Origin: Candidatus Vogelbacteria bacterium
Lineage (GTDB): Bacteria; Patescibacteriota; Minisyncoccia; Phycocordibacterales; XYD1-FULL-46-19
NCBI GenBank assembly: GCA_016188295.1
Contig: JACPIA010000008.1
Span: forward strand, 1 to 38,858
DNA: 38,858 nt
Direction of reading: 5' to 3'
Shown here in pieces: positions 1-38,858 of the stretch. Below the pieces are notes generated by a model. That model did not search any database and was not told the DNA's origin. It worked only from the letters and a program-made list of their open reading frames with translations. The translations under genes and the position numbers were made by a program. Positions within the stretch are counted from its first letter, which is position 1; the number at the start of each line of letters is the position of its first letter.

Positions 1-210
1 ACCAAGAAGTACCATTTCTGCCTGACCTTTGGCGGGTATGTCGCTGTTTGATTTTTGTTTGCCATACGGGTGCGATTAAAGATGATTAACCTTTGTCACC
101 CCAATCTAGCAGGAATGTCACCTCATATGGTTAACTGTACATAAACTTGACTTTTAGATAGTTTATACGGTAAATTGATACACGGAGTGAGAGAAAGGAG
201 GTGAAACCAA

Positions 211-327
211 ATGGGTAAAGGTAACGTCAAAACCGGCGGTAACGGCGGCAACACTGGAGGTAGTGGACCTAAAAAATCCACTACCTTTTTGTTTAAGATA
301 AGGAGATTTTTCATGATAATATGGTAA
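211..327 (+). CDS. Small Gly-rich peptide MGKGNVKTGGNGGNTGGSGPKKSTTFLFKIRRFFMIIW (38 aa), possible precursor or leader peptide
   Basis: ATG 8 nt after AGAAAGGAGGTG (192-203); stop TAA 325-327 overlaps ATG 321 of the next ORF; hairpin plus T-run lies inside the ORF. Confidence 0.55.
   Translation: MGKGNVKTGGNGGNTGGSGPKKSTTFLFKIRRFFMIIW
258..290 (+). terminator. Intrinsic terminator/attenuator inside the small peptide ORF
   Basis: GGTAGTGGA-CCTAAAAAA-TCCACTACC followed by TTTTTG. Confidence 0.65.
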
Positions 328-1766
328 ATATGCCAAACAAAACTAAAAGTAAAAAACAAACTAAGCATGCTTATTCTGTCTCTGAAATTAAAGAAATTTT
401 GGAGAAGCTTTTACCTGTCTGGGATCATTACAATTTAAACGAGGGTTACGGATTATTGTTTTTTGATAAAAATAAAGATATAGACCTTTCTCGAGGTTTT
501 ACCGTAGGAAGTGTTAATACAAACTCTCCTCAAAAAATCACTAGCAAAACATTTACTCGTTTTGCGTCGATATCTAAAATGTTTACTTCAATTCTAATTA
601 TGCAACTGGTAACAGATAAAAAGATAAAGTTTACAGACAGGGCGGTAAAATATATTCCCGAACTTCCTCCAAAAGCCAAATTTACTATTTGGGATTTACT
701 ACTTCATCAAGCACCGATTCAACGTGATGGCGGCACCTCATCTTGGTCAGAAGGATTTTGGAATGAAAGTATTTTACAAGACCTCACCAAAGACACAATG
801 ATTGATATTGGTGAAGCAAAGATGAAGTACTCAAATTTTGGCTATTCGCTCCTAGGGTTAATAATCGAGAGAGTGACTGGTAAGTCATACAAAAAGGTAG
901 TCAAAGAGAGGATATATGACAAACTTGGGATGAGGGAAACTTGGGCTGACGCTACTCTTGAATTTTTTAAGTATGTAACTCAAAAATACAATTGTCAGAG
1001 AGATGATGTTTATCAGCATATTGCAGGGGGAACAAGAACTTACCACTATGGTAAAATTAGAAGGCAAGTTATTGATCCAAAACTAACCTGGTGCGAGATG
1101 AAATCTTTTGCCCCGGCCGCTGGTATAGTCTCCACCCTTGCAGATATGAACATATTTGTTAGGGCCTTAATTAAAGGCCCTAAAATATTTAACATTAGCG
1201 AAGTTGTTTGGAAAAAATGTATTAAACCAATAATTAAAGTCGAAGGGGATGTCCTTGGAGCTGGATTTGAGATGGTTGAGCGGGATGGGTATAAACTCAT
1301 TGGTTTCTCTGGCGGGCATAATGGCATCACTTCTTTTTTATTGGTTGACCCTAAACAACAAGTTGGTGTTGTTATCTTTAACCAGCAACTTGATATTAGA
1401 GCCTATACCTATTTTGATATCGTTTTTAGTATCTTAAAATTGCTCCAAATAGATGGCCGCCTGAAAGGTAAAAAGACAAAAATTCCCAATAGTAAACTTA
1501 AAAGATTTGAGGGTTTATATGAAGATGAGTGGTCTATAGTTAATATTGTCAATATTCGTGGCCGATTAGTGTCATTTACCGCTGATAAAACCCCCAATTG
1601 GAGTAACCCAACTATTTTACAATCTATCTCCGGTAATATTTTTAGACAAGACGATACCGGAGCATACGGGAACAGAGGAGAAAAGGTCAAATTTGAAATA
1701 AAAGATGGTTGTATGTGTATGATTACTGGCGGGGAGATAATGAGGAGGGTTAAGATTACAAGCTAG
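321..1766 (+). CDS. Serine hydrolase, class C beta-lactamase / S12 peptidase family
   Basis: SISK (SxxK), KYSN (YxN) and SGGHNG motifs; 481 aa; start could be ATG 321 or ATG 330. Confidence 0.88.
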   Translation: MVNMPNKTKSKKQTKHAYSVSEIKEILEKLLPVWDHYNLNEGYGLLFFDKNKDIDLSRGFTVGSVNTNSPQKITSKTFTRFASISKMFTSILIMQLVTDKKIKFTDRAVKYIPELPPKAKFTIWDLLLHQAPIQRDGGTSSWSEGFWNESILQDLTKDTMIDIGEAKMKYSNFGYSLLGLIIERVTGKSYKKVVKERIYDKLGMRETWADATLEFFKYVTQKYNCQRDDVYQHIAGGTRTYHYGKIRRQVIDPKLTWCEMKSFAPAAGIVSTLADMNIFVRALIKGPKIFNISEVVWKKCIKPIIKVEGDVLGAGFEMVERDGYKLIGFSGGHNGITSFLLVDPKQQVGVVIFNQQLDIRAYTYFDIVFSILKLLQIDGRLKGKKTKIPNSKLKRFEGLYEDEWSIVNIVNIRGRLVSFTADKTPNWSNPTILQSISGNIFRQDDTGAYGNRGEKVKFEIKDGCMCMITGGEIMRRVKITS

Positions 1767-1783
1767 TAAACTAAAATTTCTCC

Positions 1784-1813
1784 TTGACTTTTGAGGGGAT
1801 TATATGCTATAAT
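1784..1813 (+). promoter_or_regulatory. Sigma70-type promoter
   Basis: TTGACT (1784-1789), 18-nt spacer, TATAAT (1808-1813). Confidence 0.7.
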
Positions 1814-1886
1814 AAAAAGTAGAAGTAGGGGAAGGACCTTAACTTAAAAAACCTTAAACTAGCCTTTGGGCAGAGGAGATGAGATT

Positions 1887-2477
1887 GTGTTTGACTGGAG
1901 AGTGATATTCGGTTTTACAGCCGGAGTAATTGCCTTTCTGGCTTGTGGACTGTACATCCTCTCCATTTTGAGAGGTAAGACAGCTCCGAGCAAGGCGACC
2001 TGGTGGATCTGGTCATTAGTCCAGATCATGCTGTCAATTACTTTTTGGCAGTCAGCCCGTGATAGTAACGCGATTTGGGTCTCCGTTGGTTATACCGCAG
2101 GTGCTATTGCAACCGCTTTCCTGACCATCAAGTATGGAGAGAGCGGTTGGGACAAGACAGACAAATACTGTCTACTGCTGTCTTTTGTTGCTATTGGAGT
2201 CTGGATCTCAACCAATGCTACCTTTGCTCTATTAGGCATCCTGTTAGCTGATATTTTAGGGGCAATCCCGACGGTTAAAAAAAGCTATCTGGAACCCTGG
2301 AAAGAAGATCTTCCAGCTTGGGGACTAGGATTTAGTAGTAACGTCATCAATATTTTTGTATTGGGATCACTTTGGAGACTTGATAGCCTCTACCCGATCT
2401 ACTTATTGTTGATGACGGGTATGGTAGTAATCGTGCTTTTCATAAGACGCAAATTTGTTGCTCCGCCGAAGGGTTGA
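1887..2477 (+). CDS. Multi-pass integral membrane protein of unknown function
   Basis: Several hydrophobic helices; GTG start after GAGGAG; the ORF track starts at TTG 1866. Confidence 0.75.
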   Translation: MFDWRVIFGFTAGVIAFLACGLYILSILRGKTAPSKATWWIWSLVQIMLSITFWQSARDSNAIWVSVGYTAGAIATAFLTIKYGESGWDKTDKYCLLLSFVAIGVWISTNATFALLGILLADILGAIPTVKKSYLEPWKEDLPAWGLGFSSNVINIFVLGSLWRLDSLYPIYLLLMTGMVVIVLFIRRKFVAPPKG

Positions 2478-2501
2478 TATTTCACCCCTCGGTGGTTTTT
2501 T
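2463..2501 (+). terminator. Intrinsic terminator, stop codon in the loop
   Basis: CCGCCGAAGGG...CCCCTCGGTGG then TTTTTT. Confidence 0.7.
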
Positions 2502-2591
2502 GTTTTTAAACCTTAGTTTTTAAGGTAGAAGTTCTATATTAATTAATATTTAGACATTTCGATGCTTTTTTGTTTTAATTAATCCACATAT

Positions 2592-3164
2592 ATGAAAAAG
2601 GGGGTTTTATACCTAATACCAGGTCTGGGGGAATCGACTAGACTAAAATCTTACCAATCTGTTATTAAACAGGCTAAACAGTTTGGCTTAATTGTCGTAC
2701 CAGTAAATATAAAGTGGCAAGACAACAAAACTATGGATAATTTTGTTTCTCAAGTTGATGCAAAAATTCCTGATCATATTACTAATGATTATATCTTAGG
2801 TTTTTCTTTCGGTGCTTATATTTCTGCCATTCTATCTGACAAAAAACAAGCCAAGGGATACATTTTTTGTTCCCTATCACCATATTTTAAGGACGATCTT
2901 AAATTTATACCAGTTCAAAGTAAGAAATATTTTGGACTAAAAATGATGAATAGTTTTAAAAAATATTCCTTTCCTAAAAAAATTACTGGTAAGGTGTGGT
3001 TTTTAATTGGGTCACAAGAATGGCCTTTAGCTATTAATCGGACAAAAGAATATGCCAAAAGTTTATCAGGGAATAGTACTATAAAAATAGTTAGTGATGC
3101 AGGACATGACTTATCCAACACAAAATATCTTCAAAAAATTGGGGGGATACTAAAAAAGCTCTAA
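2592..3164 (+). CDS. Alpha/beta hydrolase fold protein (paralog of 4730-5212)
   Basis: LIPGLGE, GFSFGA nucleophile elbow, C-terminal DAGHDLS. Confidence 0.8.
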   Translation: MKKGVLYLIPGLGESTRLKSYQSVIKQAKQFGLIVVPVNIKWQDNKTMDNFVSQVDAKIPDHITNDYILGFSFGAYISAILSDKKQAKGYIFCSLSPYFKDDLKFIPVQSKKYFGLKMMNSFKKYSFPKKITGKVWFLIGSQEWPLAINRTKEYAKSLSGNSTIKIVSDAGHDLSNTKYLQKIGGILKKL

Positions 3165-3182
3165 GGATTAACCTAGAGCTTT
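3155..3182. terminator. Bidirectional hairpin between convergent genes
   Basis: AAAGCTCTA...TAGAGCTTT overlapping both stop codons. Confidence 0.5.
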
Positions 3183-4114
3183 GAAACTATGATTTGAGCC
3201 ATTTCTTTGCTATCTTTTTTATCTCCGAAACCAAACCAATCCCCACACGGATTTAAATCTACCAAAGTAAACTTACTATTTTGATCTAGTAAAAAATCCG
3301 CCGAACAGTAACTTAAACCAGTCTTGATGAGCAAAGTTTTGAGTCCCTTGACTACTTTTTGTGGTAAAGTATCTCTTTGCCAATTTAATTCAGAGGTACT
3401 CATCTGCACCTCGCGTAAACCTTTCCCACCTAATTCTTCAGTTTCTATACTATAAACCCACTCACGATTATCTACTAGTATAACTCTGAATTGCTTAATA
3501 GACTCTATTTCCGACTGCCACTGCCAAGGTAGAGACATCAAGTCTATGTCATCCAAACTTTTGCCAGTCAATAAAGTGAGAGCTGTTTCTTGGCCCGCGT
3601 CTACATTTAATGAAACGGAGAAAGGATGACCTAGGACTTTTCTATATGGCGTATCACTTTTTGCCCTGTCTCGAAATGAATTCACCGTCTTTGAAGGTAT
3701 TTGTAAGCCACAACTAGAAGCCAACTGATAAATAATAGGTTTTGTCTCTCCAAGCAAAATATTTTCATAAGTACCGGGAAAACACTTTACTTGCCTGAAA
3801 CAAAAGATGATGTCTCTCAAAAATACTTCTATCTTTTGCCTAAGCAAACCTGGATATTGGCATCCTTTAGGCAGTTTAACCAAGCAGTCTGTCCTCCATA
3901 ATCTAGAAAGGAAAATCGTGGAAGGCTTTAGTTCCAAACCGTTGTAGCGTAGATGTATACCGTTACAGTCAGACGATAACTCAAATTGAGTAATCTCGTC
4001 ATAATCCAGTGGGTTGAGAAGTAAGTAACTTTTCCCACTTTCAACAAGGACATCTTCCAAAAACACAACCTATGCTTCCTTGTCATATAAAGAACTAGCG
4101 AATACAAGTATCAT
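3173..4114 (-). CDS. ATP-grasp protein resembling graspetide (MvdC/MvdD-like) maturases; in-frame TAG at codon 15 (4070-4072)
   Basis: C-terminal YCSADFLLDQNSKFTLVDLNPCGDWFGFG resembles the ATP-grasp metal-binding motif of MvdD-type enzymes; N-term MILVFASSLYDKEA*VVFLEDVLVESGKSYLLLNPLDY stays in frame across the TAG; AGGAG upstream of ATG 4114. Confidence 0.7.
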
Positions 4115-4138
4115 GATATTCCTACTCCTGTTTTTAGT

Positions 4139-4170
4139 AATGGACGGCAGGAAATATCCTGCCGTCCATT
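4139..4170. other. Perfect 14-bp stem-loop between small peptide gene and ATP-grasp gene
   Basis: AATGGACGGCAGGA-AATA-TCCTGCCGTCCATT. Confidence 0.85.
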
Positions 4171-4175
4171 GATTT

Positions 4176-4280
4176 TTACCCGCAATGATGGACTGTAGGC
4201 CTAAGAGGCTCACCACCATTCGCGACTTCCGCGAGTTGGTTGAGTGTAAGTTCATGAACTGGTCTCTGTTGAGATGTCAT
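4176..4280 (-). CDS. Candidate RiPP precursor, double-glycine leader: MTSQQRPVHELTLNQLAEVANGG/EPLRPTVHHCG (34 aa)
   Basis: AGAAAGGAGGTG SD (4288-4299) 7 nt before ATG; ELTLNQLAEVANGG resembles a GG-type leader; sits upstream of ATP-grasp on the same strand. Confidence 0.75.
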   Translation of the reverse strand: MTSQQRPVHELTLNQLAEVANGGEPLRPTVHHCG

Positions 4281-4323
4281 CAGATACCACCTCCTTTCTG
4301 TGACAATACTATCATATTTAGTT

Positions 4324-4329
4324 ATTATA
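4324..4329 (-). promoter_or_regulatory. Possible extended -10 for the 4280 peptide
   Basis: TGCTATAAT on the minus strand upstream of the SD; no good -35 at standard spacing. Confidence 0.4.
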
Positions 4330-4341
4330 GCATAGGACCAC

Positions 4342-4370
4342 TTGCAAAATATGTTACTTTAGTGTATATT
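4342..4370 (+). promoter_or_regulatory. Sigma70-like promoter for the DUF397 gene
   Basis: TTGCAA, 17 nt, TATATT. Confidence 0.5.
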
Positions 4371-4445
4371 ACGGAGCAGAATTGCATCTCGCAATATCGC
4401 AGTACCTGACTGAATCAGGCAACATTAAAGTAAGGAAACAAGGTT

Positions 4446-4655
4446 ATGAGTGAACCGCATCGTTTTGAGGTCAAGGATGAGGACTTCCAAAAGTCTTCAT
4501 GGTCAAAGAATAACCCGAAGACTTGCGTACTTGTCGCCAAAAAGCCAGAAGGCATTGCTCTCCGCGACAGCAAGGACCCGAGCAAAAGCACCCTTTTCTT
4601 CACCGCCGAGGAGTGGACGGCCTTCACCAAAGGCGTCAAGGACGGCGAGTTCTAG
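4446..4655 (+). CDS. DUF397-like protein
   Basis: FQKSSWSKNNPKTCVLVAKKPEGIALRDSKDPSKSTLFFTAEEWTAFTKGVKDGEF matches the DUF397 pattern W.KSS.S....CV.VA...G..RDSKDP...L.F...EW.AF..GV..GEF. Confidence 0.85.
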   Translation: MSEPHRFEVKDEDFQKSSWSKNNPKTCVLVAKKPEGIALRDSKDPSKSTLFFTAEEWTAFTKGVKDGEF

Positions 4656-4729
4656 ACCAAACAGTCGTCGACCTTGCACAAAGGGCGAGCAGGATACACT
4701 CTTGCTTGCCCTAACTTATTGTAATTTTT

Positions 4730-5212
4730 ATGAAAAAAACTTTATACATTATTCCAGGTTGGGGAGAATATTCTCGCTATAAGATATACCAGTCGCTTGC
4801 AGTGTTAGCTAAGAAAAAAGGCTATAGCGTGGTTTTTTATGATGTTGATTGGAATAAAAGTTTATCCTCCCAAATATTTCCTGTTAAAAAAAGTGATGTT
4901 ATTTTTGGCTTCTCATTGGGTGCAATTTTTGGCCATCTTATTGCCCAAAAATATGAGTGTAATAAATTAATACTCGCTTCAATGACTCCGCTATATTCTT
5001 TTAAAGACAAAAAAATAAAAAAACAACTTGTAGATTTACTAGGCAAAGTATTTATAGAGGATGTTGCTAAAAAACTAACTTCTAAACATTGGGCCAAAAA
5101 GCAGGTGATTATTTATGGTGACCAAGAGGATGAACCAGGAGATATTATAATTCCTCGCACTGGTCATCGTCTAAACGCAAGATATAACAAAACAATTATC
5201 GAATTGCTCTAG
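4730..5212 (+). CDS. Alpha/beta hydrolase fold protein (paralog of 2592-3164)
   Basis: MKKTLYIIPGWGEYSRYKIYQS aligns with MKKGVLYLIPGLGESTRLKSYQS; GFSLGA; RTGHRLN. Confidence 0.75.
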   Translation: MKKTLYIIPGWGEYSRYKIYQSLAVLAKKKGYSVVFYDVDWNKSLSSQIFPVKKSDVIFGFSLGAIFGHLIAQKYECNKLILASMTPLYSFKDKKIKKQLVDLLGKVFIEDVAKKLTSKHWAKKQVIIYGDQEDEPGDIIIPRTGHRLNARYNKTIIELL

Positions 5213-5277
5213 TTTTTGTATGGAATCATTCGGGCGAAAGACCAGTGAATGTTAAAGCGACGCCTTGCCTAAGGATC

Positions 5278-6507
5278 TTAAGTAGATAGAATATACGCTT
5301 TATTTATAGATAATAGATGAAGTACTGACTTGATGTCATTTAATGTTACATTTCTTATTTTTTTAGCGTAATCGTCTAATGTATTAAGTTGACCATTTAT
5401 TAATAAATCAAACCCATAACTAAAAGATATATTTTTTTGAGATGAATAGAAATTATACATAGCTTGGTTGATTATTTTGATCTTTAATTTTTCTAACCTG
5501 GATTCATCTATATTACTCAACCAACTATTAAAATAGTTTTTAACAAGTTCGCTGGCCTCTCTTGGATATTTAGTAGTAAGTCCGAAGTAATAAATTCCTG
5601 TATCGGTCAGTTTAATATTTCTTGAAATATAACTATAACTTAAGTTATTTTTTAAGCGCAATTCTTCAAATAATTTAGCTTGATACCCATCTCCTAAATA
5701 ACTACTAATTATATCTAAAGCGAATGATAGTCTATGATTACTTGGTATGGTTACAAATGAAAATCTTAGATCGGTGGGCAAGTCATTTGATTCAGATTTT
5801 ACATTATGTAGTTTTAAATTGTTTACTGGAACAGCTTGTGGGACAGAGGTTATAGAAGTCTTTGTTAGGGGTCTCACTATTTTTTCTAGTTTATTCATGA
5901 TAAACCTTTCTATTTCATCATTCTTAATATTTCCAACACAAATTACGGTAATTAATTCAGGTCTTACTACCTGATTATAAAATAATTTTATTTGATCAAT
6001 TTCAATCTCTTTTAAGGGGTAAGGATTCGGGTATGGAGGTGTAATTAACGCGCTGTTAGAAAAGATTTGTTGAATTAAATTTCTTTCCAACCATTTTATA
6101 TGGTTATTAATTTGCGAATTATATTCTGCCTCTAAAACCCTCTGTTCTTTATTTATAGCTTCTTGGGTTATATTTGGATTTAATATTTTATCAAATAATA
6201 AATCCAGCAATCTTTCCCAATTTTCAATCAAAGTCTCTCCATTTAGGGTAAGATATTCCATACTAGTTTGAGCATTAAATTTTCCTCCTATACTTTCTAA
6301 TACATCAGCCATATCCTTTTCCTGTGGATATTTTTTTGATCCAGCCATCAATAAATGCTCTAGTAAGTGGGTGTATTCTTTTTCTTCTTCCTTTTCATGA
6401 CGCCAACCAGATTTAATAAAAACATTGACATTTAGAATTTTAGAATCAGGTATGTTCTGGATAACTATCCGTGATCCATTTTTAGTAAGTTTAATTTGAG
6501 GTGTCAT
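5278..6507 (-). CDS. M16 family zinc metallopeptidase
   Basis: HxxEH motif in YTHLLEHLLMAGSKKYP; EQRVLEAE downstream; single-chain 409 aa. Confidence 0.9.
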   Translation of the reverse strand: MTPQIKLTKNGSRIVIQNIPDSKILNVNVFIKSGWRHEKEEEKEYTHLLEHLLMAGSKKYPQEKDMADVLESIGGKFNAQTSMEYLTLNGETLIENWERLLDLLFDKILNPNITQEAINKEQRVLEAEYNSQINNHIKWLERNLIQQIFSNSALITPPYPNPYPLKEIEIDQIKLFYNQVVRPELITVICVGNIKNDEIERFIMNKLEKIVRPLTKTSITSVPQAVPVNNLKLHNVKSESNDLPTDLRFSFVTIPSNHRLSFALDIISSYLGDGYQAKLFEELRLKNNLSYSYISRNIKLTDTGIYYFGLTTKYPREASELVKNYFNSWLSNIDESRLEKLKIKIINQAMYNFYSSQKNISFSYGFDLLINGQLNTLDDYAKKIRNVTLNDIKSVLHLLSINKAYILST

Positions 6508-6527
6508 TTCATTTTTTATGATAAAAA

Positions 6528-6566
6528 ATGAGGGAGAATTGAGGTCTTAATCTCTATCTCCCTCAT
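6528..6566 (-). terminator. Intrinsic terminator between acidic micropeptide and M16 gene
   Basis: ATGAGGGAGA...TCTCCCTCAT followed by TTTTTT on the minus strand, ~20 nt before the M16 ATG. Confidence 0.7.
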
Positions 6567-6588
6567 CCTCTTCCGAGACCGTTAACCT

Positions 6589-6660
6589 TTAATCTGGCCA
6601 GGAATTTTCAGAATAATCGTCCTCAACTGTCTCGGGGGTAACATCATCATTTGGTCCCAT
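6589..6660 (-). CDS. Acidic 23-aa peptide MGPNDDVTPETVEDDYSENSWPD, candidate precursor
   Basis: ATG-to-TAA micro-ORF between a 15-bp inverted repeat and a terminator, just upstream of M16; weak SD. Confidence 0.4.
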   Translation of the reverse strand: MGPNDDVTPETVEDDYSENSWPD

Positions 6661-6673
6661 ATCTATCTTCTTG

Positions 6674-6708
6674 ATCTCTAAGATATACCCTATGTATATC
6701 TTAGAGAT
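6674..6708. repeat. Perfect 15-bp inverted repeat, 5-nt spacer
   Basis: ATCTCTAAGATATAC-CCTAT-GTATATCTTAGAGAT. Confidence 0.9.
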
Positions 6709-6812
6709 AGATTACTTTATTTAAGTAAAAATGTCAATATTTTCGTACGTAACCCCTCACACCCTCAAATACTCCCCAAAGAAGTTTGATTGATACTTTT
6801 GCTTGAGCGACA

Positions 6813-6909
6813 TGATGACGGGTATGGTAGTAATCGTGCTTTTCATAAGACGCAAATTTGTTGCTCCACCGAAGGGTTGATATTTCACCCTTCGGTGGTT
6901 TTTGTTTTA
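6813..6909 (+). repeat. Near-identical copy of the 3' end and terminator of the 1887-2477 membrane gene (source 2410-2507)
   Basis: TGATGACGGGTATGGTAGTAATCGTGCTTTTCATAAGACGCAAATTTGTTGCTCC... in both; encodes the same MTGMVVIVLFIRRKFVAPPKG* tail. Confidence 0.95.
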
Positions 6910-6917
6910 TAGACTAT

Positions 6918-7169
6918 TTATTTTTTATTGTAAAAACTGTAAACTAATTGATTGTAATCTTCCACTATGTCCGATTCAGAAATACTAGTATCACCAGTAA
7001 GATAGCTTTCTATAGCTAAAGTCAATAAATACATATCTGTAATTTTAGGAATATCTATATTGTATTTAGTTTTTACCACACCAAAACACTCTCTAGCTTT
7101 ATTTAAATCTTTTTCTTTAATAAAATTAAAGACTGGTTTTAGAGCAGAAATAATCTCTTCTTGACTCAT
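6918..7169 (-). CDS. Hypothetical 83-aa acidic, probably helical protein
   Basis: ORF MSQEEIISALKPVFNFIKEKD...; follows a terminator hairpin. Confidence 0.6.
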   Translation of the reverse strand: MSQEEIISALKPVFNFIKEKDLNKARECFGVVKTKYNIDIPKITDMYLLTLAIESYLTGDTSISESDIVEDYNQLVYSFYNKK

Positions 7170-7195
7170 ATTTAAATATTATATCATATAATAAT

Positions 7196-7231
7196 AAAGA
7201 GGGAAATGACTTGATAATCATTTCCCTCTTT
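7196..7231 (-). terminator. Strong 14-bp stem-loop downstream of the 7444 small ORF
   Basis: AAAGAGGGAAATGA-loop-TCATTTCCCTCTTT. Confidence 0.75.
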
Positions 7232-7252
7232 GGAGATAGAGAACAGTTGTTT

Positions 7253-7444
7253 CTACTTACCACTGTCGCCAGATTCCCTTGATTTTGAACCACGCCATCC
7301 CTCGATATGCTCCTTTGTCGAAGGAGACGTCTTGGAAAAGGTGTGCTCATGATTACTTCCACCATCGTAGCGGTCCTGACGATAATTACCATCAGAATCT
7401 TGGCGGGAGTTAAACCCGGAGTTTCCATCCGAAAACCGACTCAT
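7253..7444 (-). CDS. Small hydrophilic 63-aa protein MSRFSDGNSGFNSRQDSDGNYRQDRYDGGSNHEHTFSKTSPSTKEHIEGWRGSKSRESGDSGK
   Basis: AGAAAGGAGGTGGTATGG immediately before ATG, sharing AGAAAGGAGGTGGTAT with the 4280 locus; the track extends to 7507 but the SD supports 7444. Confidence 0.7.
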   Translation of the reverse strand: MSRFSDGNSGFNSRQDSDGNYRQDRYDGGSNHEHTFSKTSPSTKEHIEGWRGSKSRESGDSGK

Positions 7445-7494
7445 CCATACCACCTCCTTTCTAGGAGAAATATTACATGACCTAGTGGAAAAAG

Positions 7495-8076
7495 TCAACT
7501 TAAACAATCTTCAATATAGCTGCCAAGTTTCTTCAACCACTCAAGTTGGGGACCGATATCCTCCTGAAAAAAGGCCAGCCGAATTAAATCAGATCTCGAT
7601 CCATTATGTAATCGATGTCCTCTAAACCTTCCCTCCTCTTTAAAGCCCGCTTTTAGCATTATCTTCAAAGAGTTCTCGTTGTATGCGTATACTTCTGTAT
7701 ATATCTTATACAAGTCATAGGTGAGGAAAAGATAAGCACCAAACAGCAGAAATGCTTCAACTCCGTATCCATGACTAACATACCGATCGTTAATGTAAGT
7801 AGTCACTGATAGGTAGCCATGAGTTGAATTGTAATTGTAGGAAAAAATTGTTCCCACTGGTAATTTGTCTTTTGTTCTACAAATTATGTACTGCTCATGC
7901 CTGTCTCTTTTGTTGTCCCCGACCAGCTCTTGAGAAAATTCCTCTAAAGACAAAGTGTCCTGCCTATTCGAGCACAGACCTCTAAATGAGTTACTATTTC
8001 GCCATTGCCATAGAAGATTTATATTTTCTTCAGTGGCAGGGGAGAGGAAAACACGTTTGGTGTGCGGATAAAGCAT
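7495..8076 (-). CDS. GNAT acetyltransferase (RimJ/RimL-like)
   Basis: RVFLSPATEENINLLWQWRNSNSF, YEVYAYNENSLKIMLKAGFKEEGRFRGH-type pattern; SD AGGAGG. Confidence 0.8.
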   Translation of the reverse strand: MLYPHTKRVFLSPATEENINLLWQWRNSNSFRGLCSNRQDTLSLEEFSQELVGDNKRDRHEQYIICRTKDKLPVGTIFSYNYNSTHGYLSVTTYINDRYVSHGYGVEAFLLFGAYLFLTYDLYKIYTEVYAYNENSLKIMLKAGFKEEGRFRGHRLHNGSRSDLIRLAFFQEDIGPQLEWLKKLGSYIEDCLS

Positions 8077-8209
8077 CACAAAACCTCCTAAGGTGTTTTG
8101 GTTAGTTTAATTTTAAATATCACTCTAAACCATAACTAGCAATATTTATAGTTTATGTCAACCCCAAACTTATTTCTAAAAATCAAAAACTATGTTATAA
8201 TCTCAAAAT

Positions 8210-8746
8210 ATGGAAAATGAAAAAAAAATTGAACTGTTCAATCAAAAAAACGTAACCTCAAGAAGATCAGAAAAAGGTTACGGTTTTTCTTATTTTGCAA
8301 AAAAAGATTTCAAACCTGGAGATGTTGTGATGATGGGAATTGGTAAGACAATAGACCATCAAACTTACCATATTTCAGTACAAATTGATGTAAAAAAACA
8401 TTACATTCCTAAAAAATGGACAGGTAAGTATTGGAACCATTCTTGCGACCCTAATACTTACGTAAAAACTAGGTCTGATGGTTTTCCAAATTTAATTGCT
8501 AATAAAAAAATAAATAAAGGCGATGAAATTACTTATTCCTATTGGATGAGTGAGTTATTTTGGATTAAGCAAGCAGATGAAAGCCATGTAAAATGTCGTT
8601 GTGGATCAAAAAAATGCAAACACAAAATCCTATCATTCTCGCAATTATCAGAGATCGACAAAAAAAATGTTAGAAATAGTCACAAATGCTCAAGATATCT
8701 ATTAAAAAGAGGAGTTGATAACTTGACTAGACACCTCAAAATATAG
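8210..8746 (+). CDS. SET-domain protein (putative lysine methyltransferase)
   Basis: KGYGFSYFAKKDFKPGDVV, WNHSCDPNTYV, INKGDEITYSYW, post-SET-like CRCGSKKCKHKI. Confidence 0.88.
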   Translation: MENEKKIELFNQKNVTSRRSEKGYGFSYFAKKDFKPGDVVMMGIGKTIDHQTYHISVQIDVKKHYIPKKWTGKYWNHSCDPNTYVKTRSDGFPNLIANKKINKGDEITYSYWMSELFWIKQADESHVKCRCGSKKCKHKILSFSQLSEIDKKNVRNSHKCSRYLLKRGVDNLTRHLKI

Positions 8747-8770
8747 GTCTATAATTAGTTTAATAAGGTC

Positions 8771-9610
8771 ATGAGATCAATCAAATTGAATCCGCAATCC
8801 ATGATAATACTACTAGTGTTGTTATTTATGGTTGTTTGGTGGCTTTTTATAAATTTTTCTGGGTCGGTAGACACTAACAGTAATTTTTTGTATGGAGCAG
8901 CCCTCGGTATTTTACCAATTATAGGCTCCTTCTTTGGATTTCTTAATTCTAACAAGTGGGGTGGGACAAAAAGTTCTATGGGAAAGACCCTTGTTTTTCT
9001 ATCCGCTGGTCTTTTAACTTGGGGTGTTGGTACTGTGGTGTTCGCTTACTACAATATTTTTCTACAAGTCGCTGTTCCTTACCCATCACTAGCTGACTTA
9101 TTTTACATAATAAGTTGGCCACTATGGTCTATAGGTATGATATACTTATCGCGTGCAACAGGTGTTAAATTTCAACTCAGTAATTTAATTGGAAGACTGG
9201 CTCTTTTTGTAATACCAATAATCATCGCAGGAATATCTTATTATTTACTGATAATAGTAGCCCGTGGTGGTCCCCTTGATTTGTCTGGAGGTCTACTTAA
9301 AACTTTTTTTGATTTAGCATATCCTATTGGAGATATAGTGATACTTACTATAGCTTTACTAATTTACGGTCTATCATTCAATTATTTAGGTGGATTCTTT
9401 AAATGGGCTATAGTTGTAATACTATTTGGTTTTGTATTGAATTATTTAGGTGACTTCTCTTTTGTCTATACAGTAACCAAAGAAACTTACTTCGTTGCAA
9501 ATTGGGTAGACTTAGTCTATACATCCGCATTCTTTTGCTTGAGTATAGGGGTTAGCCTTATAGATCCAAATCGTTTCTCATTGGGAACAAATAACCAAAA
9601 TCATGTCTAA
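8771..9610 (+). CDS. Multi-pass membrane protein, possible sensory module
   Basis: Several TM helices; precedes histidine kinase gene with overlap/tight spacing. Confidence 0.6.
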   Translation: MRSIKLNPQSMIILLVLLFMVVWWLFINFSGSVDTNSNFLYGAALGILPIIGSFFGFLNSNKWGGTKSSMGKTLVFLSAGLLTWGVGTVVFAYYNIFLQVAVPYPSLADLFYIISWPLWSIGMIYLSRATGVKFQLSNLIGRLALFVIPIIIAGISYYLLIIVARGGPLDLSGGLLKTFFDLAYPIGDIVILTIALLIYGLSFNYLGGFFKWAIVVILFGFVLNYLGDFSFVYTVTKETYFVANWVDLVYTSAFFCLSIGVSLIDPNRFSLGTNNQNHV

Positions 9611-9878
9611 ACTTGATACTATTGCCAATAAGATTATTAAGGAACAAGAGTTAATCATTGGGCCGTTGGCTTGGGAGGAAGCAGGGAAGGTGAGTGGGGT
9701 AAACATTACCAATGGGGTGGTGGAGATTAAAAATGGCGATGAGCGGGAGGTGGTCAATAAACTAGTCGGGCAGTACGAGCACTTATTTGGTCGGGCATCG
9801 CGGGAGGTGTGTCGGGAGGCGGTGACGAGTCTCCTCGCTGATCTCTCTCCGGCCGAGATACCATCTAGTCTCCGCTAA
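9603..9878 (+). CDS. Small conserved-looking protein, unknown function
   Basis: Overlaps 8771 ORF and abuts the kinase ORF, suggesting one operon. Confidence 0.6.
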   Translation: MSKLDTIANKIIKEQELIIGPLAWEEAGKVSGVNITNGVVEIKNGDEREVVNKLVGQYEHLFGRASREVCREAVTSLLADLSPAEIPSSLR

Positions 9879-9880
9879 CT

Positions 9881-11239
9881 ATGCCACCGACCAAAGCAGG
9901 GAGTGATCCCGGACAACATCTCCAGGAGGTCAATGAGGAACTCTACAAACGTAACCTTGATTTGGCGGTACGCAATAAGACACTTTCGCTTTTGCGGGAG
10001 TTATACCAGATTAGTATCCTTACTTTAGAACCTAAGGATTTGGCCGCAAAAATCGCTAGCACTGTGCAATTAGCCCTTGATTTAGAAATCATGGGCATTT
10101 TTATTTTTGATGAGGACAAGACTCATTTAGTACCACTTAGTGTCCACGAGTCAGAGAAGGTGATCATGGCCGAAAAAAGTTTAGGGTACTCGCTTAAATC
10201 ACTAATTATCCCCGTGGGTCCCGGTGATTCCTTACTCTCCCAAGTACTGGCCGAGCGGGGTATGCGTCAAGTGTTAAATTTAAAAGAGATTTGGGACGGC
10301 GCCATTGAGTCTAAAATGGCCGAAGGTATTGAGACCCGGGCCAACATTCACTCCTCGCTCGTTTACCCGCTTGGTGCCAGCGAGCGTTTAATGGGTGTGC
10401 TTATTGTAAGCCTCAACCGGACTTTTGAGGAGTTGAGCCAGTTTGAAAAGGAGTCGATTGATAACTTTGTTAATATTATTGCGGTCGCGCTCGACAAAGC
10501 TATTTTGTATCAACAAATCCAAATCGCTAATACCAAACTTAAGGAGCTCGATCGCCAAAAAACGGAGTTTGTCTCCATTGCCGCCCATCAACTCCGCTCG
10601 CCGCTGACGGCCATTAAAGGTTACTCCTCGATGGTACTGGAGGGTTCGTTTGGCGAAATCAACGACAAAGCGCGCGAGGCGATTGACCGCGTCTTCCAGT
10701 CCAGTCAACGGCTGGTTAATGTGATTGAGGACTTTTTAAATGTGACCCGGATTGAACTGGGCACGATGAAGTATGAGTTGACTGATTTTAATATCGCGGA
10801 TGTGGCCAGACGAGTACTAGAAGAGCTTAAACCTAATATTGAAAAACAAGGCTTGAGCGCCATTTTTAAAGCAGACAATGGCGACCACATCGTCCATGGC
10901 GATGTGGGTAAGGTGAGCCAGGTGATCGGTAATGTGATCGACAACGCCATTAAGTACACCTCCCAAGGCTCAATCGAGCTTACTTTAACAAGTACGCCAG
11001 AGTTAGTGACTTTGGCGATTAAAGACACCGGCGACGGTATTGCTAAAGAGAGCTTGCCTAAACTATTTCAAAAGTTTATTCGCGCCGATGATGCCGGTAA
11101 ATTAAATATTAAGGGTACCGGCTTAGGCCTCTACGTAGCCCGGCAAATTATTGAGGGTCACCACGGCCGCATTTGGGCCGAGTCAGAGGGCAAAGGTCAC
11201 GGCTCCACCTTCCTTATTGAGCTAAAAAAGAAGTGGTAA
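9881..11239 (+). CDS. GAF-domain sensor histidine kinase (soluble)
   Basis: H-box VSIAAHQLRSPLTAIKGY; NVIDNAIKYT; DTGDGIAKE; GTGLGLYVARQI. Confidence 0.92.
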   Translation: MPPTKAGSDPGQHLQEVNEELYKRNLDLAVRNKTLSLLRELYQISILTLEPKDLAAKIASTVQLALDLEIMGIFIFDEDKTHLVPLSVHESEKVIMAEKSLGYSLKSLIIPVGPGDSLLSQVLAERGMRQVLNLKEIWDGAIESKMAEGIETRANIHSSLVYPLGASERLMGVLIVSLNRTFEELSQFEKESIDNFVNIIAVALDKAILYQQIQIANTKLKELDRQKTEFVSIAAHQLRSPLTAIKGYSSMVLEGSFGEINDKAREAIDRVFQSSQRLVNVIEDFLNVTRIELGTMKYELTDFNIADVARRVLEELKPNIEKQGLSAIFKADNGDHIVHGDVGKVSQVIGNVIDNAIKYTSQGSIELTLTSTPELVTLAIKDTGDGIAKESLPKLFQKFIRADDAGKLNIKGTGLGLYVARQIIEGHHGRIWAESEGKGHGSTFLIELKKKW

Positions 11240-11270
11240 AGAATGTGTTATTATCACGTAAACTAATAAA

Positions 11271-11717
11271 ATGACCATCCGAGAATTTAGGGAAAGCGAT
11301 CGAAAGGTAGCGGAAGAAATTTTTGCTTTGTATTGGACTGACCCGGAATTTCTTAAAGAGCTTTCAGATGAGCTAGGGGAGAATGCTAGATTTTTTGTCG
11401 CAGAGGATAGTAACGAGATTGTAGGTATTGTTGGTTTTAAAAAATTACCTGATTATCTAAAACCGTTTGCCCTAACTAATAACCCGGTGGAGTTTTATGT
11501 CATTGCCGCAAAATACAAAAGGAGGGGTATTGGCGAAAAGCTAAAATTAAAACTAATCGAGGAGGTACAAAAAGCTGGTTTTACGGAAATATTGTTATTT
11601 AGCCCCAATACTCACAATGAGTCGTGGAACTTTCATGACAAACTTGGCTTTGAGCGAGTTGGTGAGGTTACTCCACCAGAAGATAATATCAGCCAAGTCT
11701 GGCGGAAGGTTTTATAG
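11271..11717 (+). CDS. GNAT acetyltransferase
   Basis: KYKRRGIGEKLKLKLIEEVQKAG acetyl-CoA motif. Confidence 0.85.
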   Translation: MTIREFRESDRKVAEEIFALYWTDPEFLKELSDELGENARFFVAEDSNEIVGIVGFKKLPDYLKPFALTNNPVEFYVIAAKYKRRGIGEKLKLKLIEEVQKAGFTEILLFSPNTHNESWNFHDKLGFERVGEVTPPEDNISQVWRKVL

Positions 11718-11728
11718 ATAATTAAGTA

Positions 11729-12394
11729 ATGTCAAGTAAACAACAAATAAACGAGATCGTCCGAACAGCAATGTTAAATTATAACTACAAAAAAGCTATT
11801 CAGGACATCGAAAAAATACTTAAAAAACATCCTATATTAAGAGATGAACAAAGGTTGTGTGACTTAGGAATGTTATACGATCATCAGGCGATGGTTGAAA
11901 AAAATGTATTAAAAAGAAAAGAATACGAAAAAACAGCATTTAAATTATATCGTGAAATTTTAACTATTAATCCTGGGTCAATGTATGACTCATATGCCCT
12001 TTGGGGTATTGGCCGTATATGGTTGCACAGAAAAAATAAAAAAGCATTAAAGTATGCTAAGGAGGCGGCTGTATTAACAAAAAAGATGACTGGAAAAGCA
12101 GGGGGAATGTTATTGAATGTAGGATTAGTGTACGACGAACTTGGAAATTACAAACAAGCTGAACGTTGGTATCTAAAAACTATTAAGGAAGATCCTGGCC
12201 AACTTGGGCTATATATCAATCTCACTACCCTATATTTTAAATATCGACGTCTAGATAGGCTTAAAAAAATATTACCGACCCTGAAAAAGTTGTATGAGAA
12301 AGAACCTGATCAATTCAAGCAAACAAAATGGGGCGAATTTATCAATGGTAAAATTAAAGAAATGTACTTAAAGATTAAAATAAAAAGCAAGTAA
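11729..12394 (+). CDS. TPR-repeat protein
   Basis: Repeated TPR-like helices (LLNVGLVYDELGNYKQAERWYLKTIKEDP). Confidence 0.75.
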   Translation: MSSKQQINEIVRTAMLNYNYKKAIQDIEKILKKHPILRDEQRLCDLGMLYDHQAMVEKNVLKRKEYEKTAFKLYREILTINPGSMYDSYALWGIGRIWLHRKNKKALKYAKEAAVLTKKMTGKAGGMLLNVGLVYDELGNYKQAERWYLKTIKEDPGQLGLYINLTTLYFKYRRLDRLKKILPTLKKLYEKEPDQFKQTKWGEFINGKIKEMYLKIKIKSK

Positions 12395-12399
12395 AAAAT

Positions 12400-12900
12400 G
12401 CCTCACGAACCATCACTAAAATTTTTAAAGAAGATCAGAATGATCGGAAGAATCCGGCTATTGGTAATGATTTTAAAATACTTGAACAAGTTTCTAAGAG
12501 GGATAAAGTAAGACTGAAAGAGGTTGAGGTATTACTTAAAAGCAAACTGATTAAGACAGGGGCTGATTTTTGTAAAGCGGCGATGATTTACCACCATAGC
12601 CCTAGTCACAAAAACAAAGGGGCTTCAAAGGATCACTAAACAGCACTAAAGCTGGCTGAGCAAAGTGTGGCTAAAAATTACACTAAAGCACGTTGGCTCT
12701 TTGCAGCCATTACTGACCGTATTTTAGTTGATCAAAATAAACCCCAAAAATTTGGCACTCAATATACCAAAAAGGACGCTAATAGTCCTTGGGTTTTGCG
12801 TCCAATTAACCCCAAAACCACTGATGCCGAACGCAAAAAATACAATGTCCCAACCCTAAAGCAGATGAAGGGACGGCTCAAAAAGCTTAACGCTAAATAG
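12400..12900 (+). pseudogene. DUF6624-like gene interrupted by in-frame TAA at 12637-12639
   Basis: TGADFCKAAMIYHHSPSHKNKGASKDH*TALKLAEQSVAKNYTKARWLFAAITDRILVDQNKPQKFGTQY is continuous in one frame across the stop; no ATG start found. Confidence 0.7.
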
Positions 12901-12938
12901 TGGCCTAAAATAATCTTTTCCGTTACAATAGGAAGATT

Positions 12939-13889
12939 ATGGCTCTAAGGAAGATAATGTTGTCGGGGGTTAAGCCGACAGGGCGGCCGCATCTTGGTAA
13001 TTATTTTGGCGCGATGCGGCAATTTGTTAAGTTGGCCGAGGAACACGAGGCTTTTGTGATGATCGCTGATTTACACGCTTTGACCACTCTCCACAATGCC
13101 GCCGAGTTAAAGCAAAATACTTTAGACTTGGCCCTTGATTACTTAGCCATTGGTTTAGATCCGGCTAAGGTGACAATTTTTAAACAGTCAGAGGTACCGG
13201 CTCACGCCGAGCTCGCTTGGATTTTTAACACCCTTGTAACCGTGCCTTACCTCCAGCGGGCCCACGCTTACAAAGATGCTGAAGCTAAAGGCAAAGAGCT
13301 TGATGCCGGCACCTTTACTTATCCAGTGCTGATGGCGGCGGATATTTTGCTCTACAGCACCGACATCGTGCCAGTGGGACGTGATCAAAAACAGCACGTG
13401 GAGTATGCGCGTGATATTGCCGAGAAATTTAATCACACTTATGGCGAGACCTTTAAATTGCCTAATCCACTGATTTTAAGCGACGTCGAGACGGTGCCGG
13501 GTATTGATGGCCAAAAGATGAGTAAAAGTTATAACAACATTATCCCACTCTTTGCTAGCGATGAGGAGATCACTAAAGCGGTCATGGCAATAGTGACCGA
13601 CTCGAGCGGCGAGCGACCGGAGAATGTGTACCAAATCCACAAACTTTTTAAATCAGCGGGTGAGTTAGCTAGCTTGTATGAGGACAAAAAGGGTAAATAT
13701 AAAGAACTTAAGGAGGCGTTAATTGATGATATTAAAACTTTTACTAAGCCGTTACGCGAGCGGCGAGAGGAGTTAGCTAAAAATCCGGAAGAGATTATTA
13801 AAATATTACAGGCGGGCAGTGCCAAAGCGCGCGAATCTGCTACAATTAAATTAACCGAAGTAAAACAAAAAGTTGGTTTGGATCTTTAG
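12939..13889 (+). CDS. trpS: Tryptophanyl-tRNA synthetase
   Basis: SGVKPTGRPHLGNYFGA, PVGRDQKQHVEYARDIAEKFN, KMSKS. Confidence 0.95.
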   Translation: MALRKIMLSGVKPTGRPHLGNYFGAMRQFVKLAEEHEAFVMIADLHALTTLHNAAELKQNTLDLALDYLAIGLDPAKVTIFKQSEVPAHAELAWIFNTLVTVPYLQRAHAYKDAEAKGKELDAGTFTYPVLMAADILLYSTDIVPVGRDQKQHVEYARDIAEKFNHTYGETFKLPNPLILSDVETVPGIDGQKMSKSYNNIIPLFASDEEITKAVMAIVTDSSGERPENVYQIHKLFKSAGELASLYEDKKGKYKELKEALIDDIKTFTKPLRERREELAKNPEEIIKILQAGSAKARESATIKLTEVKQKVGLDL

Positions 13890-13950
13890 TCCTAATACTA
13901 ATATTGGCTTGCATCAGGTGGTTTTTATTTGTCTATAAATTTCCTTTTTT

Positions 13951-13990
13951 CCTATACCACTTACACACGATCGTGGTAATATGGTATAGG
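13951..13990. repeat. Palindromic repeat, left arm
   Basis: CCTATACCACTTACACACGATCGTGGTAATATGGTATAGG, itself a hairpin and an inverted match to 14566-14605. Confidence 0.9.
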
Positions 13991-13997
13991 AGATTTA

Positions 13998-14555
13998 TTA
14001 GACTAGTTTAAATCTAAGTTTGAGTTCAGCCTCATTAGTCACATTAATCACCTCTGCTATCCGAACATAGGGACGTAAATCAAAAACTTCGATAATAAAA
14101 TCTACTTCTTTACGACAAGGATAAGGATAGATAAAAACTGATTTTTGCCATTCGTAAAAACCGAGTTCTTTTAATTTGTCTCGTAAAGCATCTCGCCCGG
14201 AACGTTTTTTCTCGGGAATATCAAAGGAGACTAAAAACCAATGCCCGTTCCAACGGGAGGGAGTAGGGATAATTAATTTATCTAAAGAATAAACCAGGAT
14301 TTGTTTTTTAGCATCTTCAGATAAGACTATCTTAATCACATCATTTTCTTCTCTGTAATCCACTAAATGATGATGGTGAAACTCCTTAACTAGACGATAT
14401 AAATACTCTCGCTTAATTTTTGTTAACTCTTTGGGGATTTGTTTTAAAATATAGCCACTACGTTTGGGTGATTGACTAAGATTTAAAGCGGCTCCTGCGG
14501 CCAAGAGGAGTAGTATCTGCTTTTTGGTTTGACTCCTTATTTTTATTTTAATCAT
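13998..14555 (-). CDS. PaaX-like protein with Cas2-like C-terminal domain
   Basis: N-terminal winged-helix-like region, then WFLVSFDIPEKKRSGRDALRDKLKELGFYEWQKSVFIYPYPCRKEVDFIIEVFDLRPYVRI. Confidence 0.8.
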   Translation of the reverse strand: MIKIKIRSQTKKQILLLLAAGAALNLSQSPKRSGYILKQIPKELTKIKREYLYRLVKEFHHHHLVDYREENDVIKIVLSEDAKKQILVYSLDKLIIPTPSRWNGHWFLVSFDIPEKKRSGRDALRDKLKELGFYEWQKSVFIYPYPCRKEVDFIIEVFDLRPYVRIAEVINVTNEAELKLRFKLV

Positions 14556-14565
14556 TTATTTTTAT

Positions 14566-14605
14566 ACTATACCATAGCTCTACGATCGTGAGTAAGTGGT
14601 ATAGG
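14566..14605. repeat. Palindromic repeat, right arm
   Basis: ACTATACCATAGCTCTACGATCGTGAGTAAGTGGTATAGG. Confidence 0.9.
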
Positions 14606-14676
14606 AAGGTTAAGTAATTAAAGTAACAGGGTAGTTTATTTGGTTTACTATAGATCCATGTTATAAATAAAAGACT

Positions 14677-16092
14677 ATGGAGCGGACATATATTAAAGAT
14701 TTAAAGAATAAAGTGGGAGAGGATGTCCTAATTAAGGGCTGGGTGGATATCCGGCGGGACCAGGGTAAAATGATTTTTTTTGATTTCCGTGATATGAGCG
14801 GCAAGGTACAGGGGGTGGTTTTACCTCCGCCAGCTGGCGGGCAGGACACACTAGATACAGCTAAAGAGATCCGCTCCGAGTGGGTCTTGGCCGTGACCGG
14901 TAAAGTTAACGCCCGCCCAGAGAAGAATGTAAAAGTTGATGTTTTAAATGGCGACATCGAGCTCGAGATTCTCAAAATAGAAGTTTTAAACAAAGCCGAG
15001 ACCCCACCGTTTGAACTTAACGATAATACTTTTGGAATTAATGAGGAGGTCCGACTTAAATACCGTTATTTAGATTTGCGTTCGACTCGAATGCAACATA
15101 ATATCCGCTTCCGCTATAAATTAATTAAACATGTCCGCGATGAGCTTAATGAACGTGGTTTTATTGAAGTGGAGACCCCGATTTTAACCAAATCAACCCC
15201 AGAAGGAGCACGCGACTACGTGGTGCCATCACGTTTGTACCCCGGCAATTTTTACGCTTTACCACAAGCGCCACAACAATACAAACAACTCTTAATGGTA
15301 GCGGGAGTAGAAAAATACTTCCAAATTGCGCGCTGTTTCCGTGATGAGGACACTCGTGGTGATCGGCAGCCGGAGTTTACTCAACTGGATATGGAGCTTT
15401 CGTTTGTGGAGCGGGAGGATGTAATGCGCGTTAACGAGGAGCTCTTAATCTCGGTGGTCAAAACTTTAGCGCCAGAAAAAAAGATCCAACAAATCCCATT
15501 TCCACGTTTTACTTATAAAGAAGCGATGGAGAAATACAGCACCGATCGGCCTGATTTGCGCGAGGACAAAACTGATCCTAATTTACTCGCTTTTTGTTGG
15601 GTCATTGACTTCCCATTTTTTGAAAAAGCCGACTATTCGACAGGCTCAGGATGGACTTTTACTCACAACCCGTTCTCGCGCGCGCTACCAGAGCATGAGA
15701 AGTGGTTAAAAAATAAAGAAAATATCGATGAAATAATTACCACTCAATATGACGTGATTCTAAATGGTTTTGAGATTGGTGGTGGTAGTATCCGTAACCA
15801 CAATCCCGAGCTACTTAAAGCGGTGTTAGAGATTATCGGCTTTACCCCCGAACAAATGGAAGCTAATTTTGGCCACCTACTTAAGGCATTTACTTTTGGC
15901 ACTCCGCCCCACGGCGGCATTGCTTGGGGCTTGGATCGTTTTGTCGCTTTACTCTTAAATGAGCCCAACATTCGTGAAGTAATTCCCTTTGCCAAGACCG
16001 GCGAAGGTAGAGATTTGATGATGGATTCACCAGCTCCGATCTCCGAAACTCAATCTAAAGAATTACATATTAAATCCACTGATGGAAAATAG
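14677..16092 (+). CDS. aspS: Aspartyl-tRNA synthetase (bacterial or Asp/Asn type not determined)
   Basis: YRYLDLRSTRMQ, FIEVETPILTKSTPEGARDYVVPSR, QLDMELSF, GIAWGLDRFVALL. Confidence 0.95.
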   Translation: MERTYIKDLKNKVGEDVLIKGWVDIRRDQGKMIFFDFRDMSGKVQGVVLPPPAGGQDTLDTAKEIRSEWVLAVTGKVNARPEKNVKVDVLNGDIELEILKIEVLNKAETPPFELNDNTFGINEEVRLKYRYLDLRSTRMQHNIRFRYKLIKHVRDELNERGFIEVETPILTKSTPEGARDYVVPSRLYPGNFYALPQAPQQYKQLLMVAGVEKYFQIARCFRDEDTRGDRQPEFTQLDMELSFVEREDVMRVNEELLISVVKTLAPEKKIQQIPFPRFTYKEAMEKYSTDRPDLREDKTDPNLLAFCWVIDFPFFEKADYSTGSGWTFTHNPFSRALPEHEKWLKNKENIDEIITTQYDVILNGFEIGGGSIRNHNPELLKAVLEIIGFTPEQMEANFGHLLKAFTFGTPPHGGIAWGLDRFVALLLNEPNIREVIPFAKTGEGRDLMMDSPAPISETQSKELHIKSTDGK

Positions 16093-16816
16093 TTTTAAAG
16101 TCAAAGCGGGGGAGTTTGAGGGGCCGTTGGAGCTCCTGCTTGATTTGGTGGAAAAGCGCAGACTACATATTAGCCAAGTGTCACTCGCTCAAGTAGCCGA
16201 TGATTACGTCGCGCACTTAAAATCAAATAGTAAAATCCCGATGGGCGAAATGGCTAATTTTATTTTAGTCGCTTCGACTTTGATGTTTATTAAATCATTG
16301 TCGTTATTACCAAACTTGTCACTAACCGAGGAGGAAAAAGGCGATATCGCCGACTTAGAGCGCCGACTTAGACTTTACGAGCAAATACGCCACTTGTCGG
16401 TGGGCATTAAAGAGCGTTTTGGCGCGAGCCCCAATTTTACCCAAGTAGTATCTCCGGCACGGGAAATTATTTTTGCTCCCAGTAATCAAATCTCTTTAGC
16501 TAATTTATTGACTACCGCTAAATCGCTAATTGCCACTTTACCTAAAGTAGAGCATTTGCCGCAAGTGGTGGTTAAAAAAATGATTAGTTTGGAGGAGGCG
16601 ATTATAGACTTGAGTCAGCGAGTAAGTCAAGCCTTAAAATTAAAATTTAGTGATTATATCGGTGGGAACAAAGTGGAGCGCGTCAATGTGATTGTCAGCT
16701 TCCTTGGGATGCTGGAACTAGTCAAACAAGGTGTCGTGGACGTCAAACAAGAGCTCAACTTTGCCGAGATTGAGTTGGAAACGCGCTCAACCAAAGTACC
16801 GCGCTACGATCTTTAA
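16082..16816 (+). CDS. scpA: Segregation and condensation protein A
   Basis: FEGPLELLLDLVEKRRLHISQVSLAQVADDYVAHL. Confidence 0.92.
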   Translation: MENSFKVKAGEFEGPLELLLDLVEKRRLHISQVSLAQVADDYVAHLKSNSKIPMGEMANFILVASTLMFIKSLSLLPNLSLTEEEKGDIADLERRLRLYEQIRHLSVGIKERFGASPNFTQVVSPAREIIFAPSNQISLANLLTTAKSLIATLPKVEHLPQVVVKKMISLEEAIIDLSQRVSQALKLKFSDYIGGNKVERVNVIVSFLGMLELVKQGVVDVKQELNFAEIELETRSTKVPRYDL

Positions 16817-16839
16817 AACATCTTTGGTATACTGGCAAT

Positions 16840-17367
16840 ATGTCGTTATCAGCCTTAATTGAGGCTCTATTATTTTGGCGCGCTGAGCCTTGGTCACTCA
16901 AGGACTTAGCCAAAGCCACCGACGCCAATCTTGAGGCCGTAAATGAGGCTTTAGAGGTTCTCCATGTCTCCTTGGCAGGCCGAGGATTAGTGTTGGTCCG
17001 TAAGGAGGGCGAGGTACAGTTAGCCACTGCTCCTGATGCTAGTGAGAAGATTAGTCAATTAGCTAAAGAAGAGTTAACTCAAGAATTAAGCAAGGCCAGT
17101 TTAGAAACACTAACCATTATTTTGTATCGCGGCCCAATCTCGCGCTCGGACATTGATTATATCCGTGGAGTTAACTCCAGCTTCACCCTTCGTCATCTAA
17201 TGATCCGCAGTTTAATTGAGCGTATCGCTAATCCAAATGATGCTCGCACTTTTTTATATCAAACTACTTTTGATACTTTAAATCATTTAGGAGTAACTAA
17301 ATTAGCGGAACTACCCGAGTACGAGGCGACTAAAAATAATTTAGAGCCGCCAGCTTCATCCTCATGA
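16840..17367 (+). CDS. scpB: Segregation and condensation protein B
   Basis: LIEALLFWRAEPWSLKDLAKATD, LETLTIILYRGPISRSDIDYIRGVNS. Confidence 0.92.
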   Translation: MSLSALIEALLFWRAEPWSLKDLAKATDANLEAVNEALEVLHVSLAGRGLVLVRKEGEVQLATAPDASEKISQLAKEELTQELSKASLETLTIILYRGPISRSDIDYIRGVNSSFTLRHLMIRSLIERIANPNDARTFLYQTTFDTLNHLGVTKLAELPEYEATKNNLEPPASSS

Positions 17368-18242
17368 CTTTACCCGCTTTCCCCATTACTAAACTCCGTT
17401 TAGCGCTAATCGGAGGCGTAATCCTCGCTTTACTCGGGCTTGGTTTATTGTACTTGACTGGTTATCAAGCCGAGCACCGCGTGCCGGATGGGCCAACCAT
17501 CGTCGTCGCTAATCCATTTGACGCGGTTTATTTAGAGGCTAAAGCTGCAGTTGTTTACGACGTCGAGACTGGTCAAGTAGTTTACTCCTTAAATGCCGGC
17601 CAACCTTTCCCTCTCGCCTCGATTACTAAAGTGATGACCGCTTTAGTGGCAAGTAATATGTTAGCACCAGAGTCTAAAATAACATTAGGTAGAGAGCAAT
17701 GGTCATTTAAAAATTTACTCGATTTTACTTTAATCACTTCATCCAACGAAAGTGCTCAGGCTTTGGCTAACGCCAGCGAGCAAGAGAGTGGTGAGCAATT
17801 TGTTTCAGCGATGAATTTAATGACCACTAAATTAGGTTTAAGCAGTATGAGCTTTGCTAATCCGACTGGCCTTGATGTCGCCCCTGGTCAAGCTGGTGCT
17901 TATGGCTCGGCTAGTGATGTCGCTAAATTATTTACTCATATCGTAAGCACTAAACCAGAGTTGTTGGCGAGTACGCGTCTGTCGAGTACTAATGTGGCAT
18001 CAGTAGGCGCCTCCCACTTAGCAATCAACACCAACAAAGTAGCTGGGATACTGCCCGGTCTAATTGCCTCTAAAACTGGCTTCACTGACTTGGCGGACGG
18101 TAACTTAGCCGTGATAGTAGATCGTGGGCTTCGCCAGCCAATTGTGATTGTAGTTTTGTCCTCGAGCCAAGACGGCCGCTTTAATGATGTTCTTAAATTA
18201 AATAAGGCAACATTGGCTTATTTTGCCGAACCAGCCCATTAA
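17364..18242 (+). CDS. D-alanyl-D-alanine carboxypeptidase (S11)
   Basis: PLASITKVMTALVA (SxxK), SSNESAQALA (SxN), ASKTGFTDLADGN (KTG). Confidence 0.92.
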   Translation: MTLPAFPITKLRLALIGGVILALLGLGLLYLTGYQAEHRVPDGPTIVVANPFDAVYLEAKAAVVYDVETGQVVYSLNAGQPFPLASITKVMTALVASNMLAPESKITLGREQWSFKNLLDFTLITSSNESAQALANASEQESGEQFVSAMNLMTTKLGLSSMSFANPTGLDVAPGQAGAYGSASDVAKLFTHIVSTKPELLASTRLSSTNVASVGASHLAINTNKVAGILPGLIASKTGFTDLADGNLAVIVDRGLRQPIVIVVLSSSQDGRFNDVLKLNKATLAYFAEPAH

Positions 18243-18257
18243 CCGTATAATATCCTT

Positions 18258-19313
18258 ATGTTTTTAAGTGTTTTTAAAGTCTTAGCACCCACCGCCTTGG
18301 CCTTTTTTATTGGTATGACTTTAACGCCATTTTTGACCCATTATCTTTACACTTATAAATTATGGAAGAAGAAATCAGGCAAAGTTGATCTCGAAGGTCG
18401 CGACACGCCTATTTTTAATGAACTCCATAAGAATAAAGAAGTCGGTACGCCACGGATGGGCGGAGTTATTATTTGGGTCAGCACCCTAATTACCGTCATT
18501 TTATTTTGGTTGTTTGATATTTTATGGCCGAGTAATTTAAGCACTAAATTGAATTTTTTAAGTCGAGAGCAGACTTGGCTACCCATTTTTACTTTGTTGG
18601 TTGGCTCGGTAGTTGGCCTGATTGATGACTTATATCAAGTCCTCGGTAGAGACTTGGGCAATAGGGGATTAGCTTTTCGTAAACGCTTACTGGTTGTTGT
18701 TTTACTAGGCTTGGTCGGTGGTTGGTGGTTTTATGTCAAATTAGGTGTCACCAGTATTTTTGTGCCGGGAGTAGGAGCAATTTTTATCGGTTGGTGGCTT
18801 GTGCCACTTTTTATTATGGTAATGATTGCCTTGTTTTCGAGTGGCGTTATTGATGGTTTGGATGGTTTAGCCGGCGGGATTATGACTATTATTTTTGTGG
18901 CCTATGCTGGTATCTCTTTTTTTAATAATCAAATCGACTTGGCGGCACTATGTGGAGTAGTTGCCGGCGGTACCTTGGCCTTTTTATGGTTTAATATTCC
19001 ACCAGCCCGCTTTTACATGTCCGAGACGGGTATTTTAGGCTTAACTACTACCTTAACAGTGGTTGCTTTTTTAACTGACTCAGTGATCTTTTTGCCGATT
19101 ATCGCTTTACCATTGGTTGCCACTTCCTTATCAGTAATCATCCAACTAGCCTCTAAAAAATTGCGTGGCGGTAAAAAAGTATTTTTGGTAGCTCCATTAC
19201 ATCATCACTTTGAAGCGATTGGCTGGCCGGCTACTAAAGTGGTGATGCGCTATTGGATCATTGGCGTGATAGCCGCCATTTTAGGCATGATTTTAGTGTT
19301 ATTACGCGTTTAA
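18258..19313 (+). CDS. mraY: Phospho-N-acetylmuramoyl-pentapeptide transferase
   Basis: GTPRMGGVIIW, DDLYQV, DGLDGLAGG, PLHHHFEAIGW. Confidence 0.95.
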   Translation: MFLSVFKVLAPTALAFFIGMTLTPFLTHYLYTYKLWKKKSGKVDLEGRDTPIFNELHKNKEVGTPRMGGVIIWVSTLITVILFWLFDILWPSNLSTKLNFLSREQTWLPIFTLLVGSVVGLIDDLYQVLGRDLGNRGLAFRKRLLVVVLLGLVGGWWFYVKLGVTSIFVPGVGAIFIGWWLVPLFIMVMIALFSSGVIDGLDGLAGGIMTIIFVAYAGISFFNNQIDLAALCGVVAGGTLAFLWFNIPPARFYMSETGILGLTTTLTVVAFLTDSVIFLPIIALPLVATSLSVIIQLASKKLRGGKKVFLVAPLHHHFEAIGWPATKVVMRYWIIGVIAAILGMILVLLRV

Positions 19314-19315
19314 AT

Positions 19316-20407
19316 ATGAAGTTACGTAAACCTGATCGTTTTTTGTGGATTTTACTGCTGATTTTGATTACTACTGGTTTTTTTATTTTTGCTTCCGCTT
19401 CGCTTGGTTTGGTTGGCCGCTCAGGTCAGGCTAGTTTTTATTATATCGCCCTCAAACAAGCTTTAATTTTATTAACTGGAGTGGTGGGAATGATTGCCTT
19501 GTCTAATGTCCCGTACAAATGGTGGCGCCAATACGCTATTTACATTGCTTTAGGGGCTTTGATGGTTACTTGTTTAGTTTTTATTGATCAATTAAATTTT
19601 ACCGCTGGTGGCGCTCGCCGATGGATTAATTTAGGCCCATTGACCTTTCAACCGGCTGAGTTTTTAAAAATCGCGATTATCATCTACTTGGCTGCCTGGA
19701 TGGCCACCGCCAAAGAGGCTATCCAAACGTGGACAGGCGGTTTTTTACCCTTTTTAGGTATTTTAGTCATACCAGCCACAATATTATATTTACAGCCGAA
19801 CAATAGCAGTATTGCCATTATTGCGATAGCCGCCTTTGCGATGTACTGGGTAGCCGGCGCTCCATGGAAGCAAATCATCGCCTTTGGTTTGCTTGGGGTT
19901 TTAGGCTTGGGATTAATTATTAGTGCTCGGCCCTATGTTAAAGAGCGGGTCTTAACTTTTTTAGATACTAATCGCGATACTCAAGGTTCGTCATGGCAAA
20001 TCAATCAATCGTTAATCGCTGTTGGCTCTGGCCACTTGACCGGTCGCGGTTTTGGCCAAAGCGTCCAAAAATTTAATTATTTGCCCGAGCCGATGGGTGA
20101 TTCCATTTACGCTGTCGCCGCCGAGGAGTTTGGTTTCGTCGGAGCAGTTACTTTAGTGATTATCTTTTTACTCTTAGCCTTATGGGGTTTAAAAATCGCT
20201 TCTCGAATTAATGATTCCTTTGGTAGACTGTTGGCGGTCGGTATTGTTATACTGATAACCAGTCAATCGTTTATTAATATTAGCGCGATGTTAGGTCTAG
20301 TTCCATTGACCGGTGTACCACTACTGTTTGTTAGTCAAGGTGGTACCGCCTTGCTAGTTGCTTTATTGGAAGCCGGACTATTGCTTAATCTATCGCGTTA
20401 TCAATAA
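19316..20407 (+). CDS. ftsW: FtsW/RodA/SpoVE family glycosyltransferase
   Basis: GGARRWINLGPLTFQPAEFLKIA, GSGHLTGRGFGQSVQKFNYLPEPMGDSIYAVAAEEFGF; ATG 19316 preferred over track start 19253. Confidence 0.93.
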   Translation: MKLRKPDRFLWILLLILITTGFFIFASASLGLVGRSGQASFYYIALKQALILLTGVVGMIALSNVPYKWWRQYAIYIALGALMVTCLVFIDQLNFTAGGARRWINLGPLTFQPAEFLKIAIIIYLAAWMATAKEAIQTWTGGFLPFLGILVIPATILYLQPNNSSIAIIAIAAFAMYWVAGAPWKQIIAFGLLGVLGLGLIISARPYVKERVLTFLDTNRDTQGSSWQINQSLIAVGSGHLTGRGFGQSVQKFNYLPEPMGDSIYAVAAEEFGFVGAVTLVIIFLLLALWGLKIASRINDSFGRLLAVGIVILITSQSFINISAMLGLVPLTGVPLLFVSQGGTALLVALLEAGLLLNLSRYQ

Positions 20408-20413
20408 TTGTTC

Positions 20414-21538
20414 ATGAAAATTGTTTTAACCGGAGGTGGCACAGGCGGTCATTTTTATCCGCTAATTGCCGTCTCTCAAGCCCTTTATCGTTTAGCCGAT
20501 CAACAAAAACTAGTTGATGTGGCAATTTGGTATTTAGCACCCGAGCCCTACAACCCTCGCGCTTTATTTGAGGAACATATTACTTTCATTCCGATTAGTG
20601 CTGGTAAAATGCGCCGCTATTTTTCGATCCATAATTTTATTGATGTTTTTAAAACTCTGTTTGGGATGATTCAAGCCTTGTGGCAGTTATTTTTTATTTT
20701 TCCTGATGTCGTTTTAAGTAAAGGCGGTTATGCTAGTGTCCCCACCGTCTGGGCAGCGCGCATTTTAGGGATACCAATTGTCATCCACGAGTCCGACTCT
20801 AAACCCGGCCGGGCTAATTTGTGGGCGGGTAGATTTGCCACTAAAATTGCGGTGTCTTACGCCGAGGCGGCAAGCTATTTCCCCGCTGGCAAAGTAGCAA
20901 TAACTGGTAATCCCATCCGAGCCGAGATCATCAATCCAATTACCAATGGCGCTCACGAGTATTTAAAATTAGAGCCAAACTTACCGATTATTTTAGTGAT
21001 CGGTGGTTCGCAAGGGGCCACTCGGATCAATGATGCTTTTTTAGATTTGGCACCGGAATTAATTAAATCTTATCAAATTATTCACCAAGTCGGTAAAACT
21101 AATTTAAGCGAGGTGAATAAACGGATTTCTTATTTGCTAGCTGACTCACCTGACCGTGAGCGTTATCGAGTATTTGATTACTTAAATGAGACCGCCTTAC
21201 GCATGACCGCGGGCGTAACTGATTTAGTGGTCTCCCGTTCGGGCTCAGCTGTCTTTGAGTTTGCAGTCTGGGGAGTACCAGCTATTTTAGTGCCGATTCC
21301 GGAGAGTATTAGCCACGATCAACGCAGTAATGCATTTATGTACGCCCGGACTGGTGCGGCGGCGGTGATTGAGGAAAATAATTTAACTAAATCAGTCTTA
21401 AGTTCGGAAATTAATCGGATTATTAGTAATCGGGAATTACGCGCTAAAATGAGCGAGGCAGCCAAAGCCTTTGCTAAACCCGAGGCCGCGGCTACTATTG
21501 CCCAAGCTTTAATTGATTTAGCCGCCACTCATGAGTAA
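20414..21538 (+). CDS. murG: UDP-GlcNAc:lipid I GlcNAc transferase
   Basis: MKIVLTGGGTGGHFYPLIAV, HESDSKPGRANLWAGRFA, VIGGSQGATRIN. Confidence 0.95.
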   Translation: MKIVLTGGGTGGHFYPLIAVSQALYRLADQQKLVDVAIWYLAPEPYNPRALFEEHITFIPISAGKMRRYFSIHNFIDVFKTLFGMIQALWQLFFIFPDVVLSKGGYASVPTVWAARILGIPIVIHESDSKPGRANLWAGRFATKIAVSYAEAASYFPAGKVAITGNPIRAEIINPITNGAHEYLKLEPNLPIILVIGGSQGATRINDAFLDLAPELIKSYQIIHQVGKTNLSEVNKRISYLLADSPDRERYRVFDYLNETALRMTAGVTDLVVSRSGSAVFEFAVWGVPAILVPIPESISHDQRSNAFMYARTGAAAVIEENNLTKSVLSSEINRIISNRELRAKMSEAAKAFAKPEAAATIAQALIDLAATHE

Positions 21539-22838
21539 TACCTCTAAAATTATTACCCGTTTTGCCCCCAGCCCCACTGGCTTATTACATTTAGGTAATT
21601 ACCGCACCGCTTTATTTAATTATCTGTATGCTAAAAAAATGGGTGGCCAATTTTTACTTCGCGTAGAGGACACCGATCGCGAGCGCTCCAAACCAGAGTT
21701 TGAGCAAAACATCTTAGACAGTTTAGCCTGGTTGGGATTGGAGTATGACCGGATTTCCAAACAATCCGAAAATGTAGACAAACATACTGATTATTTACAA
21801 AAATTAATTGCCAGTGGCCGCGCCTATCATTCTAAAGAAGAGGTTAAGGAAGCGGGCCAACGAGCGGAAGTAATTAGGTTTAAAAATCCTAATCGGGCAG
21901 TCACTTTTATTGATTTAATCCGCGGTGAGGTTAGTTTTGATACCACCGACTTGGGCGACTTTGTGATTGCTAAAAGTGAGACCGAACCTCTCTTTCACCT
22001 CGCGGTCGTGGTTGATGACTTTGAGTCAAGTATCACCCATATTATCCGCGGTGAGGACCATATCTCTAATACTCCGCGCCATATTTTGCTCCAGGAGGCG
22101 ATTGGAGCACCGACACCTATTTATGCTCATTTGCCGTTAGTGCTCGCTCCGGATCGTAGTAAATTATCTAAACGTCACGGCGCTCTGCCAATTACAGACT
22201 ACCGTGATGCTGGCTTTTTGCCAGAGGCGATTATCAACTTTATGGCCCTACTCGGTTGGTCACCCCAACACGGGGAGGGGACTAATGAGGAGATTTTTAA
22301 CCTAACCGAATTAATTGAGCGCTTTGATTTGAGTGCAGTAGGAAAGAGTGGTGCCATTTTTAACATTGAGAAATTAGCCTGGCTTAATAAAACCTATTTA
22401 GCTAAATTAACACTAGAAGAAAAATTAACTTATGTCACCAAAGTACTACCTAGTTTAGACCAAACTGTTTTAACTAAAATTACGCCGCTTATTTTAGATC
22501 GCGCTAGTAATTTTGAAGATATTAAAAAAATGAAGGAAGCAGGGGAGTTAGCCTACTTTTTTGAGTCCCCTAAGCCGAACAAAGATTTATTAAAAAATAC
22601 AGCTCACCTAGTTAAAGTAAGTGAATTATTAGGGGCGCTACCCCAAGCGGACTGGACCATTGAGAGTATTAAAAATAGTGTTTGGGATTTTGCCACTGAA
22701 GTAGGCCGAGCCGAGGTCTTGTGGCCAATGCGGGTGGCCCTCTCCGGCCAGGCTAAATCAGCCGATCCCTTTACTATTGCCGCCATTATCGGCCAAGAAG
22801 AAACCCTCGCGCGTTTAACTTATGCGCAAAACTTGTAG
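21531..22838 (+). CDS. gltX: Glutamyl-tRNA synthetase
   Basis: TRFAPSPTGLLHLGNYRTALFNYLYAKK, SKLSKRHGA. Confidence 0.96.
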   Translation: MSNTSKIITRFAPSPTGLLHLGNYRTALFNYLYAKKMGGQFLLRVEDTDRERSKPEFEQNILDSLAWLGLEYDRISKQSENVDKHTDYLQKLIASGRAYHSKEEVKEAGQRAEVIRFKNPNRAVTFIDLIRGEVSFDTTDLGDFVIAKSETEPLFHLAVVVDDFESSITHIIRGEDHISNTPRHILLQEAIGAPTPIYAHLPLVLAPDRSKLSKRHGALPITDYRDAGFLPEAIINFMALLGWSPQHGEGTNEEIFNLTELIERFDLSAVGKSGAIFNIEKLAWLNKTYLAKLTLEEKLTYVTKVLPSLDQTVLTKITPLILDRASNFEDIKKMKEAGELAYFFESPKPNKDLLKNTAHLVKVSELLGALPQADWTIESIKNSVWDFATEVGRAEVLWPMRVALSGQAKSADPFTIAAIIGQEETLARLTYAQNL

Positions 22839-24093
22839 TCTTATCATAATTGTTCTCTTGTTTATTGGGGTAGGGAGTTGGACCGAAGCCGCTACCGAAG
22901 CGGAGCTGACGACAACTATTAGCACCAAACAAGCCGAGATCACCAAATTAGAAGCTGATATTAAAGCCTTTCAATCTAGTATTGCTGAGACCCAAAAAAA
23001 GGCCGGTAGTCTCCAAGATGAGATTAAAGAAATTGATTTGACGCGCCAAAAATTGACTAAAGATATTACTCTCACTCAAAAAAAGATTGATGCCTCCCGT
23101 CTCACTCTTCAAAAACTACGACTAGATATAGCAGACAAGTCAAGTGATCTAGCTCGAATTAAAGAGGCAACCAAAGTCAGCTTGCGCCAAGTCCAAGAGC
23201 TAGACACTTTAACCCCTCTAGTTTTTTTACTTAGCGGCCAGAGCTGGTCGGAAGTTTGGATCGATATTGCTCATTTGGGTAAATTATCTAACCAACTAAT
23301 TACTTATAGCCAAACTATTATCGCTTATAAAAACGACTTAGAGTATAAGGAAAATGCTACCAAAGTGGAGGCTAGTCATTTGACGACCTTAGGCTCGCAA
23401 TTGACTGATCAAAAAAGTCTGGCGGATACCACTAAAAAAGCCAAGGACACTCTACTAACCAACACTAAAAATCAACAAAGTACTTATCAATTACTTTTAG
23501 CCGACCGATTACTAAAAAAACAAAAAGTGGAGAGTGAAATCGCTCAAGCCGAGGCCGCCTTGCGCACCATTATTGATCCATCAAAATTACCCTCGACTGG
23601 CAAGGGAATTTTAGCTTGGCCGGTCACGCCAGTAATTATTACTCAATATTTTGGTAATACTGCTTTTGCCTCCCAAAATTCCCAAGTCTATAACGGCAAA
23701 GGCCATAATGGTATTGATTTGGGTGTACCAGTAGGTACAGCGGTCGGCGCCGCGGCTGAAGGGGTGGTCACTGGTACTGGCAACACTGATCTCACTTGTG
23801 CTGGTGCCTCCTACGGCCGTTGGGTGCTGATCAAGCACTTTAATGGCCTCTCAACCCTCTATGCCCACTTGTCGTTAATTAAGGTCGCCGAAGGGGAGTC
23901 CGTCAGCCGAGGTGGGCTCTTGGGCTATAGTGGTAATACCGGCTATTCCACCGGGCCTCACCTCCACTTCTCTTTATTTGCCAGCCAGGGAGTCTCGGTC
24001 GGTTCGCTCCAAAGTAAGGTGTCTGGCTGTGGGGTTTATCGTTTACCATTAGCCTCCTATAATAGTTATCTTAATCCACTGTCTTATTTGTAG
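22822..24093 (+). CDS. Coiled-coil M23 peptidase (EnvC-like)
   Basis: Signal peptide, coiled coil, GHNGIDLGVPVGTAVGAAAEG, TGPHLHFSLF. Confidence 0.92.
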   Translation: MRKTCSLIIIVLLFIGVGSWTEAATEAELTTTISTKQAEITKLEADIKAFQSSIAETQKKAGSLQDEIKEIDLTRQKLTKDITLTQKKIDASRLTLQKLRLDIADKSSDLARIKEATKVSLRQVQELDTLTPLVFLLSGQSWSEVWIDIAHLGKLSNQLITYSQTIIAYKNDLEYKENATKVEASHLTTLGSQLTDQKSLADTTKKAKDTLLTNTKNQQSTYQLLLADRLLKKQKVESEIAQAEAALRTIIDPSKLPSTGKGILAWPVTPVIITQYFGNTAFASQNSQVYNGKGHNGIDLGVPVGTAVGAAAEGVVTGTGNTDLTCAGASYGRWVLIKHFNGLSTLYAHLSLIKVAEGESVSRGGLLGYSGNTGYSTGPHLHFSLFASQGVSVGSLQSKVSGCGVYRLPLASYNSYLNPLSYL

Positions 24094-24129
24094 GCGGTCA
24101 AAAGACGAGTTATAATTAAATTAGTATTT

Positions 24130-24426
24130 ATGAACCAACGCGGTTTTATTAAATGGATTATTGTTGTCGTAGTTGGTATTTTTATTTTAACTTTATTGCG
24201 TGTCGACATTCGGGGCATTGTGAACTCGGACATTGGTCAATCTAATTTTAATTACTTATGGGAATTAATTAACGGAGCTTGGGATTGGCTGGTTTGGTTT
24301 TGGGGAGCCTACCTCCGCGAACCCTTTTGGTTGATCGTAAACGCCCTCCAACTACCCCGTTTATGGGAAGTATTTAAAGATAGTATTGCCCGTGGTATTC
24401 CCACCATAAGCGCTACTGGCAATTAG
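24130..24426 (+). CDS. Small membrane protein
   Basis: N-terminal TM WIIVVVVGIFILTLL, Trp-rich; 98 aa. Confidence 0.6.
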   Translation: MNQRGFIKWIIVVVVGIFILTLLRVDIRGIVNSDIGQSNFNYLWELINGAWDWLVWFWGAYLREPFWLIVNALQLPRLWEVFKDSIARGIPTISATGN

Positions 24427-24564
24427 GCTAATATGACTCAACTAGGCCGTATTTAGTCAAATCAAATTGACTTTTAAACCCCGTTATGCTAGGCTCAACT
24501 TAGTATCAAGTATTTTGTCTAAATGGTTGACTTGATACTCTCAAATTAACTTTAATTCTTCGGT

Positions 24565-24597
24565 AAAGACTAAGGTGCTATGCCTTAGTCTTTATTG
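24565..24597 (+). terminator. Hairpin terminator
   Basis: AAAGACTAAGG...CCTTAGTCTTT then ATT. Confidence 0.6.
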
Positions 24598-24659
24598 GTT
24601 CTAAATTTATTCTTACATTTACCCAATTAGGTTTAGCTGGCCTCATTGCCTTTACCGGA

Positions 24660-25037
24660 ATGACTGGCCCGATACTTAATAGTATTGGTTCAGATGCTGC
24701 GACCTCAACGATTACTCAAGTGATTAAACAGATTGCTGTTGATCAAAAAGTTGATTCTGCACCCCTGCTCGCGATTGCTCGCTGTGAGAGTCAGTACCGG
24801 CAATATGATCAGAACGGCGACGTCTTACGTGGTAAGCATAATGCTCGAGACGTGGGTATATTCCAAATTAATGAGCGGTTCCATTTGGAGCAAAGCCAAA
24901 AACTTGGCTTTGACATTTATACCGCTGAAGGAAATATCCGTTATGCCATCTGGTTGAGTGAAAAAGAGGGTATCGGTCATTGGAGTGCCTCTAAACCCTG
25001 CTGGGGGAAAGTGGTTAGCCAAATCGCCATACGATAA
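24660..25037 (+). CDS. Lysozyme-like/transglycosylase SLT-type protein
   Basis: LLAIARCESQYRQYDQNG...DVGIFQINERFH; hydrophobic in-frame sequence precedes the ATG, so the start is uncertain. Confidence 0.75.
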   Translation: MTGPILNSIGSDAATSTITQVIKQIAVDQKVDSAPLLAIARCESQYRQYDQNGDVLRGKHNARDVGIFQINERFHLEQSQKLGFDIYTAEGNIRYAIWLSEKEGIGHWSASKPCWGKVVSQIAIR

Positions 25038-25044
25038 TTAATTC

Positions 25045-25076
25045 AAAAACACCCCGGAATAAACCGGGGTGTTTTT
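25045..25076 (+). terminator. Intrinsic terminator
   Basis: AACACCCCGG-AATAAA-CCGGGGTGTT then TTT. Confidence 0.85.
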
Positions 25077-25196
25077 GTTTGTCCTAGGGGAGGACTTACG
25101 TCGCAAAAGGTATATTGTGCGACGTGCCCTCTCCGCCGGCTGGCAGATTGATTAACCTAATTAAACAATTAATTTTAATTATTTAATTTTAAAAAA

Positions 25197-25616
25197 TTAT
25201 TGGGGTTGGCAATTGGCGGCTAAGTTGTATCCCGCTGTTTCGGCCTCGGCCGGACTATTAAACCACACTTGATTGGTTTCCTTAATTTGCTTGGCCCCGG
25301 GACAGTGTGGATAATGATATTTACTCCCCTGTTTGGAGGCAACAACTACTTGCTTAGTTGGAGCTGGATTATTATTTATTACTTTAGGTTGAGTGATTTC
25401 TACGGGAGTAACTATAACTGGCGTGCTAGTAACCCCAACCGATTCAGGAAAAACGATTTTGACTGGATTACGACCCTTATCGAGACCGGCAAAATAGCCT
25501 AAACCAAAGGCCCCTAGAGTCACCACTAAAAGTAACGCACCATGAAAAAGCTCATGCTCATGGGCCTTGATTTTTAAAACCAAGTCTGTTATCCTCATAT
25601 ATGGTAATTTTAACAC
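25197..25616 (-). CDS. Membrane-anchored protein with Ada-type metal-binding-like C-terminus
   Basis: TM helix; KYHYPHCPGAKQIKETNQVWFNSPAEAETAGYNLAANC. Confidence 0.7.
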   Translation of the reverse strand: MLKLPYMRITDLVLKIKAHEHELFHGALLLVVTLGAFGLGYFAGLDKGRNPVKIVFPESVGVTSTPVIVTPVEITQPKVINNNPAPTKQVVVASKQGSKYHYPHCPGAKQIKETNQVWFNSPAEAETAGYNLAANCQPQ

Positions 25617-25619
25617 GAT

Positions 25620-25904
25620 ATGGCAACAAAAAAGGCCGGCGGTACCGCCAAGAATTTAAGAGACTCCCAACCAAAGTACCTCGGTACTAAACTTTATGAT
25701 GGTGAATGGGCTAAAACTGGCTCAGTGATTGTCCGTCAGCGTGGTACAGTGATCCGAGCTGGTAAAAATGTCCGGACTGGTAAAGATCATACTCTCTTCT
25801 CGGTGGTTAATGGTATTGTTAAATTTGGCTCTAAACGCAAAACCGGCTTTAATAATCGCACTCATCACTTCAAAACTGTCTCGGTAATCCCTCAAACAAA
25901 ATAA
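25620..25904 (+). CDS. rpmA: Ribosomal protein L27
   Basis: TKKAGGTAKNLRDSQPKYLGTKLYDGE, GSVIVRQRGTVIRAGKNV. Confidence 0.95.
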   Translation: MATKKAGGTAKNLRDSQPKYLGTKLYDGEWAKTGSVIVRQRGTVIRAGKNVRTGKDHTLFSVVNGIVKFGSKRKTGFNNRTHHFKTVSVIPQTK

Positions 25905-25915
25905 AAGACCCCTAG

Positions 25916-26362
25916 TTATTCTGCTTTTTCAATCCTAATTGTAAAATCACCACGCACTCTTCCTTGTTCTATTTTAATTTGATACTCACCAAGCGATTTG
26001 ATCGGTTTTTTAATCATGATCAGACTGGGAGTAATGTTAGTATGATGAATTTGATTGATCTCTTTCGCTAAATCTTTGGCTTTTAGACCGGCAAACAAGT
26101 GGCCCTCGTTATTGGCTTTAGCTTTAATCACTGTGGTTTCTTGGGTCAGAGTCTTAATCAGTGATTGAAGCAATTTTTCCTCCATTTCTTGGTGGAGTGA
26201 ATTTTCAGCCTGTAATCTGGCAATTCTGGCTCTACCCGCCGCATCGGCTAAGGTGGCTTTACCTCGGGCAATTAAAAAATTGCGACCAAAACCGTCGGCA
26301 ACATTTTTAAGCTCATACTTTCGACCCACTTTGGGTACATCTTGGAGTAAAATCACTTGCAT
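25916..26362 (-). CDS. rplI: Ribosomal protein L9
   Basis: MQVILLQDVPKVGRKYELKNVADGFGRNFLIARGKA. Confidence 0.95.
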   Translation of the reverse strand: MQVILLQDVPKVGRKYELKNVADGFGRNFLIARGKATLADAAGRARIARLQAENSLHQEMEEKLLQSLIKTLTQETTVIKAKANNEGHLFAGLKAKDLAKEINQIHHTNITPSLIMIKKPIKSLGEYQIKIEQGRVRGDFTIRIEKAE

Positions 26363-26364
26363 AA

Positions 26365-27594
26365 TTAATCCTTCATATTTAAGAGGATTTCAACTGCTTT
26401 GTCGAGTTGAGGATCGCGACCAGCTTTAATATCATCGTCTGTCAGACTAACCTTAACGCTAGGCACCAAACCGCCAGCTGAGAGCGAAACCCCATTAGGA
26501 GTAAGCCAACGGGCAATAGTAATTTTAAGCGAGGTATCGCTCGTAATCGATATCACCTCTTGGACTGAACCTTTACCAAAAGTCTTTTCCCCTACCAATA
26601 TTCCCTGGCCATATTCGGAGAGCGCCCCAGCTAAAATCTCGGCGGCCGAGGCACTGCCTCGATTGACCAAAATTACCATCTTTAATTTATCATTAAAAAT
26701 ATTATAACCCTTGCTTCGATATACTTGACCCTCGCCATGCCCGCGGCGATCTTCGACGACCACCACTTTACCTTGAGGCAAAAACCAGCTGGCCATATCC
26801 ACAGCCGCTTCTAAATATCCTCCGGGATTATTACGTAAATCAATCACCAACTTATCAGTTTTGGCGTTTACAAACTCACGCACTGCTTGCCTAAAAGCAT
26901 TAGTGGACGGCGCGGAAAAATTATACAGTGTAATCACAAACACCTTATTAGGTAATAACTTAGTGTTGATTATTGGGACATTAATTACCTCTCTTACCAC
27001 TTCGATCTCAAAAGGCGCACTATCACCACGAATTAATGTTAGACGAACCGCCGTCCCTACCTCGCCACGAATACGTTTAACCCCCTCATCAGTTGGCAAA
27101 TCCGCGGTTAAAGTATCATTTATTTTAATAATCTTGTCACCAGCCCTAATCCCCGCTCGGGTAGCCGGTGTGTTAGGCAAAGGCGCGATTACGGTCAAAA
27201 CATTATCTTTAATCCCAATTTCCATTCCGACGCCACCAAAGGTACCTCTAATATCATCCTCAAATAGAGATTTTTCCTCCGGTGGTAAAAAAACAGTGTA
27301 GGGATCACCAAAAGCCGCTGTCAAACCCTCTATTGCACCCCACACTTTTTCTTGATCGGTTGAAGTGGCGGCGGTGGTACTCGCTTGAACAAAACGCTCG
27401 TTTAAAATGGACCAGGTTTTCCAAAACGGACTAAAGTCGACACCATTAAGAGTGAGCGACGTCTCGGTTAATTGGACTTGCTTGGTCTTACCGGACTTGA
27501 CCCCTAAATTAAAAGTGAGACTTAAGACCACTAAACCGACCACGACCCAAATAATCTTTGTTTTAAAAAAATAGGAGCAATCAGGTGGTGGCAT
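26365..27594 (-). CDS. ctpA: S41 C-terminal processing peptidase
   Basis: PDZ GGVGMEIGIKDNVL, LRNNPGGYLEAAVD, NRGSASAAEILAGAL, GEKTFGKGSVQ. Confidence 0.94.
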   Translation of the reverse strand: MPPPDCSYFFKTKIIWVVVGLVVLSLTFNLGVKSGKTKQVQLTETSLTLNGVDFSPFWKTWSILNERFVQASTTAATSTDQEKVWGAIEGLTAAFGDPYTVFLPPEEKSLFEDDIRGTFGGVGMEIGIKDNVLTVIAPLPNTPATRAGIRAGDKIIKINDTLTADLPTDEGVKRIRGEVGTAVRLTLIRGDSAPFEIEVVREVINVPIINTKLLPNKVFVITLYNFSAPSTNAFRQAVREFVNAKTDKLVIDLRNNPGGYLEAAVDMASWFLPQGKVVVVEDRRGHGEGQVYRSKGYNIFNDKLKMVILVNRGSASAAEILAGALSEYGQGILVGEKTFGKGSVQEVISITSDTSLKITIARWLTPNGVSLSAGGLVPSVKVSLTDDDIKAGRDPQLDKAVEILLNMKD

Positions 27595-27662
27595 CGCAAA
27601 GCTATTATCGCAAAGTATCCACTTGTGGTCAATGTACTATTAAGCCTATAATAGAGAGACTA

Positions 27663-28550
27663 ATGATCAAACAACTTAAATATCACAATGTGACATGGAT
27701 CGATATTCAGGCGCCCTCTAAAGATGAGCTCGAATCCATCGGCAAACAATATGATTTGCACAGCTTGGTCACCCAAGAATTGACCGAGCCCTCCATTCGA
27801 TCTAAAGTTGATTTATATGAGAATTACATTTATGTGATTCTCCACTTCTCCCCCACTCAAGAGATTGATTTTGTTATCGGTCAAGACTTTTTGATGACAG
27901 TGCATTATGAGCCAATTGAGTCCTTGCTTGAGTTCAGCCAAATTTTTGAAACCAAAGCAACTGTGGAAAAGGCTCGTGGCCAATTCCATGCCGGACATCT
28001 TTTTTACTACATTACTCGTGGTCTATATACCTCATTGGAAAATGGTTTAAATGAGATTAATCGTGATTTGCGATCGGTAGAAAAGCGTATCTTCCACGGT
28101 GAGGAAAAAGCGATGGTTACCACTTTGGCTAATATTAATCGAGACTTACTTGACTTTCGCTGGGCTCTCAAAGCCCACAAAGAGATTCTAACTTCGTTGG
28201 AGATAGCTGGAGTTGATTTTTTTAATCAAAAATTTGGTTACTATTTACGCTCACTGACTGGCGAATATGAAAAAATTTGGGAGGGTCTAAACACTAATCG
28301 CGAGGTCTTTGATGAATTAAAAAGCACCAATGAATCCCTGCTCTCCATTAAGACCAATGAAACAATGAAGATGTTAACGGTGATTGCGTTTATCTTTTTG
28401 CCAGTCAGTTTGATTGGCAATATTTTTGGCTTAAGCTCCAGCCAACTTCCCTTTCTTGATCGACCAGACGGCTTTTTTATTGTCACTGGGATAATGGCTG
28501 TGGTAGCCTTGACTATGGCGGTAATCGCCAAGGCAAACCGATGGCTCTAA
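27663..28550 (+). CDS. corA: CorA-type Mg2+ transporter
   Basis: Two C-terminal TM helices; MKMLTVIAFIFLPVSLIGNIFGLSS; ATG 27663 preferred over track start 27585. Confidence 0.85.
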   Translation: MIKQLKYHNVTWIDIQAPSKDELESIGKQYDLHSLVTQELTEPSIRSKVDLYENYIYVILHFSPTQEIDFVIGQDFLMTVHYEPIESLLEFSQIFETKATVEKARGQFHAGHLFYYITRGLYTSLENGLNEINRDLRSVEKRIFHGEEKAMVTTLANINRDLLDFRWALKAHKEILTSLEIAGVDFFNQKFGYYLRSLTGEYEKIWEGLNTNREVFDELKSTNESLLSIKTNETMKMLTVIAFIFLPVSLIGNIFGLSSSQLPFLDRPDGFFIVTGIMAVVALTMAVIAKANRWL

Positions 28551-29722
28551 AACTCTATAATACTCTCTCGCAGACAGTCGAAACTTTTACCCCACTTAAT
28601 CCGGACATAGTTTTAATGTATAGTTGCGGACCAACCGTCTATGGTCCGGCTCATGTCGGTAATTTACGCTCTTTTGTGATGGCCGATTTATTGCGTCGCA
28701 GTTTAGAGTATAGTGATTTTAAAGTGAAACAAGTAATGAATATTACTGATGTTGACGACAAAACGATTAAGGCAAGTCGTGAGGCTAGCGAAAATTTACA
28801 AAACTTTACGCAAAAATTTGAGCAATTATTTATTACCGACAGTCAAGCGTTAAATATTGAGGAGCCAGCCCTACGGCCACGAGCCACTGACAGTATTGCC
28901 GAGATGATTACCTTGATTAATGAATTGCTAGAGAAAAAAGTAGCTTATACTAGTGATAATGGCGTCTATTTTAAAATCAGTGAGTTTAGCGATTATGGTT
29001 CTCTCGCTCATTTGCCCCCCGGTGCGGAAAGTAAATCGCGGACTAGTAGTGATAATTATGATAAAAATGACCCACGTGACTTTGCCTTATGGAAGTTTAG
29101 TACTCCAGAAGATGGTCACGTAGCGTGGGAGGCACCCTTTGGCGCCGGGCGGCCCGGTTGGCACATTGAGTGCTCAGCCATGGCCCTTAAACACTTGGGT
29201 CAGTCTATTGACCTCCACACCGGCGGCATTGACCTCATCTTCCCCCATCACACCAACGAGCGAGCTCAAGCAGAGTGCATTAGTGGTCAACCGTTTGTTA
29301 GATATTGGTTCCATAATAACTTTGTTAACGTTGAGGGTAAAAAAATGTCCAAATCGTTTGGCAATTTTTTGACTTTAGAATCTCTGCGAGAAAAAGAAAT
29401 TAGTCCCCTCGCCTTCCGTTACTGGCTCCTCACCGCTCATTATCGCACCGAGGTCAATTTAACTTGGGAGGCCTTACAAGGTGCGGCCACCGCGTACTCG
29501 CGGTTACAAAATAAATTAGCTAATTTAGATAAAGATGGCGGTCAAGTTAATCCAGAGTATCAGCAAAAATTTACTGATTTAATCAACAATGATCTAAACA
29601 TCCCCAGCGCTTTGGCTTTAGTCTGGACTCTCTTGGCTGACAAGACTACCCCCGACGCTGATAAACGAGCCACTATCTTAGATTTTGATCGAGTACTAGG
29701 ATTACGTTTGAGCCAATTATGA
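28541..29722 (+). CDS. cysS: Cysteinyl-tRNA synthetase
   Basis: YSCGPTVYGPAHVGNLRSFV, GRPGWHIECSAMA, KMSKS. Confidence 0.95.
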   Translation: MALKLYNTLSQTVETFTPLNPDIVLMYSCGPTVYGPAHVGNLRSFVMADLLRRSLEYSDFKVKQVMNITDVDDKTIKASREASENLQNFTQKFEQLFITDSQALNIEEPALRPRATDSIAEMITLINELLEKKVAYTSDNGVYFKISEFSDYGSLAHLPPGAESKSRTSSDNYDKNDPRDFALWKFSTPEDGHVAWEAPFGAGRPGWHIECSAMALKHLGQSIDLHTGGIDLIFPHHTNERAQAECISGQPFVRYWFHNNFVNVEGKKMSKSFGNFLTLESLREKEISPLAFRYWLLTAHYRTEVNLTWEALQGAATAYSRLQNKLANLDKDGGQVNPEYQQKFTDLINNDLNIPSALALVWTLLADKTTPDADKRATILDFDRVLGLRLSQL

Positions 29723-29766
29723 TCAATAAAAAAACGCGACCCATTACTAGATCGCGCTATTCTAAA

Positions 29767-30645
29767 TCACGGTTCCACTAATTCTGATTGGGGGAGATGT
29801 CGTAGTAATAGAAAAGCTTTTCCCGCTTTGTTACCTGGATTCTTAGCTAACACTTCTTCGATAGTAACAGTAGGGTGATTAGTTCGCCAGTCCGGATCAC
29901 CAAAAGCAAAAGTCATCACTGAGTCGAGTAATCTTTCCATAACTAAGATTTCGACTTTACCTTTCCTCAAGTAGTAGTCAACCATGTTCGGTTGTTCTTG
30001 GTCTGCCCAGAGCGCCAATGACAATAAATCTGCCCTTTTGACCGGAAGATATTTCCGATAAAACCAATCCCGTGGAGGAAAAGGATCCAAATAGCCGGCT
30101 ATTTCAACCTGTAATCCTGGCCAAGCCATATGACACAAATCAATAATTAACCCCAAAAACATTTTGTAATACCGTTCATCAAGAGATCTGGCTGTCGACA
30201 ATCTTTTATCAAAAAGATCAATCAAACGATCACAAACTATCCCTCTCAAAGGATCCTTTTGATACTCTACAAACTCACCAAACCACCGCTGATTATCGAG
30301 TAACACTAAAAGTCTTGTCCAGGCCCGATCACTTATCTGTCTGACCCACTCTTGTTCAGCCGGATACGGAAAACCTCCCCCAGCTAATTCAATGAAAAAC
30401 AGAAGACGTTCAACCTCCTCCTCTGGATGATCAAACCCTAGATCGTCATGAAAGCCATAATCAATTATGGCCAACAAATCAAAGATTTTTTCTGTTTGTG
30501 ACCAACGCTCCATCAATCCGGACCAAGATACCATCCCTCTGATAGCACCTGGTCTGGTTTTTGATTTGACTAGCTCTTCTACTCGTTTAATCACTCGTTC
30601 TGCTTGTTCTTCTGGTGTTTCTGGTACTTTTGAATCTTCGCCCAT
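29767..30645 (-). CDS. Hypothetical protein
   Basis: Uninterrupted 292-aa ORF with coding-like composition; family not recognised. Confidence 0.65.
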   Translation of the reverse strand: MGEDSKVPETPEEQAERVIKRVEELVKSKTRPGAIRGMVSWSGLMERWSQTEKIFDLLAIIDYGFHDDLGFDHPEEEVERLLFFIELAGGGFPYPAEQEWVRQISDRAWTRLLVLLDNQRWFGEFVEYQKDPLRGIVCDRLIDLFDKRLSTARSLDERYYKMFLGLIIDLCHMAWPGLQVEIAGYLDPFPPRDWFYRKYLPVKRADLLSLALWADQEQPNMVDYYLRKGKVEILVMERLLDSVMTFAFGDPDWRTNHPTVTIEEVLAKNPGNKAGKAFLLLRHLPQSELVEP

Positions 30646-30844
30646 GATTTAGCTCCTCTCGATTGTCAATCTACCTAGGCTTTAGGACTCCAACTATAAC
30701 CCTAACGCTTATTCTCAGCCTATGCAAGATTCCTCTCCAACGAGGCTTAGCCTCGTTGTTGTAAAATAAGGCTTATTCCCCTATTCACAGCTTATACCCA
30801 TAAAAGTAATTAGGATCAATCAAGGTGTCGTGTACAATCAGACT

Positions 30845-32206
30845 ATGGCCACTAAGTTGCAAACAATGACCAGTCCTGCCTTGAAAGTCCCCCCACATGA
30901 CATTAGTGCCGAACAAGCGGTTTTGGGCTCCATTTTAATTAAACCCGACGTCCTCCACGACATTGCCGCTTTTTTACTGGAGGACGATTTTTACTTTGGC
31001 AAGCATCGCACTATTTACAGCGCTATGCGAAACTTAATGGACAAACATGAGCCGATTGACGTGATCTCGGTCACCTCGGCGATGCGTGAAGCTAAAACCC
31101 TAGATGTCGCTGGTGGGGCCAGTTATTTAGCGGAATTGATCAACGTTGTCCCCACCGCCACCAATGCCGAGCATTATGCCGATATAGTTAAAAAAAAGGC
31201 GACCCTACGCCGTCTTATTGATTCAGCCAGTAATATTTTAGATTTAGGCTATGACGGCCAAGGTGATTTGGATGATATTTTTGAGCAAGCCGAGCGTCTG
31301 GTTTTTAATCTCTCCAGCACCGCTAAGCGGACGATTATTAATATTAAAGATACGTTGCAGGAGGCTTGGGAACGTTTTGAACACTTACAGCAATCTGACG
31401 ATGAGCTTCGGGGTATCTCCTCTGGTTTCAAACAGTTAGATAATTTATTAGCCGGTTTCCAAAAATCAGACTTGATCATTTTAGCGGCGCGACCGTCGAT
31501 GGGCAAAACCACTTTCGCTTTAGATATTGCTCGTCATGTGGCTTGTCGTCTAAAAGTGCCGACTCTAATTTTTTCGCTCGAAATGAGCTCTCAACAATTA
31601 GTCGATCGCGTGTTAGCCGCCGAGAGTCGGGTCAACTCTTGGCGCTTGCGTACCGGTAAAATCACCGCCGATGATGATTTTGCCCGTATTCGCGATGCCC
31701 TCGACTCTCTCTCTCAAGCACCGATTTTTATTGATGATGAATCATCTAACACCATTACCAAGATGCGCTCGGTTGCCCGTCGGGTCAAAAGTGAGCATGG
31801 TTTAGGTTTAATTGTGGTGGATTACCTACAATTGATGATTCCTAAAAAAGAGACCGACTCAATGGTCCAACAAGTAACCGAGATTTCACGGGCTCTTAAA
31901 GGCTTGGCCCGAGAGCTGGATGTGCCGGTGATTGCTCTCTCCCAGCTCTCCCGGGCCGTGGAGCAACGAGGTGGCAAGCCGCGTCTGTCTGATCTCCGTG
32001 ATTCCGGCTCCATTGAGCAGGATGCCGACGTGGTGATGTTTATCCATCGAGAGGACAAATATAATGACAACTCCGATCGCAAAAATATTGCCGAGATTTT
32101 AGTAGAGAAACATCGTAATGGCCCAGTTGGTAAGATCGAACTTTACTTTGACGAAAATCAGGTTAGTTTTTTCCCGATTGAAAAATCAGATTTTGGCGGT
32201 TTTTAA
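30845..32206 (+). CDS. dnaB: Replicative DNA helicase
   Basis: PPHDISAEQAVLGSIL, AARPSMGKTTFALDIA, FSLEMSSQQLVDR; ATG 30845 preferred over 30830. Confidence 0.96.
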   Translation: MATKLQTMTSPALKVPPHDISAEQAVLGSILIKPDVLHDIAAFLLEDDFYFGKHRTIYSAMRNLMDKHEPIDVISVTSAMREAKTLDVAGGASYLAELINVVPTATNAEHYADIVKKKATLRRLIDSASNILDLGYDGQGDLDDIFEQAERLVFNLSSTAKRTIINIKDTLQEAWERFEHLQQSDDELRGISSGFKQLDNLLAGFQKSDLIILAARPSMGKTTFALDIARHVACRLKVPTLIFSLEMSSQQLVDRVLAAESRVNSWRLRTGKITADDDFARIRDALDSLSQAPIFIDDESSNTITKMRSVARRVKSEHGLGLIVVDYLQLMIPKKETDSMVQQVTEISRALKGLARELDVPVIALSQLSRAVEQRGGKPRLSDLRDSGSIEQDADVVMFIHREDKYNDNSDRKNIAEILVEKHRNGPVGKIELYFDENQVSFFPIEKSDFGGF

Positions 32207-32208
32207 TT

Positions 32209-32826
32209 ATGTCTCTTGATCCGATTAACGAATTAGCAGAACTGTTTAGACGCTTACCGGGCATTGGTCCGCGACAAGCTAAACGTTTTGTTTATTATTT
32301 GTTAAATGCTGATCCGGCAACAGTAACCAAACTAACCGATCTACTTGGCCGTCTACGTTCACAAGTAAAACAGTGCCCGGACTGCCAAATTTATTTTGCC
32401 AGTGATAATAAAAATGAGCGCTGTATTACTTGCCGCGACACCACTCGCGATCACTCACTCTTGATGATTATGGAAAAGGATGTCGATTTGGAGCCGATGC
32501 GCCGGGCCGGCGTCTACAGTGGTTATTACTTTTTTTTGGGCGGTTTGGTACCGATTTTAGATAAGGAGCCAGCCCGGCGAGTGCGCCTGGCGGCCCTCCT
32601 GCGCTTAATCGAGTCTAAAAATAAAGAGTTGAAAGAAATTATTATTGCCTTAGCCACCAATGGCGAGGGTGAGAATACGGTGGACTATTTACGCCAAAGT
32701 TTAAAATCCTTGGTAGAAAAATATGATCTTAAATTAAGTTTGCTCGGCCGTGGCCTCTCGACCAACAGCGAGTTGGAGTATACCGATCCCGAGACAATCA
32801 GTTACGCCTTCAAAAATCGAGGTTAA
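32209..32826 (+). CDS. recR: Recombination protein RecR
   Basis: FRRLPGIGPRQAKRFVYYLL, zinc-finger-like CPDCQIYFA..CITC. Confidence 0.93.
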   Translation: MSLDPINELAELFRRLPGIGPRQAKRFVYYLLNADPATVTKLTDLLGRLRSQVKQCPDCQIYFASDNKNERCITCRDTTRDHSLLMIMEKDVDLEPMRRAGVYSGYYFFLGGLVPILDKEPARRVRLAALLRLIESKNKELKEIIIALATNGEGENTVDYLRQSLKSLVEKYDLKLSLLGRGLSTNSELEYTDPETISYAFKNRG

Positions 32827-32830
32827 AAAG

Positions 32831-32857
32831 AAAGGCCCCTTATTCATGGGGCCAATT
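32831..32857. terminator. Hairpin between convergent recR and yfiH-like genes
   Basis: GGCCCC-TTATTCAT-GGGGCC. Confidence 0.6.
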
Positions 32858-33620
32858 TGACAACAAACAAATTACGATAACCGCGCTGACTAATAACTTG
32901 CTCGGACCAAACATGGGAGTAGCTGGGTATGTCCCGACGACAGGCGGTACACTGGCTACCACCCTGAATGACCCGGCACGTACCTCCTCGAAGATGCCTG
33001 CGGGCTAACTGACTAATCAATAGCGGTAAGTTGATTGAAGGTTGGCCTTGTCGCGGTCCCCGTTGCACAGCACCATTAGAGGCCACCGGGCAAATCTGTC
33101 GTACTTTAGCCAAATGCTCATGGTCTGAATTATAACCAAAACAACAACTGCCAATACCAAAACCGAACTCGAATTGCAATTCGACTAGTGATGATACTGG
33201 TGCTTTTGCCACGGCCTGCTCAAGAATGTTTGGACTGATTAGTAGGCATTTAAGACCCAGGTGCAGTAAACACAACCACTGCTTTGATCTATGATACAAC
33301 ACGCCGACCGGACAATCAGCGTTGGCTATAGCTATAGCCACGTTCGAATCAGTAGTGATCAGACCATCAGCCAATTCAGCCGTCTTCCAAACTTTAAGAT
33401 CCGGCCATAGTTCCATTAGACCGTTATCGGCATCGACTGACATGATAGCAGAGCTGTGGCTAATGTTAGGTAAAATCACTCTCCGAGCACCCAGGTGCTC
33501 TCTGACTTGATCGATCCGCCTTATATTCCCTTCTACAGGCGGTTTGGTTTGATGATTGCCATCCGATCGACCACAAAAAAACCCAACGACCCGATCACCA
33601 AACAATGAGACTTCGTGCAT
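32844..33620 (-). CDS. Divergent YfiH/laccase-domain family protein
   Basis: DADNGLMELWPDLKVWKTAELADGLITTDSNVAIAIANADCPVGVLYH, GIGSCCFG, YSHVWSEQ; SD AAAGGAGG. Confidence 0.75.
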   Translation of the reverse strand: MHEVSLFGDRVVGFFCGRSDGNHQTKPPVEGNIRRIDQVREHLGARRVILPNISHSSAIMSVDADNGLMELWPDLKVWKTAELADGLITTDSNVAIAIANADCPVGVLYHRSKQWLCLLHLGLKCLLISPNILEQAVAKAPVSSLVELQFEFGFGIGSCCFGYNSDHEHLAKVRQICPVASNGAVQRGPRQGQPSINLPLLISQLARRHLRGGTCRVIQGGSQCTACRRDIPSYSHVWSEQVISQRGYRNLFVVKLAP

Positions 33621-33687
33621 TTAAAAGACCTCCTTTGATTAATTATCCTCAGTTGTCCTACTTCTACCTCGATCCTAGCAGATCGAC

Positions 33688-34005
33688 TTAGTTAATGCTA
33701 GTGATTTTGACCTCGGTAAACGGTTGGCGATGCCCCTTAACTTTTTTATAAGTAATTTTATTTTTATAACGTAAAATAGTCACTTTTTTAGCCCGGCCAT
33801 CACTCACCCGCTCGGCCGTCACTTTAGCCCCAGTAACCGTTGGCGCCCCTACCTTAACTATTTCATCATCTACCACTAACAGCACCTCATCAAAGGTTAC
33901 GATTTTAGAGTCACCAGTATTAGTCGGTAGCTTCTCAATCTTTAAAGTTTGACCGGGAGTGACAACATATTGCTTGCCTCCAGTCTTAATTACCGCAAAA
34001 GTCAT
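33688..34005 (-). CDS. rplU: Ribosomal protein L21
   Basis: MTFAVIKTGGKQYVVTPGQTLKIEKL, KVTAERVSDGRAKKVTILRYKNKITYKKVKGHRQPFTEVKI. Confidence 0.95.
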   Translation of the reverse strand: MTFAVIKTGGKQYVVTPGQTLKIEKLPTNTGDSKIVTFDEVLLVVDDEIVKVGAPTVTGAKVTAERVSDGRAKKVTILRYKNKITYKKVKGHRQPFTEVKITSIN

Positions 34006-34044
34006 ACGTGGCCCAGTATAGCCAAAAAGCCGCTCCGGTGCAAG

Positions 34045-35106
34045 TTATTCATCAAAAGTGGGTTTATCTAACACTAGAGGTTCTACTCCGACTGACTCGC
34101 CACTAATCTTAAGCACGTCCTTATCTACCTTCTTAAATTCCTTATAAGCTAAATTATAATGATTGACTGTGGTACCTAAAGCAGTCCCCAACTTGCCCAG
34201 ATATTGGTTATAGGCCCCTAAGTGCTTGCCTAAATCCTCAACCCTCTTTCTGATCTCAACCGCTTGCTCCTCAATTTGGAGCGCTTTAAGGCCCTGGAGG
34301 ACCGTTTGAAGATAAGCGAGAAAAGAGGTTGGCGAGACGATAATAACGTGCTTCTCTTTAAAGGCATACTCAATCAAGTCGCGGGTGTTGACTTTAACAG
34401 CGCCCACTTGGGCGACCAATAAATCGTAATAAATGGCTTCGTGAGGAATAAACATAAACGCGAAATCCATTGTACCCTCATTAGGTTTTACATATTTAGC
34501 GGTCTCATCAATGCGATTTTTAAGATCTGATTTAAAAGTCTTTTCCAACTTATCCCGTTCAACCAGATCACGCTCTTCCACCAGGCGATTATAATTCTCC
34601 AATGAAAATTTGGAGTCAATTGGGATAATTTTATCTTTAACAAAGACAACCGCGTCCACGATCGTACCATCTTTAAACGAATACTGCATCTCATAGCCAC
34701 CGGTTGGTAGCACGTTTTTGAGTAGATTCTCCAGATAATACTCACCCAAGATACCCCGTTGTTTGGGATTTTTGAGCACATCTTGGAGCGATTGCAACTG
34801 ATCCGCAAAAGAAATGACTTGTTTATTAGTTTCGTCCAGCTTAACTAAACGCTCGGTGACTTCGCGGATAATTTTAGCAGATTCGCTAAATTGCGAACGC
34901 ACCGACTCTTGCATCTGTTTATTAGACTCACCCAACCTTTCATCAAGGGTCCGAGCTATATCTTGAAGCTGATTTTGAAGGAGAATTAACGATTCCGTCC
35001 CATTACCCGAGGTCTCACCTCGGGATTTAAATGCCAACCAAATCACCAGAGCGATTACCCCCACTCCAACAATTACTCCCACCAATATCACTGTACTATC
35101 GATCAT
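34045..35106 (-). CDS. rmuC: DNA recombination protein RmuC family
   Basis: LKNPKQRGILGEYYLENLLKNVLP, DAVVFVKDKIIPIDSKFSLENYNRL, AFMFIPHEAIYYDLL. Confidence 0.93.
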   Translation of the reverse strand: MIDSTVILVGVIVGVGVIALVIWLAFKSRGETSGNGTESLILLQNQLQDIARTLDERLGESNKQMQESVRSQFSESAKIIREVTERLVKLDETNKQVISFADQLQSLQDVLKNPKQRGILGEYYLENLLKNVLPTGGYEMQYSFKDGTIVDAVVFVKDKIIPIDSKFSLENYNRLVEERDLVERDKLEKTFKSDLKNRIDETAKYVKPNEGTMDFAFMFIPHEAIYYDLLVAQVGAVKVNTRDLIEYAFKEKHVIIVSPTSFLAYLQTVLQGLKALQIEEQAVEIRKRVEDLGKHLGAYNQYLGKLGTALGTTVNHYNLAYKEFKKVDKDVLKISGESVGVEPLVLDKPTFDE

Positions 35107-35131
35107 GATTGTATTTTAGCATAAACCAATT

Positions 35132-35155
35132 AACCCCCCGCTAAGCGGGGGGTTT
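35132..35155. terminator. Hairpin terminator
   Basis: AACCCCCCGCTAAGCGGGGGGTTT. Confidence 0.75.
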
Positions 35156-35171
35156 CAGTAGATAGCTGGTT

Positions 35172-36311
35172 TTATCGAGCCCGATCCCAATTGATAAATT
35201 TGGGATCAATGAAAAATTCAGGAAAAGCGGGTTCAGCTACAGTCGGATGAGCCAAAGTGACCACTGAACGTTCCGGTAGACGACCAAAATAAGAAAACTC
35301 GCCACTAAACGGCGCGTAACGCAACTGGAAATGCAGATGCGGTCTAGTTTGACTATTACCTTCCCAAATCGTGCCGAGGAGCTGTCCGCGATACACTCGA
35401 CTACCAACCACTAATCCGTCTAACGGGATGACATGCATGTAGGTAGTGGTGACAGTCGCATTGACGCCGGGTGTGGGAACCTCTCGAAATCGATTATTAA
35501 ACGAATTGGGATGTTCGACTACAACCCAACCGCCATTAGCTTTATTAAGGGTCGCCATTTTTACATAACCATTAGCACAGGCAAACACTTTGCTCGCGGC
35601 CGTCGCTCGGAAATCGACTCCGGTATGTAATAATCTGGTCTGTCCGTCTAAACCATAACGATCTTCCCAATGATCACCAAAATTATAGCCACTGACCTGC
35701 GCATTGGCATAGCCTCCAGACAATGGAAATTGAAATTCAAAATAAATCAATCGCAATCGTGGATGATAATCACTCATCCATGGATTGCGATAATCAAGAC
35801 TGGCAAAGCCATTAAAAGTGTGGTCACGATCGATTGGTCTAAATTCTAAACCATAATCCGCCCAGACACCTTGTTTCCAATAACGATAAACTAAACTGAA
35901 ATTGATAGATACCCAACGCCAGTCCGTTTCGGTCAAAGTCGGTATTTCCACTTCACGACGGAAAAAAGCGCGTGGCTGATTAGACCAAGTGACACTGGTG
36001 TCGCGCCAGTCATCTTGGATTACATACATTCCCATCGGGGTGATGGAAAATTCCGGCATGATGTATGGCGCCAACCACAATTCCGCTAAAGCAATTTGTT
36101 TGGGTGTTTGACCGGCAGTATTAAGATCAATCAAGAAACGATACTCGCCACCATCGATCACACCGCAGACTAAACTCTGATTACGATTGAAACTTTCTTC
36201 CGAATCAATACTATAAACAAAAGTGTCTACCGCCGTTGGCAACGTCTGGATCGAATCAGTGGCCCAACTAACCGCCGGGCAAAACAACACTAGCCAAATA
36301 CCGATCTTCAT
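35172..36311 (-). CDS. Secreted DNRLRE-like domain + M23 peptidase
   Basis: DDWRDTSVTWSNQP with DYGLEFRP (DNRLRE-like); HTGVDFRATAASKVFACANGYV and RPHLHFQLR (M23). Confidence 0.85.
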   Translation of the reverse strand: MKIGIWLVLFCPAVSWATDSIQTLPTAVDTFVYSIDSEESFNRNQSLVCGVIDGGEYRFLIDLNTAGQTPKQIALAELWLAPYIMPEFSITPMGMYVIQDDWRDTSVTWSNQPRAFFRREVEIPTLTETDWRWVSINFSLVYRYWKQGVWADYGLEFRPIDRDHTFNGFASLDYRNPWMSDYHPRLRLIYFEFQFPLSGGYANAQVSGYNFGDHWEDRYGLDGQTRLLHTGVDFRATAASKVFACANGYVKMATLNKANGGWVVVEHPNSFNNRFREVPTPGVNATVTTTYMHVIPLDGLVVGSRVYRGQLLGTIWEGNSQTRPHLHFQLRYAPFSGEFSYFGRLPERSVVTLAHPTVAEPAFPEFFIDPKFINWDRAR

Positions 36312-36504
36312 TATCCACCTCCATTTCCTTGTTGTTTGGTTTTAATTTCCGTTTAAATCAAAGAACTAATTCCACAATAATTATATGACAAAATTTCCTA
36401 ATAAAAAAGCAGTTGCCTTAGACGAAATTATTAGATATACTGATATTTAGAAAAAGGTTCATTATAGACAATAGAACCAGGATACCCAAAAAGGAGAAAC
36501 GCCC

Positions 36505-36759
36505 ATGATACTAGACGAGGCGGAAATTGATTTACTCGAAAGAGTAGAGAGGACTAGGCGGATACCAGATGCTGATCGGCGAATTGCGTATCGATTGGCT
36601 TCACTTGGTTTCCTAAAGCTGGGCTATTCGAAAGATGGCGAATTCCATGAAACGGGTCAGCCATCCGAGATTGGTCGTGAACTACTGAGGATTGAGCGTA
36701 TCGAGAAAAACCCAATCCGTCGTTTTCTTAAGTGGTGGTTTGGAGGATTCTTGGGCTGA
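36505..36759 (+). CDS. Small hypothetical protein
   Basis: SD AAGGAG before ATG; 84 aa; Trp-rich C-terminus. Confidence 0.65.
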   Translation: MILDEAEIDLLERVERTRRIPDADRRIAYRLASLGFLKLGYSKDGEFHETGQPSEIGRELLRIERIEKNPIRRFLKWWFGGFLG

Positions 36760-36796
36760 ATCTAAAGGTAAAGGAGCCGTTACCATGTTGTACCTT

Positions 36797-36823
36797 AGCG
36801 ACACACTTGTGTGTCGCTTTTTC
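36797..36823 (+). terminator. Intrinsic terminator
   Basis: AGCGACACACTTGTGTGTCGCTTTTT. Confidence 0.8.
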
Positions 36824-36864
36824 ACTAAGGGAAGACACTTAACCATCTAGACTTATCCCCCATC

Positions 36865-36889
36865 AAAAAAGGAGAGACGCAGTCTCTCC
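36865..36889 (-). terminator. Intrinsic terminator, copy A
   Basis: Minus strand GGAGAGACTGCGTCTCTCCTTTTTT. Confidence 0.8.
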
Positions 36890-36924
36890 TCATAAAGGTG
36901 GCATAAATTATTTGTTGTCGTCGA

Positions 36925-37149
36925 CTAAGTAGGAAGCTTTCTTCGTCTTGGTTGTCTGAATGACAACTTCATCCTTACTACCCTATTGTAGGCATTTAGA
37001 CAAATCTCAGCCCACACTTTTGCCACAGGTGGATCTACCTCACAAACGTCAATCAGACGCTTCGTTTCTTGTTCCAAAAATAATGCCCTTGCACGCTTAC
37101 CGGTGATTGGTTTTGCATATGCTTTTTGTCTTTTAGCCCGCCGAGACAT
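36925..37149 (-). CDS. Small basic protein, paralog of 38244-38450
   Basis: SD GAAGGAGGATATGTGTA-ATG; MSRRAKRQK...CLNAYNRVVRMKLSFRQPRRRKLPT. Confidence 0.7.
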   Translation of the reverse strand: MSRRAKRQKAYAKPITGKRARALFLEQETKRLIDVCEVDPPVAKVWAEICLNAYNRVVRMKLSFRQPRRRKLPT

Positions 37150-37322
37150 TACACATATCCTCCTTCATTTGATTCTAGTTTCTGGTTGAAGTATACCATA
37201 GACACGGCAAAAAGGTGCAGTATGGACAAGCAAATAAAGATTTGTGGGTTGAATAGTTATATGTTACTCTGGCTGAGGAATATGGTCTGGTAAACGTAGC
37301 CAAATTTGGGAGGTTTTGTGCC

Positions 37323-37886
37323 ATGTACGACCCAACACCGCCAGTATATGCCTGGATACTAGCGACTCTCTTTTCAGTAGGATGCCTTGCTTTTTTTGTT
37401 CATGCGGTAGGTACCATCGTTCGAAGCAAGAGATATTATGGTTTGGAATGTACCCAAAACGATTGGGGTGAGAGAGTCAATATGCTTAAGGAAGATGTCG
37501 GGCGCCTCACATCGAACATGATTGCATTCACAGACTCAGGTGACGATCGCCTTTGGGAACCAGTCGAAGAAGACTTGAGGCGCCGTGCTTCGCAAGGAGT
37601 GAGAATCACCTTTGTTGTAAGTGAGCACGAATTCAGTTTGGCCACGAACAAAGTCCTGCGTAAATTGGCACAAGAACCAAACATAACATTGTTTCAGGTG
37701 TCAATTCGGCCGCCTGTCGACCTGCGATTGATTGATGGAAAACATCTTCACATCGCGTATCACGGGTCTGGACAGAATAACAACCGGCCGTGCTGGAGAA
37801 CTGGCCCCGGTGGAGCACTTCCAGAGCAGATTCGCGATAGTAAAGCATTCATTGGGGAGTATTTAGACCAATTACAACTGATTTGA
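37323..37886 (+). CDS. Membrane-anchored protein, possible degenerate PLD-like domain
   Basis: N-terminal TM; DGKHLHIAYHGSG segment; family assignment weak. Confidence 0.65.
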   Translation: MYDPTPPVYAWILATLFSVGCLAFFVHAVGTIVRSKRYYGLECTQNDWGERVNMLKEDVGRLTSNMIAFTDSGDDRLWEPVEEDLRRRASQGVRITFVVSEHEFSLATNKVLRKLAQEPNITLFQVSIRPPVDLRLIDGKHLHIAYHGSGQNNNRPCWRTGPGGALPEQIRDSKAFIGEYLDQLQLI

Positions 37887-37915
37887 CTCAGAATCCACCG
37901 ATGGAGGTATACACA

Positions 37916-38104
37916 ATGTCCAAGAAACTTTATGTAATGCTGGTGGTGCAAGTGCTCTTGCTTTGGATCGCCATTCTGTTGTTATTACTACCAATACTTG
38001 CCCCTATCATGCTTAGTATTGGTTTTGGTATGTTATGGCTAAACATAGCCATCTTGTTTTACCCAATAGTTTTTCCAAGTAGCACCACAGAATCGAGAAC
38101 TTAA
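37916..38104 (+). CDS. Small two-helix membrane protein
   Basis: GGAGG upstream of ATG 37916; MSKKLYVMLVVQVLLLWIAILLLLLPILAPIML... Confidence 0.6.
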   Translation: MSKKLYVMLVVQVLLLWIAILLLLLPILAPIMLSIGFGMLWLNIAILFYPIVFPSSTTESRT

Positions 38105-38122
38105 ACATGGGTAACGCTTAGT

Positions 38123-38147
38123 AATGGGGTCAAGTGACCCCATTTAT
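38123..38147 (+). terminator. Intrinsic terminator
   Basis: AATGGGGTCAAGTGACCCCATTTATTT. Confidence 0.7.
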
Positions 38148-38183
38148 TTATGGTGATAAATCACTAATCGTTGCCCTCATATC

Positions 38184-38208
38184 AAAAAAGGAGAGACGCA
38201 GTCTCTCC
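38184..38208 (-). terminator. Intrinsic terminator, copy B
   Basis: Same GGAGAGACTGCGTCTCTCCTTTTTT as 36865-36889. Confidence 0.8.
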
Positions 38209-38243
38209 TTACAAAGGTGGCACAAATTACTTGTTGTCGTCAA

Positions 38244-38450
38244 CTAGGCGGGAAGGTTCCTTCGTCTTGGTTGATCAAATGGCAATTCCATCTTGACCGA
38301 CCGGTTGTAAGCATGTAGGTGATTTCTAGCCCACAGCTTAGCAGTCTCGGGATCAACACTATACTCACGAATCAGACGTTCTTCCTCTTGCTTCAAGAAT
38401 GCCCTTGCCCGTGCACCCCTATACACCTCTTCTTTAGCTTGCCTGGACAT
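38244..38450 (-). CDS. Small basic protein, paralog of 36925-37149
   Basis: SD GAAGGAGGATATGTACA-ATG; MSRQAKEEV...HLHAYNRSVKMELPFDQPRRRNLPA. Confidence 0.7.
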   Translation of the reverse strand: MSRQAKEEVYRGARARAFLKQEEERLIREYSVDPETAKLWARNHLHAYNRSVKMELPFDQPRRRNLPA

Positions 38451-38728
38451 TGTACATATCCTCCTTCATTCTCTGAACGACTCTAAGTCAAAAAAAGTAC
38501 GAACAGCACCGCGAGGTACACCTCCGGCATCCCTCGGTGCTGGTTTCTAGCTGAAGTATACCATGGGCACGGCAAACACGCTATCCACAGTGGCCTCCCG
38601 CAAGGCTTGGTGTATGGGGAAGAATGCTACGCAGTACTGCGTGAGTTGTCAAGAGAATTCTTTGCGATGCAGGTTTTGGGCGACTTACCCTCTATCGTCC
38701 TCCACCTGCATCCGCTACCGGCACCGGC

Positions 38729-38858
38729 GTGCGGGAGGATGCGGTCGAACTGGCGCTCAAGGAAAAGCTCCGGGGGCTCAAGTTCAGGCCGCAGGAACTG
38801 GCGTATTTGCGACGGCAGTTGACCGTGCTGCAAGCTACCTGGGACTCAGACCGGGACA
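38729..38858 (+). CDS. Possible partial ORF running off the window
   Basis: VREDAVELALKEKLRGLKFRPQELAYLRRQLTVLQATWDSDRD... is more protein-like than the overlapping track ORFs 38607+/38833-; start uncertain. Confidence 0.35.
   Translation, partial: MREDAVELALKEKLRGLKFRPQELAYLRRQLTVLQATWDSDRD

Follow-up and report, generated by a model that had tools for sequence, protein, structure and literature searches.

The DUF397 locus

The window, i.e., the whole stretch of 38,858 nucleotides analyzed here, carries a gene for a 69-aa DUF397 protein, followed on the same strand by a terminator-like hairpin and a gene for a small alpha/beta serine hydrolase. The earlier note on this DNA, made from the letters and open reading frames, mentioned neither of these two downstream elements. 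On the other side of the DUF397 gene lies a divergently oriented candidate peptide operon, as that note had stated. The features of the locus are as follows.

2592-3164, plus strand: second, paralogous alpha/beta hydrolase, 190 aa, on the far side of the peptide locus (match to the same profile; 31% identity to the product of 4730-5212)
3173-4066, minus strand: putative ATP-grasp RiPP (graspetide-type) maturase (NCBIfam TIGR04187, 61 bits, below the cut-off of 350)
4138-4171, minus strand: hairpin between the precursor and ATP-grasp genes (inverted repeat, listed on the plus strand)
4176-4280, minus strand: candidate RiPP precursor, 34 aa, with a double-glycine-type leader (MTSQQRPVHELTLNQLAEVANGG / EPLRPTVHHCG), from its translation; outside the recurrent module
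4342-4370, plus strand: promoter-like site TTGCAA-17 nt-TATATT upstream of DUF397 (consensus match only)
4446-4655, plus strand: DUF397 protein, 69 aa, ATG to TAG (Pfam PF04149, 59.7 bits; AlphaFold beta-beta-beta-beta-alpha, pLDDT 76)
4682-4712, plus strand: terminator-like hairpin with a 13-bp stem, between DUF397 and hydrolase (a hairpin occupies this position in nearly all CPR copies)
4730-5212, plus strand: small alpha/beta serine hydrolase, 160 aa, with a GFSLG nucleophile motif and a conserved His (pLDDT 92; Foldseek matches to small esterases and RBBP9)

The product of 4446-4655 is a true DUF397 protein, as first proposed from its translation. It matches Pfam family PF04149 over nearly the whole domain (profile positions 3 to 55 of 55) with an E value of 3.1e-16, and its 59.7 bits compare with a curated cut-off of 24 bits. 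It is the single DUF397 copy in the genome of 573,798 bases. The AlphaFold model has strands at residues 15 to 18, 27 to 33, 36 to 41, and 49 to 53 and a terminal helix at residues 54 to 65. This predicted order agrees with the beta-beta-beta-beta-alpha topology given for the family (PMC7159879). A CxE motif in strand 2 and an RDS motif are typical of DUF397. The RDS motif is present in the window's protein, and the CxE position reads C-V-L.

A sequence search of the PDB found no DUF397 structure, and a PHROG search returned one unnamed family that matches DUF397. The top Foldseek match of the model was MoSub1, a PC4/Sub1 single-stranded DNA-binding protein, and it was weak (E value of 0.38, TM score of 0.44). 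Kinship with PC4 is unsupported: when 17 DUF397 members were scanned against Pfam under relaxed settings, none matched PC4, and PC4 itself is practically absent in CPR. Nothing is therefore claimed from this structural match.

A small serine hydrolase is the recurrent partner of CPR DUF397

The hydrolase gene of the window starts 74 bp downstream of the DUF397 gene. When 52 DUF397 copies from 50 CPR genomes were compared, an alpha/beta hydrolase was the next same-strand gene, starting at most 250 bp downstream, for 29 of them, with a gap of most commonly 40 to 75 bp. The pattern was first spotted in a class-wide sample (9 of 17 DUF397 loci), and it appeared again among 20 of 35 new DUF397 genes in a sample of the order and in two of four further genomes from other classes (L149 and L150). 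Neighbors of DUF397 served as seeds for the hydrolase profile, which was then run over all open reading frames of the loci, so that hydrolase detection was not independent of the hypothesis. A whole-genome search with a narrower hydrolase alignment, in turn, yielded only 24 such hydrolases from 118 genomes, for which less than one chance adjacency is expected. In addition, the sequence distances of DUF397 and hydrolase correlate (Mantel rho of 0.48, p of 0.0005). The partnership is not obligatory, since 23 of the 52 copies lack such a hydrolase immediately downstream, and DUF397 may have partners other than the hydrolase.

The window's hydrolase combines the alpha/beta fold with the GxSxG motif (GFSLG) and a conserved catalytic His (His146). 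Its model, with a pLDDT of 92, is matched by Foldseek to esterases with a probability of 1.0 and resembles feruloyl esterases, RBBP9, and YqiA, while all Pfam matches of the protein lie below cut-off. The hydrolases beside DUF397 copies belong to several divergent types of 130 to 250 aa. Most have GxSxG; the strict motif is missing in those of L024, L026, and L088, and the pattern match is off the expected place in those of L025 and L092. A search with PADLOC models of known phage-defence systems gave no match for six proteins.

Two further arrangements were seen among these loci. In L022, L023, and L061, a DUF397 gene without the hydrolase is followed by a same-strand gene for an ABC-F type ATPase, a possible alternative partner. 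In the Campbellbacteria loci L019 (8176-10622) and L064, DUF397 is followed by two or three such hydrolases, arranged in tandem or nearly so.

A terminator-like hairpin follows nearly all CPR DUF397 genes

The hairpin at 4682-4712 ends approximately 17 nt before the hydrolase start, and no evident ribosome-binding site was found between the two. A terminator-like hairpin followed by T stands after 47 of 51 CPR DUF397 genes, including 27 of the 29 hydrolase-linked ones, and is also present after copies without the hydrolase. Among control genes, it was found after 27 of 87 (31%) co-directional and 34 of 120 other genes; the difference between DUF397 and the co-directional controls has a Fisher p of 2e-9. 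Judged from its sequence, the layout in the window looks like that of an attenuated pair. An intergenic terminator can also mark separate transcription units instead of attenuation.

The promoter-like sequence that the earlier note had assigned to DUF397 is indeed present at 4342-4370, but such sites occur here at about the rate of shuffled sequence (10 versus 9.5 expected). An Rfam search of positions 3000 to 6500 found nothing.

Third-position GC is raised in DUF397

The high-GC codon choice described previously for this gene was confirmed: its third-position GC (GC3) is 68%, above that of each of 198 genes (100 aa or longer) sampled from the same genome (40 ± 7%; 99th percentile, 58%). Across the CPR, DUF397 exceeds every neighboring gene in GC3 in 40 of 52 loci. 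The codon TTC has a share of 0.64 in DUF397 versus 0.28 in neighboring genes, and ATC a share of 0.60 versus 0.23. Over the 52 loci, the GC3 of DUF397 correlates with that of the host (rho of 0.49), and the GC3 of the partner hydrolase lies below the mean of its neighbors. Ordinary high-expression codon bias was rejected as the cause, as the ribosomal genes of 12 genomes lack such an elevation; in the window's genome, the ribosomal-protein operon has a GC3 of 40 ± 5%. An antisense gene was also unconvincing, with 16 and 22 open frames observed versus 12.7 and 19.8 expected under matched codon use. The raised GC3 of DUF397 is real, yet neither ribosomal-type codon bias nor an antisense gene explains it.

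Distribution and lineage of DUF397 in the CPR

The domain was flagged in the earlier note as unusual outside actinobacteria, which is consistent with a 2020 survey that describes it as "currently found only in actinobacteria" (PMC7159879) and with its description as "most abundant in actinobacteria" (PMC2701414). Judged on titles and abstracts, none of 25 papers mentioning DUF397 has the CPR as its topic. The CPR copies correct the published restriction to actinobacteria. Among the genomes sampled, 39 of 397 from the window's order (approximately 10%), 17 of 384 from its class, and 8 of 380 in a phylum-wide set carried DUF397, and positive genomes of the class and order samples nearly always have one copy. 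The carriers include Vogelbacteria, Campbellbacteria (with the complete chromosome CP011215.1), Yanofskybacteria, Taylorbacteria, and Nomurabacteria.

By both tree and identity, the closest relative of the window's DUF397 (77% identity) belongs to another Candidatus Vogelbacteria MAG, L094. In both genomes, the DUF397-hydrolase pair lies upstream of trpS-aspS, with extra genes in between in the window. This shared position suggests descent of the pair at the level of the Vogelbacteria, on top of a patchy overall distribution. The picture of a widespread and vertically inherited family, which the earlier note had set against its own proposal of acquisition, holds in part.

In a tree of 70 DUF397 domains, 10 of 11 actinobacterial sequences form one supported group. 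L148 is the only CPR-labeled sequence of actinobacterial type, and L028 forms one long branch. The window's DUF397 falls in a CPR group of 13 members, 11 of them hydrolase-linked. A single-clade test of actinobacterial DUF397 against all CPR copies was not rejected (p of 0.30), nor was one clade for the CPR copies minus L148 (p of 0.53); so short a domain does not allow a firm tree topology. Position 14 is Trp in 10 of 11 actinobacterial versus Phe in 53 of 59 CPR sequences, and the Glu of CxE is kept in 10 of 11 versus 12 of 59. CPR DUF397 proteins appear mostly to represent a diversified lineage of their own.

Two genomic positions stand out. L062 and L067, from different families, share the order parB-DUF397-relA/spoT-topA, an orphan DUF397 with apparent vertical inheritance. 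In L020 (7970-8179), DUF397 separates pheS from pheT and runs on the other strand, which gives the appearance of an insertion into the operon.

DUF397 and hydrolase on phage contigs

When 2.9 million viral contigs were scanned for the window's DUF397 group, one contig was returned, and a separate scan for the hydrolase led to the same contig alone. This 39-kb contig, L165 (IMGVR_UViG_3300009515_000007), is of CPR phage type, with a terminase, a phage-type DNA methyltransferase, and a YqaJ recombinase. It carries a hairpin together with the two genes:

L165, 9998-10201: DUF397
L165, 10715-11125: alpha/beta hydrolase

Both run opposite to the surrounding phage genes in a moron-like manner, with a gap of about 510 bp. 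A second phage-like contig, L167, has DUF397 with hydrolase genes upstream. The module is apparently mobile and phage-borne.

The usual actinobacterial partner is missing

In Actinobacteria, DUF397 is paired with XRE(DUF5753) regulators, as in Scr1/Scr2 and WhiJ/BldB-like pairs (PMC10364602, PMC6262351, PMC10294661). DUF5753 was found in none of the 50 DUF397-bearing CPR genomes, and the positive control detected it in five of five actinobacterial records. With a local profile, an XRE-DUF5753 regulator was placed within 400 bp of all 11 actinobacterial DUF397 genes and of 23 among 104 viral ones, but of none of the 52 in the CPR, whereas a hydrolase adjoins none of the 11 actinobacterial copies, compared with 29 of 52 in the CPR.

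The CPR loci nevertheless resemble these pairs in several respects. DUF397, 63 to 90 aa long, adjoins one dedicated larger partner gene; the CV, RDSK, EW, and GEF motifs are common to both sets; and the distribution is patchy and extends to plasmids and phages. They differ in that the partner is an alpha/beta hydrolase and not an HTH regulator, and in that DUF397 comes first and has a terminator at its end, while in the actinobacterial pair it follows the regulator and the genes overlap. At the protein level, Trp at position 14 is replaced by Phe, and the CxE Glu is mostly lost. CPR genomes usually have one copy, in contrast to the many of Actinobacteria, where few small proteins are as heavily duplicated as DUF397 (BldB-like) proteins.

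Type III ToxIN-like toxin-antitoxin operons have an intergenic terminator. The CPR arrangement may be likened to this layout, in which a small component comes first, then a terminator, and then an enzyme at a lower level, but here the first component is a protein gene. A toxin-antitoxin proposal for DUF397 was not borne out in 14 Streptomyces pairs (PMC10364602).

A possible two-gene accessory module

The recurrent terminator and the hydrolase in place of the usual regulator point to an undescribed two-gene module. We propose, with a likelihood just short of even, that this is a recurrent CPR accessory module in which DUF397, made in excess, is separated by a terminator serving as attenuator from a dedicated alpha/beta serine hydrolase partner. 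The identity of DUF397, its linkage to the hydrolase, the hairpin, the co-variation, and the absence of the usual partner were computed directly. For attenuation, DUF397 excess, binding to the hydrolase, and the sign of control, we infer the following scheme. A promoter of its own would drive DUF397, its transcripts would be short and mostly end at the hairpin, and this termination would lead to an excess of DUF397. Read-through past the hairpin, with the hydrolase start codon approximately 17 nt beyond, would give the hydrolase at a low level. By analogy with actinobacterial DUF397 and its XRE-DUF5753 regulators, DUF397 may then be a dedicated protein partner that binds and controls the hydrolase.

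Several observations argue against this scheme. Any tight protein-protein interface must fit all of the divergent hydrolase types; the phage layouts deviate, by the long gap in L165 and the upstream hydrolase in L167; and the codon bias of DUF397 is unlike ordinary high-expression bias, being absent from ribosomal genes. A more specific version is possible, though we consider it doubtful: an undescribed mobile system found in Patescibacteria and their phages, where excess DUF397 would restrain a scarce serine hydrolase in an antitoxin- or exclusion-like manner, with the fold re-used from actinobacterial regulator partnerships. With DUF397 beside an enzyme and not a transcription factor, the domain's own activity becomes separable from DNA regulation, and the CPR pair offers a simple two-protein assay. 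Moreover, an apparently mobile, phage-borne module extends the scarce list of CPR accessory systems.

The hydrolase link could instead be merely positional, with a mobile DUF397-terminator cassette that sits next to hydrolases in variable islands but does not interact with them functionally. The patchy distribution of DUF397, its presence on phage contigs, the insertion-like site between pheT and pheS in L020, and the terminator after hydrolase-less copies are all consistent with this. We consider it unlikely, given that order, strand, and spacing are constant across several hydrolase types and many families and that the sequences of DUF397 and hydrolase co-vary.

It is likewise improbable that DUF397 is a substrate or carrier, with a group attached to its invariant Cys27 by acylation or another modification and removed or processed by the hydrolase. 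The order of small gene, hairpin, and enzyme would then mirror RiPP operons, in which the precursor is in excess over the enzyme. Cys27-Val28 is invariant in 59 of 59 CPR copies, the hydrolase retains Ser and His in a small-esterase fold, and the adjacent peptide operon has the same order of small gene, hairpin, and enzyme. However, the Cys is equally conserved in XRE-paired actinobacterial DUF397 (10 of 11), the AlphaFold model puts Cys27 within a small beta sheet, on one of its strands, and DUF397 has no leader/core organization.

The neighboring peptide locus

The divergent operon probably represents a graspetide-type locus with a maturase very divergent from known families: its best match in the TIGR04184/85/87 group reaches only 61 bits, far below the curated cut-off of 350. 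The precursor gene, proposed from sequence only, has a strong Shine-Dalgarno motif. The earlier note, which regarded DUF397 as mainly actinobacterial, took it to be horizontally acquired and possibly to act as a regulator or partner of this locus. The divergent layout with putative promoters close together and the raised GC of DUF397 fit that proposal, as does the report that graspetide groups 11 and 13 of Actinomycetota may carry DUF397 with DUF5753 (PMC13097080). The window likewise has DUF397 beside an ATP-grasp maturase and a precursor. Unlike in those groups, DUF5753 is absent from the window's genome, the association is not conserved in the CPR, and the maturase scores far below curated cut-offs.

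Regulation of the peptide locus by DUF397 is a very unlikely reading in view of the other CPR loci. No close homologue of the maturase was found in 15 family relatives, and an ATP-grasp maturase of any form lies near only 3 of 51 DUF397 loci, two of which, besides the window, have distant homologues within a few kilobases. The peptide locus as a neighbor of DUF397 is particular to the window's genome, and the idea rests on this single arrangement; the conserved pairing is with the hydrolase. Recent acquisition from Actinobacteria is not supported either, as the window's DUF397 is nested in a mostly separate CPR lineage carried by about 10% of the order and has its nearest relative, in the same trpS-aspS context, in another Vogelbacteria MAG.

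An assembly chimera or actinobacterial contamination, which the description of the family as actinobacterial might bring to mind (PMC7159879), has a negligible probability and is ruled out for the DUF397 family as a whole by copies in single-contig genomes, including CP011215.1; in the window, which the earlier note rightly assigned to a CPR-like genome, CPR genes flank DUF397, and relatives of the same family share the locus.
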